DNA of 64,000 bases, taken from Yinghuangia seranimata (lineage in GTDB: Bacteria; Actinomycetota; Actinomycetes; Streptomycetales; Streptomycetaceae). The translations under genes were made by a program, and so were the position numbers. The DNA lies in the NCBI RefSeq assembly GCF_029953285.1, contig NZ_JASAOI010000052.1, positions 1 through 64,000 on the forward strand, given 5' to 3'. Shown piece by piece: positions 1 through 64,000 of the stretch (its first letter is position 1; every line of letters starts with the position of its first letter). The notes under the pieces were generated by a model that saw only the letters and a program-made list of their open reading frames with translations, was not told the DNA's origin and made no database searches.

Positions 1-146
1 CCACGCGGGAGGGGGAGGACGCCACCATCGCGATGCGGATCGCGGCGGTGCAGGTCCCGGCCGTCCCCGCCGCGAGGCTGCCCGCGGCGGTGCGGGCCCG
101 GGCAGTCCCCGAACCGACGGAGCAGCCCGACCGCGCGACCCCTGCT
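1..146. other. Left edge, no gene assigned
   Basis: GC-rich sequence before the first repeat. An open frame in phase with the downstream regulator begins at 33, but it runs through a dispersed repeat and lacks the regulator's family N-terminus, so it is not taken as coding for that protein. It may be the tail of a gene lying outside the window. Nothing here supports a specific function. Confidence 0.4.
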
Positions 147-219
147 TACTGTGCCGTCACGTATGCGAATCACCAGAACTCCCTCATCGGGGGGTGTTCG
201 CGTCACACCTGCGTCACCG
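147..219 (+). repeat. Dispersed repeat, copy 1 (heptamer direct repeat)
   Basis: About 73 bp that reappear in reverse orientation at 35442-35514, with roughly ten differences by eye. The strictly kept core includes GTCACGTATGCGAATCA, CTCCCTCATCGGGGG and a direct repeat GCGTCAC (200-206 and 211-217) at 11-bp spacing. It lies 54 bp upstream of the SARP-type regulator gene. An 11-bp heptamer spacing is typical of SARP binding sites, but the repeat is too far from the presumed promoter next to 273 for the usual activator geometry. Confidence 0.6.
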
Positions 220-272
220 CGCCGCCCGATCCCCACATACGTCGGTGCTGGCCATACGCCAGAATCGGCAGC

Positions 273-3200
273 ATGTTGTTCGGCATTCTCGGCCCGGTCG
301 AAGCCGTCCGGCCCGACGGTACCCCCGTCGCAGTCGGTGGCCCGCGTGTCCGCTCGCTGCTCGCGCTTCTGCTGCTCGACCCCGGGCGGATCGTGCCCAC
401 CGAGACACTCGTGGACGGGCTCTACGGCGAGGACCCGCCGGGGGACGCGGCCAATGCCCTGCAGTCGCAGGTGTCGCGGCTGCGTCGCGGGCTGCGCGAC
501 GACGCCGGGACGGACAAGCTCGTCGAGTTCCACGCCGCCGGGTACCGGCTCGCCGTCGAGGCAGAGCAGGTGGACGCGCACCGGTTCGAGCGGCTCGCCC
601 GGGAGGGCCGCCAGGCGCTGGCCGCCGGCGAGCACGCCGACGCCGCCCGCCTCCTCGCCGACGCGCTCGCCCTGTGGCGAGGCCCGGCGTTCGCCGATCT
701 GACGGACGCTCCGTTCGCCGCCACGCAGGCCGCCGCCTGGGAGGAGCGCCGGCTGGACGTCCTGTCCGACCGGATCGAGGCGGACCTCGCGCTGGGCCGC
801 CACCAGGACCTCGTCCCCGAACTGCACCGGCTGGTGGGCGAGCATCCGCTGCGCGAGCGGATCGTCTCCCAGTCGATGCGCGCGCTGTACGGCGCCGGCC
901 GCCAGGCCGACGCGCTGGCCGTGTACGAGGACACCCGGCGGCTGCTCGCCGACGAGCTCGGCACCGATCCGTCGGCCGAACTGGCGCGCGTGCACCTGGA
1001 CATCCTGCGCGCCGCCCCGTCCCTGACCCCCGCCCCCGCGCCGGCCGCCGCGCCGCAGTCCGAACACCGAGGGCTGCCCGCCCAGTTCACGAGCTTCGTG
1101 GGCCGCGACGCCGAACTGGCCCGGATCGGCTCGTTGCTGACGACCGCTCGGCTCGTCACACTGACCGGGCCCGGCGGCACCGGCAAGACCCGCCTGTCGG
1201 TCGAGGCCGGCCGGCGCGCGTCCGGCGACGTGTGCTTCGTCGACCTCGCCCCGGTGCGCCGCGCCGACGAGCTTCCGCAGGCGCTGCTCGACGCGCTCGG
1301 GCTGCGCGAGGGCGGCCTGCTCCCCGGCCCGCCCGGCGCGCACGACGACGGCACCGAGCGGCTGCTCGCCGGCCTCGCGGCGCGCGACGTGCTGCTGATC
1401 CTCGACAACTGCGAGCAGATCGTCGCCGAAGTGGCCGCGCTCGTGCACCGCGTGCTCGCCTCGTGCCCGGGCGTGCGCGTGATGGCGACCAGCCGCGAGG
1501 CGCTCGGTATAACCGGCGAGTCGTTGAGCCCGGTGCCGCGCCTGCCGCTGCCGTCCGCCGACAGCGGGCTGGACGCGGCGCTGGAGTCGCCCGCCGTACG
1601 CCTGTTCGTGGACCGTGCGACCGCCGTCCGCCCGGACTTCACGGTCGACGCGGCGACGCTGCCGACCGTCGTCGGCGTGTGCGACGCGCTCGACGGCCTG
1701 CCGCTGGCGATCGAACTGGCCGCCGCCCGGCTGCGGGCGCTGCCCCTCGAACAGGTGGCGTCCCGCCTCGACGACCGGTTCCGGCTGCTGTCGCGCGGCA
1801 ACCGCACGGCCGCCCCGCGGCACCAGACGCTGCGCGCGGTCGTCGAGTGGAGCTGGGAGCTGCTCGACGACGCCGAGCAGACCCTCGCCCGCCGCCTCGC
1901 GGTGTTCTCCGGCGGCGCGTCGCTCGACGCCGTCGCCGACGTGTGCGGGCTGGACGAGGACGAGGCCCTCGACCTGCTCGCCGACCTCGCCGACAAGTCG
2001 CTCGTCGACGCGGGCAACGGCGACCGCTACCGCATGTCGGAGACGATCCGGCTGTACGCCGTCGAGCGGCTGCGGGAGGCCGGCGAGGAGGAGCGGTTCC
2101 GCCGCGCCCACGTCCGGCACTTCCTCGACCTGGCCGACCGTGCCGAGCCGCGGCTGCGCACCGGCGAACAGCTCGAGTGGCTGGACCGGTTGAGTGCCGA
2201 GCACGCGAACCTGCGGGCCGCGATGCGCTGGACGATCGACGCCGACCCCGAGCTGGGGCTGCGCCTGGCCGCGGCGCTGGCCTGGTACTGGTGGCTGCGC
2301 GGGCTGCGCTTCGAGGCGTCGCCGACGGCCGAGGAGCTGCTGGAGGTGTTCCCGGACGGCGCGCCGCCGGGGCTGCACGAGGAGTTCCTGCTGTGCGCGC
2401 TGACGACGCTGTCGGGCAAGGACCCGGCGAGCGACGGCTACCCGCAGCGCCTGGCGATGATCTCGAGCCATCTGGCCGCGCTCGACCGGACCCCGAAGCG
2501 GCCGCAGATGTTCGTCATGCTGGGCATGGCGTTCGGCCCGCAGGGCGCCGAGGACCCGCATGTGTGGGAGCTGATCGGCGAGGACGCGTGGTCGGCGGCG
2601 ATCGTCGAGATCAGCCGGGCGTTCCAGATGCTGTTCAGCGGCCAGGCCACGGAGTCCCGCGGGCACTTCGAGGCGGCGGTGGCCGGGTTCCGGGAGCTCG
2701 GCGACCGGTGGGGCATGGCCAACTCGATCGACCAGCTGGCGGTGCTCGCCGACTTCGCGGGCGACCTGACGGGGGCGATGGCGCTGATGGACGAGGCGCT
2801 GCAGCTCATGAGCGAGCTGGGCACCGTCGAGGACATCGTCGACCAGCTGGTCCGCCGCGCCGACGCCCACCTGCGTATGGGCAATCCGGCGGCCGCCCGC
2901 GTCGACTACACCTCCGCGGTGGAGTCGTCGCAGCGCATCGGCAACCCGCACACGCTCGCGGCGGCGCGCTGCGGGCTGGGTGTCCTGGCCCGGCACGAGG
3001 GCCGGTACGCGGAGGCCCGGCGCATCCAGGAGCAGGCGCTGGCGTCGTGCCCGCGGCACAGCTTCGGCAGCGACGACACGGTGGCGTACATCCTCAGCGA
3101 ACTGGCGTGGACGGCGCTCGCCGAGGGCGACACGCACAAGGCGCGCGGCCTCGCCCACGCCGCCGTCGAACTGACGTACGGCCACTACAACCTGCTGACC

Positions 3201-3452
3201 TCGGCACTGGGCATGGAGAGCCTCTCGGGGGTCGCCCTCCAGGAGGACGACCCGGCCAAGGCCGCCGCGCTGCTCGGCCTCGCGGTCGCGGTGCGCGGCG
3301 GCGCGGTGACGGCCCAGCCGGACATCGCCCGCGTCACGGCGGCCGCGCGGGAGGCGCTGGGCGACGAGGCCTTCGACGCGGCGTACGCGCACGGGGCCGG
3401 GCTCGGGCAGGACGAGGTCCCGGCGTTCCTGGGGACCGCCCGGGAGGCGTAG
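273..3452 (+). CDS. AfsR/SARP-family regulator with NB-ARC-type ATPase and TPR-like C-terminus
   Basis: Cytoplasmic transcription regulator of 1059 residues. The order is an OmpR-like winged helix (about 1-95), a bacterial transcriptional activation domain (about 95-250), an ATPase module with Walker A GPGGTGKTR near residue 298 and a Walker B-like LLILDNCEQ, and a C-terminal half of TPR-like helices. The start MLFGILGPVEA is chosen because SARP proteins begin this way; upstream in-frame residues come from a repeat. No Shine-Dalgarno is visible. CAGAAT at 260-265 could serve a leaderless transcript. A DHA2 exporter follows 100 bp downstream with SARP-like sites before it, so that exporter is a likely target. 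ATP-modulated activation is known for AfsR and is inferred here. Confidence 0.9.
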   Translation: MLFGILGPVEAVRPDGTPVAVGGPRVRSLLALLLLDPGRIVPTETLVDGLYGEDPPGDAANALQSQVSRLRRGLRDDAGTDKLVEFHAAGYRLAVEAEQVDAHRFERLAREGRQALAAGEHADAARLLADALALWRGPAFADLTDAPFAATQAAAWEERRLDVLSDRIEADLALGRHQDLVPELHRLVGEHPLRERIVSQSMRALYGAGRQADALAVYEDTRRLLADELGTDPSAELARVHLDILRAAPSLTPAPAPAAAPQSEHRGLPAQFTSFVGRDAELARIGSLLTTARLVTLTGPGGTGKTRLSVEAGRRASGDVCFVDLAPVRRADELPQALLDALGLREGGLLPGPPGAHDDGTERLLAGLAARDVLLILDNCEQIVAEVAALVHRVLASCPGVRVMATSREALGITGESLSPVPRLPLPSADSGLDAALESPAVRLFVDRATAVRPDFTVDAATLPTVVGVCDALDGLPLAIELAAARLRALPLEQVASRLDDRFRLLSRGNRTAAPRHQTLRAVVEWSWELLDDAEQTLARRLAVFSGGASLDAVADVCGLDEDEALDLLADLADKSLVDAGNGDRYRMSETIRLYAVERLREAGEEERFRRAHVRHFLDLADRAEPRLRTGEQLEWLDRLSAEHANLRAAMRWTIDADPELGLRLAAALAWYWWLRGLRFEASPTAEELLEVFPDGAPPGLHEEFLLCALTTLSGKDPASDGYPQRLAMISSHLAALDRTPKRPQMFVMLGMAFGPQGAEDPHVWELIGEDAWSAAIVEISRAFQMLFSGQATESRGHFEAAVAGFRELGDRWGMANSIDQLAVLADFAGDLTGAMALMDEALQLMSELGTVEDIVDQLVRRADAHLRMGNPAAARVDYTSAVESSQRIGNPHTLAAARCGLGVLARHEGRYAEARRIQEQALASCPRHSFGSDDTVAYILSELAWTALAEGDTHKARGLAHAAVELTYGHYNLLTSALGMESLSGVALQEDDPAKAAALLGLAVAVRGGAVTAQPDIARVTAAAREALGDEAFDAAYAHGAGLGQDEVPAFLGTAREA

Positions 3453-3478
3453 GCCTTCACGCAGGCCCCGGCCGGGCC

Positions 3479-3510
3479 CGCTGACCGTCCCGCGCACGGG
3501 GCGGTCAGCG
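3479..3510. terminator. Strong hairpin after the SARP gene
   Basis: CGCTGACCG at the left pairs with CGGTCAGCG at the right. The inner arms TCCCG/CGGGG close on a CGCA loop, giving a stem of about 14 bp 26 bases past the stop codon. There is no T-run, so this may be a GC-type terminator. Its right arm contains the first GGTCAGC heptamer of the exporter's upstream array. Confidence 0.55.
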
Positions 3511-3531
3511 CTCGGTCAGCGCACGGTCAGC
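3503..3531 (+). promoter_or_regulatory. Triple heptamer array, probable SARP operator
   Basis: GGTCAGC occurs at 3503-3509, 3514-3520 and 3525-3531, three identical heptamers with 4-bp spacers (11-bp period). SARP regulators such as AfsR and ActII-ORF4 bind heptameric direct repeats of this period placed just upstream of the -10. Nine bases after the last heptamer lies GACGCT (3541-3546), a weak TANNNT-like -10 placed 7 bases before the ATG at 3553. This fits a leaderless, SARP-activated exporter promoter. Binding by the adjacent regulator is an inference. Confidence 0.6.
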
Positions 3532-3552
3532 GGCCCCCGCGACGCTCTGGCC

Positions 3553-5154
3553 ATGACTTCCACGCAGATCTCCCCGGCCCGCAAGTGGGCCACGGTGGCC
3601 GTCGGCTGCCTGGCGAACGTCGTGCTCGGCATCGACCTCACCGCCCTGCACCTGGCGATCCCGGGACTGGTGGCGGACCTCGACCCGTCCGCCAACCAGA
3701 TCCTGTGGATCGCGGACTCCTACGGGTTCGCGCTCGCGGGATTCCTGATCACCATGGGCGTGCTCGGCGACCGGATCGGCCGCAAGCGGCTGTTCCTGTT
3801 CGGCACGCTGGCGTTCGCGGCGACGTCGCTGCTGACCGCGTACGCGTGGAACGCCGAGACGCTGATCCTGGCCCGCACGCTGCTCGGTGTCTCCGGGGCC
3901 ACGATCATGCCGTCGGCGCTGTCAGTGACCCGGAACGTGTTCACCGATCCGAAGGAACGCACGACGGCCGTCGGCATCGGCATGGGCGTCGGCGCGCTGG
4001 GCGTCGGCCTCGGACCGGTGTTCGGCGGGCTCATGCTGGACCACTTCTGGTGGGGCTCGGTCTTCCTGATCAACGTGCCGCTGATGGCGGTGACGTGCGT
4101 GCTCGCGCTGTTCATCTGGCCGGAGTCGAAGGACCCGAACCCGCACCGCTTCGACCTGGTCAGCGTGCCGCTGTCGCTGGTCGGCGTGCTCGGGTTCGTG
4201 TACGCGGTCAAGGAGGCGGCGGCCAACGGGGTCATGCAGGGCCGCGTCGCGATCTCGCTGGTGCTCGGGCTGCTCGCGGGGATCGCGTTCGTCGTGCGGC
4301 AGCAGCGGATCTCGTACCCCCTGATCGACGTGAGCCTTTTCCGGCAGCAGGCGTTCACCGGCTCGGTGCTGGCGAACATGTTCTCGATGTTCGCCCTGAT
4401 CGCGCAGTCGCTGCTGTTCGCGCAGTACTTCCAGCTGGTGCTGGGCTGGTCGCCGCTGAAGGCCGGGCTCGCGGGGCTGCCGGGCGGCGTGTGCGCGATG
4501 ATCGGCGGCGCGCTGGCCGCCCCGCTGATCACGGCGTTCGGCCGGGCCCGGGTCGTCGGCATCGGCATGGCGGTCGCGGCGGCGGGCTTCGGGCTCTACA
4601 TGCTGTCAGGGACCTCGGCCGACTACCTGGTGCTGCTCGTGGCGATGGTGCCGTGCGCGATGGGCATGGGCATGGCGATGACGGTCACCGGCGACACGAT
4701 CCTCGCCTCGGTGCCGAAGGACCGCGCGGGTGCGGCGTCGGCGATCTCCGAGACCGCGACGGAGCTGGGCGGCGCGCTGGGCATGGCGGTGCTGGGCAGC
4801 GTGCTCAACGGCGTCTACCGCAACGAGATCGACGTCCCGGCGGGCGTGCCGGAGTCGGCGCGCGGGTCCGTCGAGGACTCGATCGGCTCGGCGCTGACCA
4901 GCGCCGTCACGATGCCGGCGGACGTCGCGGGGCGGGTCGTGGACGCGGCGCGGTCGGCGTTCGTGGACGGCATGCACATGGCGCTGCTGACGAGCGCGGC
5001 GCTGGCGCTGCTGGCGGGCGTCGCGGGGCTGGTGCTGCTGCGGGGCGTGCCGAAGGTGCTGGAGGACCCGGACCTCGCGGTGGCGGAGGGTGTGGAGACC
5101 ACGGAGGTGCCGGGGCAGGGGACGGCGGCGCCGGGGGTCGCGCAGGTCGGCTGA
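3553..5154 (+). CDS. DHA2-family MFS multidrug exporter (EmrB/QacA type)
   Basis: Inner-membrane proton antiporter of 533 residues with about 14 hydrophobic segments. It carries the MFS motif A variant GVLGDRIGRKR after the second helix. A C-terminal acidic tail of about 40 residues is unconserved. Proteins of this family export hydrophobic drugs or the cell's own secondary metabolites. The ATG at 3553 has no Shine-Dalgarno, consistent with leaderless translation from the promoter described at 3503-3546. The adjacent SARP-type regulator is the probable controller. The substrate cannot be read from the sequence. Confidence 0.9.
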   Translation: MTSTQISPARKWATVAVGCLANVVLGIDLTALHLAIPGLVADLDPSANQILWIADSYGFALAGFLITMGVLGDRIGRKRLFLFGTLAFAATSLLTAYAWNAETLILARTLLGVSGATIMPSALSVTRNVFTDPKERTTAVGIGMGVGALGVGLGPVFGGLMLDHFWWGSVFLINVPLMAVTCVLALFIWPESKDPNPHRFDLVSVPLSLVGVLGFVYAVKEAAANGVMQGRVAISLVLGLLAGIAFVVRQQRISYPLIDVSLFRQQAFTGSVLANMFSMFALIAQSLLFAQYFQLVLGWSPLKAGLAGLPGGVCAMIGGALAAPLITAFGRARVVGIGMAVAAAGFGLYMLSGTSADYLVLLVAMVPCAMGMGMAMTVTGDTILASVPKDRAGAASAISETATELGGALGMAVLGSVLNGVYRNEIDVPAGVPESARGSVEDSIGSALTSAVTMPADVAGRVVDAARSAFVDGMHMALLTSAALALLAGVAGLVLLRGVPKVLEDPDLAVAEGVETTEVPGQGTAAPGVAQVG

Positions 5155-5174
5155 CGTCGCGCCGCGTAGGAGTT

Positions 5175-5212
5175 GCCAGGGGCCGTACCGGAGTTCCGGT
5201 ACGGCCTCTGGC
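5175..5212. terminator. Hairpin terminator after the exporter
   Basis: GCCAG, one mismatch, then GGCCGTACCGGA pairs with the mirror sequence ending CTGGC, across a GT apex. The stem is about 17 bp and starts 20 bases after the exporter stop. It is followed by GC-rich sequence rather than T-residues, as is common for actinomycete terminators. Confidence 0.7.
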
Positions 5213-5373
5213 GTGTGCGGGCGCTTCGGGTGCTCGGCCTTGAGGGGCGTGGCCGCGTCGCCGCCGCCGCCTGCTCCGTCTTCCGCGTCGTCCCCCGGTC
5301 GCCGTACACTCGCCCCGACCCCGCTCGCTGACACGTTTCAGCGCCCAGGGGCACGGCACATCGAGGAGGACCC

Positions 5374-6249
5374 ATGGCCGTCGCCGGCGCCGACCCGTCG
5401 CTGTACCCCACCCCGCTGCCCGCCGCCGCGCGCCGGTTCGAGCTGCGCACGTCCGGCGGCCCGCTCGCGGCGCTCGAGATCGCGCCCCCGGAGGGCACCG
5501 AGCCGCGCGGCACGGCGGTCCTCGTGCCCGGCTTCTCCGGCTCGAAGGAGGACTTCGTCCCGATGCTGGGGGCGTTGGCCGCCGAGGGCTACCGGGTCGT
5601 GACGTACGACCAGCGCGGCCAGTTCCAGTCGCCGGGCCCGACCCGCTGGCGGGACTACAGCGTCACCGGGTTCGCCGCCGAACTTGCCGAGGTCGTCACG
5701 TCCTTGGACGCCGGGCGCGTCCACCTGCTCGGCCACAGCTTCGGCGGCGTCGTCGCCCAGCGGGCCGTGACGTCCGCCCCCGACCTGGTGCGCTCGCTCA
5801 CGCTGCTCGACACGGGCCCGGGCGGCACCGACTTCGACGGCGGCAGGTTCGTCAAGCCGATGGTCCTCGTCCTCAAGGTCGGCGGCGTACGCGGCATGTG
5901 GACGCTGATGCGCCGCCCGCTCGCCAAGGCCGGCCTCACCGTCGGCGCGCAGGCGTGGCTGCACCACCGCCTCATGCACACCCACAAGGCGAACCTCATC
6001 GGCATCATCAACGGCCTGGTCGCCGAGCCGTCCCGCGTACGGGAGTTGGCCGCCACCAAGGTCCCGTGCCTCGTCATGTACGGCGAGAACGACACCCCGT
6101 GGTCCCCGCCCACCCAGGCCAAGATGGCCGCCGAACTCGGCGCCCGCCATGTGGTCGTCGCCAACGCGGGGCACACCCCGAACGAGGAACAGCCGGAGGA
6201 GACCGCCAAGGCGCTGGCGGACTTCTGGCGCTCCGTCGACGAGGACTGA
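5374..6249 (+). CDS. Alpha/beta-fold hydrolase
   Basis: Soluble 291-residue hydrolase. The nucleophile elbow GHSFGG places the catalytic serine at residue 122, with Asp240 in GENDTP and His267 in AGHTPN completing the triad. An oxyanion-hole region GFSGSKEDF lies near the N-terminus. GAGGAGGA sits just upstream of the ATG and decides the start. The sequence shows only the general fold; esterase, epoxide hydrolase or lactonase activity are all possible. It stands alone between two terminated units. Confidence 0.85.
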   Translation: MAVAGADPSLYPTPLPAAARRFELRTSGGPLAALEIAPPEGTEPRGTAVLVPGFSGSKEDFVPMLGALAAEGYRVVTYDQRGQFQSPGPTRWRDYSVTGFAAELAEVVTSLDAGRVHLLGHSFGGVVAQRAVTSAPDLVRSLTLLDTGPGGTDFDGGRFVKPMVLVLKVGGVRGMWTLMRRPLAKAGLTVGAQAWLHHRLMHTHKANLIGIINGLVAEPSRVRELAATKVPCLVMYGENDTPWSPPTQAKMAAELGARHVVVANAGHTPNEEQPEETAKALADFWRSVDED

Positions 6250-6336
6250 TCCGCGGCGCCTGGACGGCTGTGCGTGCCGCCGAGGCGCCGTCTAATCCCG
6301 TGGCGGCCCGATCCCGTGATCACTAAGGTCCGAAGG

Positions 6337-7371
6337 ATGGAACATCACGCCTTGGGCCGCAGCGGTCTGTTCGTCAGCGAGATCACGTACGGCAACTGGC
6401 TCACCCACGGCGAGGGCGTCGAGCGCGACGCCGCCACGGCGTGCGTCCGCGCCGCCCTCGACGCCGGCGTGACCACCTTCGACACCGCCGACGTCTACGC
6501 CCAGGGCGCCGCCGAAGAGGTCCTCCAGCACGCCCTCAAGGGCGTGCGCCGGGAGTCCGTCGAGATCGCGACGAAGGTCTGCCTGCCGACCGGGCCGGGG
6601 CGCAACGACCGCGGCCTGTCCCGCAAGCACGTCGTCGAGTCCTGCAACGCCTCGCTGCGCCGCCTCGGCGTCGACTACGTCGACCTGTACCAGGCGCACC
6701 GCTTCGACGACGAAGTCCCGCTGGCGGAAACCCTGATCGCGTTCGACGACCTGGTCCGCGCCGGGAAGGTGCTCTACCTCGGGGTGTCCGAGTGGCGGGC
6801 CGACCAGATCGCCGAGGCACTGCGCATCGCCGACGAACTCGGGCTGCGCAGCCGGTTCGTGTCGAACCAGCCGCAGTACAACATGCTTTGGCGCGTCATC
6901 GAGCCCGAGGTGTTGCCGCTGTGCGAGGACGAAGGCATCGGCCAGATCGTCTTCCAGCCGCTGGCCCAGGGCGTGTTGACCGGCAAGTACCTTCCGGGAC
7001 GGGCCGCCCCCGCCGGCTCCCGGGCCACCGCCGACGGGCGTGCCCCGGCCTTCATCGCCCGCGTCCTCGGCGACGCCGTGCTGGAACGCGTCCAGTTGCT
7101 GAAGCCGATCGCCGAACAGGCCGAACTGACCATGGCCCAGCTGGCGATCGCCTGGACGCTCAGCCGGCCCGGCGTCGCCTCCGCCGTCATCGGCGCCACC
7201 CGCCCCGAACAGGTCCGCGAGAACGCCGAGGCCTCGAGCAGGCGCCTGGACGCCGAAGTGCTGAAGCAGATCGACGACGTCCTGGGCGACCTGGTCGACC
7301 GCGACCCGGCCAAGACCGCGCGGATGATGGACGTCAAACCGGAATGGCGCACCGGCCCCGCGTCGTCGTAG
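6337..7371 (+). CDS. Aldo/keto reductase, KvBeta-like subfamily
   Basis: NADPH-dependent reductase of 344 residues. The tetrad is visible: Asp49 and Tyr54 (DTADVY), Lys80 (ATKV) and His121 (QAHRFD). The C-terminal half has the cofactor-binding SAVIGATRPEQV. The start MEHHALGRSGLFVSE is chosen over an upstream in-frame ATG because family members begin at this first strand; GAAGG precedes it. The substrate is unknown. It is monocistronic and followed by a hairpin at 7423-7453. Confidence 0.88.
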   Translation: MEHHALGRSGLFVSEITYGNWLTHGEGVERDAATACVRAALDAGVTTFDTADVYAQGAAEEVLQHALKGVRRESVEIATKVCLPTGPGRNDRGLSRKHVVESCNASLRRLGVDYVDLYQAHRFDDEVPLAETLIAFDDLVRAGKVLYLGVSEWRADQIAEALRIADELGLRSRFVSNQPQYNMLWRVIEPEVLPLCEDEGIGQIVFQPLAQGVLTGKYLPGRAAPAGSRATADGRAPAFIARVLGDAVLERVQLLKPIAEQAELTMAQLAIAWTLSRPGVASAVIGATRPEQVRENAEASSRRLDAEVLKQIDDVLGDLVDRDPAKTARMMDVKPEWRTGPASS

Positions 7372-7422
7372 CTAGGAATTGCCTTTGGATTCCCCACGGT
7401 TCCCCCAAGCGCGTGCGCGCAC

Positions 7423-7453
7423 GGCCGCAGCCACGATTAGCGTGACTGCGGCC
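7423..7453. terminator. Hairpin between reductase and lipoprotein genes
   Basis: GGCCGCAG pairs with CTGCGGCC. An inner CACG/CGTG pair closes on ATTAG. It lies 52 bases after the reductase stop and ends 18 bases before the lipoprotein start, so it could terminate the former or attenuate the latter. No T-run follows. Confidence 0.5.
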
Positions 7454-7470
7454 AACAGGAACGGGGGGCT

Positions 7471-7997
7471 GTGATGAGGGTTCGGACTTCCGCGGTCAGC
7501 GGCCTGGCGGGCTGCGCGCTCCTGGCCGCGGTTCTCGTCGGGTGCAGCAGTTCCTCGTCGGACCATCCGGCGGCATCGGCGACCTCGGCACGACCAGGCG
7601 CCCCCGGTGAGTCGGGTCCCGGAGACTCGGCCGCCACCTCGGGCGGCGGCAAGCCCGCCACGGCACCGCAGTCCCCCACCGCCGCCTCCTCGGCCGATTC
7701 CGGTTCCGGTTCCGGCTCCGGCGCGGGGAACAAGACCGCCTTCTGCACCGACGCCGCCAAAGCCATGGCAACCGATTCCAACCTCGACAACGGCCTGACA
7801 AGGCGCAGACCGTCGAGGTGTGGGACCGCATGGACAAGGAAGCGCCCGGCGCGGTCAAACCCGACGTCGACAACGTCGACCGCCAGCTCCACCAACAGGC
7901 GGACCACGGCACGATGGACGACATCACCGGTTTCAGCATGTCGTACCAGTCCGTCCTGCAATGGGTCGTCGGCAACTGCGGACTGACCCCCTCGTAG
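7471..7997 (+). pseudogene. Lipoprotein gene interrupted by a frameshift
   Basis: The N-terminal frame encodes a lipoprotein: a basic start, a hydrophobic stretch and the lipobox LVGC, then a Ser/Gly-rich linker and FCTDAAKAMATDSNLDNG. At about 7800 the coding signal moves to another frame, continuing as KAQTVEVWDRMDKEAPGAV and ending NCGLTPS at a TAG (7995-7997). The original frame runs on as Arg/Thr-rich nonsense to 7986. A one-base loss near CTGACAAGG restores the reading. Either the gene is broken or the assembly has an error; a programmed shift is unlikely because no slippery heptamer is present. GTG at 7471 or ATG at 7474 are both possible starts behind GGAACGGGGGG. Confidence 0.65.
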
Positions 7998-8023
7998 CCG
8001 GACGGGGCACCACGCCGATCGGG

Positions 8024-8446
8024 CTAATGCGCCGCAAGCCTCTCGACGAGCCCGATGCCGCGCGCCAGCACCTCGCGTTCTTCCGGCGTCAGCTCCGCTT
8101 CGATCGCCCGCGCGAGCCAGTCCGCCCGGCGTCCGCGCTCCTCCTCCAGCAGCTCCTGCCCCGCGGGAGAGAGCTCGACCAGGCTCTTGCGGCCGTCGGT
8201 CGGGTGCGCCCGTCGCGTGATCAGCCCCTGGTCCATGAGGAGTCCCACGGCGCGGGCCATGGACTGCGGGCGCACCTGCTGGTCCGCCGCGAGTTCGCTG
8301 GTCGTCATCGCGCCGTTGCGATCCAGCGCGCCGAGGACGGCCGCCTGGCCGAACGGCATCTGGTCCTCGAGCTTCACGCGCCGCGTGAGCTTGCCGATCG
8401 CGGTGCGCAGTTCGGCGGCGACGGTGGCGGATTCCGGAACGGGCAT
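8024..8446 (-). CDS. MarR-family transcription regulator
   Basis: Winged-helix repressor of 140 residues. The recognition region ALDRNGAMTTSELAADQQV followed by the wing ITRRAHPTDGRKSL is typical of MarR. The ATG at 8446 (MPVPESATVAAE) is chosen; upstream in-frame codons come from the tandem-repeat operator and read as Cys-rich nonsense. It diverges from the enolase gene, with six 13-bp tandem repeats between them that probably bind it. MarR proteins usually autoregulate and control the divergent gene; here that gene is an enolase, which is unusual. Confidence 0.88.
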   Translation of the reverse strand: MPVPESATVAAELRTAIGKLTRRVKLEDQMPFGQAAVLGALDRNGAMTTSELAADQQVRPQSMARAVGLLMDQGLITRRAHPTDGRKSLVELSPAGQELLEEERGRRADWLARAIEAELTPEEREVLARGIGLVERLAAH

Positions 8447-8458
8447 GCCGGATGGTAA

Positions 8459-8536
8459 CGCAGCACAGCTGCACAGCACGGCTGCGCAGCACAACTGAAC
8501 AGTGAAACTGAACAGCATGACTGCACAGCATTGCTG
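8459..8536. promoter_or_regulatory. Six 13-bp tandem repeats, probable MarR operator array
   Basis: Six consecutive 13-mers fill the region exactly (8459, 8472, 8485, 8498, 8511, 8524). The consensus is about (c/a)(a/g)CAGCA(c/t)nnCTG, and each unit is a partial dyad (CAG...CTG). The array begins 13 bases from the marR start and ends 84 bases before the eno start, so a protein bound here could control both promoters. Unit 4 is the most divergent. Not a CRISPR array: there are no spacers. Confidence 0.75.
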
Positions 8537-8619
8537 TAGAGTTCCTCGCGCCGGAACCGGCGCCGCCGTCGCGACCCAGGCCGCAACCCGGACCTGACGC
8601 GACATCGAGAAGGGCTCCC

Positions 8620-9897
8620 ATGACCGCCATCACCTCCGTCGTCGGCCGCAGCGTCCTCGACAGCAGGGGCAACCCCACCGTCGAGGTGGACGTGGAACTC
8701 GCCGACGGGTCCCTCGGCCGCGCCGCGGTCCCCTCCGGCGCCTCGACCGGCGCCCGCGAGGCCGTCGAGCTGCGCGACGGCGACCCGGACCGCTGGCACG
8801 GCAAGGGCGTCGACCGCGCGGTACGCCACGTCGACACGGAGCTCGCCGCCGCCGTCACCGGCCTCGACGCCGAGGACCAGGCGGGCCTCGACGCCGCCCT
8901 CACCGCCGCGGACGGCACCTCCACCAAGTCCAGGCTCGGCGCCAACGCGATCCTCGGGGTCTCCCTGGCCGCCGCCAAGGCCGCTGCCGCCGCACATCGC
9001 CTGCCGCTCTACCGCTACCTCGGCGGCTCGAACGCCCGGCTGCTGCCCGTCCCGATGATGAACATCGTCAACGGGGGCGCGCACGCGGACAATCCGCTGG
9101 ACTTCCAGGAGTTCATGATCGCGCCGATCGGCGCGCGGACCTTCTTCGAGGCCGTGCGCATGGGCTCCGAGATCTTCCACACCCTGCGCCGCGACCTCCT
9201 CGCCGCCGGGCACTCCACGGCGGTGGGCGACGAGGGCGGCTTCGCGCCCGCCCTGCGTACCGCCGAGGAGGCCCTCGACTTCGTGACGGCCGCGATCGAA
9301 CGCACGGGCTACCGGCCGGGCACCGACATCGGCCTGGTCATGGACCCGGCGTCGTCCGAGTTCTTCCGCGACGGCGTCTACGACTACTCGGGCGAAGGCA
9401 TCCGACGTACACCGGCCGAACACGCCGACTACCTCGTCACGTTGATCGACGCCTACCCCGTCGTGTCGATCGAGGACCCGATGGCCGAGGACGACCTGCC
9501 CGGGTGGCGGGACCTGACCGCACGCGTCGGCGCGCGCTGCCAGCTCACCGGCGACGACGTGTTCTGCACGAACGAGACCATCCTGCGCGAGGGCATCGCC
9601 TCCGGCGTCGCCAACTCGGTTCTGGTGAAGGTCAACCAGATCGGCACCCTGACCGAGGCCCTGGCCACCGTCGACACCGCCCACCGCGCCGGCTACACCG
9701 TCGTCATGTCCCACCGCTCCGGGGAAACCGAGGACACCACGATCGCCGACCTCGCGGTGGCCACCGGCTGCGGCCAGATCAAGACCGGATCCCTGTCCCG
9801 CTCCGACCGCACCGCCAAGTACAACCAACTCATCCGCATAGAACAGCAGTTGGGCGCCAGCGCCCGGTACGCGGGCACCGAGGCCCTGCGCCGCTGA
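8620..9897 (+). CDS. eno: Enolase (phosphopyruvate hydratase)
   Basis: Glycolytic enzyme of 425 residues interconverting 2-phosphoglycerate and phosphoenolpyruvate, with Mg2+. All family landmarks are present: [25 protein letters not shown], the metal ligands in [10 protein letters not shown] and TGDDVFCTN, catalytic Lys337 in LVKVNQIGT, and [10 protein letters not shown] near the C-terminus. Length is normal. AGAAGGG lies 8-10 bases before the ATG. It is not in the usual actinobacterial neighbourhood of eno (a septum-formation DivIC-like gene downstream), and it is divergent from a MarR gene. It is therefore probably a second, regulated enolase rather than the housekeeping copy. Confidence 0.95.
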
Positions 9898-9921
9898 CCA
9901 CCTTCCGCCCGCGAACCCTGG

Positions 9922-10566
9922 TCAGTGCTCGCCGCCGCTCCGGAAGACCCCGTCACGGGCGAGCCAGACCAGGGCCGGGGTGCCCATCTCGTCGAGCCAC
10001 GCCGGCGGTTGTTCGGCCGTGAAAGCCGCGGCCATCGCCTCGAACCACGCCGCGAACGACGGGAAGTCGGGTGCCGCGTCGGCCTCTTCCTCCCAGGCGC
10101 CGTCCGCGAGGTAGCGTGCCCGCGGCTCGTCCTGGTGGTGGTAGTAGACCGGGTACTCGCCGTCCGCGCCGGGCTGAGAGACGTCGAAACACCACACCGC
10201 CTCGTAACCGGCTTCGGCGAACCCGACCAGGTGATTGGTCGACAGGTCCCGCCCCGGCTCGCGGGCGACCCCCTCGGGCATGTGCACCAACTCCGCGTTC
10301 AGCTCGACGAGTTCCTTCTCGTCCACGAGAACGAACTCGCGCTCGCTGTCGTCGTCCTCCCGACAGCAGCGCAGCCGATTGTGCTCCGCCAACACCGCCC
10401 GGTAGCTCGGCGGAACCGACCAGGCGACGCTGCCGAAGTGCGGCTCCAGGAGCGTCTCCCGCGCCCGCACCGCCTCACTCGACGCGGGCCCGGCCCCGTC
10501 GAGTTCGAGCAGCCCCTCCGAAGCGGCCCGGCGCAGCTCCAGGAGGGCGTCGAGAGGTACAGCCAT
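9922..10566 (-). CDS. SMI1/KNR4 (SUKH)-like protein
   Basis: Soluble acidic protein of 214 residues. It resembles the SUKH fold: an N-terminal helix pair, LPPSY-like VPPSYRAVLAEHNR, then AGYEAVWCFDVSQ and a C-terminal FPSFAAWFEAMAAA helix. SUKH proteins often act as immunity proteins, but no toxin gene lies beside this one. ATG at 10566 is used; the open frame extends far upstream without family similarity. It converges on eno with only 24 bases between. Confidence 0.65.
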   Translation of the reverse strand: MAVPLDALLELRRAASEGLLELDGAGPASSEAVRARETLLEPHFGSVAWSVPPSYRAVLAEHNRLRCCREDDDSEREFVLVDEKELVELNAELVHMPEGVAREPGRDLSTNHLVGFAEAGYEAVWCFDVSQPGADGEYPVYYHHQDEPRARYLADGAWEEEADAAPDFPSFAAWFEAMAAAFTAEQPPAWLDEMGTPALVWLARDGVFRSGGEH

Positions 10567-10746
10567 GTTCTGACTCCTGATGTCCTTGGATCCTCTTGGC
10601 CTCGACCGAACGCCGGACAACGCTACATGCGGCAACCGACAAGCCGGTCGACCCAGAAGGCGTCTCCGTGCACTGAGGTGGCCGCGGCCGTGCGCGCATG
10701 GTCTGCTGTACCCACGTATGGGCAACCAGACCAAGAGGTTCCGAGC

Positions 10747-11106
10747 ATGGCGGCAATCGAGGACGTCCGGACGCTGGGCACGGAGTTGGAGCGCTCCTAT
10801 CCGGTGTACGTACGCAATAGGTTGAAGTTCCGCGTCGGGCAGATCGTCTACGTGGCGTTCTCCCTCGATGAGACCGTGATGGGCTTCGGCTTCCCGAAGG
10901 AGGAGCGCGAGGACCTCGTCGCGAGCGCCCCGCACAAGTTCCAGATGCCGTCGGAATCAGACATGCGCTTCAACTGGGTCCACGCCACGCTCTCGGAACT
11001 GGACCCGACCGAGGCTCGCGAACTGGTCGTCGACGCCTGGCGCATGGTCGTCCCGAAGAAACTCGCCCGCGCCTACGACCTCACCCACCCCGACGGCCCG
11101 GGCTGA
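10747..11106 (+). CDS. MmcQ/YjbR-family protein
   Basis: Small 119-residue protein with the YjbR-like double-wing fold pattern: an N-terminal helix, a beta-hairpin around KFRVGQIVYVAFS, the MRFNWVHATLSELD segment, and the C-terminal ELVVDAWRMVVPKKLARAY helix. AAGAGG precedes the ATG. The family has a DNA-binding-like fold but no established role. A second, more typical member is at 30540-30893. Confidence 0.75.
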   Translation: MAAIEDVRTLGTELERSYPVYVRNRLKFRVGQIVYVAFSLDETVMGFGFPKEEREDLVASAPHKFQMPSESDMRFNWVHATLSELDPTEARELVVDAWRMVVPKKLARAYDLTHPDGPG

Positions 11107-11134
11107 GCCCAGATCGACCTGCTTGGATCAGCCC

Positions 11135-11857
11135 ATGACGAATTGGTCGGCGCTCAGCGACGCATGCGGTTCGGCAGACCATGTTCCGGCGCTGTTGGAC
11201 CGCTTCGAAGCCGATCCGAGCGGCGTCTGGTCGGACCTGATGGACCACCTGTGCCCGCAACTGGACACCGTGTACGCGGCAAGCTTCGCCGCTCTCCCCC
11301 GACTTGCCGACATCGCGTCACGCAGCGACGGTGAGCACCGCCGGTGGGTGCTCCTGGCAGCCGGAGCAATCATGTCCTGCGCCCCCACCGGAGACGACGT
11401 ATTCGAAGCCCTCTCGGCCCCGATCGCGATCCTGCACCAGCTGACCGACCAGTCCCTTCGCGAAACCCCAGACACCGAAACCTACGTCGCCCTACTGCAG
11501 TCCCTTCTCTCCTTCGAAGGCGTCGAGATCTGGGACCGGTGCCTCGAAGGACTGGAGACCGGCGAGTACGAAGTCGACTGCCCGTACTGCGGCGTCAACC
11601 TGTTCATCGTGATCGGCAAGGCCGACTGCTTCGCGGCCAGTGACGACTATTCACTGCGCGAGGTGGAGAAGACACCTCTCCACCCTCTGCGGCCAGATGA
11701 GCAGGAGGGCCTGGCAAAACGTCTCCACGACCGAACCTTCGCCGATGGCCAGCACGTCATCTCCCGCGGCGTGCCATACCTGTTCGGCCGAGCGACCTGC
11801 CCCGACTGCGGGACGGCCTTTTCCGTATCCGACCGGATCGTCTCCCGCCACCACTGA
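11135..11857 (+). CDS. Hypothetical protein with two CPxCG zinc-ribbon knuckles
   Basis: A 240-residue cytoplasmic protein. The N-terminal half is helical and HEAT-like (ASFAALPRLADIAS, then RRWVLLAAGAIM). The C-terminal half carries CPYCGVNLF and CPDCGTAF, which probably form a zinc ribbon interrupted by an 80-residue insert. It begins 28 bases after the YjbR-like gene and is likely co-transcribed. ATG at 11135 is preferred to an in-frame TTG at 11123; neither has a clear Shine-Dalgarno. No function is recognised. Confidence 0.65.
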   Translation: MTNWSALSDACGSADHVPALLDRFEADPSGVWSDLMDHLCPQLDTVYAASFAALPRLADIASRSDGEHRRWVLLAAGAIMSCAPTGDDVFEALSAPIAILHQLTDQSLRETPDTETYVALLQSLLSFEGVEIWDRCLEGLETGEYEVDCPYCGVNLFIVIGKADCFAASDDYSLREVEKTPLHPLRPDEQEGLAKRLHDRTFADGQHVISRGVPYLFGRATCPDCGTAFSVSDRIVSRHH

Positions 11858-11890
11858 AGAACCGCTGGTCGGGGTGCCGGCATGGGCCAC

Positions 11891-12778
11891 TCAGTGCGTC
11901 GGCGCGGTGTCCGGAATCAGCCGCGTGGCGGTGCGGATCAGGCTGGCGAGCGCGAGCGAGCGGCTGTGCGCGGGCCAGGCGATGTGGGTGGAGACGGGAG
12001 GTGCGTCGATCAGGGGTACGGCGGCGTGCTCGTGCCACAGCCAGGTGCGGGCGGAGTCCGGGAGGACGGCCATGGTGCGTCCGAGGGCGATCAGCTGGGC
12101 AAGCTGCGTGTGGTCGCGGACTTCCGGGCCTGGACCGGGCGCGTAGGTGCCATGTCGTGGCCAGCGGGCGATCGGGAGATCGGGGACGTCGCTGATGTCG
12201 GCCATGGACAGAGCGTCGCGCGCCGCCAGCGGATGCCTCGCGGGCACGACGGCGATCCGCCCTTCGGTCGACAGCTCTTCGCTGTCGAACCCGGCCAGGG
12301 AGTGGAACGGCACGATGAGGAGCGCGACATCGGCGCGGCCGTCGCGCAGCATCTGCTCCTGCTCGTTGAAACCGCCGGCCAGCACCTCGACTTCGGCGGC
12401 GTCGGGCTCGGCTGCGTAGGCGTCGAGCAGCCGCCGCAGCAGATCGTGGGACGCGGCGGCTTTCACCGCGATGACCAGGCGTTCGCGGGAGGCGTCCGGA
12501 CGGTCCGTGCCGCCGGAGCGGCGGGTGCGTCGAGCGGCGGCGGCGGTCGCGTCCAGGGCCGCGCGGCCTTCGTGGAGCAGCACCTGTCCGGCGCCGGTCA
12601 GGCGCACACCGCGGCGGTCGCGTTCCAACAGGCAGACGCCGAGGCGCCGTTCGAGCTTCTGGATGGCTCGGGAGAGCGGCGGCTGGGCCATGCCCAGGCG
12701 TTCGGCGGCGCGGCCGAAGTGCAGTTCCTCGGCGACGGCGACGAAGTACCTGAGCTCGCGCGTCTCCAACGCTTCCAC
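11891..12778 (-). CDS. LysR-family transcription regulator
   Basis: A 295-residue regulator. The N-terminal winged helix is canonical (ELRYFVAVAEELHFGRAAER, then QPPLSRAIQKLERRLGVCLLER), followed by a periplasmic-binding-protein-like effector domain. The GTG at 12778 is set by AGGAAAGGGA five bases upstream. It is divergent from an SDR gene. The 94-bp gap holds a perfect T-N11-A palindrome, the usual LysR recognition form, so it probably controls the SDR gene in response to that enzyme's substrate. Confidence 0.9.
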   Translation of the reverse strand: MEALETRELRYFVAVAEELHFGRAAERLGMAQPPLSRAIQKLERRLGVCLLERDRRGVRLTGAGQVLLHEGRAALDATAAAARRTRRSGGTDRPDASRERLVIAVKAAASHDLLRRLLDAYAAEPDAAEVEVLAGGFNEQEQMLRDGRADVALLIVPFHSLAGFDSEELSTEGRIAVVPARHPLAARDALSMADISDVPDLPIARWPRHGTYAPGPGPEVRDHTQLAQLIALGRTMAVLPDSARTWLWHEHAAVPLIDAPPVSTHIAWPAHSRSLALASLIRTATRLIPDTAPTH

Positions 12779-12799
12779 GGCCGTCCCTTTCCTGCGCTC

Positions 12800-12814
12800 A
12801 TACCTGACAGGTAT
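12800..12814. promoter_or_regulatory. LysR-type operator palindrome
   Basis: ATACCTGACAGGTAT is a perfect 15-bp dyad around a central A, with T and A separated by 11 bases. It lies 21 bases upstream of the LysR start codon and 58 bases upstream of the divergent SDR start. Confidence 0.75.
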
Positions 12815-12872
12815 CACAGGATACCGACTCGGCGTTGGACGCTCCGCTCGGACGACGGCGAGCATCAACGCC

Positions 12873-13610
12873 ATGAGCAACACGAAGATCGCGCTGGTGA
12901 CCGGCGCGAACAAGGGCATTGGCTACGCGATCACGGCCGGTCTCGGCGCCTTGGGACACCGCGTGGGCGTGGGAGCCCGCGACGAATCCCGGCTCGAGGC
13001 CGCCGTCGAGAAGCTGCGCGCTGCCGGGATCGACGCGTTCGGCGTGCCGCTGGACGTGACGAGCCGACTCAGCGTCACCGGCGCCGCCGAACTGGTCGAG
13101 CGGGAGGCCGGGCGCCTCGACGTCCTGGTCAACAACGCCGGGATCTCAGGCGAGATGGGGCCGGGGTGGTTCCAGGATCCGACCGGCCTCGATCTCGACG
13201 TGGTCCGCACGGTGGTGGAGACCAACGTGCTTGGCGTCATCCAGGTGACCAACGCGATGCTGCCGCTGCTGCGGCGCTCCGGATCGCCCCGCATCGTCAA
13301 CGTCTCCAGCTCCGTGGGCTCACTCACCCTGCAGGCGGACCCGGACACCGAGATCGGTCCGGTCATGGCGGCCTACGCGCCGTCGAAGACGTTCCTCAAC
13401 GCCGTCACCGTCCAGTACGCCCGCCAGTTCGCCGGCACCGGCATCTTGATCAATGCCGCCTGCCCCGGCCTGGTCGCCACCGACTTCACCGGCTTCCACG
13501 GCCCCCGCACCCCCGACCAGGGCGCAGCCACCGCAATCCGACTCGCCACCCTCCCGAACGACGGCCCGACCGGCTCGTTCTTCGACGACGACGGCCCCAT
13601 CCCCTGGTAA
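12873..13610 (+). CDS. Short-chain dehydrogenase/reductase
   Basis: Classical SDR of 245 residues. The cofactor motif TGANKGIG is at the N-terminus, NNAG follows, then the catalytic serine in NVSSSVGS and the YxxxK motif as YAPSKTFLNA. It resembles the plant-type carbonyl-reductase-like subgroup (TGANKGIGYAI). NADPH preference is plausible from ARDES after strand 2. Probably regulated by the divergent LysR protein. Confidence 0.88.
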   Translation: MSNTKIALVTGANKGIGYAITAGLGALGHRVGVGARDESRLEAAVEKLRAAGIDAFGVPLDVTSRLSVTGAAELVEREAGRLDVLVNNAGISGEMGPGWFQDPTGLDLDVVRTVVETNVLGVIQVTNAMLPLLRRSGSPRIVNVSSSVGSLTLQADPDTEIGPVMAAYAPSKTFLNAVTVQYARQFAGTGILINAACPGLVATDFTGFHGPRTPDQGAATAIRLATLPNDGPTGSFFDDDGPIPW

Positions 13611-13976
13611 CCCCACGCCACCACCCTGACGAACAAGGCCGCAGAATCCCCGCACCAGTCCTCACCTGACCCACCAGCCGGTAAACACTCCCCTTCCGCC
13701 CCCGGAGGCGCGTTCGCCGCCACGAACTGGGCTCGGCCGTTCGGCTCATCGCACGAAGCACCGATGGCCGACGCATGTACGGCGGCGCCGCCCCAACAGG
13801 CGGCGCCGCAACACGCATTCGACCTAGGCCACGCACGGTATGACAGCAAGACACGTACCAGGCACTGCCCTACGCGGCGCGGCCCACCGCCGCGCCGCGC
13901 AATTCCGAGGCGCCGGTGCGAGAGGGGGGCACGAACCCTATGGATCCTCGGCTCGCAGTCGTGATCGACTGGGTCC
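13611..13976. repeat. Intergenic block with first copy of the hairpin repeat
   Basis: 366 bp without a credible gene. From about 13715 it carries a diverged copy of the composite repeat found at 14.9-15.9 kb. The A hairpin has an 11-bp stem (13782-13792 with 13799-13809, loop CCAACA). The B hairpin has a 10-bp perfect stem CGCGGCGCGG (13873-13882) with CCGCGCCGCG (13890-13899). The flanking words GATGGCCGACGCA and GACACGTACC are shared with later copies. Confidence 0.6.
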
Positions 13977-14354
13977 ATGAGCTTGGCGGTGGATGTGTTT
14001 GTCCTCGGCGGGGACGACAAGATGGTCCTGCTGGACGTCCCGGCAGGCAGCTCAGACCTCGCGGGCTTTGAGCGCTGGCGTACTTACGTGTGGGGATCCG
14101 AGGCCGTGCGCTCCCTGGGCGCGAGGTTCTTCCCGATCCTGGCCAGCGGTGACCTCATGGTGGCGCCGGACCAGGTGGCGGACTTCCTGGGCGAGTGCTC
14201 CTTGATCCGGAACAGCCTCGAACTCGTCGCCCCCAACGCTGACCCGGGGAAGCCGCATGGGGAGTACGTTCGGCAAATCTCGGAGCGGCTGCGGAACATC
14301 GAGGATGCTGCTGAGCGCGCGCGGAGCGTCAGGGGTGGTGTGGTCATCTGGTAG
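13977..14354 (+). CDS. Hypothetical protein, 125 residues
   Basis: Small soluble protein with no recognised domain. It starts MSLAVDVFVLGGDD and has a mid-region rich in aromatic and small residues (ERWRTYVWGSEAV). A C-terminal basic helix (QISERLRNIEDAAERARS) suggests an alpha/beta fold. Codon use is typical of the neighbourhood, which supports coding. No Shine-Dalgarno is obvious. It lies between two hairpin-repeat blocks. Function unknown. Confidence 0.6.
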   Translation: MSLAVDVFVLGGDDKMVLLDVPAGSSDLAGFERWRTYVWGSEAVRSLGARFFPILASGDLMVAPDQVADFLGECSLIRNSLELVAPNADPGKPHGEYVRQISERLRNIEDAAERARSVRGGVVIW

Positions 14355-14435
14355 ATGTCCGTCCACGAGGAATATGACGGTGGGCCTTGCCCGCGGCGTG
14401 GCAGCATGAGGCCATGACGTTGATCCGAAGGGGCG

Positions 14436-14879
14436 ATGCCGCGTAAGTCGCCCGGCGCTGTGCGCGCCCAGACGCGGTTGGTTCGAGGACAGCCCCGAAC
14501 GTTCAGCCAGGTTCGGGGCCTGCGAAAAAGCGCTCAGGCTGCCGTCAGGCGGCTTGAGACTCAGAGGTTTTGGCCCGGTTTCTTGAGCGAGGCGCTCGGC
14601 CAGTACGAGCGGTTCTTGCGCCGACCTGGCCGGTGGCTCTATGTGCCGTTGGCGGATTGCCCCTGCCGTGATCCGGTGGGAGGTCGGGACAATGTGCAAG
14701 CCATGCTTGAGGTGTTGCCGCCGACTGCACGCCGTGAACTGAGTCGGATCGTGGCCAGGCTCGACGCCGAGTTCGAGCGGCGGACGTTGCCCGATCCCTA
14801 TGCGGTCGAGTGGATGAGCAGTCCTTGGTTGGACTCGCCGACCGCCCCGTGGTGGCACCGGCGCTTGACCAAGCCCTAG
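14436..14879 (+). CDS. Hypothetical basic protein, 147 residues
   Basis: No recognised domain. The N-terminus is very basic (RLVRGQPRTFSQVRGLRKSA). The C-terminus has a CPC pair and ends in an aromatic, proline-rich tail (WMSSPWLDSPTAPWWHRR). GAAGGG lies just before the ATG at 14436. An overlapping frame from an ATG at 14415 reads MTLIRRGD and then stops, so a small indel may have separated an original N-terminus. The stop codon is directly followed by a copy of the A hairpin (stem 14905-14933). Confidence 0.5.
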   Translation: MPRKSPGAVRAQTRLVRGQPRTFSQVRGLRKSAQAAVRRLETQRFWPGFLSEALGQYERFLRRPGRWLYVPLADCPCRDPVGGRDNVQAMLEVLPPTARRELSRIVARLDAEFERRTLPDPYAVEWMSSPWLDSPTAPWWHRRLTKP

Positions 14880-14880
14880 C

Positions 14881-15900
14881 CGACGACGGCCGACGCACGC
14901 AATAGCGGCGCCGCCCGAACAGGGCGGCGCCGCAACATGCGTTCACCACAGGCCGCACACGGCAAGACAGTGGCTCGCCCGATACTCCGATGTGCGCGGC
15001 GCGACCATGGGCCGCGCCGCGCAACCCGTCGGCCCTCCCCATCGATGCATCGGACCAGCTCGTCAACATCACCCGCAGCGTCCGATGGCGGACGGCCACC
15101 CCACGCCGCCACAGGGGGCGGCGCCAGACACGTTCACTACCGTCAACGACGCGGCGGAGGGTGTTCGCACATGGGTTGCCAGTCTCGATGAGCGCGCCCG
15201 CGGTTCGCGGGCGCGCGGGCGTTCCGTGCCGTCACAGTGGGAGGTGGTAGCGCCGCACGCGCGAAGCGTCGTGGGTGTCATCACCCTTCAGGCCGAACGT
15301 CCATACCCCCCGGCGGCGCGGCCCACGGCCGCGCCACGCAAGCCCGTTCGTCCTCCCCCATCACACGAACTGGCACCAGCGCCCGTCGGCCCATCGCGCA
15401 AAGCGCCGATGGCCGACGCAGGCAATAGCGGCGCCGCCCGAACAGGGCGGCGCCGCAACATGCAGTTGCCTCCAGCCGCGCGGCAAGACGAATTGTCGTA
15501 ACGAACACTGTTTGGACGAGGCGCGGCGCACATCAGCGCCGCGCCTGCCCGCCGTGCCCTTACGAACAGGAACGCCGCGCGGCAAGACGGCAACACACGT
15601 ACCTGGCACTGCGCGGCGCGGCCCACGGCTGCGCTGTGCACCCGGTTTTCCCGCCCGCCGACGCGCGGGCCCAACTCGTCCACCCATAGCCCGCAGCACT
15701 CGGTGGCGGACATACAGGGGTGGCGCCGGACACGTTCACTCCCGTCGACCAGACGTAGGCACCCCATCGGCTGGCATTCGCACACGAGTTGTCGGTCCCG
15801 ATGAACGCGCCTGCAGTTCGCGCGCGTTGAGTGGCGAGGCGGCAGGAGGTGGTGGCGCCTCACGCGCGAAGCGTAGGCACCACCCCCTCAGGCGCGGTCA
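14881..15900. repeat. Composite hairpin-repeat array
   Basis: About 1 kb with no credible gene, made of recurring blocks. A: perfect 12-bp stem GCGGCGCCGCCC with loop GAACA, at 14905-14933 and 15428-15456. B: GC-only hairpin near GCGGCGCGGCCCA, at about 14994-15022, 15313-15343 and 15606-15636. C: GGCGGAC...GACACGTTCACT, at about 15086-15145 and 15704-15747. D: GTTCGCACATGGGTTG-like then GATGAGCGCGCC, at about 15157-15207 and 15777-15812. E: GGAGGTGGTGGCGCC then CACGCGCGAAGCGT, at about 15240-15295 and 15846-15895. The order A-B-C-D-E is kept in both large copies, with an extra B between them, which points to duplication of a roughly 500-bp unit. Confidence 0.65.
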
Positions 15901-15944
15901 GGCGTCGGAGGCCACGCCTCACCGGCCCGAACGACGGGCTTGGG

Positions 15945-17459
15945 CTAGGCGTTCGCTGACTCGCGGGTGTCCGTGGGGGTGTCGGTCTGGGTGCTTTTGG
16001 CGATTACCGGGGAGGCGGCGGCGCTGGGGCGGGCCAGTAGTAGGGCGACGGCGGCGCCTGTGGCTGTGATGATGGCGGCTACCCAGCCGCCGAGGTGGAT
16101 GCCGGTGAGGAGGGCGTGTGGGGTGGAGGCGTCGCCGGAGCGGGCGTTGACCACGGCGATGATGATGGCGAGGCCGATGGCGCCGCCGATTTGGCCGGCG
16201 GTGTTGGCGAGGCCCGCGGCGACGCCCTGTTCCTGTGGGGAGACGCCGGCGCCGGCGGCGACGAACATGGCGACGAACGTCCAGCCGCCGCCGAAGCCCC
16301 AGACCATCGTGCCCGGCAGCAGGGCCCAGAACGATCCGCCGACGGTCATGACCGCGAAGGTCAGGCCGATGCCAAGGCCGGTGACGAGCATGCCGACCGC
16401 CAGCGTGCCGCGCAGGCCGAAGCGTCCGATGAGCGCGGGGGCGGTCTTGCTGGCCGCGACGGCGCAGACGAGGGTCAGCGGGACGAACGCCAGCCCGGCC
16501 TGCAGCGCGCTGTAGCCGAGGACCGGCTGCAGGTACATGGTGAACAGGTAGTACCCGGCGCCCAGGGCGCTCTGGAAGAGCAGGATCAGCAGCATCGACA
16601 CCGAGAGCGTGCGGTTGCGCAGCATGCGCAGCGGCATGAGCGGTTCGCGGGTGCGGGCCTCGACGAGGAGGAACAGGCCGAGGAGCGCGGCGCCGACGAG
16701 GATGCCGCCGAGGGCGCGGGGCGACGTCCAACCCGCGTCGGGGCCGCTGACCAGGCCGAAGACGAGCAGCGACGATCCGGCCGTGGCCAGCAGCGCGCCG
16801 GGCAGGTCGAAGCCCCCGCGGGCGCGTGCGGGAGGGGCGTCGTCGCGGAGCAGCCAGGCGGCGCCGGCGAGGACGACCGCGACCAGCGGGACGTTGACGA
16901 AGAAGATCGAGCGCCAGCCCAGCCATTCGGTGAGCAGCCCGCCGCTGAGCGCGCCGACGGCGAGCCCCGAGCTGCCGGCGAGGCCCCACGCGCCCATGGC
17001 GCGGTTGCGGGCGGGTCCTTCCTCGAAGCGCGCGAAGATCAGCGCGAGGGTGGCGGGGCTGAGCAGTGCGCCGCCCAGGCCTTGGACGGCGCGGGCGGCG
17101 ATGAGGAACCCGGAGTTCCCTGCGAGGCCGCCGGCGAGCGAGGCGGCTCCGTAGATGGCGAGGCCGAGGGTGAACATGCGGCGTGCGCCGAGGCGGTCGA
17201 CGGCGCGTCCGCCGAGCAGGAGGAAGCCGCCGATGCCGACGGCGTACGCGCTGACCACCCATTGCAGGGACTGGGCGGAGAAGCCGAGTGCGTCGCCGAT
17301 GTCGGGCAGTGCGACGTACACGATGTTGTAGTCCAGCGCGACGATCAGCTGGGCGAACGCGATGAGCGCGAGGGTGAGGCCGGGCCTCGCGGCACGCTCG
17401 TCGGCGGCCGGGCGGGGCCGTCGGGACGGTGTGCGGGCAGGGGACTCCGAAGTGACCAC
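15945..17459 (-). CDS. DHA2-family MFS exporter
   Basis: Membrane transporter of 504 residues with about 14 hydrophobic helices. It contains the family pair AVDRLGARRM (motif A) and GLGGALLSPATLALI (motif C-like). Its divergent TetR gene and the palindrome between them make a typical drug-responsive efflux module. GTG at 17459 is used, without a strong Shine-Dalgarno. It differs enough from the exporter at 3553 not to be a recent duplicate. Substrate unknown. Confidence 0.88.
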   Translation of the reverse strand: MVTSESPARTPSRRPRPAADERAARPGLTLALIAFAQLIVALDYNIVYVALPDIGDALGFSAQSLQWVVSAYAVGIGGFLLLGGRAVDRLGARRMFTLGLAIYGAASLAGGLAGNSGFLIAARAVQGLGGALLSPATLALIFARFEEGPARNRAMGAWGLAGSSGLAVGALSGGLLTEWLGWRSIFFVNVPLVAVVLAGAAWLLRDDAPPARARGGFDLPGALLATAGSSLLVFGLVSGPDAGWTSPRALGGILVGAALLGLFLLVEARTREPLMPLRMLRNRTLSVSMLLILLFQSALGAGYYLFTMYLQPVLGYSALQAGLAFVPLTLVCAVAASKTAPALIGRFGLRGTLAVGMLVTGLGIGLTFAVMTVGGSFWALLPGTMVWGFGGGWTFVAMFVAAGAGVSPQEQGVAAGLANTAGQIGGAIGLAIIIAVVNARSGDASTPHALLTGIHLGGWVAAIITATGAAVALLLARPSAAASPVIAKSTQTDTPTDTRESANA

Positions 17460-17500
17460 AGGGACGACTCTTTCCCGAGTTCAGTACATGCCGTTGATTT

Positions 17501-17517
17501 ACTACACGGCGTTTAGT
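17501..17517. promoter_or_regulatory. TetR-type operator
   Basis: ACTACACGGCGTTTAGT is a 17-bp dyad with one mismatched pair. It lies in the 101-bp gap between the divergent exporter and TetR genes, 43 bp from the TetR start. The AT-rich surroundings in this GC-rich genome also suggest promoter DNA. Confidence 0.65.
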
Positions 17518-17560
17518 GAGTGCACGCTGAACAGTAATCGAACCCTGTAAGCTGTCAAGC

Positions 17561-18292
17561 GTGAAATCCGCGACGCAGCCGCCCCAGCCCCCGACACAGA
17601 CCCGGCGCGAACGCCTGCGCGCCGAGACCTCGGCCGAGATCAAGGCGGTCGCGCTGCGCCTGATGGCCGACGGCGGGCCCGACGCGATCTCCCTGCGCGC
17701 GATCGCCCGCGAGATGGGCATGACGGCCGGCGCCATCTACGGCTACTTCGACACCCGCGACGCGCTGGTCACCGCCCTGATCGTGGACGTCTACAGCGAA
17801 CTCCTCGCCGCCGTCGAGGGCGCCCGCGACCGCCTCCCCGCCGACGACGTCGCGGGCCGCATCGTCGCCTGGGGCGTCACCCTGCGCGCCTGGGCGATCG
17901 CCAACCCGGAGGGCTTCCGGCTCATCTACGGCGACTCCCTCCGCGGCTACGAACCGCCGTTGCAGGAGGCCGTCACAGCGTCTGAAAAGCGTGCGTGCGA
18001 AGGGCTGACCGCCCTCATCGCCGAGGCGTGGCCGTCCGCCGCCAACCGCTACTGCGACGAGGTGTACGCCTGGGCCGACTTCGACGAGGCGCTCGTCGAG
18101 AAGGTCCGCACCGCACACCCCGACCTGCCGCCCGCCGGCGCGGCCGTCGCCATGCGCGTGTGGGGACGCATGTACGGCCTGGTCGCCCTCGAGGTCTTCG
18201 GCCGCCTGAGCCCACTGGCCCACGACCCGGCCCGGCTCTACGAGGACGAACTCAAGGCCCTCGTACGCGACTTGGGCCTGACCCCCGCCTGA
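17561..18292 (+). CDS. TetR-family transcription regulator
   Basis: A 243-residue repressor. The N-terminal helix-turn-helix is clear (DAISLRAIAREMGMTAGAIY, then GYFDTRDALVTAL). The C-terminal domain matches the WHG-type family (WADFDEALVEKV, AVAMRVWGRMYGLVALEVFG). GTG at 17561 is used. Divergent from the DHA2 exporter, which it probably represses, with autoregulation through the shared palindrome. Confidence 0.88.
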   Translation: MKSATQPPQPPTQTRRERLRAETSAEIKAVALRLMADGGPDAISLRAIAREMGMTAGAIYGYFDTRDALVTALIVDVYSELLAAVEGARDRLPADDVAGRIVAWGVTLRAWAIANPEGFRLIYGDSLRGYEPPLQEAVTASEKRACEGLTALIAEAWPSAANRYCDEVYAWADFDEALVEKVRTAHPDLPPAGAAVAMRVWGRMYGLVALEVFGRLSPLAHDPARLYEDELKALVRDLGLTPA

Positions 18293-18390
18293 GCCCGGTC
18301 AACGACAGCCACATCGTCCACATACCGGACGCCCATTCCACCTACCGGACGCCGCAGACGCCACGCACCGCCCCCGGCTACCGTCTGCGG

Positions 18391-19224
18391 ATGAGCACCA
18401 CGCCGCAGCCCGAGCAACCCGTCGTCACCGCCCTGACCGACGTCAGCGTGCGCCTCTACACCACCGACCAGATCATCCTCGACAGCGTTGACTGGACGGT
18501 ACGCAGAGGCGAGCACTGGGCCCTGCTCGGCCCCAACGGCGCAGGCAAGACCACCGTGCTGCGGCTCGTCGGCGCGGTCACGCACCCCACGACCGGCACC
18601 GTGGACGTCCTCGGCAACCGCCTCGGCCGCGTCGACATGCGCGAACTGCGCGCCCGCATCGGGTTCGTCTCCAGCGCGCAGAAGGTCCCGCTCGACGAGA
18701 CCGCGCACACCGTCGTCCTCACCGGCGCGACCGGCACCATCCAGCCGCTGTGGCGCAAGTACGACGAGGAGACGCGCCACCGCGCCCACGAACTCCTCGC
18801 CGAGCTCGACCTGAAGGACCTCGCCGACCGCCCGTACGGCGTCTGCTCCGGCGGCCAGCGCGCCCGCGTCCTCATCGCCCGCGCCCTGATCGCCGACCCC
18901 GGACTCCTGCTCCTCGACGAGCCGTTCAACGCCCTCGACCTGCCCTCCCGCGAGGACCTGATCGACGCGCTGCACGGCCTCGCCGCGAGCCGCCCGCACC
19001 TGAGCACCATCACGGTCACCCACCACCTCGAGGAACTGGCGCCGAACATCGGCCACGCCCTGCTCCTCCGCGACGGCCGCGTCCTCGCCCAGGGCCGCGT
19101 CGAGGACGTCCTGACCGGCGCCACCATGACCGCGTGCTTCGGCCGGCCCATCGAGGTCACCCGCCACGCCGACCGTTGGCTGGCCCGCTCGGCCCGCACG
19201 CCGGGCCTGCCGCCGCTCGACTGA
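18391..19224 (+). CDS. Lone ABC-transporter ATP-binding protein
   Basis: Cytoplasmic ATPase of 277 residues with Walker A GPNGAGKTT, signature CSGGQRAR, Walker B LLLLDEPFNALD and switch histidine VTHHLEE. No permease or binding protein is beside it. The sequence is closest in style to the ModF/iron-type stand-alone ATPases (EELAPNIGHALLLRDGRV). TACCGT at 18379-18384 may be the -10 of a leaderless transcript starting at the ATG. Confidence 0.8.
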   Translation: MSTTPQPEQPVVTALTDVSVRLYTTDQIILDSVDWTVRRGEHWALLGPNGAGKTTVLRLVGAVTHPTTGTVDVLGNRLGRVDMRELRARIGFVSSAQKVPLDETAHTVVLTGATGTIQPLWRKYDEETRHRAHELLAELDLKDLADRPYGVCSGGQRARVLIARALIADPGLLLLDEPFNALDLPSREDLIDALHGLAASRPHLSTITVTHHLEELAPNIGHALLLRDGRVLAQGRVEDVLTGATMTACFGRPIEVTRHADRWLARSARTPGLPPLD

Positions 19225-19293
19225 TCCCGGGCACGGGCCGACCTGTCGTTTCGGCGCCCCCGCACGTACAGGCCGCACCCACCAGCACAGCCC

Positions 19294-20067
19294 CTACTCA
19301 CATGACCCGGCGCCCTCCGCCCGATACAGCGAATCCGCGAGCCCACCCAGCTCGTCCAGCTGATCAGGGCTCAGGCGCCGTGCCTCCCAAACGAGTTGCG
19401 CCAGCTCCGAAGCCGCCGGATGCAGCGGAATCGGAGTCTCCGGCAGGGCGACACCGGCCAGCGCCGCCAACTCCCGCACGGGCAGGCCGATTGCAGCCGC
19501 ACTTGCCGCGACGATTTCCGGTTTCGGGCCGCCGTTTTCGGCGCCCATCGCCGGGATCGTCGCGCCGGAGACGTACACGTGCCCGAGCGTCAGGACATAC
19601 AGCGCCTTCGCCGCCGCGGCGTAGCGCAGGTTCCGGTTCTCCAACAACCGGACCACAACCGCCCGCGGACCCGGCCGCGAAACGGCGAACAACCGTCGCG
19701 CAAGCGCTGGTTCGAAGCGATCCAACGGCATCGCCCGAGCCGCCTCCATGACCCGGCCGCGCGACTCCGCCTTCATGCGCGCCGTGGAGTGGAGCAGTGG
19801 GGCGACGCGTGCCTGCGCGATCGCGGCCCGCGGCGCCAGATCCGCCGGCAACTCCGCACCCACAATGGCGAACACGTCGGAAGCATGCAGGCCGAGCGCA
19901 GGCGCGAGCCGCCGCAACAGCTCCTCGTCGCACACCGCGTCACCCCCGAGGAGCCCCACGAGCCGCCCCTCCCGCACATCCGCCCGCTCAGCCACCACCC
20001 CCACACCGAGCCCGCGGCATTCCAGCAGCCGCGCCAGCAACGGACCGGTCTCCACCATCGTCGTCAT
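19294..20067 (-). CDS. Hypothetical helix-turn-helix-like protein
   Basis: A 257-residue, mostly helical protein. The first 60 residues resemble an XRE-type HTH (LLARLLECRGLGVGVVAERA, then LLRRLAPALGLHASDVFAI), and a similar pattern appears near the C-terminus (ASAAAIGLPVRELAALAGV). It may bind DNA twice over, or be a degenerate regulator. Converges with the ABC ATPase gene. The start could be 20067 or 20058. Confidence 0.55.
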   Translation of the reverse strand: MTTMVETGPLLARLLECRGLGVGVVAERADVREGRLVGLLGGDAVCDEELLRRLAPALGLHASDVFAIVGAELPADLAPRAAIAQARVAPLLHSTARMKAESRGRVMEAARAMPLDRFEPALARRLFAVSRPGPRAVVVRLLENRNLRYAAAAKALYVLTLGHVYVSGATIPAMGAENGGPKPEIVAASAAAIGLPVRELAALAGVALPETPIPLHPAASELAQLVWEARRLSPDQLDELGGLADSLYRAEGAGSCE

Positions 20068-20251
20068 CCCAGCAGGCTAGGACCGCGGGGCCACCGCCGC
20101 TCGACCGAGGGGAGGCGTTCATGCCGGTGCACGGTGCTGTACGCCGACGGCGCCCCGGACGCCATCGCCGTCTGGGGCGCGTCCGGCGACTGACCTGCGC
20201 GTTTGACGACACGCCCGCGCGGCGGGCCGCTACGGAATGGGCAACAGGCCC

Positions 20252-20827
20252 TCACTCCGAGGCTACGCCGCCCTCCTTCTCCTCCTCGACAGCCGCGCGC
20301 AGGTGGGCGAACTCCTCGGCCAGCGTCTCGACCGTGAAATGGGCGTTCAGGCCGCTCGGGTTCGGGAGGACCCACAAGCCCGTCTTGCCGAGGGTGTCGG
20401 GCTGGCGGCCCAGGACGGCCTTCGGTTTGGCGAAGGCGGTGCGGTAGGCGCCGATGCCTACCACCGCCAGCCAACGCGGTTGGTATTCCTCGACCTTCGC
20501 GCGGAGGATCTTGCCGCCGGTCTTGTACTCGTCGGCGAGGAGTTCGGCCGCGCCGGCCGTGGCCCGGGCGACGACGTTGGTGATGCCGAGGCCCAGGGCG
20601 ACCAGTTCGTCCTGCTCGTCCGGGCGCATCAGGCGCGGGGTGAACCCCGAGCGGTGCAGTGCGGGCCAGAACCGGTTGCCGGGGCGGGCGAAGTGGTGGC
20701 CGGTGACCGCCGACATCAGGCCCGGGTTGATTCCACTGAAAAGTACGTCGAGATGGGGCCCGATGACGTCGGGAATGGTCCGGCCGGTCGCGGCGGCCAG
20801 TTCCTCGCGGGTGTAGCGCTTGGTCAC
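20252..20827 (-). CDS. mug: G/U mismatch-specific DNA glycosylase
   Basis: Base-excision repair enzyme of 191 residues removing uracil or thymine opposite guanine. Family-2 uracil-DNA-glycosylase motifs are present: GINPG near residue 31 and NPSGLNAHF near 150. The GTG at 20827 follows GGAG by about ten bases; the frame continues upstream without similarity. Length is normal for Mug/TDG proteins. It diverges from an SDR gene. Confidence 0.9.
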   Translation of the reverse strand: MTKRYTREELAAATGRTIPDVIGPHLDVLFSGINPGLMSAVTGHHFARPGNRFWPALHRSGFTPRLMRPDEQDELVALGLGITNVVARATAGAAELLADEYKTGGKILRAKVEEYQPRWLAVVGIGAYRTAFAKPKAVLGRQPDTLGKTGLWVLPNPSGLNAHFTVETLAEEFAHLRAAVEEEKEGGVASE

Positions 20828-20992
20828 GGGGACAGTCTCCCCGATGTTCCGACAAGGCCCGGCGTCGGGCTCGCGCAGCAACACACACCGACGCCACGGC
20901 GGGCGGCTATCTCCTGGACGGAGGCGCGGCCGTCGACCTAGCGTGCGTCGTGACGATGCCGGGTCCACGGCATCCCGGACACGGGGAGAACA

Positions 20993-21739
20993 TTGAGCAC
21001 GTCGCACGACAACACGTCCGGCGCGGCCGCCGACAGCAGCGGGCCCGTCACGCTGATCACCGGTGGTTCGACGGGGATCGGTGCCGCCACGGTGAAGGCG
21101 CTGCTGGCGGCCGGGCACCGGGTCGCGGTGACCGGGCGGAGTGAGAAGAAGCTGGACGCCCTGCTGGGCGAACTCGGGGCGGGCGAGCGGCTGGTCGCGC
21201 TGCCCGGGGACGCCGCGGACTGGGCCGCGGTGAGCGGTGCGGTCGCCGCCACCGTGGAGGCGTTCGGACGACTGGACAACGCGGTGTCGAACGCCGGGTT
21301 CTCGGTCGAGGGCAACGTGGAGACCGCGGACCCGGACGGCATGCGCGACATGGTGCTGACCAACGTGCTGGGCCCGAGCCTGCTGATCAAGGCCGCGCTG
21401 CCGCTGCTGCGGGAGACCAAGGGCCGGATCGTGCTGGTCGGCAGCAGCGGAGGACTCAAGCACAGCCCCGGCAACCTGTACTCGGCCACGAAGTGGGCGG
21501 TGACCGCGCTCGCGGAGAACACCCGCATGCTGGCGACGCAGGACGGCGTCGGCGTCACGCTGATCGCGCCGGGCCGGGTGCTGACGCCGTTCTGGGAGGA
21601 CCGTCCGGGCGGCGCGGCGGCGGCCGGGCCGATGCTGACGGCCGAGCAGATCGCGGACACCATCGTGTGGGCGGTGTCGCAGCCGCAGGGCGTGGACGTC
21701 AACACCGTCCAGTTGAGGCCGACCGGGCAAGCCCACTAG
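20993..21739 (+). CDS. Short-chain dehydrogenase/reductase
   Basis: SDR of 248 residues. Cofactor motif TGGSTGIG, then SNAG in place of the usual NNAG, catalytic serine in VGSSGG, and YSATKWAV with the Tyr and Lys. It starts at TTG 20993, supported by GGGGAGA just upstream. A substrate cannot be proposed. Its last 41 bases overlap the antisense 3' end of the convergent SRPBCC-like gene. Confidence 0.85.
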   Translation: MSTSHDNTSGAAADSSGPVTLITGGSTGIGAATVKALLAAGHRVAVTGRSEKKLDALLGELGAGERLVALPGDAADWAAVSGAVAATVEAFGRLDNAVSNAGFSVEGNVETADPDGMRDMVLTNVLGPSLLIKAALPLLRETKGRIVLVGSSGGLKHSPGNLYSATKWAVTALAENTRMLATQDGVGVTLIAPGRVLTPFWEDRPGGAAAAGPMLTAEQIADTIVWAVSQPQGVDVNTVQLRPTGQAH

Positions 21740-22247
21740 GCAGTCCCCAGGGGGCGCCCCGCATGGCCGGGACGGGCATCCCGCCCGGCCCGCCGTCCGG
21801 GCGCGCCCCCTCGGGCCGTTTCGCGGCCTGTTCCTCGGTGAGCAGCGCCAGGGTCCGCATGGAGACGGGCAGCGCCGCGGCGACGCCGGGCCCGAGCCGG
21901 CGCCCGTAAAGACCCGACAGCACGCCGACGATCGTGACCGTGTGGGTGAACCGGCAGCCGGCGCCGGCCGCGTCGGCGCCGACGCGGTACGCGCGATAGA
22001 TGCGTGCCCCCGGCAGGTCGGTGACGGCCATGAACGACACGAACGGCACGACGTGCACGATCCGGAAGCCGGTGCCCCGTCCCCGCGTCGGCCACAGCGT
22101 CCCGGTGCCGCCGGACCCGAACGCGCCGTCGAGTACTGCGCCGCGCAACGAGACGTCCCACAGCGGCCATTCGTCGACTGCCGTGTACTGCTCCCACAGG
22201 TGCGCGACCGGCGCTGCGGTGTGGTCGCTGTTGCGGTACGTCCACAT
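21699..22247 (-). CDS. SRPBCC (polyketide cyclase/START-like) protein
   Basis: A 182-residue protein with a helix-grip pattern: WEQYTAVDEWPLWD at the N-terminus, then TGTLWPTRGRGTGFRI, and a long C-terminal helix (AALPVSMRTLALLTEEQ). It may bind a small hydrophobic ligand. The start at 22247 follows AGGAAGG by 11 bases. An alternative ATG at 22340 overlaps the stop of a possible small upstream gene (ATGA) and would add 31 low-complexity residues. The C-terminal 15 residues overlap the convergent SDR gene. Confidence 0.7.
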   Translation of the reverse strand: MWTYRNSDHTAAPVAHLWEQYTAVDEWPLWDVSLRGAVLDGAFGSGGTGTLWPTRGRGTGFRIVHVVPFVSFMAVTDLPGARIYRAYRVGADAAGAGCRFTHTVTIVGVLSGLYGRRLGPGVAAALPVSMRTLALLTEEQAAKRPEGARPDGGPGGMPVPAMRGAPWGLPSGLARSASTGRC

Positions 22248-22336
22248 GGAGCGGGTTCCCTTCCTGAGGTGTCTCTGCAGCCGGCTCAGCGGCCCTGGCA
22301 CACTCGGCGTGCGGGTGAGCGTGAGGTGTGTCGGCG

Positions 22337-22438
22337 TCATCGCACGATGCCCAGCCGAATCAGTACGGCGACCACGCCCGCGCAGCCGAGGCCGAGCCGG
22401 ATGATCGAGGCCGGTGGGTTGCGCGGCAGTGGTGGCAT
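22337..22438 (-). CDS. Possible small membrane protein, 33 residues
   Basis: A short frame, MPPLPRNPP followed by a hydrophobic span ending VVAVLIRLGIVR. It could form one transmembrane helix with a basic tail. Its TGA overlaps the ATG at 22340 of the longer version of the SRPBCC gene (ATGA), suggesting coupling. No clear ribosome site is visible. Weakly supported. Confidence 0.35.
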   Translation of the reverse strand: MPPLPRNPPASIIRLGLGCAGVVAVLIRLGIVR

Positions 22439-22497
22439 ATCCGAAAGCATGCCGAGCGCGGCGCCCGCGGGGCAGATACCGATGTCGCCGGTCACCG

Positions 22498-22511
22498 ATG
22501 ACAAATGTCAT
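22498..22511. promoter_or_regulatory. Response-regulator-type palindrome
   Basis: ATGACAAATGTCAT is a perfect inverted repeat (ATGACA/TGTCAT, two-base spacer), 58 bp upstream of the two-component operon. NarL/DesR-like regulators commonly bind such short dyads and activate their own operon. An AT-rich GATATC follows at 22532-22537 as a possible -10. Confidence 0.5.
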
Positions 22512-22569
22512 GGTCGGGCGGGGATATCGGCATCTGGTTGGTCGGCGGGAGCGCGGCGAGACTGCGGGA

Positions 22570-23775
22570 ATGGTCTCGGCTCACGTACGCGCAACGATGG
22601 CGACCGGTGTCCGCCTCGGCGCGGACCGGCCGCATATGCCCCGCTCCCCCGCACGTCTATCGTTGTCCCCCGACGATCTTCGCTGGGGGGCGGAACTGGA
22701 CGGGAGAGCGACGACGAGCGCGCGCGGCCACGCTGCCCGCGCCTGGACGCACGCCCGCAGCACGGCCCGCCGGCTGGTCGGCCGCGGCGCGTCGGTCGCC
22801 GACGAGCGCACCCCGTACGAGCGCTATGCCCGCCTGGTCGCCCCCGCCGCACTCCTCTACAACCTGACCGTCCCCGTGGTCGGCGTGACCCGCCTGACGG
22901 GCGTCGTGCCGCGCACGCACCTGGAGCTCGCCGCCGCCGCGATGACGGTGCTACTCGTCCTCCACGTACGCCACGTCCTCGCCGCCCTGCGCGGCAGGCG
23001 GCCGCGCGGCGCGGTCTGGACGCTGGTCCTCATGGCGGTGGTGACGGCGGTCCCGATCCCGTACCTGGCCGGGCGCTGGTCGATGTCGATGCTGGCCGCG
23101 TCGTGTCTGTTGGTGCTGCCGCTGCGGTGGGGCGCCCCGGCCGCGGCGGGGGTGTTCGCCGCGCAGCTGCTGACGGGGCTGCGCTACGGCGAGTGGCACT
23201 GGACGGTCTACATCGCGCTGAGCGTGGTCGCCACGACGGTTTCCATGACCGCCATCGTGTGGTTGGCCCGCGCCGTGCGCCGCCTGCACGCCGCCCGGCA
23301 GGACCTGGCGCGCGCCGCGGTCCTCGGTGAGCGGCTGCGGATCGACGCCGAGCTACGCCACCGCATAGAACCGGCGCTCGCGGGCCTGGCGGCGGACGCC
23401 GCCCGGGCGGCGCGGTCGGCCGAGCACGCCCCGGAGGCGGTCGCGGCGGAGGTCGGTGACCTGTCGGCGCGGTCGCGCGGCACGCTCGCGGAGACCCGTG
23501 CGTTGCTGGCGGGCTATCAGGACTCCTCGCTGCGGGCCGAGTTGGCGACGGCGGCGACGCTGTTCGCGGCCGCCGGCATCTCGGTGGACCTGCTCGTACC
23601 CGTCGCGGAGGACGGCTCGGCGGTCGGGCTGACGGCCGATCAGGACGCCGCGCTGCGGATCGCCCTGCGCGAGACGGTCGCGCGGACCCTGGCGGTGGGC
23701 GCGGGCCGGCACTTCGTGGTCACCCTGCACGGAACGGCGCTGCGCGTCGAGTCGACGGCGGAGGTGGTCGTGTGA
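22570..23775 (+). CDS. Degenerate histidine-kinase-like membrane protein
   Basis: About 401 residues. Several transmembrane helices (LLYNLTVPVVGVTRL through LSVVATTVSMTAIVWLA) precede a coiled region aligning with the NarL-type kinase dimerisation domain. Where active kinases have RDLHD it reads AELRHR, so the phospho-acceptor position is not histidine in register. The C-terminal ATPase region lacks the glycine boxes. It is probably a pseudokinase partner of the complete kinase, with which it overlaps by GTGA. The start is uncertain: 22570 is chosen, 22636 is possible. Confidence 0.65.
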   Translation: MVSAHVRATMATGVRLGADRPHMPRSPARLSLSPDDLRWGAELDGRATTSARGHAARAWTHARSTARRLVGRGASVADERTPYERYARLVAPAALLYNLTVPVVGVTRLTGVVPRTHLELAAAAMTVLLVLHVRHVLAALRGRRPRGAVWTLVLMAVVTAVPIPYLAGRWSMSMLAASCLLVLPLRWGAPAAAGVFAAQLLTGLRYGEWHWTVYIALSVVATTVSMTAIVWLARAVRRLHAARQDLARAAVLGERLRIDAELRHRIEPALAGLAADAARAARSAEHAPEAVAAEVGDLSARSRGTLAETRALLAGYQDSSLRAELATAATLFAAAGISVDLLVPVAEDGSAVGLTADQDAALRIALRETVARTLAVGAGRHFVVTLHGTALRVESTAEVVV

Positions 23776-25190
23776 CGGCCGCACCGCAGCTCACCGCGCA
23801 ACCGCCCGCCGCAGCAGACGCACAGGCGGCCGACACCCCGACCCGCTCCCGCGCCGCGGAGACCGGCGACGCGCTGGTCGGCACACCGCGTCGCCGCACC
23901 TGTCTGGTCTTCTTCGTCACGGCGCTCTTCACGACGCCCGCGCCGTTCGCGACCGGGTACGCCATGGACGGCCCCAAGCCGGGGCCGTGGTGGCTCCCGG
24001 TGCTGCTGGGTGTCGTGCTGCTCGGGCTGCAGATGCGGCACTCGCTGGCGTCGGCGCGCGGGCTGGTGCCGCGTTTCGGCTGGTGGTCGTACGCGGCGAT
24101 CACCACGCTGACGTTCGCGCCCCTGCCGTCCTACGGATGGACGTGGGCGATGACCGCGTACATGTTCGCCGCGACCACCCTGATGATGCTGCCGACCCGG
24201 CTCGGCCTCGCCGCCGTGGCCGCGACGGTGTTGGGCTACGGAACCGCCGCCGGACTTGCCGGGTACGCGTTCGACGGCGGGATCGTCGACACGGTTTCGC
24301 TGGGCCTGCTGTGGGTGTTCAGTCCGCTCGGCGCGGCGATCGCCGTGTACGGCGTGACCGTGCTGGCCCGCCTGGCCGACCAACTGCACGCGACACAGGC
24401 AGAGTTGGCGGAGATCGCGGTGGGCAGGGAACGCCTGCGGGTGTCGCGCGACCTGCACGACCTGCTCGGGCAGAGCCTCTCGGCGATCTCGCTGAAGGGC
24501 GATCTGGCGCTGCGTCTGCTGTCCCGCGACCCGGCGGCGGCACGCGACCAGTTGGCCGACATCACCGAGGTCGCGCGCGGCGCCCTCGGCGGGGTGCGGG
24601 CGGTCGCGCGCGACGAGCACGCGGTGTCGCTGGCCACCGAGACGGCGGGTGCGCACGCGCTGCTGCGGGCCGCGGGGGTCACCGCTTCGGGCGACCTCGC
24701 GGCGGCGGACGGAGCGGGGCCGGCGACCGCCGAGGTGCTGGCGTGGGCGGTCCGCGAAGGCGTGACGAACGTGCTGCGGCACAGCACGGCGACGGTGTGC
24801 GAGCTGACCGCGGTGCGGCGCGGCGGGCTCGTCGTCCTGTCGATCGTGAACGACGGGGTACGCGACGGCGGCGACGACCCGTCGCGGCGAACCGGCACGG
24901 AAGCGGGCACGGCGACGGAACCACGGACGGACACGACAGCAGTCGCAACGGGCTCCAGACCCACCGGCACGGCGACCGCAGCCACCGACGCCCCCACTGC
25001 CTCCGCCGCCACCGCGCGCTCCGGCCGGGGCCTCCAGGGCCTCGCCGGCCGCGCCGCGGCGCTCGGCGGTCGGGCGTACGCCGGTCCGGTCGGCGGCGGC
25101 CGGTTCCGGGTGACGGTCGAACTCCCGTACGCCGTAGGCCCGTCCGGCCCCGCCTCCACCGCCCCACCCCCTGAAAGGACATCGTCGTGA
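23772..25190 (+). CDS. NarL/DesK-type sensor histidine kinase
   Basis: Membrane sensor of 472 residues. An unstructured N-terminus precedes four to five hydrophobic helices, then HisKA_3 with phospho-acceptor His229 in SRDLHDLLGQ, and an HATPase domain with N-box REGVTNVLRH and G-box SGRGLQGLAGR. A Thr/Ala/Gly-rich insert of about 45 residues between the D- and G-boxes is unusual. GTG start overlaps the pseudokinase stop, and its own stop overlaps the regulator start (GTGA). It should phosphorylate the downstream regulator. The signal is unknown. Confidence 0.88.
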   Translation: MTAAPQLTAQPPAAADAQAADTPTRSRAAETGDALVGTPRRRTCLVFFVTALFTTPAPFATGYAMDGPKPGPWWLPVLLGVVLLGLQMRHSLASARGLVPRFGWWSYAAITTLTFAPLPSYGWTWAMTAYMFAATTLMMLPTRLGLAAVAATVLGYGTAAGLAGYAFDGGIVDTVSLGLLWVFSPLGAAIAVYGVTVLARLADQLHATQAELAEIAVGRERLRVSRDLHDLLGQSLSAISLKGDLALRLLSRDPAAARDQLADITEVARGALGGVRAVARDEHAVSLATETAGAHALLRAAGVTASGDLAAADGAGPATAEVLAWAVREGVTNVLRHSTATVCELTAVRRGGLVVLSIVNDGVRDGGDDPSRRTGTEAGTATEPRTDTTAVATGSRPTGTATAATDAPTASAATARSGRGLQGLAGRAAALGGRAYAGPVGGGRFRVTVELPYAVGPSGPASTAPPPERTSS

Positions 25191-25792
25191 TCCGCGTCCT
25201 GATCGCCGAGGACCAGCACATGATCCGCGGCGCTCTGGTCGCGCTGCTGTCGCTGGAGGACGACCTCGAGGTCGTCGCCGAGTTGGACCGCGGCGACACG
25301 ATCGTCGACACGGCGCTGCGCACGCGGCCGGACGTGGCGGTGGTCGACATCGACCTGCCGGGCATGGACGGACTCACCGCCGCCGACGGGCTGTTCCGCG
25401 TCCTGCCGTCGTGCCGGGTGCTGGTGCTGACGGGCCTGAGCCAGCCCGGCCACCTCCTGCGCGCGCTGAAGGTGCACACGCGCGGGTTCCTGGTGAAGGA
25501 CGCCCCGGCGGCGACCCTCGCCGACGGCGTGCGGAGGGTCGCGGCGGGCGAACGGGTCATCGACCCGGGCCTCGTGGCGGCCGCGTTGGAGACCGGCGCG
25601 AGCCCGCTGACCCCGCGCGAGACGGACGTCCTGCGCGAGGCCAGAGCCGGCGGTTCGACGGACGAGATCGGCCGACGCCTCGGCCTGTCCCCCGCCACCG
25701 TGCGCAACTACCTGTCGAACGCGGTGGGCAAGGTCGGCGCCCGCAACCGCCTCGACGCCATCCGCATCGCCACCGACGCAGGGTGGCTCTGA
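25187..25792 (+). CDS. NarL/LuxR-type response regulator
   Basis: A 201-residue regulator. Receiver domain with the acidic pair in AEDQ, phospho-acceptor Asp54 (VVDIDLPGMDG) and Lys in FLVKDA. A LuxR helix-turn-helix at about 138-198 reads SPLTPRETDVLREA, then DEIGRRLGLSPATVRNYLS. It resembles DesR in layout. It is the third gene of a coupled operon, and the dyad at 22498-22511 is its probable site. No efflux or desaturase target lies alongside. Confidence 0.9.
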   Translation: MIRVLIAEDQHMIRGALVALLSLEDDLEVVAELDRGDTIVDTALRTRPDVAVVDIDLPGMDGLTAADGLFRVLPSCRVLVLTGLSQPGHLLRALKVHTRGFLVKDAPAATLADGVRRVAAGERVIDPGLVAAALETGASPLTPRETDVLREARAGGSTDEIGRRLGLSPATVRNYLSNAVGKVGARNRLDAIRIATDAGWL

Positions 25793-25964
25793 GCTGACCA
25801 GACGCTCCTGACCCCCGCGCGCCCCAGGCCCGTCGGCCGCCCCCGCCCCTGACCCCGCCCCGAACCGTCGTCAGGGCGTGCGGGCGTGCCGCCGACCGGC
25901 CGCGCCCGAGCCGTCCCCACCACGCCGCGACGCGGCGCGATCCGACCATGCCCTTGGAGCAGTC

Positions 25965-26369
25965 ATGCCTGGATTGTCCTGGCGCTACGCCCACCTCACC
26001 GACGCCGTGACCCTCGTCTTCACGCGCGGCACGGCCACCCTCGCCCTCCACCTCGACGACAGCTGGTACGCGGAGTTCTCGTACGCCGAAGACGGCCGCC
26101 TCGTCACCGCGTTCGACACGGCCGCGGGCCTCGCCGACCGCAAGGGCGACGACCCGTCCCGCTTCGACGAAGCCCTGCGCGACCTCGGCGCCGACCCGCT
26201 GACCGGCGACCTCGGGGCGCTCACCGCACGGGAGTTGGTCCTCGCCCTCGCCGAAACCCTCGGCGCGAGCACGCCTTACGACGGATCCGCCTGGTCCCTG
26301 AGCCCGACGCAGTCCAGCGCCCAGAACACGTCCCTGTACACGAACGTGCCTGTCATCCAAGGCTCGTAG
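25965..26369 (+). CDS. DUF6461-like protein
   Basis: Protein of 134 residues. SWYAEFSYAEDGRLVTAFDT resembles the strand pair of DUF6461-type proteins of actinomycetes; the N-terminal SWRYAHLTDAVTLVFTRG also fits. GGAG precedes the ATG. The last 31 codons overlap the antisense 3' end of a GNAT gene whose C-terminus looks intact, so this tail (PYDGSAWSLSPTQSS...) may be a read-on past a lost stop. Function unknown. Confidence 0.55.
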   Translation: MPGLSWRYAHLTDAVTLVFTRGTATLALHLDDSWYAEFSYAEDGRLVTAFDTAAGLADRKGDDPSRFDEALRDLGADPLTGDLGALTARELVLALAETLGASTPYDGSAWSLSPTQSSAQNTSLYTNVPVIQGS

Positions 26370-26854
26370 CCGTCGAGCGGTGCGACCTGGAAGGCCGCCT
26401 GCGGGATGCGCGGCGAAGGACTGCGGAACCCGAGCTCCTCGGCGCCGCGGAACCCGCGCCGGCCGTAGTAGTCGGGCGAACCTTCCAGGAACACCAGCGG
26501 CGCGCCGGCCGCCCGCGCGGCGTCGAGCGCGGCCGCGACCAGTCGCGTGCCGACACCGCGACGCTGCCACGCGGGAAGCACCGACAGCGGCGACAGGACG
26601 AGCACGTCCACGAGCCGACGGGGCGCGTCGAGGCGGGCGGCGCTGAGCATGACGTGCCCGACCACGCCGTCATCGGCAACAGCCGTCAGCGAGATCGTCC
26701 CCGCCGCCACCCGCAACGCGTCGACGAGCGGCGCGATGCGGGCGTCCCCACCGAACGCAGCCTCACAGACCCGCCGTACGGCCGCCACGTCGCGCGGCCC
26801 CTCCGAACGGATACCGAACCACGCCGCACCGGAGCCGAGTTCGTCGCCGACCAA
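26276..26854 (-). CDS. GNAT-family N-acetyltransferase
   Basis: Acetyl-CoA-dependent acetyltransferase of about 192 residues. Motif A is clear (LSVLPAWQRRGVGTRLVAAA), with GRRGF in motif B and the C-terminal GTFVYRDVFWALD. It resembles the YhbS-like subgroup. TTG at 26854 is used (GGTGG shortly before) because no ATG or GTG is available ahead of the first strand (WFGIRSEGPRDVAAV). Substrate unknown. Its 3' end overlaps the convergent gene at 25965. Confidence 0.75.
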   Translation of the reverse strand: MVGDELGSGAAWFGIRSEGPRDVAAVRRVCEAAFGGDARIAPLVDALRVAAGTISLTAVADDGVVGHVMLSAARLDAPRRLVDVLVLSPLSVLPAWQRRGVGTRLVAAALDAARAAGAPLVFLEGSPDYYGRRGFRGAEELGFRSPSPRIPQAAFQVAPLDGYEPWMTGTFVYRDVFWALDCVGLRDQADPS

Positions 26855-26919
26855 GCTCCACCGCCTAATGTCCAGAAGCCCGTAAGGAGTTGATGATAGA
26901 CGGGCCGCAAGGCAACCCG

Positions 26920-28077
26920 TCAGGAATGCGGCGCGCCCTCGTACGACACCGCGAACAGCCGCTGTTCGGCGTGGTCGAGCGCGACCCGCAGGGCGCCGAG
27001 CCCGATGCCGTCGCTGCCGAGCGCGGACAGTTCGACGCGCGGCAACCGCAGGCAGAACTTCGCCAGTTCGGCGCGCAGCGGCTCGACGACGTCGTCGATG
27101 CCGGCCGCCCAGCCGCCGACCACGACGATCTCCGGGTCGAGGGTCAGCACCATGGCGGTGATGTCGTGGACAAGGCGCTGCACGAACCGGTCGACGGCCT
27201 CGCGGGCGACCGCATCGCCGGTGCGGGCGAGCCGGAAGACCTCGGCGACGGCCTCCTCGTCGAGCGGGACGAGCGGGGTGCCGGTGGTGGACAGCAAGGT
27301 CTCCGGCGGGGCCTGTCGGCCGAGCAGGTGCAGGGCGCCGATCTCGCCCGCGGCGCCGCCGAAGCCGCGGTGGACGCGGCCGTTGATGAGCGAGCCCGCC
27401 CCGGGGCTGAGCCCGGCGAGGATGTAGACGACGTCGTCGGAGCCGGCGGCGACGCCCTGCCAGCGTTCGCCGATGGCGGCGAGGTTGGCGTCGTTCTCGA
27501 CCAGCACGGGGCAGCGCAGCGATCGGCTGAGCCGGCCGCCGAGGTCGGTGCCGGTCCAGCCGGGCACCGCCGCGCTGTAGGTGACCACGCCCTTGCGGTC
27601 GACGATGCCGGGCGAGCCGACGCCCGCGGCCCACAGCAGGTCGCGGGAGACGTGGGCGCGGCGCAGGAGTTCGGTGACGGCGGCGCGGGTGCGGTCGAGG
27701 CGTTCCTCCGCGTCGACGCCGTGCACGGGGCGGGAGTGGCGGGCGACGACGGTGCCGGTGAGGTCGGCGAGCAGGCAGCGCACCTCGTGCATGCCGATGT
27801 CGACGGCGAGCAGGTAGCCGGCTTCCGCGTGGAAGCGCAGGCGGCGCGCGGGCCGGCCGCGGCGCCGTCCGGCCGGGCCGGACTCGGGCTCGGCCTCGAC
27901 CACGAGGCGTTCGCCGAGCAGGCCGTCCACGACGCCTTCGACCGTGGGCCTGGACAGACCGGTGGCGTCCATCAGCTCGGTGACGGTGAGCGCGGCGCCG
28001 CCGCGCAGCGCGCGCAGCGTCGCGGCCGAGTTGATGCGCCGCAGCAGGGACGAGTCCCCGCCACCTGATGCCGCCAC
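26920..28077 (-). CDS. ROK-family transcription regulator
   Basis: A 385-residue protein with an N-terminal winged helix (LTVTELMDATGLSRPTVEG) and a sugar-kinase-like ROK domain (LLAVDIGMHEVRCLLADL, ENDANLAAIGE, FGGAAGEIGAL). The Cys-rich zinc motif usual after GGxxGE is missing here (LLGRQAPPETLL), which sets it apart from NagC-type regulators. GTG at 28077 is preferred to 28101 because GGAAGGAGA lies seven bases upstream. A GntR/UTRA regulator gene lies directly upstream, so both may serve sugar or amino-sugar control. Confidence 0.82.
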   Translation of the reverse strand: MAASGGGDSSLLRRINSAATLRALRGGAALTVTELMDATGLSRPTVEGVVDGLLGERLVVEAEPESGPAGRRRGRPARRLRFHAEAGYLLAVDIGMHEVRCLLADLTGTVVARHSRPVHGVDAEERLDRTRAAVTELLRRAHVSRDLLWAAGVGSPGIVDRKGVVTYSAAVPGWTGTDLGGRLSRSLRCPVLVENDANLAAIGERWQGVAAGSDDVVYILAGLSPGAGSLINGRVHRGFGGAAGEIGALHLLGRQAPPETLLSTTGTPLVPLDEEAVAEVFRLARTGDAVAREAVDRFVQRLVHDITAMVLTLDPEIVVVGGWAAGIDDVVEPLRAELAKFCLRLPRVELSALGSDGIGLGALRVALDHAEQRLFAVSYEGAPHS

Positions 28078-28144
28078 GGCGCTGTCTCCTTCCCGTGCCA
28101 CACGATGCGCGTCGGCGGATGCTATCCGACCGGCACGTCGTGGA

Positions 28145-28930
28145 TCACGAGGCCGAGCGGGTTCTGCCGCCCGAGGTGCCGACGGGGCCCACCCCGACGG
28201 GCGCCGGTCCGGAGTCGGCGTCGCCGAACGCGAGCCGGCAGGTGTCGGCGCGGTAGGTGGTGACGACGAGCGCCGCGGTGCGGCCCTGGGCGGCGTACGC
28301 GGTGGTGACCACGAGCACCGCCGTACCCGGCGGGCGTTCGAGCAGCCGGGCGTCCTCGGGCTCGGCGACGCCGAGTTCGACCGACCGGCTCAGGCCTTCG
28401 AGCGGGTGGTGCCGCAGGTGCCGCAGCACGAGCGCGGCGCGCCGGGTGTCGCCGAGGAGTTCGGGGACACGCGGCACGACGGCCCGCGGCACGTACAGGC
28501 ATTCGAGGCCGACGGTCTGGCCCATCGACAGCTGGCGGCGGCGCACCCGGTGCACCATGGCGCGCGGCCGGACGCCGAGCCGTGCGGCGAGCCGGGCGGG
28601 CACGGCGGCGGTGGTGCCGTCGACGAGCTGCCGGTCGCCGAGGTCGATGCCGGGCCAGCCCTCGTCCTGCGTGCTCATGGGGATCTCGAGGCGCGGTCCG
28701 GCGACCACGGTGCCGGCGCCGCGCTTGCGGTGCAGCCGGCCCTCGAGCTCCAGCTGCTCCAGGGCCTGCCGCAGTGTGGCGCGGGCGACGCCGAATCTGG
28801 CGGCGAGGTCGCGTTCGTTGGGCAGCGCCTGGCCGGCCTCGAACTCGGAGTCGATCGCCTGGACCAGCACCGTGCGCAGGTGCCAGTACTTCGGTTCGGC
28901 CGCCACCTCGACGGTCGCCGTCGTCGCCAT
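28145..28930 (-). CDS. GntR/HutC-family regulator (UTRA domain), DasR-like
   Basis: A 261-residue regulator. The N-terminal winged helix (LPNERDLAARFGVARATLRQ) is followed by a UTRA ligand domain (LVDGTTAAVPARLAARLGVRP, then LECLYVPRAVVPRVPELL). DasR-type members sense phosphorylated amino sugars. Its promoter contains GGTCTGGACC between -35 and -10, close to the DasR site core GGTCTAGACC, so autorepression is likely. GGGGGG precedes the ATG. A ROK regulator follows 68 bases downstream on the same strand. Confidence 0.88.
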   Translation of the reverse strand: MATTATVEVAAEPKYWHLRTVLVQAIDSEFEAGQALPNERDLAARFGVARATLRQALEQLELEGRLHRKRGAGTVVAGPRLEIPMSTQDEGWPGIDLGDRQLVDGTTAAVPARLAARLGVRPRAMVHRVRRRQLSMGQTVGLECLYVPRAVVPRVPELLGDTRRAALVLRHLRHHPLEGLSRSVELGVAEPEDARLLERPPGTAVLVVTTAYAAQGRTAALVVTTYRADTCRLAFGDADSGPAPVGVGPVGTSGGRTRSAS

Positions 28931-28992
28931 GCCGCCCCCCTACGGGAATTACGCTTCCCGCTTTACTAAAGGTGCTTGACTTATCTCCGGCG

Positions 28993-29021
28993 AAGATACG
29001 CAGGTCCAGACCAATGGTCAA
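28993..29021 (-). promoter_or_regulatory. GntR promoter with embedded dre-like operator
   Basis: On the minus strand TTGACC (29016-29021) and TATCTT (28993-28998) are separated by exactly 17 bases. The spacer contains ATTGGTCTGGACCTG, matching the DasR responsive-element core TGGTCTAGACCA at most positions. A repressor bound here would block polymerase directly. Expected transcript start is about 28986, giving a 56-base leader. Confidence 0.75.
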
Positions 29022-29130
29022 GGAAGCGTGTGACAGCCGTGCCAACACCTCGTGAAGCCCGCGGCGCGGCCGGGCGACGTCAGCCCGACGGCTGGGTGGG
29101 CCGGATCACACCGCCCGCGCCGCCCGGCTG

Positions 29131-29670
29131 TCAGGGGGCGAGCTCGCGCACGAAGCACACGCGCGGCAGGCCCTCGCCGTCGTAGTCGGACTTCACGGGC
29201 ACCCCGTCCACCTCGGTGTCGCCCTTCTCGATCGTGAAGCCCATGCGCGTGTGGTACGCGATCGAGTCGCGGTTGGCGGGGCCGGTGATGCACTTGACCC
29301 GGGTGCGCCCGGCCTCGCGCGCGCCCGCGAAGAACCGCTCGTACAAGGCCGCCCCGACGCCGCCGCGCTTGCGCTCGGGGTCGACGCCGACGAAGTGGAT
29401 GTACGCCTCGTCGGGGTGGTCCTGGGACAGGAAGCCGACCAGGAACGCGACCAGCCAGCCGTCTGTGTCGTCTGGGTCCTCGGCGATCCAGCTGGTGCCG
29501 GTGAAGTGCTGCAGGAACAGCCGCGGCACGAGGAGCCGGCGCTGCTGCGCGCCGGCCTCGCCGCCGAGGCCGCCCCACCAGTGCGTGAGGCCGTGCTGGA
29601 TGCGCGGGTAGTCGTCCTCGACCGGGTGCCGGAAGGTCAGGCCTTCAGGTGCGGGCCGCGCGTTCGTCAT
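29131..29670 (-). CDS. GNAT-family N-acetyltransferase
   Basis: A 179-residue acetyltransferase. FVGVDPERKRGGVGAALYER is a clear motif A, with IAYHTRMGFTIEKGD as motif B. The strand pair GWLVAFLVGFLSQ precedes it. AAAGGA upstream of the ATG at 29670 supports the start. Substrate unknown. Confidence 0.85.
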   Translation of the reverse strand: MTNARPAPEGLTFRHPVEDDYPRIQHGLTHWWGGLGGEAGAQQRRLLVPRLFLQHFTGTSWIAEDPDDTDGWLVAFLVGFLSQDHPDEAYIHFVGVDPERKRGGVGAALYERFFAGAREAGRTRVKCITGPANRDSIAYHTRMGFTIEKGDTEVDGVPVKSDYDGEGLPRVCFVRELAP

Positions 29671-29737
29671 CGGGGTCCTTTCGATCGTTCGTGCGGATGT
29701 CCGTGATCTTGTCCGACGTATGCGGTAGGCAGGACAC

Positions 29738-30505
29738 ATGGGTGCACGGGGAAGCGGCGGGGACGGGGACGACACGCCGGCGGGGATCGCCGCCAGGCTG
29801 GACGCGGAGCTGGCGGCGCTGGCCGACCCGGTGCGGGCCGAGGCGGCACGGGCGTACCTGCACAGCGAGCGGGTCCACTACGGAGTGTCGGTGCCGCAGG
29901 TCCGGGCGGCCGTGCGCGGCATGCACCGGGCGCACCGGGGGCTCACCCGTCCCGAGATCCTCGCCGTCGCGCACACGCTGTGGGCGCCCGAGGTTTTCGA
30001 GACACACCTCGCCGCCTGCGTGTGGCTGGAAGCGTACGTCGACCGGCTCGAGCCGGAGGACACGGACCTGCTGGCCGAGATGATCGGCGACGCGGGCACC
30101 TGGGCGCTCGTGGACGTACTGGCCGGCGACGTCGCCGGGCGCATGCTGCTGCGGCTGCCCGAGCTGGAGCACGTCCTCAGGGCCTGGGCCGCGCAGGACG
30201 AGATGTGGCTGCGCCGCTCCGGCGTGCTGGGCTTCCTGCGGGGAGTCCGTGCCGCGGAGACGTACCCGCGCTGGTTCCCGGTGCTGGGCGAGGTCGCGGA
30301 CCCGCTGCTCACCGACCCGCGGTTCTTCGTGCGCAAGGTGATCGGATGGGTGCTGCGCGAGGCGACGAAGCACCACCCGGACGACGTGGTCGACTGGGTG
30401 TCGGGGCGGCTGGACCGGATCTCGGGGCTGACGCTGCGCGAGGCGCTCAAGCGGGTGCCGGACGACCGGAAAGCGCCCTTGCTGCGCGCCCACCGCGCCG
30501 GATGA
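29738..30505 (+). CDS. AlkD-like DNA alkylation repair protein
   Basis: A 255-residue all-helical protein of HEAT-like repeats, with the AlkD family segment RFFVRKVIGWVLREATKHHP and WLRRSGVLGFLRG. AlkD glycosylases remove bulky N3- and N7-alkyl purines without flipping the base. ATG at 29738 is used, divergent from the GNAT gene. A YjbR-like gene follows 34 bases downstream and is probably co-transcribed. Confidence 0.82.
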   Translation: MGARGSGGDGDDTPAGIAARLDAELAALADPVRAEAARAYLHSERVHYGVSVPQVRAAVRGMHRAHRGLTRPEILAVAHTLWAPEVFETHLAACVWLEAYVDRLEPEDTDLLAEMIGDAGTWALVDVLAGDVAGRMLLRLPELEHVLRAWAAQDEMWLRRSGVLGFLRGVRAAETYPRWFPVLGEVADPLLTDPRFFVRKVIGWVLREATKHHPDDVVDWVSGRLDRISGLTLREALKRVPDDRKAPLLRAHRAG

Positions 30506-30539
30506 ACCGCATGCTCGACGAAACGAGGAGGATCCCCGC

Positions 30540-30893
30540 GTGGTGACGAACGCCCAGCTCAAGAAGATGCTGCTCGCGCTGCCGGAGGCCGAGGAGGTCA
30601 TGGTCGAGGCGTGGGGGCATCCGACCTACCGGGTGCGCGGCAAGATGTTCGCGTCCACCGCGGACGGCTCCCCGACCGTGACCCTGAAGGCGACGAAGGA
30701 CACCCAGCAGGCGCTGCTGGCCTCCGATCCGGACACGTTCACCTTCCCGGCGTACGTCGGGCGCCACGGCTGGGTGGAGGTGGCCCTCGCCACCGTGGAC
30801 CGCGCCGAACTGACCGAACTCGTCGCCGAGGCATGGCGGTTGACCGCGCCGAAACGCCTGGTGAAGGCGTACGACGAGACGCACGCGCCGTAA
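30540..30893 (+). CDS. MmcQ/YjbR-family protein
   Basis: Typical short family member of 117 residues. It opens with LPEAEEVMVEAWGHPTYRV, a central FPAYVGRHGWVEVAL, and the C-terminal ELVAEAWRLTAPKRLVKAY. GAGGAG supports the GTG at 30540. No catalytic function is established for the family. It is operonic with the AlkD-like gene. Confidence 0.8.
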   Translation: MVTNAQLKKMLLALPEAEEVMVEAWGHPTYRVRGKMFASTADGSPTVTLKATKDTQQALLASDPDTFTFPAYVGRHGWVEVALATVDRAELTELVAEAWRLTAPKRLVKAYDETHAP

Positions 30894-30933
30894 TCGCCCG
30901 GCGACCCGCGCCCCGGGCCCGGAATAAATCCGG

Positions 30934-30962
30934 TTGCGCGCCCGCTGAGCACCTCGTACGTT
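30934..30962 (+). promoter_or_regulatory. WhiB7-like promoter of the ABC-F leader
   Basis: TTGCGC (30934-30939), a 17-base spacer and TACGTT (30957-30962), with the A/T tract AATAAAT just upstream of the -35 (30923-30929). WhiB7/WblC-activated promoters of resistance genes carry such an AT-rich tract directly before the -35. The expected start coincides with the GTG of a leader peptide at 30970. Confidence 0.6.
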
Positions 30963-30969
30963 CACTGTC

Positions 30970-31038
30970 GTGATCACGCGCCGAACCGGCGCGGGTCACG
31001 GACTGTCGTCGAAGAGGAGAAGGCCGTTGCTCGTCTGA
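30970..31038 (+). CDS. Leader peptide of the ABC-F gene, 22 residues
   Basis: A short frame starting at GTG 30970 and ending at TGA 31036-31038. The peptide ends SSKRRRPLLV. It would be translated leaderlessly from the promoter at 30934-30962. Its late codons (31012-31023) form one arm of a helix that competes with the downstream terminator, so ribosome position on this frame can control read-through into the ABC-F gene. Confidence 0.55.
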   Translation: MITRRTGAGHGLSSKRRRPLLV

Positions 31039-31129
31039 GGTAGGAGACCCGCACCGCACCGTGTGTCACGGTAGCGGCGGCGCGCGATCTCGACCTCGGC
31101 ACGGAGCCGCCTTCTCCTTTTGCTTTTCC
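31012..31129 (+). promoter_or_regulatory. Candidate ribosome-mediated attenuator
   Basis: Terminator form: GGCGGC (31076-31081) with GCCGCC (31106-31111), followed by a T-rich tail TTCTCCTTTTGCTTTT. Alternative form: AAGAGGAGAAGG (31012-31023) with CCTTCTCCTTTT (31110-31121), 12 pairs including one G-U. The two share bases 31110-31111 and exclude each other. A ribosome finishing the leader peptide covers 31012-31023 and lets the terminator form. One stalled by an antibiotic near the start leaves it free to antiterminate. Confidence 0.6.
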
Positions 31130-31226
31130 TCTCTGGGCTGCCCCACTCGACCTGCCGGTTTCGTACGCCGCGCCCGCGTGTGTCTCCAGACGCCGCCCCC
31201 ATCCAGCGAGCGCCCGGAGGTTCCGT

Positions 31227-32843
31227 ATGTCTATTTCCACGTCCGCCCTGTCCGTCGTGTGCAGCGACCTCGACTTCGCCTGGCCCGACGGACGCGCGGT
31301 GTTCACCGGCTTCCAGCTGGCGGTGGGCCCGGGCCGCACCGGCCTGGTCGGCCTCAACGGCGCCGGAAAGTCCACGCTGCTGCGCCTGATCGCCGGCGAA
31401 CTGGCCCCCACCGGCGGGGCGGTTCGCGTCACCGGGGAGCTGGGCTACCTGCCGCAGAACCTCACCCTCGACGTCGATGCGCGCGTCGACGAGATCCTGG
31501 GCATCGCGGAGATCCGGACGGCGCTGCACGCCGTGGAGGCGGGCTCCGTCGACGAGGCGCACTTCACGGCCGTCGGCGACGACTGGGACGTCGAGGAGCG
31601 GGCCCAGGCGGCTTTGGACCGGCTCGGCCTCGGCCGGCTGGACCTGGACCGCACGACGGGCGAGCTGTCCGGCGGCGAGTCCGTACTGCTGGCGCTGGCA
31701 GGGCAGTTGCTGCGGCGTCCCGACGTCCTGCTGCTCGACGAGCCGACCAACAACCTCGACCTGGCCGCACGCGAGCGCCTGTACGACGCGGTGCTCGCCT
31801 GGCCCGGCGTGCTGATCGTGGTCAGCCACGACCGCGAACTGCTCGACCTGGTGGACCAGATCGCCGACCTGCGGGACGGCGACGTGCGCTGGTACGGCGG
31901 AGGCTTCTCCGACTACGAGCACGCGCTCGCGGTCGAACAGGAGGCCGCCGAACGGATGGTGCGCGTCGCCGAGGGAGACGTGCGCCGCCAGGAGCGTGAA
32001 CTCGCGGACGCCCACGTCAAGTTGGCGAGGCGGCAGCGCTACGGCCAGAAGATGAACGCCCAGAAGCGGGAGCCGAAGATCGTGATGGGGCTGCGCAAGC
32101 AGCAGGCCCAGGTCTCGGCGGGCAAGCACCGCACCATGCACACGGAACGGCTCGCGGGCGCCCGCGACCGACTGACCGAGGCGGAACGGGCGGTGCACGA
32201 CGACGACGTGATCCGCGTCGACCTGCCGCTCACCGCCGTGCCGGAGGGCCGCAACGTCCTGTCGCTGCCGGGTGTGCGGCTGCAGTACGGCCCACGCGTC
32301 GGCCTCGAGGTCCGCGGCCCGGAACGGATCGCGCTCGTCGGGGCGAACGGCTCGGGCAAGACCACGCTGCTGCGGACCGTCGCGGGCCACCTCGAACCGC
32401 TGACCGGGGAGGTACGGCACGGCGTCCCGCTGCGCTATCTGCCGCAACGCCTCGACCTGTTGTTCGACGAGCTGACCGTGGCGGAGAACATCGGCCGCTT
32501 CGCCCCGACGGCGACCGACAACGAGATCCGGGCCCGCCTGGCCCGCTTCCTGTTCAAGGGCCGCCGAGCGGACCAGAAGGCCGAGACCCTCTCAGGCGGC
32601 GAACGCTTCCGAGCCACCCTCGCCGCTCTGCTCCTGGCCGAACCGGCACCACAACTCCTCATGCTCGACGAGCCGACCAACAACCTCGACATGGCGAGCG
32701 TCCGGCAGCTCACCACGGCGCTGGAGTCCTACCAGGGCGCCCTGATCGTGGCCAGCCACGACGTCCCGTTCCTCCGCGACATCGGCGCAACACGGTGGCT
32801 GCGGCTCGACGAGGAGGGGCTGACGAGGATCGACCCGATGTAG
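31227..32843 (+). CDS. ABC-F ATPase, probable ribosome-protection resistance protein
   Basis: Soluble protein of 538 residues with two ATPase domains and no membrane segment. Domain 1: GLNGAGKST, LSGGE, LLLDEPTNN. Domain 2: GANGSGKTT, LSGGERFR, LMLDEPTNNLD. A charged linker of about 70 residues between them (RQQRYGQKMNAQKREPK-like) would enter the ribosome E site. CGGAGG supports the ATG at 31227. The promoter and leader upstream resemble antibiotic-induced members. The drug class protected against is not readable. Confidence 0.85.
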   Translation: MSISTSALSVVCSDLDFAWPDGRAVFTGFQLAVGPGRTGLVGLNGAGKSTLLRLIAGELAPTGGAVRVTGELGYLPQNLTLDVDARVDEILGIAEIRTALHAVEAGSVDEAHFTAVGDDWDVEERAQAALDRLGLGRLDLDRTTGELSGGESVLLALAGQLLRRPDVLLLDEPTNNLDLAARERLYDAVLAWPGVLIVVSHDRELLDLVDQIADLRDGDVRWYGGGFSDYEHALAVEQEAAERMVRVAEGDVRRQERELADAHVKLARRQRYGQKMNAQKREPKIVMGLRKQQAQVSAGKHRTMHTERLAGARDRLTEAERAVHDDDVIRVDLPLTAVPEGRNVLSLPGVRLQYGPRVGLEVRGPERIALVGANGSGKTTLLRTVAGHLEPLTGEVRHGVPLRYLPQRLDLLFDELTVAENIGRFAPTATDNEIRARLARFLFKGRRADQKAETLSGGERFRATLAALLLAEPAPQLLMLDEPTNNLDMASVRQLTTALESYQGALIVASHDVPFLRDIGATRWLRLDEEGLTRIDPM

Positions 32844-32864
32844 GAGAACCTGTCCGCGACGCGT

Positions 32865-32911
32865 CACAGCGGTCCCCCGTCCCACCCCGGCCGGGGCGGG
32901 GGACCGCTGTG
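32865..32911. terminator. Bidirectional terminator
   Basis: CACAGCGGTCCCCCG pairs with CGGGGGACCGCTGTG, with an inner CCCCGG/CCGGGG. It lies between the convergent ABC-F and lipase genes and can stop both. Confidence 0.8.
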
Positions 32912-32931
32912 CGTGGTGTCGGTACGGCTCG

Positions 32932-33885
32932 TCAGCCGCCGAGCACCGGCAGGACCAGCGCGCACGTGTGCGTGGCATGCGCGGGGTCCAGGGCGTTGAG
33001 CACTTCGCGGAGCGCGACGCGGTCGTAGATGACCGCGAGGTGGTCGGCGAAGTCGGTCCAGCAGCCGTTCTGCAGAAGGACGTTGGTCGTTCCAGGACCG
33101 TGCATCCAGGCGTTGGTGTACGGCGTCACGACCTCGTCGTAGCGGGTCTGGATCACCGTGTAGTGCACGCCCGGCACGGTGTCGCCGTTCGCGTTGAGCG
33201 CGGTGAGGAAATCGGACCCGGTCGCCTGCTGCGTACACGCGACGCACAGCGAGGTCAGGAAGTCCGTGCCGCCGGGGAACGCCTTGAGCAGGCCCAGCAG
33301 CCCCCAGAAGTCGGTGCCGTGGTTCGACGGCGACAGGCCGACGAGCTCGTGGACCTTGTCCTGCCCGCCGAGGTTCTGGATGAAGTAGCGCGGCATCATG
33401 CCGCCCTGCGAGTGGCCGACGATGTCGACCTTCGGCGCTCCGGTGGCCGCCAGCACGCGGTCGACGAAGGCGCCGAGCTGGGCGGCACTGGTCGGGATGT
33501 CGCCGTACCCCTGGAACAGGTTGCCGGGCGAACCCCCGTAGTTGAGCGCGAAGACGCAGTAGCCGTTGTTCGCGAGCAGCGGCGACAGCCCCTGCCAGCT
33601 GTCGGTCATGTTGCCGAACGTTCCGTGTACCAGCACGACGGGGTACGGGTGCGCGCTGGTCGGCTCGCAGCCGAAGTCGTTGGCGCCGACCGGGTCGGAG
33701 CCGGGGTGGAGCAGTTGGGCGGCGATGCCGGCGCTGAACGAGTAGGGGACGGGGTAGTTGTGGGACGCCGCCGGCTGCGCGCCCGCGGTGCCCGGCAGCG
33801 TCCAGGCCAGGCAGAGGGCGAGCAGGGCGACGCAGGCGCGAAGCGCCTTCCGTGGTCTACGGGGGTTCCGGATCAGGTCGGGCAC
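32932..33885 (-). CDS. Secreted triacylglycerol lipase/esterase
   Basis: A 317-residue extracellular hydrolase. Arg-rich start and hydrophobic core (ALRACVALLALCLAW) form a signal peptide, likely cut after TAGA. VLVHGTFGN holds the oxyanion hole. The nucleophile is Ser159 in GHSQGG, with a probable catalytic His in TDFADHLAVIYD. Several cysteines may form disulfides. GTG at 33885 follows GGAGG by eight bases. A direct repeat of GTTAC (33951, 33961) lies upstream. Confidence 0.88.
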   Translation of the reverse strand: MPDLIRNPRRPRKALRACVALLALCLAWTLPGTAGAQPAASHNYPVPYSFSAGIAAQLLHPGSDPVGANDFGCEPTSAHPYPVVLVHGTFGNMTDSWQGLSPLLANNGYCVFALNYGGSPGNLFQGYGDIPTSAAQLGAFVDRVLAATGAPKVDIVGHSQGGMMPRYFIQNLGGQDKVHELVGLSPSNHGTDFWGLLGLLKAFPGGTDFLTSLCVACTQQATGSDFLTALNANGDTVPGVHYTVIQTRYDEVVTPYTNAWMHGPGTTNVLLQNGCWTDFADHLAVIYDRVALREVLNALDPAHATHTCALVLPVLGG

Positions 33886-34044
33886 GGGACGACCTCCACA
33901 TCGACGGGAACAGCCGAACTGCCGTACTGCCGAGTGACACCGGCCGGGGGGTTACCGGAGGTTACATACGGCGTGCGGCGACTTCAATGCGTCCCGCCGG
34001 TTGGTTTCGCCGGGGCCCGCGCCCAGGTTTTCGGCAGCGCGGCG

Positions 34045-34434
34045 TCAGCCCTTGAGCCCGTTCCCCACCGGGTGGCCGGGGTCGGATCCGGACGCGACCC
34101 CGCTCTCCTCCCGGTACGCCGCGAGCACCACGACGCCCGACGCCGCCCCGAACACCAGCGCGACGATCCACTGCCCCATCGCCGCCAGCCCCACCGTCGC
34201 CACCGCCAGCAGCAGCGCCTCGAGCGCCAGGCGTCCGAGCGCCGAAAGCGGCTGCGGCGCCCACGGCGACGCGAAGTTGCCCCAGGTCACCGCCGCGAGC
34301 GCGGGGAACCCGACGGCCAGGATCAGGCTGCCGACCCAGCTGCGACCGAGGTCGACGCCCCACCACGCGAGCGCCCCGCACGCACCCGCTACCAGCACGT
34401 ACCGGCCGACCGTAGAGATGCCCCGAATCATCAT
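34045..34434 (-). CDS. YrdB-family (DUF2568) membrane protein
   Basis: A 129-residue protein with four hydrophobic segments. The family middle VGFPALAAVTWGNFASPWAP and the helix LALEALLLAVATVGLAAMG match DUF2568. Function unknown. Starts at ATG 34434 (or the adjacent ATG at 34431). Divergent from the ADP-ribosylglycohydrolase gene. Confidence 0.75.
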   Translation of the reverse strand: MMIRGISTVGRYVLVAGACGALAWWGVDLGRSWVGSLILAVGFPALAAVTWGNFASPWAPQPLSALGRLALEALLLAVATVGLAAMGQWIVALVFGAASGVVVLAAYREESGVASGSDPGHPVGNGLKG

Positions 34435-34490
34435 GCGGCCATGGTGACAGCGCGGTTCGCCGGGCGGCAGACCTGGCAGGATATGAATCA

Positions 34491-35459
34491 ATGACCGTTG
34501 ATTCGCCACACACTTCACCGACGAACACGACCGAAAACCACGACGCGCGCCGCGAGCGCGCCCGAACCGCCCTGCTGGGCCTGGCCCTCGGAGACGCCCT
34601 CGGCGCCCAGCACTTCGTCCCGGCCAACCTCCCCGCGCTGCGCGCCCGCACCCTGCCGCCCGCCCCCTGGCCGTGGACCGACGACACCGAAATGGCCTGC
34701 GCCGTCTACGCCGAACTCGCCGCACACGGACGGGTCGACCAGAATCGGCTGGCCGCCGCGTTCGCCCGACACCACGACTTCGACCGCGGCTACGGCCCCA
34801 CCGTCAACCGCATGCTCCGGCTGATCCGCGCGGGCGGCTCGTGGCGCGAACTGGCGGCCGAGCCGTTCGACGGCCAGGGCTCGTGGGGCAACGGCGCCGC
34901 GATGCGGGTGGCCCCGCTGGGCGCCTGGTTCGCCGACGACCCGTCGCGTGCCGCCACCGAGGCCGCCCGTTCGGCACAGGTCACCCACACCCACCCGGAA
35001 GGCGTCGCGGGCGCGATCGCCGTCGCTGTAGGCGCCGCGCTGCTGGCCGCGCGGGAGCCGGTCGACCCGACGGGCTTCATCACCGCCGTACGCGACCACA
35101 CCCCGCCCGGCCTGGTCCACGAACGCCTTGGCGCCGCAGTCCGCCTGATAGACCGTCAGGACCCAGCCCAGGTAGGCCGCATCCTCGGCAACGGCCGCCG
35201 CGTCAGCGCGCCGGACACCGTCCCGTTCACACTCTGGATCGCGGCCCGGTACCCGGACGCGTTCGAGACGGCCTGCTGGCACACCGCCTCGGCCGGCGGT
35301 GACGTCGACACAACGTGCGCGATCGTCGGCGGAATGCTGGGCGCGCGCGTCGGCCTGGACGCGCTGCCCACCACGTGGTTGAACGCAACAGAGCCACTAC
35401 CCGCGTGGGCTTCCGAGACCAAGCCAGAACCGCAACCTGGCGCGGTGACGCAAGTGTGA
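34491..35459 (+). CDS. ADP-ribosylglycohydrolase family protein
   Basis: A 322-residue hydrolase of ADP-ribose-protein or ADP-ribosyl bonds. Metal-binding motifs are intact: GLALGDALG at the N-terminus, WTDDTEMA, and SAGGDVDTTCAIVGG near the C-terminus. Its last 18 bases lie inside a dispersed repeat (35442-35514), so the C-terminal residues GAVTQV are repeat-encoded, and the original end may have differed. Confidence 0.88.
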   Translation: MTVDSPHTSPTNTTENHDARRERARTALLGLALGDALGAQHFVPANLPALRARTLPPAPWPWTDDTEMACAVYAELAAHGRVDQNRLAAAFARHHDFDRGYGPTVNRMLRLIRAGGSWRELAAEPFDGQGSWGNGAAMRVAPLGAWFADDPSRAATEAARSAQVTHTHPEGVAGAIAVAVGAALLAAREPVDPTGFITAVRDHTPPGLVHERLGAAVRLIDRQDPAQVGRILGNGRRVSAPDTVPFTLWIAARYPDAFETACWHTASAGGDVDTTCAIVGGMLGARVGLDALPTTWLNATEPLPAWASETKPEPQPGAVTQV

Positions 35460-35514
35460 CGCGAACTACCCCCGATGAGGGAGTTTCGTTGATTCGCATA
35501 CGTGACAGCACAGT
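35442..35514 (-). repeat. Dispersed repeat, copy 2
   Basis: Reverse-oriented copy of the 147-219 repeat. It keeps the GCGTCAC direct repeat at 11-bp spacing (35456-35462 and 35445-35451 on the minus strand) and the words CTCCCTCATCGGGGG and TCACGTATGCGAATCA. Here it overlaps the stop codon of the glycohydrolase gene rather than lying before a regulator. Confidence 0.6.
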
Positions 35515-35543
35515 GACCTTGGGGTCCGGGGGCTGGGCTGTCG

Positions 35544-36317
35544 CGTTGCGGCGTGGGAGTCGAAGACCACGCACCGTCCCGGACCTGCATGCCGGCGGTG
35601 GCCACCTCCCCCTCCCGATTTGTGATTGTCCGCGCGGCCGGTCGCCTGTCAAGGCGCGGTGGATCTTCCACGGACAGGTGGCCTGTCGCGTGGTGGTGGG
35701 GGCGCCTTGACAGCCGCCCGGCCGCGCTTAAAACCGCGGCAACTATCGGGAGGGGGAGGCGGTGTGGAGGCGCAATGCGTGCTTCGCGTCGCCGTGTTGC
35801 GGTTCCAGCGTGGGGCAGGCGGCCGCCTTGGACGACCGGTGACCACGCTTCACGGTTCTCATATCGCACCAAATCGGGCATTAGGGCGCCGAATCCCTTA
35901 TTGGCTTTGCGTCAAAAGAACCAAATGGCCACATGTTGCCATCTGGTTCTTTTGAAAACCGTTGTCAGTGAGAGGTGAGAGGTCGGCGACCGCAGCCCGG
36001 CGGCGCGACCCGTCCCGGCACCCGGCCGACACCGACCGGCAGCGCCGGGCGCCCACCACGCTGGGACCGCAGCCCGGCGACGCGTAGCGAGGGAGCGGCG
36101 CCACACCTCCCGCCCCTCCCGCAGGTGCCAAGGATGTTCAGCGCGGACGGCCCGCGGGTCAAGCCGCCCCCTCCAGCACGGGACAGGCCACCGGTTCGTC
36201 GATGGCCCCACCGCGGCTTGACGCGCGGGACGGCCGCGCGAAAATCGAAAGCGGGAGGGGCGGGAGGCCACCGAACGCGGCGCAGGCCAGGAACGGTACA
36301 GCCAGAAGGCCGCTTCC
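35544..36317. repeat. Large palindromic element, copy 1
   Basis: About 774 bp with no credible gene. Two related arms of about 370 bp face each other around a terminator-like hairpin at 35912-35955. Each arm has an inner hairpin: stem 35632-35657 with 35702-35727 (left), and 36141-36167 with 36213-36239 (right), both with loops near 45 nt containing an ACAGG-TGG-CCTGT-like dyad. Short words such as CTCCCCCTCCCGAT and GGGCTGCGGTCCCAGCG are shared by arms. A second copy is at 55181-55962 in the same orientation. Only the left arm carries an AT-richer stretch (about 35850-35910). Confidence 0.75.
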
Positions 36318-36377
36318 CTCGTCGGAGCAGCCCGACCTCAGTACAGCCAGGCTCAGGCCCAGCCCCGAGTCAGCCCG

Positions 36378-37697
36378 CTACCACTTCCACGCATCCTCGT
36401 CAGTCCCATGCCGAGCCTGGTACTCATCAGCCGTCAACGAACTGTCAGGCCGATCCGCCGCAGGCGGCCCCATCTGCGGATAGGCAGCCGCCTCAGCCCC
36501 CGCCCCGAACGCCGCGTCGACATACGCCTGCGCGAGCGCGACCCGCGGCATTCCCTCCCCCAACTCCCGCGCGTCCCGCAACGCCCGGAGCGCCGGTTCG
36601 CGCCTCCGCAGCAGGCTGTACGCGATCGCCGCCGTGCAAAGCCCGTGCGCGGCAATCGGCTTGGACCGCGCATAAAACGCCGTCCGATCCCCCTCCCGCG
36701 CCGCACCCGCGAAGTCACCACGTACCAACAGGTACAAAGCAGTAGCGTCGCTCGTCGGATACATGGGTTGCAGAGTCAGCCCCACCGACGCCGCAAAATC
36801 GACCTCGTTGGGCCCCCACCGATAGGCACCCGGCACAACACCTGTGCCATCGCGCGGCGCCTCCCGGATGTAGCAGGCCGCCCGCACGAACTGCTGGGCG
36901 ATCTGCGCCCGGTCGGGCCCAGCGGGCATCCCAGGGAACAACGCAAAAGCAAGCTCCGCAGCCTCCTCGTACCGCCCCTGATGCACCAGCAGCTCAGTTT
37001 CGAAAACCCGAGCCGCAGCCGTCCCCGGATCAAGCTCACCGAGCGCCCTCTCAGCAGCCTCAAGCTCCCCGGTCGCGAGCAAGTTGCGCACCCGGACCTC
37101 CGCCGTCGAACGGGCCAGCAACACGAAAGCGTCCCGTCGGGCGAAAGGCATGGCGAACAGGAACCAGCCAGGCGTCGACGACACCCCATACGGCGAAAAA
37201 ACCTGCGTCGCGCCCAACACCGCACCCACCGCGAGCCCGACGCCCTTGCCGTCCGGCACGGCGAAAGCCGCAGCAACGGCCACACCCGCGAACACCAGCA
37301 GCTCCAGCGCGACACCGAGCCAGACCCGGACCCGCCTCGTCGACTCCGTCCGCGGCGCGATGTCGAACGCCGACCCGATGCCGATCTTGCCGGCCACCAG
37401 CAACCGGTCGCCCTTGATCCGCACCACCGCCGGCCGCCCAGTGCCCCGCACAACAGCGAGCACACGCACACCGAACGGCTTGGCGAACGCCCGCCACCAC
37501 CCCTGGTGCAGCCACTTCCGAGTGATCCAGGACCCGAGGAGCAGTCCGAAGACGTTCTGCCACACGTGCTCCCCGAAAAGACCGAGGAGCGACACCGCAA
37601 GCGGCAGTCCGATCAGTGCAGGCGCGTTGCGCCAAAACCCCGCACGCCTTGCGCGGCGGGTCTGTTCGACGAAGCTGAGCGTGGTCACGGCCAGCAT
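36378..37697 (-). CDS. Membrane protein with TPR-like C-terminus, possibly degenerate S2P-like
   Basis: A 439-residue protein. The N-terminal half has four to five hydrophobic segments and a stretch FGVRVLAVVRGTGRPAVVRI reminiscent of the core of site-2-protease-like (M50) proteins, but no HExxH is present. The C-terminal half is helical and TPR-like (NLLATGELEAAERALGELDP, HQGRYEEAAELAFALFPG). ATG at 37697 is used because upstream codons fall in a tandem repeat. Function unknown; the protease relation is weak. Confidence 0.6.
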   Translation of the reverse strand: MLAVTTLSFVEQTRRARRAGFWRNAPALIGLPLAVSLLGLFGEHVWQNVFGLLLGSWITRKWLHQGWWRAFAKPFGVRVLAVVRGTGRPAVVRIKGDRLLVAGKIGIGSAFDIAPRTESTRRVRVWLGVALELLVFAGVAVAAAFAVPDGKGVGLAVGAVLGATQVFSPYGVSSTPGWFLFAMPFARRDAFVLLARSTAEVRVRNLLATGELEAAERALGELDPGTAAARVFETELLVHQGRYEEAAELAFALFPGMPAGPDRAQIAQQFVRAACYIREAPRDGTGVVPGAYRWGPNEVDFAASVGLTLQPMYPTSDATALYLLVRGDFAGAAREGDRTAFYARSKPIAAHGLCTAAIAYSLLRRREPALRALRDARELGEGMPRVALAQAYVDAAFGAGAEAAAYPQMGPPAADRPDSSLTADEYQARHGTDEDAWKW

Positions 37698-37711
37698 GTT
37701 CCCAGCACTGA

Positions 37712-37803
37712 GAAACGACCGAAGCGTTGGGGGGCGCACGACACCGAAAGCGTTGAGAGCACACGACACCGGAAGCGCTCGGGGCACACGACACCGAAAA
37801 GGT
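37712..37803. repeat. 25-bp tandem repeat upstream of the membrane-protein gene
   Basis: Units at 37737, 37762 and 37787 (partial) begin CACGACACCGAAAGCG or close variants; a diverged unit starts at about 37712. The period is 25 bp. It lies just upstream of the start at 37697, where promoter sequence is expected, so it may hold repeated regulator sites. Confidence 0.6.
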
Positions 37804-37880
37804 GGCGAGCCACCAGGTCGGTGGTCTCGCATGCCCGCATATCAGGGGCACCCCGTCGAGCCCTCCGGCATGATGGCGCG

Positions 37881-38525
37881 ATGACGTCCAGGGATCCCCG
37901 CCTCGGTGCCACGCTGCTCCTCAAGGAGCGCGACGCGCTCCTCCCCATTCTCCGCGCGACCGACACCGATTCGTTCACGCGTCCGACCGTCCTGCCCGGC
38001 TGGAACGTCCGTGAGGTGCTGGCGCACTGCGCGGCGGCGCTCAACATGGCGGCGAGCGACTCGCTCCATGGGTTCAGTGACGCGGAGAACGCCGCCGACC
38101 TCGCAGCACGCGCGGACTGGCCCGTCTCGGCGGTGCTCGACGAGCTGGAGGCGGGCTATGCGGGCGCCGCCGAGGAGATGGGGCGGCGAGGCACGCTCTG
38201 GGACGGGCTCGCGCTCGGTGAGTGGGTGCACGGCGGGGACGTCCGGCACGCCCTCGGCGTCGCCGACGCCTGGGCGAGCGCCGGCATCGACGACGCCTTG
38301 GTGCTGCTGGTCGAACGCACCGCGCAGCCGCAGCGAGGCATTCCCGCGACCGAAGTCACGCTGCCCGACCGCACGTTGCACCTGGGCGACCCCGACGAGG
38401 CCCCGGTCGCGACGCTGGTGACGGACACGGCGACGCTGGTCCGGCTCTGTTGCGGCCGCGAGCCGGAGCCGGAGCGGTTCAGGCTGACGGGCGCGGACCC
38501 GAAAGCGTACGTGTGCTTCCGTTGA
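37881..38525 (+). CDS. MDMPI/DinB-like mycothiol-dependent isomerase family protein
   Basis: A 214-residue protein. The N-terminal four-helix bundle has the family core VLPGWNVREVLAHCAA and a second metal-site region LALGEWVHGGDVRHALG. Histidines in these two segments would bind the metal. Members use mycothiol, the actinobacterial thiol. The substrate is unknown. Its 3' end overlaps the convergent gene by 47 bp. Confidence 0.8.
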   Translation: MTSRDPRLGATLLLKERDALLPILRATDTDSFTRPTVLPGWNVREVLAHCAAALNMAASDSLHGFSDAENAADLAARADWPVSAVLDELEAGYAGAAEEMGRRGTLWDGLALGEWVHGGDVRHALGVADAWASAGIDDALVLLVERTAQPQRGIPATEVTLPDRTLHLGDPDEAPVATLVTDTATLVRLCCGREPEPERFRLTGADPKAYVCFR

Positions 38526-38892
38526 GCCTCAGCAGCCAACGCCAGCGCGGCAGTTCGGTCCACGCCGTGGCGAGGACCAGTGCTCCGACGACGGCGACCG
38601 CCCACACCGGCCACAGCACCCAGGCGGCCGCGACGGCCGCGGCCATGTGGACGACGACGATCGCGATCGTCACGTAGCCCGGCACCGGCACGATGACCTG
38701 CTGCTTGTCACCCGGCGTCGAGAACACCGTCGGCACGCCGATCAGCAGCACGAGCGCCAGGACCGCGAGCAGCACCGAGTGCCGCTCGAGCGCCCACGGC
38801 GTGGCGACCCACGCCACCAGCTCGGTCGCGAAGCGGAAGACCGAGGGCAGTTTGTCGTCGGGCTTGCCCAGAGACTGATCATTCGTCGTCAC
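38479..38892 (-). CDS. Conserved membrane protein, 137 residues
   Basis: Three to four hydrophobic segments: ELVAWVATPWAL, HSVLLAVLALVLLIGVP, VTIAIVVVHMAAAVAAAWVLW and WAVAVVGALVLAT. GTG at 38892 is used (TTNDQSLGKPDDKLP). No family is recognised. It overlaps the convergent upstream gene by 47 bases. Confidence 0.6.
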   Translation of the reverse strand: MTTNDQSLGKPDDKLPSVFRFATELVAWVATPWALERHSVLLAVLALVLLIGVPTVFSTPGDKQQVIVPVPGYVTIAIVVVHMAAAVAAAWVLWPVWAVAVVGALVLATAWTELPRWRWLLRLNGSTRTLSGPRPSA

Positions 38893-38989
38893 GGCGGAGT
38901 AGCGTGCCACAGCCCGGGCCCAGCGCCTACCCCTGGCAACCCGGAAAACCCCGTGCGGAACGCACCCCGTCCCCACCAGACTCCCCCGC

Positions 38990-39409
38990 ATGCCCACCGA
39001 ACCCACTCGTCTGACCCGCGTCAACCCGCCGGAGCTCCACACACCGCCCGGCTACAGCCACATCACCGTCGTCGAGGCGGGCCGCACCGCCCACCTCGCC
39101 GGGCAGTGCCCCATCGGCCCGGACGGCGGGCTGGTAGGCGACGGCTCGTTCAACACACAGATCGACCAGGTCGCCGCGAACGCACTCGTCGCGCTGCGGG
39201 CCGTCGGCGCGGAGCCGAGCAACGTCGTCCGCTCGGTCATCTACGTCCGCAGTGACGACACCGCGGTCCTGGCCTCCGCGTGGGAGCGGCTCAACGCGTC
39301 GGTCATCGGTGCCGCGTTCACCAGCGCCTCCACAATGCTCGGCGTCACCCAGCTCGGCTTCCGCGGACAACTCGTCGAGGTGGACCTGACCGCCGCGCTG
39401 CCGGACTGA
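38990..39409 (+). CDS. RidA family protein (YjgF/UK114)
   Basis: Small trimeric-fold protein of 139 residues. The family line includes HLAGQCPIGPDGGLVGDGSF, QVAANALVALRAVGAEPSNV and the C-terminal LVEVDLTAALPD. In place of the usual arginine-binding motif it reads RSVIYVRSDD, so enamine/imine deaminase activity is possible but not certain. Confidence 0.85.
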   Translation: MPTEPTRLTRVNPPELHTPPGYSHITVVEAGRTAHLAGQCPIGPDGGLVGDGSFNTQIDQVAANALVALRAVGAEPSNVVRSVIYVRSDDTAVLASAWERLNASVIGAAFTSASTMLGVTQLGFRGQLVEVDLTAALPD

Positions 39410-39471
39410 GCCGCGCGCGAAGGCCCCCGCGAGACCGGAGTCAGGCCGCACCCCCTCGTTAGGATCCCCGC

Positions 39472-40254
39472 ATGAGCGCCGCCGTCCCCCTGCTCCTCAC
39501 CGTCCTCGGCTCGGCCACCCCCTACCCCGCCGCCGACAACCCGTGCTCCGGCTACCTCGTCACGCACGGCGACACGCGGATCTGGGTGGACGCCGGCACG
39601 GGCACGCTCGGCGCGCTGCAGCGGCACACCCCGCTGGGGTCGCTCGACGCGGTCTGGATCTCGCACCTGCACGCCGACCACTGCAGCGACCTGCTCACCG
39701 CCTACTACGGCCTGCTCTACGCCGACATCGAGCTGCCCGCGCCGCTCCCGCTGTTCGGCCCGCCCGGGATCGCGGACCGGCTCGCCGGGTTCCTGACGAA
39801 CGGACCGCGCCGCAGCCCGATCGAGGCCGCGTTCGACGTCCACGAGCTGGCCGACCACCACACGGCCGAGGTCGGCGACCTCACGCTCACCAGCCGCGCG
39901 GTCTCGCACGGCGGCCTGTCGGCCTTCGCGCTGCGGGTCGACGCACCCGCGGGCGCGTCGCTGGTCTACTCAGGCGACTGCCGCCCCTGCGTCGAGCTGA
40001 CCGAGCTGGCCGCCGAATGCGACACGCTGCTGTGCGAGGCCGACCTCGACCACGCCCCGGCCGACGAGCCGCAGGTGCACCACACGCCCGAGGACGCCGC
40101 CGACACGGCAGCGTCCGCCCGCGCCCGGACGCTCGTCGTCACGCACGTCGGACGCGGGCTCGGACCGCAGAACGCCGTGTCCCGCGCCGCCGCCCGCTTC
40201 GCGGGGCCGGTGCGGCACGCGGACCCGGGGGCGACGTTCACGATCGGCGCATAG
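39472..40254 (+). CDS. Metallo-beta-lactamase-fold hydrolase, RNase Z-like
   Basis: A 260-residue protein. The metal motif HLHADH begins at His65; YSGDCRP provides the aspartate ligand, and VVTHVGRG gives a late histidine. The start LLTVLGSATPYPAADNPCSG matches the RNase Z/ElaC-like branch. It may act as a phosphodiesterase. It starts 62 bases after the RidA gene on the same strand. Confidence 0.85.
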   Translation: MSAAVPLLLTVLGSATPYPAADNPCSGYLVTHGDTRIWVDAGTGTLGALQRHTPLGSLDAVWISHLHADHCSDLLTAYYGLLYADIELPAPLPLFGPPGIADRLAGFLTNGPRRSPIEAAFDVHELADHHTAEVGDLTLTSRAVSHGGLSAFALRVDAPAGASLVYSGDCRPCVELTELAAECDTLLCEADLDHAPADEPQVHHTPEDAADTAASARARTLVVTHVGRGLGPQNAVSRAAARFAGPVRHADPGATFTIGA

Positions 40255-40407
40255 CGTCCTCCCGTAGCCTCCCCGAGGCACCCGGCCGGCGCCGAAAAAC
40301 AAAATCAAGAAATCCCCGGCACCGATGTCGAGAACGCGTCGCCGGCTCCGTCCCCGAGGTGAACGCGACCAGAATGGGTGGTCGCGACAGCACCGAGGAG
40401 AGCGATC

Positions 40408-40815
40408 ATGGCCAAGTACCTGCTGCTGAAGCACTACCGCGGCGCCCCTGCGGCGGTCAACGACGTGCCGATGGACCAGTGGACGCCGGAGGAGATCTCG
40501 GCCCATGTGCAGTACATGCAGGACTTCGCGGACCGGCTTGAGAAGACCGGCGAGTTCGTCGACGGCCAGGCCCTCGCGCCCGAGGGTGCCTGGGTCCGGT
40601 ACGACGGTGAGGGCCGCCCGCCGGTCACCGACGGCCCGTTCGCCGAGACGAAGGACCTCATCGCCGGCTGGATGGTGATCGACGTCGACACGTACGAGCG
40701 CGCCGTCGAGCTGGCCGGCGAACTGTCGGCCGCGCCCGGGGCGGGCGGCAAGCCGATCCACGAGTGGCTCGAGGTGCGCCCCTTCTACACCGCGATGCCG
40801 ACCGTCACGGAGTGA
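40408..40815 (+). CDS. YCII (DGPF)-family protein
   Basis: A 135-residue ferredoxin-like-fold protein. It contains the hallmark TDGPFAETKDLIAGW and begins MAKYLLLKHYRG. GAGGAG precedes the ATG. Its stop overlaps the start of an ECF42-type sigma gene (GTGA). DGPF proteins are the standard genomic partner and target of ECF42 sigma factors. Confidence 0.9.
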   Translation: MAKYLLLKHYRGAPAAVNDVPMDQWTPEEISAHVQYMQDFADRLEKTGEFVDGQALAPEGAWVRYDGEGRPPVTDGPFAETKDLIAGWMVIDVDTYERAVELAGELSAAPGAGGKPIHEWLEVRPFYTAMPTVTE

Positions 40816-41969
40816 CCACTCCCATGGATGAGGCCCTGCTCCGGAGCCTCACGCCGAGCGTGCTCGGGATCCTCGTCCGCCGCGGAGCCGACTTCGCGGC
40901 GGCCGAGGACGCCGTGCAGGACGCGCTGGTCCAGGCCGTCCGCGTGTGGCCCGACGACCCGCCCCGCGATCCGAAGGCGTGGCTGATCACCGTCGCCTGG
41001 AACCGTTTCCTGGACGCGACCCGGGCGGACACCGCGCGCCGCCGACGCGAGGACCTCGTCGACGAGCAGCCCGCGCCCGGGCCCGTGCCGTCCGTCGACG
41101 ACACGCTCCGGCTGTACTTCCTATGCGCCCACCCGTCCCTGACCCCCGCGTCGGCGGTCGCGCTCACGCTGCGCGCCGTCGGTGGTCTGACCACCCGCCA
41201 GATCGCCGAGGCATACCTGGTGCCCGAGGCGACGATGGCGCAGCGCATCAGCCGGGCGAAGCGCACGGTGTCGGGGGTGCGGTTCGACCAGCCCGGCGAC
41301 GTCGCGACCGTGCTGCGCGTCCTCTACCTGGTCTTCAACGAGGGCTACTCGGGCGACGTCGACCTCGCCGCCGAGACAATACGCCTGACCCGGCAGCTGG
41401 CCGCCGTGATCGACCACCCCGAGGTCGCGGGGCTGCTCGCGCTGATGCTGCTGCACCACGCGCGGCGCGCCGCCCGCGTCGCGCCCGACGGTGAGCTGAT
41501 CCCGCTCGCCGACCAGGACCGCCGTCTGTGGGACACGCGCCTGATCGCCGAGGGCGTCGAGATCCTCCAGGCCGCCCTGGCCCGCGACCGGCTGGGCGAG
41601 TTCCAGGCGCAGGCGGCCGTCGCGGCCCTGCACGCCGACGCGCCCACCGCTGAGGAGACCGACTGGGTGCAGATCGTCGAGTGGTACGACGAGCTGGCGC
41701 GCCTGACGGACAGCCCGGTCGTCCGGCTCAACCGCGCGGTCGCCGTCGGTGAGGCCGACGGACCGCGCGCGGGCCTGGCGGCGCTCGCCGACCTGGACGA
41801 CGCGTTGCCGCGCTACACGGCGGTGTCGGCCTACCTCCACGAACGCGACGGCGACCTGAAGACCGCGGCACGCCTGTACGCCGAGGCCGCCCGCAAGGCC
41901 ACCAACGTCGCCGAACGCGACCACCTGACGCGCCAAGCCGCCCGGCTCAACGCGCGGCTGCGGGGCTGA
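40812..41969 (+). CDS. ECF42-type sigma factor with C-terminal extension
   Basis: A 385-residue RNA polymerase sigma factor. Region 2 ([20 protein letters not shown]) and region 4 ([20 protein letters not shown]) are followed by a long TPR-like C-terminal domain ([34 protein letters not shown]). In this family the extension replaces a separate anti-sigma factor. GTG at 40812 is coupled to the YCII gene; an ATG at 40824 is an alternative. Confidence 0.92.
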
Positions 41970-42378
41970 CGGGCGCCGCGCAGCGGAGCAGGGTGAGGCG
42001 CAGGGGACGGCTTCACCGCGGCCAGGTCGATCCCCGACGGGGGCACCCAGCAAGCACTGTGCCGAAGTGCACCGGTGGCAGCGGCCGCGCAGCGCCGGTC
42101 TCGGTGAACGACACGCGCAGCCTCGCGGCGCGGCGGGACGCGTCGCGGCGGGGCGGGACGCGTCGCGGCGGGGCGGGACGCGTCGCGGCGGGGCGGGACG
42201 CGTCGCGGCGGGGCGGGACGCGTCGCGGCGGGGCGGGGGGCCACTGGCCACCCTTCCTCGACCACCTCAACGCCCACCCCGCCGACGCCGGGCGTCAACC
42301 CGGTCCGCCGCACCGGAACCCCCGGCCGCCGTCCCCCGCCAAAGGTGTCCCAGCCCCCGAACCGGGCACCATCCCTCC
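41970..42378. other. Intergenic region with tandem repeat
   Basis: 409 bp without a gene. The middle holds the 20-bp tandem array described at 42121-42240. The flanks show nothing recognisable apart from very GC-rich sequence. Confidence 0.6.
42121..42240. repeat. 20-bp tandem repeat, six units
   Basis: Five units from 42141 to 42240 are identical except the end of the last; the unit at 42121 differs at two positions. The unit is CGTCGCGGCGGGGCGGGACG, and unit junctions create the palindrome GACGCGTC. Near-identity suggests recent expansion. It lies 150 bp after the sigma-factor stop and about 140 bp before the next start. Confidence 0.9.
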
Positions 42379-43185
42379 ATGCCGCCCGACACCCCCGCCC
42401 CCTCCGAAGCCGCCCGCCTGACCCCCGTCGAGGCCCGCGCGCTGTTCCGGGCCGGGGCCGTCGCGCCGACCAGTGGCTGGTGTCGGGGGACGACGCAGGC
42501 GAACCTGCTGGCCGTGCCCGCCGATTGGGCGTACGACGTGCTGCTGTTCGCGCAGCGCAACCCGAAGCCGTGCCCGGTCCTGGACGTCACCGACCCCGGT
42601 GTCCCCGAGACCGTCCTGGCCCCGGGCGCCGACCTGCGCAGCGATCTGCCCCGCTACCGCGTGTGGGAGCACGGTCGGCTCGTCGCCGAGCCCTCCGACG
42701 CGACCGACATCTGGCGCGACGACCTGGTCGCCTTCCTCGTCGGGTGCAGCTTCACGTTCGAGTTCGCGCTCGACGCGGCCGGGATCCCCCTGCGGCACGT
42801 CGAACAGGGCCGCAACGTCCCGATGTACGTCACCGACCGCCCGACCCGCCCAGCGGGCCGGATGCGCGGCCCGCTCGTCGTGTCGATGCGTCCGATCCCG
42901 GCCGCACGGGTGGACGAGGCCGCGCGGGTGAGCGGGCTGATGCCCGCCGTGCACGGCGCGCCCGTCCACTCCGGCGACTTCGCGGGCCTCGGCATCGCCG
43001 ACCCGGGCAAGCCCGAGTTCGGCGACCCGGTCGACGCCCACGACGGCGACGTGCCGGTGTTCTGGGCGTGCGGCGTCACATTGCAGACGGCCGTCATGGC
43101 GTCCGGGATCCCGTTCGCGATCACGCACTCCCCCGGACACATGTTCGTCACCGACACCCCGGACAGCGCCTACCGGGTCGGCTGA
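42379..43185 (+). CDS. DUF1445 putative hydro-lyase (D-glutamate cyclase-like)
   Basis: A 268-residue protein of the UPF0317/DUF1445 family. It shows the family landmarks [48 protein letters not shown] and the C-terminal [11 protein letters not shown]. Related proteins convert or hydrate amino acids. The ATG at 42379 starts the conserved region. Monocistronic. Confidence 0.88.
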
Positions 43186-43189
43186 CCGC

Positions 43190-43762
43190 TCAGACCCACT
43201 CCTCGGCGATCGGCGGCAGGACGGCGCCCAGCAGGTCGCGGTGTCCGGCCGCGCGCCGGGCGATCTCGGTGACGGCGGCCGCACGGTCGTCCGTGCCGCG
43301 CGCGGTGTCGATCGAGGCGAACTGTTCCGCGACCTCGGCGCGTTCGACGGGGCCGGGGCGCGGCGCGTCCGGGTCGACCTCGTAGTCGAGGTTCTCGTGC
43401 AGGTTGAGGCTGTGCGCGCACACCCGCACCGCCTCGGCGGCCGGCTCCTCGGCCTCGGTCAGGATCAGCGCGCCGACGAGGACGAGCGCCGCGTGGTAGA
43501 CCCAGTAGGCCTTCTCCTCCGCGGACTCGCCCTCGTTCTCCGGCACGGCGCGCAACGCCCTGGCCAGTTCGGCACGTTCAGCCGCCGGGCCGAGGGTGCG
43601 GGCGGCGGCCAGGCCGCGCCCGTACAGCTCGGCGGTCTCCGGTTCGGCGCACAGGTCCACGACCGGGGCCAGGCGCAGCGCGCAGCCGTACGCGTACAGC
43701 TGGGCCTGCGCGGCGGTCAGTCCGGGCAGCACGCCGCGCAGGTCGGTGTAGTCGTCGCTCAT
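43190..43762 (-). CDS. Probable immunity protein for the adjacent deaminase toxin
   Basis: A 190-residue acidic, all-helical cytoplasmic protein with no recognised family (LPGLTAAQAQLYAYGCALRL, EEKAYWVYHAALVLVGALIL). It starts three bases after the stop codon of the large toxin-like gene. That position and spacing are typical of immunity genes in polymorphic toxin systems. The assignment rests on context and small acidic character, not on a domain match. Confidence 0.55.
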   Translation of the reverse strand: MSDDYTDLRGVLPGLTAAQAQLYAYGCALRLAPVVDLCAEPETAELYGRGLAAARTLGPAAERAELARALRAVPENEGESAEEKAYWVYHAALVLVGALILTEAEEPAAEAVRVCAHSLNLHENLDYEVDPDAPRPGPVERAEVAEQFASIDTARGTDDRAAAVTEIARRAAGHRDLLGAVLPPIAEEWV

Positions 43763-43765
43763 AGG

Positions 43766-46546
43766 TCACTCATCGAACCAGAAGGACCGGTAGTCGGACT
43801 TGACCCCGGGCCGACGCCACGGGAACTTCTGGCCGCCGATCGTCATGCCCTCGTTCCACAGCGCGGACGCGCACGCGCCGGTGCGGTGCTGGATGCAGAC
43901 GTTCCAGCTGGCGCCGCCCTCGACGATCTCGTAGATCTTGTTGCCGTCCTTGTCGTACAGGTTGTTGACGATGGTCTGCTCGGCGTGGCCCTTGCCCTCG
44001 ATGTACTTCTCGTCGGGGCGCAGCTTGCCGTTCATGTCCTTGGGCATCGTCGTGTTGGACGACGCGATCCACTTCTCGATCTCGCCGGTCTTCTTGTTCT
44101 GGACGCGGACGGCGGCCACCGTCGTGCTGTTGAAGGGCAGTCCCTGCTGCAGTTCCTTCGACCGCTCGTACATCTCCCGGGCGCCCTGCTCGGTGCCGGG
44201 CTTGCGCGGCACGGCCTGGAACGTCGCCTTGCCGGCGGCCGTGGGGTTCTTCTTCTGCTGCTGGAGCCGGTCGACCTGCGTCGTGACGTCGACCTTCGCC
44301 ATCGCGAGGACGTACGCGTAGGTCTCGTACGGGACTCGCCACCGGTAGGTGCTGCCCGGCGCGGCGCCGGCGGCGGCCGCCGCCTTCGCCTTCGCGTCCT
44401 CGGCGGTGAACACCGCGCCCGCGGCGCCCTGGCTGCAGCTCAGGTCGCTGGACTGGCCGAGCGACAGCACACCCGCGGTCTCGCACGCCCCGGCCGGCGT
44501 GCCCGCGATGGTGAACGTCGCGGTCATCTGCGCGTCGATCGGCCCGACGGAGGTGCCCTCGGGCGCACCGCTGACCAGGGTCGGGGTGACGTGCGCGACG
44601 GCGGTGCAGCCGCCCGCGCCGCACTGCACGTCGGCGCTGCCGTTGAGCTTGAGCGACGGGTCGACGGCGGAGCCGAGCTGCTTGGTGCTGTCGATGAGCG
44701 CGTCGACGTCGCGGTCGAAGTCCGGTCCGGTGACCGGGTTCATGTCGAGCTCGGAGTCGTCGCCCTCGGCGCGGGCCGGCGCGGCGGCGCGCGTGGTCGA
44801 GAGGGTGAACGCGCGCGGCGCGGCGTGCGGTCCCGAGTGCGGGCCCGCGTACGGTCCCGCGTACCCCGTGCGGGCCGGACCGGCACGGGCCGGGGCCGAC
44901 GTGCCGGGAGCGGTCGAGGACGCGCCCGGGTCGTCGTCGCCCTGCGACGGGTCGAAGCGCAGCAGCCGGTACGGCGCGTCCTTCGCGATGTAGAGGTCAC
45001 CGGCCGGGGTGGTGGCCTTGTAGGCGGGCGTGCTGCCGACCGTGGTGCCCGGGTCCGCCTTCGCGGGGAAGGTCTTGGCGTCGTTGACCGCGCCGCGCAG
45101 CAGGGCGGCGAGCGACGGGGGCGCGGCCCAGCCGTACGACGTTCCGGTCAGTCCGACGGTGTCTGCCATCCACCGGTCGGCGAGCGCGGTCGGAGGGAGG
45201 TCGGGGCGGACGGCCTTGACCATGTCTGCGGTCGGCTTGAAGTACGTGGTGCCGTCGACGGTGATGACCGGCACCTTCGTGCCGTCGATCGTCGCGGTGC
45301 CGACCTCGTCGCCGCGGCCGGTGACGGTGCGCTCGGACTCCTTGCCACCGAAGTGCAGTGCGGGGAGCGCGGCGAGGTCGTCCATCGACTTGAGGAAGAA
45401 CTGACGGGTGTCGTCAGGCTTGGCGCTCGGCTGGCCGCTCGCCGGACCACCCGCAGTGTCGTTCGACGAGGAGGTCCAGTCGACGATCAGATACGCCATC
45501 AGCGACAGCACCATCGCGACGGCGACCGCGACCAGCGCACCGGTCCGCCGTCGCCACCAGGGGCGCGCGGCGGCGAAGGGGGCGGTGGCGGCGGTGGGGG
45601 GCAGGCCGTAGGGAGGCTGGGGGGCGTACGGGCTTTGGGGGCGCGGGGGTTGGGAGGGGAAGGGTTGCGGCGTGGGCTGCGGGGTGGGCTGCGGGGTGGG
45701 CTGTTGGTCGGAGCCGAGGGGTTGGTGGGGTGGTTGCGGGGCGGGCTCGGGTACCGAGCGCTGTGGGGTGGGCTGAGCTGCCGGTTGCGGGAAAGGCTGC
45801 GCCGCCGAGGGCTGCGGTGCCGGAGGCTGGGGTCCCGGGGGTTGCGGTGACTGCGCCTGCCATGGCGTCGGTGCCGGCCCCGGCGAATTCACCTGTGGCT
45901 GCTGGACGTTCGGCTGAGGCGGAGTCGGCGGCTGCGCCTGCTGAGCGTTCGGTTGAGGCGGAACCGGCGGCTGTGTCGTGGCCGGTGGGGTCTGGCTGCG
46001 GGGCGGCCCCTGCGGCGGTGGCGCCGTCAGATACGCGGGCGGCTGCGGCGGATTCGGCGGCGTCTGGCCCCGTGGCGGCCCCTGCGGGGGCGGTGCCGTC
46101 AAGTACGCGGGCGGCTCAGGCTGTTGCGGAGTCTGCTGCCGCGTCGTGTGGCCCCGCGGCGGTCCCTGAGGTGGGGGGGCCGTCAAGTACGCGGGTGGCT
46201 GCGGCGGTTGCGAAGACGGCTGCGATGGCTGCTGCCGCGGCGCGTGCCCTCGTGGCGGCCCCTGCGGCGGAGGTGCCGTCAGATACGCGGGTGGTTGCGG
46301 CTGTTGCGGCTGTTGCGGCGGTTGCCCCGCCGCCGGGCCGCCGCCCGGTGCGCCCGGCGTCACGCCCGCGGCCCAGCCGCCCTCGTTGCCGCCCTGCGCC
46401 GCTTGCCCGCCTTGGCTGCCTTGGCTGTCTTGGGCGCCTTGGGCGCCTTGCTCGTGCCGCGAACCCTGGCCGCCTTGCGCCGTCCGCTGGTCCTGGCCGT
46501 CCGGTGCCTCCGGCCGACCGTCCCCATGGTTGTCCGAACCCGTCAT
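43766..46546 (-). CDS. Membrane-anchored polymorphic toxin with C-terminal deaminase-like domain
   Basis: A 926-residue protein. Residues 1-330 are Gln/Pro-rich, with four copies of PAYLTAPPPQGPPRG. One transmembrane helix lies at about 335-357 (ALVAVAVAMVLSLMAYLIV). An outside region follows with an LppX/LprG-like part (VDGTTYFKPT) and a second domain with paired cysteines. The last 100 residues carry GKGHAEQ (HAE at 854-856) and Cys884/Cys892 after SWN, the layout of zinc-dependent nucleic-acid deaminase toxins, although the two cysteines are seven residues apart rather than two. GGGGGCGAG precedes the ATG. The gene just downstream is a likely immunity gene. Confidence 0.7.
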   Translation of the reverse strand: MTGSDNHGDGRPEAPDGQDQRTAQGGQGSRHEQGAQGAQDSQGSQGGQAAQGGNEGGWAAGVTPGAPGGGPAAGQPPQQPQQPQPPAYLTAPPPQGPPRGHAPRQQPSQPSSQPPQPPAYLTAPPPQGPPRGHTTRQQTPQQPEPPAYLTAPPPQGPPRGQTPPNPPQPPAYLTAPPPQGPPRSQTPPATTQPPVPPQPNAQQAQPPTPPQPNVQQPQVNSPGPAPTPWQAQSPQPPGPQPPAPQPSAAQPFPQPAAQPTPQRSVPEPAPQPPHQPLGSDQQPTPQPTPQPTPQPFPSQPPRPQSPYAPQPPYGLPPTAATAPFAAARPWWRRRTGALVAVAVAMVLSLMAYLIVDWTSSSNDTAGGPASGQPSAKPDDTRQFFLKSMDDLAALPALHFGGKESERTVTGRGDEVGTATIDGTKVPVITVDGTTYFKPTADMVKAVRPDLPPTALADRWMADTVGLTGTSYGWAAPPSLAALLRGAVNDAKTFPAKADPGTTVGSTPAYKATTPAGDLYIAKDAPYRLLRFDPSQGDDDPGASSTAPGTSAPARAGPARTGYAGPYAGPHSGPHAAPRAFTLSTTRAAAPARAEGDDSELDMNPVTGPDFDRDVDALIDSTKQLGSAVDPSLKLNGSADVQCGAGGCTAVAHVTPTLVSGAPEGTSVGPIDAQMTATFTIAGTPAGACETAGVLSLGQSSDLSCSQGAAGAVFTAEDAKAKAAAAAGAAPGSTYRWRVPYETYAYVLAMAKVDVTTQVDRLQQQKKNPTAAGKATFQAVPRKPGTEQGAREMYERSKELQQGLPFNSTTVAAVRVQNKKTGEIEKWIASSNTTMPKDMNGKLRPDEKYIEGKGHAEQTIVNNLYDKDGNKIYEIVEGGASWNVCIQHRTGACASALWNEGMTIGGQKFPWRRPGVKSDYRSFWFDE

Positions 46547-46670
46547 GTACTCGCCCCCGTAGCGTGACCATGCCGTCGCGTGCGGCCACACCCTAAACGG
46601 TCGCCGTTCCCGCACCGCAAGGGCGGTTTCCCTCACGCCGCGGCCGTCCGCCAGATGGCAGACTCCGATC

Positions 46671-47570
46671 ATGACTCCCGCACCGATATCCGCCGCTGCC
46701 GCCGGAACATGGACGCTCGGCGATCTGACCGTCAACCGCCTCGGCCTCGGCGCCATGCGCCTGCCCGGGCGCGTGGCATTCGAGGACGGCGCCGAGCCGC
46801 GCGGGCGCGACCAGGCGATCCGCGTGCTGCGGCGCGCGGTCGAGCTCGGCGTCAACCACATCGACACCGCGGCCTTCTACTTCAGCCCGCTCCGCTCCGC
46901 GAACGAGCTGATCAACTCGGCTCTGGGCGGCGCGTACCCCGACGATCTGGTGATCACGACCAAGGTGTGGCCGGGCCGCGCCGCGGACGGCGAATGGTGG
47001 TGGGCGTCGCCGAAGCAGCTGCGCGGGCAGGTCGAGGAGAACATCCGCCAGCTGGGCCGCGACCACCTCGACGTCGTCAACCTGCGGGTGCCGCCGAGCC
47101 GGGCGAACGGGTCGATCGGCGAGCACTTCGCCGCACTGGCCGACCTGCGCGACGCGGGCCTCGTCCGGCACCTCGGCGTGTCCAACATCACGCCCGAACA
47201 GCTCGCCGAAGCACAGGCGATCGCGCCGGTGGTGTGCGTCCAGAACCCGTACGGCATCGGAGCATCCCTCGCCGACCGGAAGTTCGTCCGGTCGTGCGGC
47301 GAACAGGGCGTCGCCTTCGTGCCGTTCTTCGCCATCGCCGGCCCGGGCGGCGCGCGCGGCGCGGGCGACGACCACAGCGACGCGATCCACACCGTCGCCC
47401 GCGCCAACGACGCCACCCCGGCGCAGATCCGCCTCGCGTGGACGCTCGCCCAGGGCCCCCACGTGCTGGCCATCCCGGGCACCGGCGACCCGGAGCACCT
47501 GGAGGACAACGTCGCGGCGGGGGCCATCCAGCTGACCGCCGAGGAGCTGGCTCTGCTCGACGAGGCCTGA
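46671..47570 (+). CDS. Aldo/keto reductase
   Basis: A 299-residue reductase. IDTAAFY holds the Asp and Tyr, TTKVW the Lys. The fourth, histidine position reads DVVNLRV, so the usual His is absent, as in a known actinobacterial branch. Cofactor segment AIPGTGDPEHLEDN is near the C-terminus. Divergent from the toxin gene by 124 bases. Substrate unknown. Confidence 0.85.
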   Translation: MTPAPISAAAAGTWTLGDLTVNRLGLGAMRLPGRVAFEDGAEPRGRDQAIRVLRRAVELGVNHIDTAAFYFSPLRSANELINSALGGAYPDDLVITTKVWPGRAADGEWWWASPKQLRGQVEENIRQLGRDHLDVVNLRVPPSRANGSIGEHFAALADLRDAGLVRHLGVSNITPEQLAEAQAIAPVVCVQNPYGIGASLADRKFVRSCGEQGVAFVPFFAIAGPGGARGAGDDHSDAIHTVARANDATPAQIRLAWTLAQGPHVLAIPGTGDPEHLEDNVAAGAIQLTAEELALLDEA

Positions 47571-47694
47571 GGCCTCCGCGACGCCCGATTGCGTGCAGGT
47601 CAGGTCGGTCCGTGGCCCAGAGCCACCCTGATCTGCACGCATCGCGTCGCGGCGTGCGGCGCGCGGCTCGCGCCTTGCCTGTTGCGGCGCAATC

Positions 47695-48480
47695 CTACTC
47701 GGCGCTGTCCCGTCGCCGCTCCGGGATCAGCACCGTCGTGCTGCTCTCCGCGTGCACGAACCCGGCCTTCTCGTAGGTCGCGCGCGCCGGGTTCCCCTCT
47801 GTGACCGCCAGCCCCACCGAGGCGAGGCCGTCACGCGCCGCGCGTCCCACCGCGGCCTTCAGCGCGACCGTGCCGAGGCCCGCGTACGCCGGGTCCGCGT
47901 CGCGGAAGACCTCGGCGATCCACGGGCCGCCGAGCGGCGGTTCGCCCTGCCGGCCGTTGACCAGGCACGCGGCGACGGGCCTGGCACCGTCCTGGATCAC
48001 GACGCTGCACGGCAGCAGCGGGCCCAGGCTGATGCCGTTGATCAGGGTGGCGAGCTGCTCGCGGGCGGTCTCCCGTGTCACGCCGTTCGGGTTGTCGGGG
48101 TGGCCGGGCCGGTACGCCGTCATCCACGCACCGACGAGGTCGGCCGGCTCCCGCTCGTGCGCCGGCACCAGCGTCAGGCCGTCGACCAACTTCGGCTCGG
48201 CCCAGGCTCCGTCGGGCGGCGAGGCGGACAAGTCCCAGGTGTAGACGTGTGCATGTCGAAACTTGATCGCGCCGTCCGCGACCAGCCGCAGCCCGATCTC
48301 GTCCGACGAGCTGACCAGCCACCCGCCCAGCCGCGCGCGCACCGCCTCCACCACGGCGTCGATTCCGGTCCCCTCAAGGACCGTCAGCGCGTCGGCCCAC
48401 GGCCGCCCGCTGCGCACGCCTTCGACGTACTCGGCCAGTGCCCGCCCGTCGCCGTCCCGCAAAACCCGTCGTGCAGTCAT
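47695..48480 (-). CDS. GNAT-family N-acetyltransferase
   Basis: A 261-residue protein. The C-terminal half is a GNAT domain (RDADPAYAGLGTVALKAAV as motif A, GLAVTEGNPARATYEKAGF as motif B). The N-terminal 100 residues are unusual for a simple GNAT and may bind the substrate. Start ATG 48480. No clear partner gene. Confidence 0.8.
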   Translation of the reverse strand: MTARRVLRDGDGRALAEYVEGVRSGRPWADALTVLEGTGIDAVVEAVRARLGGWLVSSSDEIGLRLVADGAIKFRHAHVYTWDLSASPPDGAWAEPKLVDGLTLVPAHEREPADLVGAWMTAYRPGHPDNPNGVTRETAREQLATLINGISLGPLLPCSVVIQDGARPVAACLVNGRQGEPPLGGPWIAEVFRDADPAYAGLGTVALKAAVGRAARDGLASVGLAVTEGNPARATYEKAGFVHAESSTTVLIPERRRDSAE

Positions 48481-48591
48481 CAGTGGATCTTAAGCGCGGG
48501 GTCCGCGGGTCCCGGCGGATTATCCGCTGGGCTCGCGTCCGGTGGCTACGAAGATCGCGGCCGCCGGTACCCGATTCCAGAACACCTGACG

Positions 48592-49851
48592 TCACTGCCC
48601 GGCAAACACCGCGATCCCGTTCGGGACTTCGCGTTCCGCGCCGCCGTCGAGGGTGTTCCGCACGGCGACCTTGCCGGTGCCGCCGTCGCGGGTTGCCATC
48701 GTCACCGATCCCCCGCCGTCCAGGTAGCCGGCGTCGGCGCAGCCCAACGGCCTGAGTGCGGCGGCCAGTTCGGACAGTGTCAGCCCTGCGGACCGGCCGC
48801 CACGGCCGTCGGTCGCCAGCAGCCGGAGGCCGTGCCCGTCCGCGGCGACACAGACGGCGGTACGGGGTGCGGCTGCCTTCGCGTCCAGGCCCGCGAGCGG
48901 TGAGCCGCCGCGGATGAGCGTGGACACGCCGAGCGCGAACGCGAAGCGCGTCCCGCTCGCGGCGGCCAGGTCGTAGTCCACCTGCACCGGAGTCCCGGGG
49001 GCGAGTGCGCGTAGCGCCCGGGCGCCGGCGTCGCGCCCGAGCAGGACCATGGTGCCGGGTGGGATCGCGCCGCTGCCCGCCGCGGCGGACACCGCCTCGA
49101 CCTTCCCGTCCCGCACCGCGACCTCCTGCACGTCGGTGCTGCACGCCCCGGCCCGGCTGGTGTCGGTGCCGCACACCGCACGCGCCCGCGAGGTCGCGCC
49201 CCAGCGTGAGTCGAACACGCCGACGGCGCCGACGGGCAGGGCGTACTGGTTGAGTCCGCCGACGGCGAGCGGGCCGGTCGGGGTCTTGACGGTGCCGCTC
49301 AGCGTGAGGCGGTCCAGGCGGGCGACGCCGTCCGTCCCGACGCCGAACACGTCCTCGGGGGTCGCTCCGGGCGGCGGGCGCGGGCCGTAGCGCTGGCCGA
49401 GCGGCACCGCGCCTTTCAGCGGGCTCCCGTCGACGACCGCGGGCCCGGTCGGCGACCCGGTCGCGGGCACACCCGGGTGCTGCGTCTCCTCCACGTGGAA
49501 GAAGTCGCCGTTGACGCCGGCCACCGCGTTGCGCGCACCCACCATGCGGCTGACGGTGCTGCGGGCCGCCACCGTGCCGGGGTACAGCAGTTCGGCGTGC
49601 GGACCGCCCGAGGCCGGCACCACGGCGAGTTCGTGCATGCGCGTGTCGCCGCGCGGGGTCGGAACCTTGAAGGCGCGGTAGGTCACGCCGGGCGCGACGG
49701 TCTCGGTGGCCTCGGCCGACTCGGCGGTCTTCGCGATCTCCGCGGACGACGGGACCCGAGCGGCCGGCGCGGCCTGCGCCGCCGGGCACGCGAAGAGCAC
49801 CGCCTGGGCCACGACCGTCAGCACCGCGGCGGCCCTGGCTGCGACTTTCAT
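48592..49851 (-). CDS. Secreted phosphodiester glycosidase (NAGPA-like)
   Basis: A 419-residue protein with a signal peptide (AAAVLTVVAQAVLFA, cut near AAQA). Family features: AGVNGDFFHV, LGRDAGARAL, and the C-terminal GYLDGGGSVTMATRD followed by REVPNGIAVF. Related enzymes remove N-acetylglucosamine from phosphodiesters; it probably acts on cell-wall or phage-related sugars outside the cell. ATG at 49851 is used. Confidence 0.85.
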   Translation of the reverse strand: MKVAARAAAVLTVVAQAVLFACPAAQAAPAARVPSSAEIAKTAESAEATETVAPGVTYRAFKVPTPRGDTRMHELAVVPASGGPHAELLYPGTVAARSTVSRMVGARNAVAGVNGDFFHVEETQHPGVPATGSPTGPAVVDGSPLKGAVPLGQRYGPRPPPGATPEDVFGVGTDGVARLDRLTLSGTVKTPTGPLAVGGLNQYALPVGAVGVFDSRWGATSRARAVCGTDTSRAGACSTDVQEVAVRDGKVEAVSAAAGSGAIPPGTMVLLGRDAGARALRALAPGTPVQVDYDLAAASGTRFAFALGVSTLIRGGSPLAGLDAKAAAPRTAVCVAADGHGLRLLATDGRGGRSAGLTLSELAAALRPLGCADAGYLDGGGSVTMATRDGGTGKVAVRNTLDGGAEREVPNGIAVFAGQ

Positions 49852-50019
49852 ACCGCGTAGTCTGTGCGGCCGTTCCGCCCGGCCCGCGCCAGGCACGCCA
49901 GGCTTCGCGGGCATCCCACCCGCACGGCGCACTGGCTGAGGGCGGGCACCGAGGCATCCGCCACACCGCCCGTCCATGGCGTTCGGGCGCACGGCCAGCG
50001 AGCGAGGCCCGTGTCCGCT

Positions 50020-51573
50020 TCAGCACACGTACGCGTTCAGCAGCGTCTCCGTCAGCGTGTTCCCCTGACCGTCGATCAGGTCCGCCCGCAGCGACACCGC
50101 GTGGCCCGCCGCCGGGTTCCGGATCGTCACCGCCCCGTCGACGACGGGCAGGCGGCTCCACGTCCGGCCGCCGTCCGTGGACACCGTCACGCTCAGCGAC
50201 CTGACCCGCCCCTGCGCGGCCGCGCCTTGCAGCACGACCGGGACGCGCCGCGTCGCCCATGGCTCGGCGGTGCCGGACAGGCTCAGCTCCGGAGCGAACC
50301 GCACGACGCTGACCGGGAGCGGCGTGGGGCCGCCGGTCGTCGCGGAGCGGAACGTCCAGGACGCCGTGATGCTCCCCTGGAAGCCGGGCGCCGTCTGGCG
50401 GGCCACGTGCGTCGTCAGGCGGTACACCCCGCGCCCGGGCGTGGTGGTGAACTGCGCCCGACCGGGGTCGCCGTTGCTCTTCCCGACCAGGACGCCGTCG
50501 CGGTGCAGCGTGGTCGTGGCCCGGTCGTACCGCGGTCCGGCGGGCGCGTGCCCGGCACCGTCGGCCAGGACCGGGATGTCGACCGTGAGGGTGTCGCCGT
50601 CGCGGGTGACACCTGCGCCCGCAGGCAGCGCCGGGGCGAAGACCGGCGTGTCGAACGTGTGCGTCGACGTGGCACCGGCCGCGACCGCGATCCCGTATGC
50701 GCCGTAACGGCTCGACCGCGTCCCCGGCGCGGCGGAGGTGAAGTATGTGATGTCCCATGTCCCACGCTCGGGCGTGACCATATAGGTCGCGCTCCCCGGC
50801 ACCGGGAGGGTCTGCGACAGTCCGGCCGTCGGCCCGGCGGTCGGCTGGAGTTCGACCGACGCGGTGCCCGTCGTCCCCGGGCCCGCACCCCCGCGGACGA
50901 CGACCGCGGCGAGGTCTCGCGGGGCCGGATGCCGGACCAGCCCGGTGAGGGCCCGCTCGCCGGTGAAGGTGTAGCCGAGCGCGTACGCCGCCGGGCCAGG
51001 GCCGCCCGGCCCCACCCAGTACGCGTCGAACCACTGCCGCACCAAGCCGGGCTCGGCGTCGGGCCCGAGGTGGGCGACGCGCAGGTTCGGCGAGCCGTTG
51101 AGCAGGTTGGTCGTGCGCGTCGCGCCGGCGTGCGTTACCTCGACGAACATCGCGCTGTGCGAGAACCGCGCCGCCGGGTCCGGCGGCCGTACGTCGACCG
51201 GGCGGGTGGTGCGCGCGTCGACGGTCACGGCCGTGTCGCGGTCGAGGTCGAGGCGGGGGCGCACGATCCAGTCCGTGCCGCCGGTCAGCCGGCTGTCGAG
51301 GAGGTAGCGACCTCTGGGCAGGCGGACGGTGACGGTGCCGGAGGCGTCGTACGGGCGCACCGACACGTCCGCGCCCGGGCCGGACACGCCGGTGACCGTC
51401 GTCGCATAGGCGTCGGCCGCCGCGCCGTCGCGGCCGATGTGCGTGATGGTCAGCGCCACCGTGGCGGGGTCGGCGACGCTCGTGAAGCCCGTCAGCGAGG
51501 CCCCGGCGACCAGCGCGAGGGCGACCACCCCGATGAGGCCGCGGCGTCGGATGAGATGTTGGTCCATGTCCAT
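50020..51573 (-). CDS. Large secreted protein of unknown function
   Basis: A 517-residue exported protein. Basic start and hydrophobic segment (GLIGVVALALVAGASLTGF) form the signal. The rest is beta-rich and repeats modules of about 100-130 residues. It resembles the trailing accessory domains of actinomycete subtilisin-type proteases (WTFRSATTGG, VTVSTDGGRTWSRLPV), but no protease domain is present. It ends in a single Cys. Divergent from the ECF sigma gene. Function unknown. Confidence 0.65.
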   Translation of the reverse strand: MDMDQHLIRRRGLIGVVALALVAGASLTGFTSVADPATVALTITHIGRDGAAADAYATTVTGVSGPGADVSVRPYDASGTVTVRLPRGRYLLDSRLTGGTDWIVRPRLDLDRDTAVTVDARTTRPVDVRPPDPAARFSHSAMFVEVTHAGATRTTNLLNGSPNLRVAHLGPDAEPGLVRQWFDAYWVGPGGPGPAAYALGYTFTGERALTGLVRHPAPRDLAAVVVRGGAGPGTTGTASVELQPTAGPTAGLSQTLPVPGSATYMVTPERGTWDITYFTSAAPGTRSSRYGAYGIAVAAGATSTHTFDTPVFAPALPAGAGVTRDGDTLTVDIPVLADGAGHAPAGPRYDRATTTLHRDGVLVGKSNGDPGRAQFTTTPGRGVYRLTTHVARQTAPGFQGSITASWTFRSATTGGPTPLPVSVVRFAPELSLSGTAEPWATRRVPVVLQGAAAQGRVRSLSVTVSTDGGRTWSRLPVVDGAVTIRNPAAGHAVSLRADLIDGQGNTLTETLLNAYVC

Positions 51574-51691
51574 GCCCTGACCGTGGGCCGCGCACCTGTT
51601 CCCGTTACGTGGCTCACAGCACGCGCCCGAACCACGGGGCGAAGTGGCGTAGATCACCGGAACGCGGACGGGCGCGGAGCAAGGGCAAGAC

Positions 51692-52432
51692 GTGGAACCA
51701 ACTTTGAGGAACCGTTTCCGCGACGGGGATCGCGACGCGTTCGGCGAGCTGTACGACCTGCACGCACGCGTGCTCTACCGCTACGCCCTGCGCGTGACCG
51801 GCGACTGGGCCGCCGCCGAGGACGTCGTCTCCACGACGTTCCTGGAGGCCTGGCGCAGCCGCGAACGCCTCCAACCCGACGCCGGCGACCTGCGCCCGTG
51901 GCTGCTCGGCATCGCGACCAACGTCATCCGCGGCAACGCCCGCTCCCGACGCCGCCGCCACGAGGCACTGGCCCGCATGCCCGAACGCGACGCCGTACCG
52001 GACTTCTCCGACGAGGTCCTCGGCCGGATCGACGACGCCGAACGGCTGCGCGCCGCCCGCGCCGCACTCGAACGACTCCGCCGCCGCGAACGCGAGGTCT
52101 TCACCCTCGTGGTGTGGGCCGGGCTCGACTACGCCGCGGCCGCCGAGGCCCTCGGCGTCCCGGTCGGTACCGTGCGCTCCCGCCTGTCGCGCGCCCGCGC
52201 CCGCCTCAGCGACCTCGCCGACGCGGAACTGCGGGCCGAGCGCGGGCGGTTCGCGCGGCTGCGGGGCGGGCGCCGTACGGCCGCGAAGCCCGCGCCCACC
52301 GCCCCGCCGCACGGCGCGTCGGACAGCGCGGCGGCCCCTTCCGAAACCGACATGGAACGCGTGCCGCGCTCCGGCAAGCCAGTTACAGGCCGCTTCCCGG
52401 CGGCCCGGTCGACCCAGGAGAACCAGGCGTGA
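51692..52432 (+). CDS. ECF-family RNA polymerase sigma factor
   Basis: A 246-residue sigma factor. Region 2 contains FGELYDLHARVLYRYALRVT and AAEDVVSTTFLEAWR; region 4 contains GLDYAAAAEALGVPVGTVRS. The C-terminal 60 residues are disordered. GTG at 51692 is used. Its stop overlaps the start of the CU044_5270-type membrane gene (GTGA), its probable regulator. Confidence 0.9.
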   Translation: MEPTLRNRFRDGDRDAFGELYDLHARVLYRYALRVTGDWAAAEDVVSTTFLEAWRSRERLQPDAGDLRPWLLGIATNVIRGNARSRRRRHEALARMPERDAVPDFSDEVLGRIDDAERLRAARAALERLRRREREVFTLVVWAGLDYAAAAEALGVPVGTVRSRLSRARARLSDLADAELRAERGRFARLRGGRRTAAKPAPTAPPHGASDSAAAPSETDMERVPRSGKPVTGRFPAARSTQENQA

Positions 52433-53535
52433 ACACCAACCACCGGCACCCGCAGCCCCCGCGGCCCGACGAGCGCGAGCGCCGCGAGCTGGCGGCCCTG
52501 CTGCCGCCGCCCACGGTTCCCGACCTGGCGCGCGACCGCGAACTGCTGCTCAAGGAAGACCTCATGCGCAAGACACACCCGGCCTCGCCCGACTCCGGTA
52601 CGCAGGCCACACGCCCCGCCGCCCGCCCCCGCCGCTGGGCGTGGGTCGCGGTCCCGGTCGCCGCGTGCGCCCTCGCCGGCGGCCTCGTCGCGGCGAACCT
52701 CGGCGGCGGCTCGGACGACACCCCGGTCGCGTCGCCCACGTCGCAGCCCGCCCCCGGCGTCCCGGCGCCGAACCCGGCCGTCCAACTCCTCACCCAGGTC
52801 GCGCACGCGGCTGCGGGCAACCCGCAACCCACCGTGCGCGCCGACCAGTTCGTGTACGTCGAGAGCAAGGTCGCCTACGCCGCCCAGAGCGCCGACGGCG
52901 GCCCGGCCACCGTCCCCCAGGCCCACACGCGCCGCGTCTGGCTGTCCGCCGACGGCTCGCGCCCCGGCCTGATCCGCGAAGACGGCAAGCCCGACAGCAC
53001 CACCGGCGACCAGACCGGCCAGGTCTTCACCCTCGAAGGCCCGGGCGCGACACCGAAGCCCAGCACCCTCACGACCCCGCCGTCGATCACCAACCCGACG
53101 CACCAGTACGTCGCTTCGCTCCCGACCGACCCCGACACGCTGCTCCAACGCGTCTACGCCGAGACCAAGGGCCAGGGCCAGGACCCCGACCAGCGCGCCT
53201 TCACCGCCATAGGCGACCTCCTCACCGAAACCTGGGCACCCCCACAGGTCACCGCCGCCCTGTACCAGGCCGCCGCGAAGATCCCGGGCGTGACAGTCGT
53301 CGAATCCGCCACCGACGCGGCGGGCCGCGAAGGCATCGCCGTCGCCCGCACCGCCCACAACGAACAAACCCAGTGGATCTTCGACCGAAAGACGAACACC
53401 TTCCTCGGCGACCGCACAATCCTGACCGCCCCCACCGACGCAGGCCCGACCGGCACCGTCCTGGGCACCTCAGCCATCCTCACCAAGGCCGCAGTATCCA
53501 AGGCAGGCGAAACCCCGAAGCAGCCCACCACGTAA
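52429..53535 (+). CDS. CU044_5270-family membrane protein
   Basis: A 368-residue protein. The N-terminal 70 residues are cytoplasmic, with one transmembrane helix near 75-92 (WVAVPVAACALAGGLVAAN). The exported part has the family segments PTVRADQFVYVES, RRVWLSADGSRPGLI and the C-terminal REGIAVARTA. Such proteins follow ECF sigma genes and probably act as anti-sigma factors or sensors. Confidence 0.85.
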   Translation: MNTNHRHPQPPRPDERERRELAALLPPPTVPDLARDRELLLKEDLMRKTHPASPDSGTQATRPAARPRRWAWVAVPVAACALAGGLVAANLGGGSDDTPVASPTSQPAPGVPAPNPAVQLLTQVAHAAAGNPQPTVRADQFVYVESKVAYAAQSADGGPATVPQAHTRRVWLSADGSRPGLIREDGKPDSTTGDQTGQVFTLEGPGATPKPSTLTTPPSITNPTHQYVASLPTDPDTLLQRVYAETKGQGQDPDQRAFTAIGDLLTETWAPPQVTAALYQAAAKIPGVTVVESATDAAGREGIAVARTAHNEQTQWIFDRKTNTFLGDRTILTAPTDAGPTGTVLGTSAILTKAAVSKAGETPKQPTT

Positions 53536-53635
53536 CCCCCAACGCGACCGCCGACCACGAGCAGACCGCACCCAACGGCACCCCCGCCCACACCACACGG
53601 CGGGGGTGACCCGTTTCCGGATCCGGCAGACGAGG

Positions 53636-53821
53636 TCAGGCGATCTTGACGACGGTCGACACGGGCACCTCGACATTGGTCGGATCGCCGAAGATGTCGA
53701 CGATCAGCCGCACGCGGCCCCGATCAACGTCGAATGCCGTCACGGGACTGGTGAAGTCCGCGAACGGTCCTTCCGTGACCCGCACCTCGTCACCAACCTG
53801 GATCTGCGTGTCGCTGGACAT
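53636..53821 (-). CDS. Stand-alone NusG C-terminal (KOW) domain protein
   Basis: A 61-residue protein matching the KOW domain of NusG: GDEVRVTEGPFADF, then VDIFGDPTNVEVPVSTVVKI. The N-terminal polymerase-binding domain of NusG is absent. Its ribosome-site leader (GAAAGGCAACGC before ATG) closely matches the leader of the gene upstream (GAAAGGCAAGGC), so the pair may share a duplicated translation signal. It could bind ribosomal S10 or Rho, as KOW domains do. Confidence 0.75.
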   Translation of the reverse strand: MSSDTQIQVGDEVRVTEGPFADFTSPVTAFDVDRGRVRLIVDIFGDPTNVEVPVSTVVKIA

Positions 53822-53864
53822 GCGTTGCCTTTCTCGTCGCGCTTTCGCTGGGCAACCTATTCGG

Positions 53865-54242
53865 TCACCCCTGGGACGGAGCACGACCGACGTTCCTCCC
53901 CGCCTCGGTCACGGCCAAAGTCACCGCGCCGATCCAGTCGTCGTTGTCCGGGTACTTCCAGTTGGCCGGGTCCTCAAGCACCGCCGGAAGCTGCTCACGG
54001 GGCACCAGTTCGCCGTGCTGCAAGCCGGCCTGGCCGGTCGGTGAGATCCACGGGGCGAGGCGGCGCACCTCGATCCACCCACGGTCGATGAGTGGGAGCA
54101 GGATCTCCACCAGCTCGCCGACCGTCCACGGCTGGTCGAGATCGCCCCAGACACCGGCCAATATGTCGATCTCGTACGAGTTGACCATGAACGCCCGCTC
54201 GACGTCGGTCAACTCGTGCGACCCGCCGGCGTCGTGGGGCAT
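53865..54242 (-). CDS. Hypothetical protein, 125 residues
   Basis: Soluble, acidic protein. A winged-helix-like helical part (WTVGELVEILLPLIDRGWIE) is followed by a Trp-rich section (LAPWISPTGQAGLQ, NWKYPDNDDWIGA). No family recognised. It begins at ATG 54242 with AAAGGC before it. The NusG-KOW gene follows 43 bases downstream; the two appear to be an operon. Confidence 0.6.
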   Translation of the reverse strand: MPHDAGGSHELTDVERAFMVNSYEIDILAGVWGDLDQPWTVGELVEILLPLIDRGWIEVRRLAPWISPTGQAGLQHGELVPREQLPAVLEDPANWKYPDNDDWIGAVTLAVTEAGRNVGRAPSQG

Positions 54243-54466
54243 GCCTTGCCTTTCTGGTCGTGCTTCCGTCGTGCGCGTGTGCCACTGACGTCGTGCCGCG
54301 ATCGGGCGCATATGCATTTGTGCTGTCGGGCGCGGCGACCCGGGAGACTGCCTGCTCGCGTGTGATCACCGGGGTATGGTGGCCGCCCTTGGAGCCACCC
54401 GGCCAAGGGTTTTCAGCGTTGCACAGCTCTCAGGTGGTCCCCGAGGTCTCGGCGCAGCCTGCCGTT

Positions 54467-54910
54467 CTACCTCGGGCGGACCGAGCGGGGGCCGATTACC
54501 TCGGCGCCCAAGGCGGTGACTCTTGTGCGCAGGCCTCGGTCGGCGGTCACCACCAGGCAAGGGCGGTTCGGGGTGGTGGCGAGAATGTTCGTCACTACCT
54601 CGACCATCTCGTCGTCGCCGCTGGCCTTTGCGCTGATCACGCGGACGCCGGGGATCGACTCGACGCCGCGTGCGGCGCCTTCGACGACCAGTAGGACCTC
54701 GACTCGGTGGCCGACCGCCCAGGGTGGGGCTCCGCTCGTGGTCGGGAGGCCGGTCTCGCCTAGGGCGGCCAGGCTGTCGCGTAGGCGTTCGGCGGCGGCT
54801 CGGCGGTTCTTCCACCAGCCGTCGGGGACGGAGCCCACGACGTTGGCCGCGTCGACGACGACGAGCGGGAGCAGGTCGCCCGTCGTGTCGTCCGGCATCT
54901 GGTCAGCCAT
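54467..54910 (-). CDS. NYN/PIN-domain protein
   Basis: A 147-residue protein with the PIN-like fold. The first strand VVVDAANVVGS supplies an aspartate and asparagine; GDDEMVEVV and VVTADRGLRTRV supply the other acidic residues of a metal site. NYN proteins are usually ribonucleases. Start ATG 54910 (54898 possible). Monocistronic. Confidence 0.75.
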   Translation of the reverse strand: MADQMPDDTTGDLLPLVVVDAANVVGSVPDGWWKNRRAAAERLRDSLAALGETGLPTTSGAPPWAVGHRVEVLLVVEGAARGVESIPGVRVISAKASGDDEMVEVVTNILATTPNRPCLVVTADRGLRTRVTALGAEVIGPRSVRPR

Positions 54911-55180
54911 CCACCCGCCTCCTCAGCCCGGCAGCCGTCCGCCACCCCGGACCCACCGCGCGATGCTACGCGTTGACACGGCTCGCCTCGGCGAGGACAA
55001 CGAGCGCGCCGCCGGATGGTAGCGCGGGCAGGTACGCGCAGGTGCGGGCCCACGGCAGGCGGCCTCGGGCCGACTGGGGTGGGCCGGACCGGGGTTGGGC
55101 TAGTGGGGGTGTGGCCCACTCCGTCGCGGGGCGGGTCGTCGGCGGGCGAGCCAGTCGCCATGTGCGGGGCGGGCCTCGGC
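54911..55180. other. Intergenic, left flank of palindromic element
   Basis: 270 bp between the NYN gene start and the second palindromic element. No gene or motif is recognised beyond short GC-rich inverted segments such as GCCTCGGGCC-like words. Confidence 0.5.
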
Positions 55181-55962
55181 CGTTGCGGCGTGGAGACCGT
55201 CGGCCATGCACGGTCCCCTGGCCTGTCTGCCGGCGGCGGCCATCTCCCCCTCCCGATTGTGGATTGTCCGCGCGGCCGAACGGCTGTCAAGGCGCGGTGG
55301 ATCTCCCCTGGAACGGCGGCCTGTTCCGTGCTGCAGGGGGCGCCTTGACAGCCGCCCGGCCGCGCTTAAAACCTCGGCAACTATCGGGAGGGGGAGGCGG
55401 TGTGGAGGCGCATCGGGTGCGTTGCGTCGCCGGGCTGCGGTCCCAGCGTGGGGCGGGCGGGCGACCACCTTTGACGACCGGTCACCGCACGTCACGGTTC
55501 TCATATCGGACCAAATTGGGGCATTAAGGCACCCGAATCCCTATTGGCTTTGCGTCAAAAGAACCAAATGGCCACCTGGTTGCCATATGGTTCTTTTGAC
55601 AATGGTTTCCAGTAGTCCGGGCGGTCGGGACCCGGCGCGCGACTCGGGCCCGGACCCGACCCGGCACCCGACCGGCACCGGCTTGGCGCGCACCACGCTG
55701 GGACCGCAGCCCGGCAGGACCAGCGCCGCCGAAGTGTCTCCACACCCCGCGCCCCTCCCGATAGCTGCCGGGTTTTCTGCGCGGACGGGCGGCTGTCAAG
55801 CCGCCCCCAACAGCACGCGACAGGCCACCTGTTCATGCAAGATCCACCGCGGCTTGACAGCCGTTCGGCCGCGCGGACCATCAAAAATCGGGAGGGGCGC
55901 CAGGACACCGCCACCAGCCAGGTCAGGAACGGTTCATGGCAAGGGACTTCCACGCCGCAACG
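55181..55962. repeat. Large palindromic element, copy 2
   Basis: About 782 bp, same layout and orientation as the copy at 35544. The ends form an exact 14-bp inverted repeat CGTTGCGGCGTGGA (55181-55194 with 55949-55962). Inner arm hairpins: 55270-55295 with 55340-55365, and 55779-55804 with 55849-55874, each 26-nt arms with a 44-nt loop. A U-rich hairpin lies at 55555-55599. Left-arm stems contain CAAGG/CCTTG; right-arm stems contain CAAGC/GCTTG in both copies, a compensatory change. No transposase or target duplication is visible. Confidence 0.75.
55555..55599. terminator. Central hairpin of palindromic element, copy 2
   Basis: TCAAAAGAACCA pairs with TGGTTCTTTTGA around an inner ATGGC/GCCAT. 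It has runs of A on one side and T on the other, the form of an intrinsic terminator on both strands. The equivalent in the first element is at 35912-35955. Confidence 0.65.
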
Positions 55963-56079
55963 TGCGAGCCCGCAGCGCAGATGCCGGCACGATCGCAACC
56001 CGACGACGCGCCCCCGCACCGAACCGGCCCCTCCCGCTGAGCCGGATCACCGGCACGTGCAGCCCCCTCCGGCGCCTCG

Positions 56080-57186
56080 TCAGCGGTGCAGCCCCGCCAG
56101 CTTCACCACCGTAGCCGTCGGCGCCACCGGTTCGTGGTTCGGCAGGAGCCAGCGGCAGAAGACCACGCCCGTGTGCAGGCCGGTGGTCGGCAGCCAGTCG
56201 GGTTCGCCCGGGCCCGGGTCCTCGTGGGCGACGACGACGCGGAAGCGGCCTTCCGATGTCAGCTGCGCCGTACGGGTGTTGCGGGAGACCGGGCCTGCCG
56301 GGCCGTCGGTCGACTGCATGAAGGAGTTCCACAGCTGGATGCCCCAGTAGACGCAGTCCCCCGCGTCGCCCTCGATCACCAGCGCCTCGTCCGGGGCGAG
56401 TTCGTAGCGGGCGCGGCAGTACACGTTGTCCGGCGTCCCCCACCCGGGCATCGTGCGGGTGAACCGGAACGGCGGTGCCATCTCGTTCGGTTCGACGTAG
56501 CGCTGGGGCTGCGCGAGCACGGTCTGGGCGACGAAGGAGCTCGCGGCCCGCAGGCCTTCCGCCACCCGGTCGACGTCGAACACCGTTTGACCCGAAGGGG
56601 GTTCGGTCGCGGCGATGGAGAATGAGGGACGCCGCGAAGTGTCCTTGTCGAAGTAGTACTCGCGGGTGATGACGATCGACGCGTCGTCGGTCAGCGGGAT
56701 CCAGTCCCCGGTGTCCGGCTTGTCGCGGGACAGTGTGATGCGGAACGACCCGTCCGGCTCGGTGGTGATCCCCCGGTGGTTGAGGTCCCCGACGGTGCGG
56801 TGCCCCAGGTGCGCGGCCGGGTCGGGGCCGCCGTGCACGGTGAACGACAGGTAGCACTCGTCGCCGCGGCGGCCGGTGACGACGTAGTCGCGGCTGCCGT
56901 CGATGACCGCGATCGTGTAGTGCGTGTCCGTGTTGTCGCCGAGGATCCGCGCGGTCGGTGTGGCGAGCGGGATGAACCGCGGTGCGGCCGGGTCGGATTC
57001 GAGGTAGATCTCGAGCGCGTAGCGCATCACGTGGCTGAGACTGCGGTAGCCCTCGGCCACCGTGCGCTGGTCGAACACGCCGCGCGCCGGGTCGAGGAAG
57101 CTGTTCTCCGCGTCGCGCAGGGTGTCGCACAGCGTGTGCCACAGCGCGGACAGCGGCCCCGCGTCGTTGCGTTCGGGAGTGGTCAT
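56080..57186 (-). CDS. DUF1214-domain protein
   Basis: A 368-residue protein. The C-terminal DUF1214 domain has DCVYWGIQLWNSFMQSTDG and LPTTGLHTGVVFCRW. The N-terminal part resembles the paired DUF1254-like helical region. No signal peptide. It follows the sulfotransferase gene on the same strand by 39 bases and is likely co-transcribed. The pair recurs in actinobacteria near lipid or steroid metabolism; its function is unproven. Confidence 0.8.
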   Translation of the reverse strand: MTTPERNDAGPLSALWHTLCDTLRDAENSFLDPARGVFDQRTVAEGYRSLSHVMRYALEIYLESDPAAPRFIPLATPTARILGDNTDTHYTIAVIDGSRDYVVTGRRGDECYLSFTVHGGPDPAAHLGHRTVGDLNHRGITTEPDGSFRITLSRDKPDTGDWIPLTDDASIVITREYYFDKDTSRRPSFSIAATEPPSGQTVFDVDRVAEGLRAASSFVAQTVLAQPQRYVEPNEMAPPFRFTRTMPGWGTPDNVYCRARYELAPDEALVIEGDAGDCVYWGIQLWNSFMQSTDGPAGPVSRNTRTAQLTSEGRFRVVVAHEDPGPGEPDWLPTTGLHTGVVFCRWLLPNHEPVAPTATVVKLAGLHR

Positions 57187-57225
57187 GGCTGCTCCGATCG
57201 TTCGTGTCAGCAGCGGAAGAAGCGC

Positions 57226-58401
57226 CTACCGGCGCCGTTCGAAGGGGATGCCGTACGCCTCGCGGTACGCGGCGAAGCGGTCGTTCACCCACTCATCCGT
57301 GAGCCCGAAGTCGTCGAGGGCGTAGGTGTGTCGCCCGAACTTGTGCTGCTTGTTCTCCTGCGTGTGCGCCCGCATCGCGGCCTCGGTGTCGGCGTCGAGT
57401 TCGCGCCCGAGCCAGCCGTACACGGTCCGCACGGTGCCGATCGGGTCGCCGACCAGGTCGGCGTACGCGACGTCGAGGAACCGCCCGTCGCCGTGCCTGG
57501 CCCGGTGGTCGAGCACCCGGTCTGCCATCGTGGCGAGGTTGCCCGACCAGGTACGTCCGATGGTCGCGCTGTGGTCGGTCTCGGTGAAGGTGCCCGACAG
57601 CGACCGGACGAGGCTGCACGTCGAGGCCACCGTGACCGCCGGGTCCCGGTGCGTCACGACGAAGCGCGCGTCCGGGTAGCGGGCCACGACCTCGTCGAGC
57701 GCGTGGCAGTGCACGGGCGCCTTCAGGTACCACGTGCCGGGGCAACGTGACTGGAGCAGCCGCAGCATGCGGTGGTGGTGGTCGTACGCCGCGGTCATGT
57801 CGCTCGCGAGCAGCCACGCGTCGTACTCCGGCACCGTGTACATCGTCGACAGCATCAGGCTGGCGAAGTGCTGCGCGAGCAGCACCGTGCACTCGACGGG
57901 CGCCTCGGGCGGGTCGTGGTGGATCGCCTTGAAGCCGGGGTTGAGTCGGTCGACCAGGCTCGGCGCGGAGCGGGCCGCGTGCAGCCGCGGGTCGTCGTGG
58001 TACGTCGCGGTCTCCGGCGGCGGCGTGGGGCTCTGTGCCTCCCAGCCCAGCAGCGACCGGTTGGCCGGGTCGGCGGCGAGGAGGTGGCTGAGCGCGGTGG
58101 TGCCGCTGCGGGGCAGGCCGATGACGAACACGGGTGCGGTGACCGGCTCGTCCGCGAGTCCGGGGTGCCGCCGCTCCCAGTCGGCGACCTTCGCGCGGGC
58201 GGTGAGCGCCGCCTTCGTCTGTCCCTCGAAGACCATGCGGCCGATCGGGGTGAGGTCGGCGGTCTCGTCGACGGCGGCGGCGATGCGGTCGAGGCCGGTT
58301 CGGAAGGACGGGTCCCCGAAGTCGTCGAGGCCGGTCTCGGCGGCCACCTGGTCGAGCAGGCGGCCGAGCGGTTCTTCGGTGCGCGTCACGCGGTCCCCCA
58401 T
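57226..58401 (-). CDS. PAPS-dependent sulfotransferase family protein
   Basis: A 391-residue cytoplasmic enzyme. The 5'-phosphosulfate loop is FVIGLPRSGTTALSHLL, and the 3'-phosphate segment is DARFVVTHRDPAVTVAST with a Ser further on. It resembles the Stf0/Stf3-like actinobacterial group. ATG at 58401 starts MGDRVTRTEE. A 15-bp dyad lies 24 bases upstream, but no regulator gene is adjacent. Confidence 0.85.
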   Translation of the reverse strand: MGDRVTRTEEPLGRLLDQVAAETGLDDFGDPSFRTGLDRIAAAVDETADLTPIGRMVFEGQTKAALTARAKVADWERRHPGLADEPVTAPVFVIGLPRSGTTALSHLLAADPANRSLLGWEAQSPTPPPETATYHDDPRLHAARSAPSLVDRLNPGFKAIHHDPPEAPVECTVLLAQHFASLMLSTMYTVPEYDAWLLASDMTAAYDHHHRMLRLLQSRCPGTWYLKAPVHCHALDEVVARYPDARFVVTHRDPAVTVASTCSLVRSLSGTFTETDHSATIGRTWSGNLATMADRVLDHRARHGDGRFLDVAYADLVGDPIGTVRTVYGWLGRELDADTEAAMRAHTQENKQHKFGRHTYALDDFGLTDEWVNDRFAAYREAYGIPFERRR

Positions 58402-58424
58402 ACGATCTCGGGTCGGCGCAGTCG

Positions 58425-58439
58425 GTTGTACCGTAAAAC
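58425..58439. promoter_or_regulatory. TetR-like dyad before the sulfotransferase gene
   Basis: GTTGTACCGTAAAAC is a 15-bp dyad with one mismatched pair around a central C. It lies in the 61-bp gap between the response-regulator stop and the sulfotransferase start. Confidence 0.45.
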
Positions 58440-58462
58440 GATTCAAGGGGACAGACGCGTGA

Positions 58463-59164
58463 TCAGCCCGCGCCCGGCCCGACGAAACCGCTCTCGTACG
58501 CCGCGATGACCGCCTGCGTCCGGTCGCGGACCTCCAGTTTTCCGAGCACCCGGGCCACGTGGGTCTTGACCGTCTCGGCGCCGAGCCCGACCCGTTCGGC
58601 GATCTCCGCGTTGGTCAGCCCGGCCGCCATCAGGCGCAGCACCTCGCCCTCACGCGCCGTGAGCCGGTCGACGCGGATCCGCGCCGGGTTCGCCGACGCC
58701 GGGCCGCCGCCCCCGCCCTCCCGTCTCGGCGCCTGACGCAGCGCCAGGTCCCGTACGGCCGACGGGAACAGCAGCGAGTCGCCGCGCGCGACGACGCGGA
58801 TGGCGTGCACCATCTCCTCGGCGCGGGCCCGCTTGAGGAGGAAGCCCTGCGCGCCGGCGCGCAGCGCGTCGTAGACGTACTCGTCGTTCTCGAAGGTGGT
58901 GACGACCAGGACGCGCGGCGGCTCCGGCATGCTGCGGAGCAGGTGCGCCGTGGCGTCGATGCCGTTGAGCTCCGGCATGCGGACGTCCATGAGGACGACG
59001 TCGGGTCTCAGTTCGCGGATCGCGCCGACGGCCTCGGCGCCGCTGCCGGCCTCGCCGACGACCTCGAGGTCGGGTTCGGCGGCGATGATGGCGCGCAGCG
59101 CGGTGCGGACCAGGTGTTCGTCGTCGGCGAGGAACACCCGTACCGGAGCGGCGGTGTTGGTCAT
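58463..59164 (-). CDS. NarL/LuxR-type response regulator
   Basis: A 233-residue regulator. Phospho-acceptor Asp60 in VVLMDVRMPELNG, LKRA at the Lys position, and a LuxR helix-turn-helix (LTAREGEVLRLMAAGLTNAE, ERVGLGAETVKTHVARVL). A Gly-rich linker joins the domains. Its ATG overlaps the kinase stop (ATGA). Last gene of a three-gene operon. The target is unknown. Confidence 0.9.
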   Translation of the reverse strand: MTNTAAPVRVFLADDEHLVRTALRAIIAAEPDLEVVGEAGSGAEAVGAIRELRPDVVLMDVRMPELNGIDATAHLLRSMPEPPRVLVVTTFENDEYVYDALRAGAQGFLLKRARAEEMVHAIRVVARGDSLLFPSAVRDLALRQAPRREGGGGGPASANPARIRVDRLTAREGEVLRLMAAGLTNAEIAERVGLGAETVKTHVARVLGKLEVRDRTQAVIAAYESGFVGPGAG

Positions 59165-60450
59165 GCGGTGCCTCCCAGCGGTATGTCGGCGGTGAGCCGC
59201 CAGTGGCCGTCGCGTGCCCCGGCGTCGAAGCGACCGCGCAGCACGGCGACGCGTTCGGCGGCGCCGCGCAGTCCGCGTCCGCCGCCGCGCCGCCGGGCGA
59301 ACGCGGCCTTGCCTTCCGGCGCCGGATTGCTGACCGCGATCCGCAGTTCGCCGTGTTCGACGGCGATCCGCACGTCGATGGGCACCGCGCCGGCGTGCCG
59401 CAGCGCGTTGCCGAGCCCCTCCTGCACGATGCGGTATGCCTCGCGGGAGACCAGCGTGGGCAGCGCCGCCACGTCGGTGCCGCCTGTGTCGAGGACGACC
59501 TCGGCGCCCGCGGCCCGGGTCCGGGCGACCAGGTCGGGCAGCTCGGCCAACGACGGCGCGGGCGCCCGGCTCGCGTCGCCCTCCTCGCGCAACAGCCCCA
59601 GTACGTGGTCGAGTTCGGCGACAGCGGCGCGGGCGGTGTCCTCGATCGCGGCGAGCGCCTGGGCGACAAAGGCCGGGTCGCGCTCAAGCAACCGCCCGGC
59701 GGCGGACGCCTGGAGCGTCACTGCGCTCAGCGCGTGACCGACCGAGTCGTGCAAGTCGCGGGCGAGCCGCGTGCGTTCGGCCATCCGCTCGGCGCGCTGC
59801 TCGGCGAGCGCGAGCCGGTCGGCGGGCGTGGGACCGAGCAGCACGGGCGCACTGCGGGCCAGCCACGCGCCGGCCGCGGCGGAGGCGGCGACCGGCAAGG
59901 CGAACAGCAACAGCCCCAGGGCCGCGCCCACCGCGGGCCACGCGTCGGCGAAGTGCAGCCACTCCAGCCCGCGTTTCCCGTCGTCCAGGAGGTCGGGGGC
60001 GAACGGCAGGGCCAGCAGCAGCACTCCGGCGGGCGGCGCGGCGATCGACATGCCTGCGACGATGCCGCCGAGCACGGTGTGCAGCGTGAACCAGGCGGAG
60101 GTGCGGCGCCGCGCGGGCCAGGTGTCGGTGGGCCCGCCGAGGATCTCGCCGGAGGCGTCGACCAGGACACGCGCCGCGCTGCCTTCCAGGGTGCGGACGA
60201 GCGGCACGAGCCCGGCGAGCGCCAGCAGCGGGACGTCGAGGACGAGCGACGCCAGTTGCAGCGTGTAGGCGGATCCGGGAGTGCCGTCGAAGACGCCGAC
60301 CATCGCGACGAGGGTGCCCGTCAGCAGGTGAAAGGGCATCAGGAGCGCGCCGCCCAGCACCAGATGGACCCAGCGCAGCCGGGCCCGGCGGCCGACCCCG
60401 GCACGGACGACGGCCCGAGGGACGGCCCGGAGCGCGGCGCGCGCGGTCAT
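59161..60450 (-). CDS. NarL-type sensor histidine kinase
   Basis: A 429-residue membrane kinase. Six or so hydrophobic segments precede HisKA_3 with His234 in ARDLHDSVGHALS, then the ATPase domain with N-box VQEGLGNALRHAG and G-box GGGRGLRGAAERV. Start ATG 60450, overlapping the stop of the upstream membrane gene (ATGA). Partner of the downstream regulator. Confidence 0.9.
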   Translation of the reverse strand: MTARAALRAVPRAVVRAGVGRRARLRWVHLVLGGALLMPFHLLTGTLVAMVGVFDGTPGSAYTLQLASLVLDVPLLALAGLVPLVRTLEGSAARVLVDASGEILGGPTDTWPARRRTSAWFTLHTVLGGIVAGMSIAAPPAGVLLLALPFAPDLLDDGKRGLEWLHFADAWPAVGAALGLLLFALPVAASAAAGAWLARSAPVLLGPTPADRLALAEQRAERMAERTRLARDLHDSVGHALSAVTLQASAAGRLLERDPAFVAQALAAIEDTARAAVAELDHVLGLLREEGDASRAPAPSLAELPDLVARTRAAGAEVVLDTGGTDVAALPTLVSREAYRIVQEGLGNALRHAGAVPIDVRIAVEHGELRIAVSNPAPEGKAAFARRRGGGRGLRGAAERVAVLRGRFDAGARDGHWRLTADIPLGGTA

Positions 60451-61559
60451 GCGGCGGGTATGCCCGCGGACGACGGGAGCGGCGAGGAACCGTCCGGGAG
60501 GCCGCCCGTTCCGGGTGCCGCTGCCGCGTCCCGCTGCTCCCGCGCGGCATACAGCGCGGTGTACCGCGACAGGGCGTACCAGCCGGCGGTCAGCGCGAGC
60601 AGCCCGATGATCATTTCGGCAGTGTAGACAACACCCAGGAGCGTCGAGGTGCGCTGCACGATCGGGCTCTCCGACGAGGACGTCGAGACGATCAGTGCCA
60701 TCCATCCGCCCCACCCGAACACGCCGCCGGTGCCGAGCCAGGCCAGCGCGAGCGGCGTCCGCACCCGGCCGCGGCCGATCCGCAGGGCGAGCACGACCAG
60801 TCCGACCGCACCGGCGGCGGCGAGCACACCCTCGGTGCAGTCGAGCCAGTACCCGTCGGCGTCGCGTTCGGCGATCCACTGGTCCGTCATGCCCAGCGAC
60901 GAGCCCGCCGCCCAGATCAGGTGCAGCGTCGCGCTCACCGTCATCAGCAGCGCGGCGGTCAGCGCGGCCGCCCGAACGGGAACGCGGCCGCCGAGCGGAG
61001 GCAGGTCGCGCACCCGGGCGCGCAGGAAGCCGCCCCACCGCTCGTTCGCGTACAGGACGAACGCCCCGACCAGCACCGTCCCTTCGACGATGAACCCGGC
61101 GTACACGACGGCGTACACCCAGCCGTACAGCAGATCATCGGTCACGAACGGGTTGTGCCCGTCGGTCACCAGGGCCGCGACGCAGGTCAGCGGCACGGCG
61201 AGCATGATGACGCCGAGCAGCCCGGTGGCCACCCACATCGGCAGGACGACGGGCCACGCGCGGCCCCGGCCGACGCGCGGCTTGGTGAGGGTGTGCGCGA
61301 TGAGCGCGGCCGTCCCGTCCATGAGGAAGGTCAGGAGGTTGCCGACGACCCACTTGGTGCGGTTGATGTCCGCGCCGTCCACGACGCCGACGTCGACGCC
61401 GACGACCCACAGCAGTTTGAGCATGAGGTAGGGCGCGCACGCGATGACCGCCCACCATGCGAGCCGCCTGCGCAGTCGGGCGGAACGCTCGTGCTCTGGG
61501 CCGGGTTCGGGGGTGCGGACGTCGGTGTCGGGGCGGGCGCCCGCGGGCTCGGAGGTCAT
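60447..61559 (-). CDS. Multi-span membrane protein of a sensor operon
   Basis: A 370-residue protein with about eight hydrophobic segments (WWAVIACAPYLMLKLLWVV, VVLPMWVATGLLGVIMLAV, LLYGWVYAVVYAGFIVEG, LGVVYTAEMIIGLLALTAGW). No recognised family. It is the first gene of the operon, coupled to the kinase by ATGA, and may sense the signal or be the controlled output. Confidence 0.7.
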   Translation of the reverse strand: MTSEPAGARPDTDVRTPEPGPEHERSARLRRRLAWWAVIACAPYLMLKLLWVVGVDVGVVDGADINRTKWVVGNLLTFLMDGTAALIAHTLTKPRVGRGRAWPVVLPMWVATGLLGVIMLAVPLTCVAALVTDGHNPFVTDDLLYGWVYAVVYAGFIVEGTVLVGAFVLYANERWGGFLRARVRDLPPLGGRVPVRAAALTAALLMTVSATLHLIWAAGSSLGMTDQWIAERDADGYWLDCTEGVLAAAGAVGLVVLALRIGRGRVRTPLALAWLGTGGVFGWGGWMALIVSTSSSESPIVQRTSTLLGVVYTAEMIIGLLALTAGWYALSRYTALYAAREQRDAAAAPGTGGLPDGSSPLPSSAGIPAA

Positions 61560-61736
61560 GGGACGAGCCTCGCGCCGAGGCCCTGCCGACGGCGTCCGCC
61601 TGCACGCCGGACCGGGTCCCCCGCGTGGGGGACCCCTCGGCCTCGGCCTCAGCCCACGGCGCCCGCGACCAGCGGCGGCCGGACCATGGTGACGTCCCCC
61701 CAGGTCCCGGCCGCGACGTCGCCGTCAGGGTGAGGG

Positions 61737-62327
61737 TCAGGGGACGGTGCTCGTGCAGGCCGTTCCGACCGGCACCATCAGGACCTGTTCGCTGCCGCCG
61801 GACCTGACCTTCAGCGGTACGCACATCGGGCGTTCGGCGTAGAACCCGCCGGCGAAGACGATCCACGCCTTGTCGCCGGGGCGCCCCGGGCAGGCCGGTA
61901 TGCGGATCTCCGAGGCGGGCTCCTGCATGTTGCCCCACAGGATCGCGGGGCGTTCGGCCGCGTCGGCGGGCACGCTGAGTTCGGCGCTCTCGCCGACCCG
62001 GATGACGAGCCCGGTCTTGGCGAAGCGGCGCCCTTCCGCGTCGGGGTCGGGGGTGTCGCCGAGTTGGAGGACTCCCGCGCTCGTCGAGAACGCCACGGTG
62101 TCGAGGGCCACCGCGTAGCCGGCGCTCACGGCGCCGAGGGTGTCGACGGCGGTCGAGCAGTCGAGGCCGGTGTCGGCGGCCTGCGTGGTGGGCGCGGTCG
62201 GGTGAAACTGCGACGGAGTCTCCTCGGCGCTGCCCGGCCCGCCTTTGGCCGCGCAGGCGGCGACGGCGATGGCGCTCACGGCGAGCACGGCCGGCAGTCG
62301 CAGACGACGTGCCTGTCCGATCTTCAT
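61737..62327 (-). CDS. Lipoprotein of unknown function
   Basis: A 196-residue exported lipoprotein. The start MKIGQARRLRLPAVLAVSAI leads to a lipobox VAAC near residue 25. The mature part has a beta-rich pattern and four cysteines. No Shine-Dalgarno is strong; the start at 62327 gives a sensible signal peptide. Monocistronic. Confidence 0.7.
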   Translation of the reverse strand: MKIGQARRLRLPAVLAVSAIAVAACAAKGGPGSAEETPSQFHPTAPTTQAADTGLDCSTAVDTLGAVSAGYAVALDTVAFSTSAGVLQLGDTPDPDAEGRRFAKTGLVIRVGESAELSVPADAAERPAILWGNMQEPASEIRIPACPGRPGDKAWIVFAGGFYAERPMCVPLKVRSGGSEQVLMVPVGTACTSTVP

Positions 62328-62419
62328 ACTGGCATCGTGCCAGCGCGGCGGTGCGGGCGGAACGGTCTCGTCCGGCGTGTCCGTACCTGCGTGCCCCGGG
62401 CCCGGTCCGGGGCGCCTCG

Positions 62420-63064
62420 TCAGCCGGACGCGCCGAGTTCGACGACGGCCCCGGCCGCAGGGCGGACGAACTCCGTGCCGCCCTTCGCCTCCATCCAGCC
62501 CTCGAAGTAGTCCTGGCCGAGGTCGTTGAGGGTCGCGTCGTGGATCGGCAGCGCCCGTGCGGGCTTGACCGCGCGCACGAAGTCCAGCGCCTCGGCGAGC
62601 TTGAGCCACGGCGCGGCCGCCGGGACGAGGAGCGTGGTCACGGGGGTTTGGGGGACGTACAGCGCGTCGCCGGGGTGGTACACGGCCTCGTCGACGACGA
62701 AGCCGACGTTGGCGCAGCCCGGCAGCCCCTCGTAGATCTCGGCGTGTTGACCGCCCACGACGTCCACGGTGAAACCGGCCGCCGTGAACCGCTCCCCGAC
62801 CTCGACGACGACCGCCGCGCCGCCGAGTTGCGGCAGCAGCTCGGCGGCCGACCGCGGCAGGTGGACGCGGAACGCGGAGTCCCGGGCGGCCGCAGCGACC
62901 AGCGCGTCGACGTCTATGTGGTCAGGGTGTTCGTGGGTGACCAGCACGTCCGTCACCCCGTCGAGGGCGGCGGCGCTGTCGGAGAACACTCCGGGGTCGA
63001 CGACGAGGACCCGGTCGGCGGACTCGAGGCGTATGCAGGCGTGCCCGTGCTTGATCAAGCGCAT
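62420..63064 (-). CDS. Metallo-beta-lactamase-fold hydrolase (UlaG-like)
   Basis: A 214-residue protein. It starts MRLIKHGHACIRLE, has the metal motif THEHPDHIDVD, then YHPGDALYVP and LPIHDATLNDLG supplying later ligands. It resembles the UlaG/L-ascorbate-lactonase-like or YtkL branch. Substrate unknown. Confidence 0.85.
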   Translation of the reverse strand: MRLIKHGHACIRLESADRVLVVDPGVFSDSAAALDGVTDVLVTHEHPDHIDVDALVAAAARDSAFRVHLPRSAAELLPQLGGAAVVVEVGERFTAAGFTVDVVGGQHAEIYEGLPGCANVGFVVDEAVYHPGDALYVPQTPVTTLLVPAAAPWLKLAEALDFVRAVKPARALPIHDATLNDLGQDYFEGWMEAKGGTEFVRPAAGAVVELGASG

Positions 63065-63087
63065 GCGCCCACTATGGCAGCCCGAGG

Positions 63088-63531
63088 TCAGGCCAGGCGC
63101 GTGCGCGGGGCCAGGTGCCGGGCCAACACCTCTAGTGCCGCGCCGACCTCGGCGAGGACGTCCGGGTCGTCGGTGCCGAGTGCGGCGGCGAGCACGGGAG
63201 TCGGGTCGGCGGCGCGGACGGCGGCCACGCGGCCGGACACCGTGGACGCCTGCCGCACCAGCGTGCGGCGCCGGTCCCGCGGGTCGGGCCCGGTCTCGAC
63301 GGCGCCGGCTTCCTTGAGCCGGGCGACGGCGGTGGACACCTGGCTCTGCGGGAGCCCGGTGCGGGCGACGATCTCGGTGACGGTGGTCTCGTCGTGGGCG
63401 GCGAGGTCGCTGGCGACAATGAGCGCGAGGCGGGCGCCGCCGTCCAACGCGCCGCCGGGCGGCGCGGGGATGGCGTCCTCACCGATCTTCATGAGGGTGC
63501 GCCCGAGGAGGAAGAGTCCGACGGCATCCAT
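63088..63531 (-). CDS. MarR-family transcription regulator
   Basis: A 147-residue winged-helix protein (TTVTEIVARTGLPQSQVSTA, wing ETGPDPRDRRRTLV). It diverges from a hydrolase gene, with two overlapping AT-rich dyads between them. It probably represses both. Confidence 0.85.
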   Translation of the reverse strand: MDAVGLFLLGRTLMKIGEDAIPAPPGGALDGGARLALIVASDLAAHDETTVTEIVARTGLPQSQVSTAVARLKEAGAVETGPDPRDRRRTLVRQASTVSGRVAAVRAADPTPVLAAALGTDDPDVLAEVGAALEVLARHLAPRTRLA

Positions 63532-63545
63532 GGAGCGCAGCGTAT

Positions 63546-63571
63546 ATCCAATTCAATACATTGGATTGAAT
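63546..63571. promoter_or_regulatory. Overlapping palindromes, MarR operator
   Basis: Two inverted repeats interlock: ATCCAAT-N7-ATTGGAT (63546-63566) and ATTCAAT-N7-ATTGAAT (63551-63571). The AT-rich cluster lies 15 bp from the MarR start and about 77 bp from the hydrolase start. Confidence 0.75.
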
Positions 63572-63647
63572 GCATCGAATCCGATGAGTTATGGTCGACG
63601 TGCAGCGCGGGGCCGACGGGGCTCCGCCGCGGGGAGGGGACACGACC

Positions 63648-64000
63648 ATGGACGGCGCGAGGCACCCGGCGACCGACACGCGGGCCGAGACCACAACCGT
63701 CACCACCGGCACGCTCGCCGTCGACGGCGCCACGCTGCACTACCAGCTCCGCGGCACCGGACCCCTGTTGCTCATCTCGCAGAGCGGCGAGGGGGACGCC
63801 GACCGGAGCGCCGACCTGGTGGCGGGGCTCGCCGACGCGTACACGGTCCTGACGTACGACCGCCGCGGACTGTCCCGCAGCCGCGTCGAGGACCCGGCGT
63901 CGGGCGCGTCCATCGCGCAACACGCCGACGACGTCCACCGATTGCTCGCCGCCGTCACCGACGAACCCGCCCTCATGCTCGGCTGCAGCCTCGGCGCCTC
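63648..64000 (+). CDS. Alpha/beta-fold hydrolase, truncated by window end
   Basis: The N-terminal 117 residues are visible. A strand pair LAVDGATLHYQLRGTG leads to the oxyanion region LLLISQSGEGD, then VLTYDRRGLSRSR, and the frame ends in the nucleophile elbow GCSLGA. GGGGAGGGG precedes the ATG. The rest lies outside the window. Probably under control of the divergent MarR protein. Confidence 0.85.
   Translation, partial: MDGARHPATDTRAETTTVTTGTLAVDGATLHYQLRGTGPLLLISQSGEGDADRSADLVAGLADAYTVLTYDRRGLSRSRVEDPASGASIAQHADDVHRLLAAVTDEPALMLGCSLGA

Follow-up and report, generated by a model that had tools for sequence, protein, structure and literature searches.

A family of large structured palindromes at gene ends in Yinghuangia seranimata, with features of a transposon-like element

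Among described repeat families, REP/BIME sequences with RAYT transposases are one of the closest to the elements reported here. According to the accounts in PMC3733652 and PMC1525189, REP units are 20–40 bp long and tied to Y1 transposases, and several of the properties described there recur in the present family: palindromes paired in opposite orientation, a non-coding nature, many copies, a position after genes, mainly between convergent or co-directional ones, and use as a target by insertion sequences (IS). The differences lie in size, tag and base pairing. The arms found here measure about 160–245 bp; the GTAG/CGTC tag at the foot of REP hairpins has, by eye, no counterpart in conserved columns among 61 arms, CGTC at the arm foot being seen only in most of the seven aligned copies of a one-armed form (type II, see below); and REP stems often hold G-T pairs, while the main stems here have hardly any. 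The family is set apart from REP/BIME in these three respects, and is like it in placement. MITEs are similar in being short non-coding units with inverted ends, present in many copies and accompanied by a gene-bearing form, but in the present case no target duplication was seen by eye, the ends are long, structured and mostly of unlike types, and the carried gene is AbiEi-like and belongs to no known transposase family. Eukaryotic foldback-type transposons have very long nested inverted repeats, with loops differing between copies. Long nested inverted repeats with unrelated loops are also present here; our literature search returned eukaryotic work only, and no bacterial case of the foldback type among its results. 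Nor was a palindromic family such as this one described among the results of a literature search, which is no proof of absence.

The window analysed is a stretch of 64,000 nucleotides (contig C33, positions 1–64000) with a GC content of 72.6%, from a 9.8-Mb genome assembled in 113 contigs (G000). The original prediction placed in it two related palindromes of 0.78 kb, and both are there: copy 1 matches copy 2 at 80% identity over positions 1–757 of the 774-base query (blastn), and the two have in common an 86%-identical block of 248 bp, with arms inverted within and between copies. Copy 1 occupies 35544–36305 on the plus strand. Its right end, first put at 36317, was set at the ends common to its closest copies, those at C55, C69, C80 and C54, which align by blastn from query base 1–4 to 759–761 at 89–92% identity; further copies with the same boundaries, which the prediction had proposed to search for, do exist. 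Copy 2 (55181–55962, plus strand) is bounded, as predicted, by an exact 14-bp inverted repeat, CGTTGCGGCGTGGA at 55181–55194 and TCCACGCCGCAACG at 55949–55962, which is absent from the ends of copy 1.

Both copies are type-I elements and share one plan: end, arm, centre with hairpin, inverted arm, end. In copy 1, an L arm at 35571–35813 (plus strand, from arm alignment A1; covariance-model core 35604–35761, 167.8 bits) is followed by the central hairpin at 35912–35955, a stem with an A-tract before it and a T-tract after it, and by an inverted R arm at 36055–36298 (minus strand, from the alignment; core 36107–36265). In copy 2, the L arm lies at 55209–55451 (plus strand, alignment; core 55242–55399), the central hairpin, placed from the sequence, at 55555–55599, and an inverted L′ arm at 55692–55934 (minus strand, alignment; core 55746–55902); the central hairpins are assigned to neither strand. 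The order of left arm, central hairpin and inverted arm had been read correctly, but the second arm is not the same as the first, the pairs being L/R in copy 1 and L/L′ in copy 2; likewise each arm does contain an inner hairpin, but the whole arm is itself a nested palindrome. Folded as RNA, the 774 bases of copy 1 reach −492 kcal/mol (z = −13.3 against 20 shuffles), so this palindrome is far from chance. As expected, no gene was found inside: a scan of five of the mechanical ORFs overlapping copies 1 and 2 gave no Pfam match at E 0.01. The description of the flanks had to be extended, since further repeat modules are present there. Copy 1 is preceded by module D, a dispersed repeat of 73–98 bp, at 35444–35530 (plus strand, the end being approximate), and the stop codon of the upstream gene (35457–35459; ORF 34491–35459) falls inside this module. 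A third element, cut by the contig start, lies at 1–218 (minus strand), with the end of an inverted arm at about 1–60 (by eye) and module D at 123–218.

The palindrome is present not twice but in dozens of copies. Querying the host genome with copy 1 by blastn yielded 98 matches, which were sorted by hand into 39 places, and covariance model R2 gave at least 75 arm matches, to which at least 5 further arms can be added (including L099:2135-2286 and L101:9735-9892). Contig ends interrupt 12 of the 39 places, and another five R2-matched arms lie less than 600 bases from one; the family may be one cause of the breaks in this assembly. A full-length element alignment was built from 20 of the 39 places, and arm alignment A1 from 61 arms. 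The arm unit is a nested hairpin of about 245 bp, with a core of 158 positions (~160 bp). An outer stem, which reads CACCTCCCCCTCCCGAT ... ATCGGGAGGGGGAGG in the L type, leads into an asymmetric internal loop, and the inner stem, with GTCAAGGCGC ... GCGCCTTGAC, is closed by a variable loop.

Two gene-less forms were recognised. Type I consists of arm, centre and inverted arm, and measures 0.75–0.8 kb. Type II consists of module D, a GC-rich spacer and an inverted arm, and measures ~410–440 bp in most copies, more where the spacer is expanded; in seven aligned copies the left end is constant in all seven and the right end recognisable in six. With a two-block query against the host genome, 35 of the best 40 rows were D and 5 were another block, C. 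Four D copies among those listed abut type-I elements, copy 1 included. L164-L169, six of the ten arm-bearing D loci, had been chosen for a nearby arm match and hence provide no test of D-arm pairing, but all four loci picked independently of arms (L177-L179 and L099) have an arm after D, and in the truncated element at the contig start the D at window positions 123–218 has an arm end beside it.

The 61 arms comprise 29 L, 21 R and 11 L′, types that differ by compensated changes in both stems. In 24 two-arm elements the inverted arms are paired as L-R (11), L-L′ (10) or R-R (3), and L-L, L′-L′ and L′-R pairs are absent from these 24; under random pairing, zero L-L has a probability of about 2e-4, and absence of all three combinations one of about 1e-5. 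L172, found later and outside the 24, holds a further R-type pair. The central hairpins have several unrelated sequences, palindromic throughout, and at L036, L037 and L043 the centre stands in the opposite orientation with respect to the arms. Such varied arm pairings, unrelated centres and inverted centres show that modules are exchanged between elements. The outer ends vary as well, with blocks C and D and tandem units, and no target-site duplication was seen by eye in the inspected flanks. One rival reading is a passive repeat, in which recombination, template switching and gene conversion at the ends of genes would both spread the palindromes and keep them perfect, without a dedicated mobiliser. 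The free combination of arm types, centres and outer blocks, the three inverted centres, central hairpins that differ wholly yet stay palindromic, and stems almost devoid of mismatches beside variable loops are all consistent with it. Recombination alone does not, however, predict the lack of L-L pairs, an argument limited by the fact that selection against near-perfect palindromes could also give this absence. Whole units with the same ends at unrelated loci, and gene-bearing copies with near-identical ends, also argue against a passive repeat, which we regard as quite unlikely.

The gene-bearing form was met at two loci only, among the window and the fetched loci, one complete and one cut by a contig end. 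At L045 (C75), inverted ends of 290 bp, 97% identical, surround an ORF of 326 aa, the whole element measuring about 1.87 kb. At L172 (C36), a homologous ORF and a central palindrome lie, in this order, between an arm and its inverted counterpart, which the contig end cuts short; the arms are 98.5% identical over 133 bp, and the ORF product is 73% identical to that of L045. In nine gene-less elements that gave a separate arm match in the same test, which missed the remaining ones, the arms are 70–87% identical. The carried protein resembles AbiEi, the AbiE antitoxin, in its N-terminal part: the AbiEi_4 match had E-values of 1.9e-5 for L045, just over the cut-off, and 2.2e-4 for L172, below the cut-off, and PADLOC AbiEi models matched the two proteins at 5.9e-14 and 1.7e-17. 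It differs from the AbiE arrangement in that inspection of the element by eye revealed no accompanying AbiEii-like ORF. The C terminus may be nuclease-like, judging from the weak match of L045 to REase_MTES_1575 (E 0.21, below the cut-off). No match to the carried protein was found in the PDB or in viral contigs. Plasmids gave one relative, in Rhodococcus ruber (34.5%), whose distances to the neighbouring genes (about 75 and 184 bases) leave no room for such arms.

Pieces of an IS5-type element (DDE_Tnp_4, PF13359) were found at L028:2378-2653 and L043:2430-2589, where, by eye, they sit at the same point of the element centre, CCCTATT|GAGGTG, entered from either side; at L027:1-126, an element is broken at this very point by a similar IS end (by eye). 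ISs are described as targeting REPs likewise (PMC1525189). That these pieces occur at two places of the genome only, both in element centres, would fit an ordinary MITE moved by a DDE transposase such as the IS5-type enzyme of this genome. Against this, the IS has an end of its own, GAGGTGTTCTCACC, and enters one fixed site within the centre, so that it looks like a passenger targeting the palindrome. By eye, moreover, the IS end, in what the assembly holds of an incomplete IS, does not match the element ends, and no target duplications are apparent. We consider a MITE of this kind highly unlikely.

Two other species of the same genus, G001 and G002, were compared with the host. The flanks of the element at C69:54381-55137 are syntenic in G001, where they enclose 127 bp, as compared to 1025 bp in G000; G002 has 771 bp of different sequence at this locus. 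An empty site, which the prediction had proposed to look for, was thus obtained cleanly at one locus. For the other element of this contig the comparison was not clean, and around the two window copies synteny with the sister genomes did not extend to both sides. In G002, sequence matching window position 38586 comes within about 250 bases after the homologue of the gene that precedes copy 1, and some 3 kb after that gene (window 35356–38585), copy 1 included, are absent from that species.

A different history is suggested by a single arm in G001. It lies between ssrA and a gene that we take, from its translation, to be pfkB-like, in the interval that in G000 contains the arm of L170; alignment of the flanks of the two intervals gives 80% and 87%, and ssrA borders both. 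As the orthologous interval holds an arm in both species, this arm would predate their split, and at least one arm of the family seems to be old and vertically inherited. In an Rfam scan of the sister locus, tmRNA alone passes the gathering score. More widely, a covariance search of 249 family genomes with model R1, built from G000 arms only, found the family in G000 and at one locus in G001, and R2, run on 39 relatives, matched G000 and G001 and, less strongly, G305, G302 and G004. The R1 scores were 58.1 bits in G001, 39.7 in G302, 33.1 at the only G305 locus that this model scored and 28.7 in G004, with a best background of 17.8 bits in the rest of 200 kb. The matches in G305, G302 and G004 are treated as possible relatives only, and nothing stronger came up beyond the genus in the collections covered. 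At the DNA level, copy 2 was compared with 297 family genomes, two candidates being scored per genome, and gave no strong match. Some match at E 0.001 was present in 107 of the 297; those listed outside G000 covered fewer than 100 query bases, mostly clustered around positions 430–560 of the query, and were put down to chance.

Placement relative to genes was analysed with our own codon-usage caller, doubtful flanks being checked by eye. Twenty-seven copies had both neighbours called, a set that takes in the partial or single-arm copies L034, L035 and L047 and the gene-bearing L045: 13 are convergent, 14 tandem and none divergent, so that at least one gene ends at each. One copy, L009, was moved by hand from tandem to convergent on account of a minus-strand ORF at window 36378–37832, which has a weak TPR match below the cut-off; the counts are otherwise 12 convergent and 15 tandem. 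L018 and L047, which were ambiguous, are included among the tandem copies. Among 134 background gaps, 31 are convergent, 65 tandem and 38 divergent; these come from the window plus eight longer stretches selected around elements, with element-holding gaps included. The avoidance of divergent gaps (0 of 27 against 38 of 134) has a P value of 1.2e-4 (binomial) or 4e-4 (Fisher), and the excess of convergent ones is weaker (P 0.004 or 0.016). In 12 one-sided copies at contig ends, outside the 27, the one gene visible has its end at the element in 9 cases and its start there in 3 (L033, L044 and L046). Ten solo or type-II loci were also inspected. The neighbouring genes converge at five (L164, L167, L168, L170 and L178; L170 is a solo arm that lacks D), where a gene end lies at most 60 bases from the arm side; by our gene calls, the type-II locus L165 is tandem, with the upstream gene far off, and L099 divergent; L166, L177 and L179 had a single neighbour called each.

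The absence of divergent copies and the proximity of gene ends at 5 of the 10 solo or type-II loci would both be expected of a structured RNA in mRNA 3′ regions, in which the arm would be transcribed with the preceding gene and stabilise or end its message, and the centre would act as a shared two-way terminator. A conserved RNA locus with a shared terminator had been offered by the original prediction as well, and placement and the two-way central hairpin fit that part of it. Compensated changes point the same way: RNAalifold found them in 7 of 43 predicted pairs, 5 of these in 11–29 of the 61 arms. Several of the weaker outer pairs that RNAalifold also proposes hold G-U (e.g. columns 32-230 and 33-229), as do the seven solo arms, with 3–8 G-U pairs in single folds. 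Finally, an arm scoring 58 bits has been kept at the orthologous pfkB-ssrA interval of G001, and weaker possible relatives exist in three other genomes.

The main stems argue otherwise. Over 34 listed main-stem pairs and 61 arms, sense-strand G-U occurs in 2 of 2,074 cells, the same cells containing 4 C-A or A-C, 11 other mismatches and 15 gaps; these stems are nearly free of mismatches, while the loops vary. In work on REPs, frequent G-T pairs are read as pointing to transcription (PMC3733652), an indication that is weak in the present arms. Perfect stems would be given both by template-switch correction and by selection on DNA hairpins. The double changes track arm type, which means that they represent few events. 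For L and R arms, the two strands have equal mean fold energies. The antisense strand folds better in 10 of 11 L′ arms, in the arms of G001, G004 and G302 and in two of seven solo arms, and the sense strand in the other 5 of 7 solo arms and in two G305 copies. Rfam 15 gave no credible match, neither over 25 kb at gathering cut-offs nor for the element at loose E-values. A structured RNA of mRNA 3′ regions is to us a doubtful reading, one that we would not expect to hold.

Our preferred reading is a transposon-like family with large structured hairpins as inverted ends, mostly gene-less and located at transcript ends, to which we give about equal belief and doubt. It is favoured because of the anatomy, the spread of whole units, the empty site and the gene-bearing copies, and the placement at gene ends and the IS5-type piece inside two element centres were also counted in its favour. 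Counted against it were the variable outer ends, unlike those of an ordinary IS, and the lack of a target duplication by eye; the fact that the gene-bearing form is known at two loci only, one of them contig-cut, and the Rhodococcus relative without space for arms; the single clean empty site and the old orthologous arm at pfkB-ssrA; and, in placement, the tandem L165, the divergent L099 and the 3 of 12 one-sided copies with a gene start at the element. The mobile element that the prediction had proposed gains support from dispersed copies, matching ends within close groups, the empty site and a gene between near-identical inverted arms in two copies, but the inspected copies have no target duplication visible by eye, and the mobiliser is a candidate only.

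On the transposon-like reading, the family comprises a gene-bearing form, of ~1.87 kb with 290-bp ends and one AbiEi-like gene, and two gene-less forms. The window copies belong to the first of these, with two unlike arms opposed across a short central hairpin, and one arm with module D makes up the second. Whole units would be copied to the 3′ ends of genes, landing between convergent or tandem genes, where each inserted unit would form a two-sided transcript-end structure, comparable to REP/BIME. Movement by transposition, recognition of the arms by an encoded or a host protein, and any effect on transcription are what we infer. A bolder version, which we think unlikely, is that these elements represent an undescribed class of bacterial mobile element, with 290-bp complex-hairpin inverted repeats, marked by a conserved asymmetric internal loop (GATTGT opposite AAAACC..GGCA.CTATCGGG) and a GTCAAG/CTTGAC stem, and with an AbiEi-like, nuclease-ended mobiliser in place of a known transposase; such an element would aim at transcript 3′ ends and would have left dozens to perhaps a hundred gene-less elements in this genome. 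The arms of ~245 bp, the pairing of unlike arms, the avoidance of promoter gaps and the near-identical ends of the gene-bearing form make the family a candidate for a different way of spreading, and it would also bear on what separates convergent transcription units in GC-rich bacteria.

Searches farther afield gave mostly chance matches. A distant blastn search of plasmids and phages found no relatives, and a sequence-pattern search of genome contigs gave 0 hits for one pattern. A second pattern gave 9 single hits in unrelated taxa, scoring at most 25 bits (two in Mycetohabitans), and these were attributed to chance. In viral contigs, the arm-loop pattern retrieved three contigs sharing one stretch without an arm match, and the D pattern a single contig with a tandem GTGACGCAAGT stretch; both were rejected. 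The G305 matches come from a complete genome of another family of the order. There are five, dispersed, four of them of about 148 bp, with the inner stem GTCAAGCGGCG, and in 2 of the 4 stretches inspected (L180-L183) an IS3-type transposase-like gene (by eye) lies within 200 bp. The G305 arms have a weak blastn match of 31–38 bp to six Streptomyces plasmids. In the three plasmids inspected (L184, L185 and L186, about positions 2500–2665) the match falls in a long hairpin that occupies the same place in a non-coding gap. One strand of it folds much better than the other (−120 to −136 against −93 to −109 kcal/mol, with 6–8 G-U pairs), and it is possibly an undescribed plasmid RNA. Model R1 missed these hairpins, and they were not counted as relatives. 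In two of the three plasmids, the two covered by annotation or scan, the hairpin adjoins a C-5 methylase gene.

Other repeats were noticed in passing. Window positions 13736–15874 hold an array of other GC-rich palindromes, such as GCGGCGCCGCCC..GGGCGGCGCCGC and CGCGGCGCGGCCCAC..GCCGCGCCGCG, repeated in several families, and look-alike palindromes (by eye) follow the single arm in G001 (L152). A 20-bp unit, GCGTCGCGGCGGGGCGGGAC, is repeated in tandem at window positions 42100–42257, its copies being up to 97% identical.
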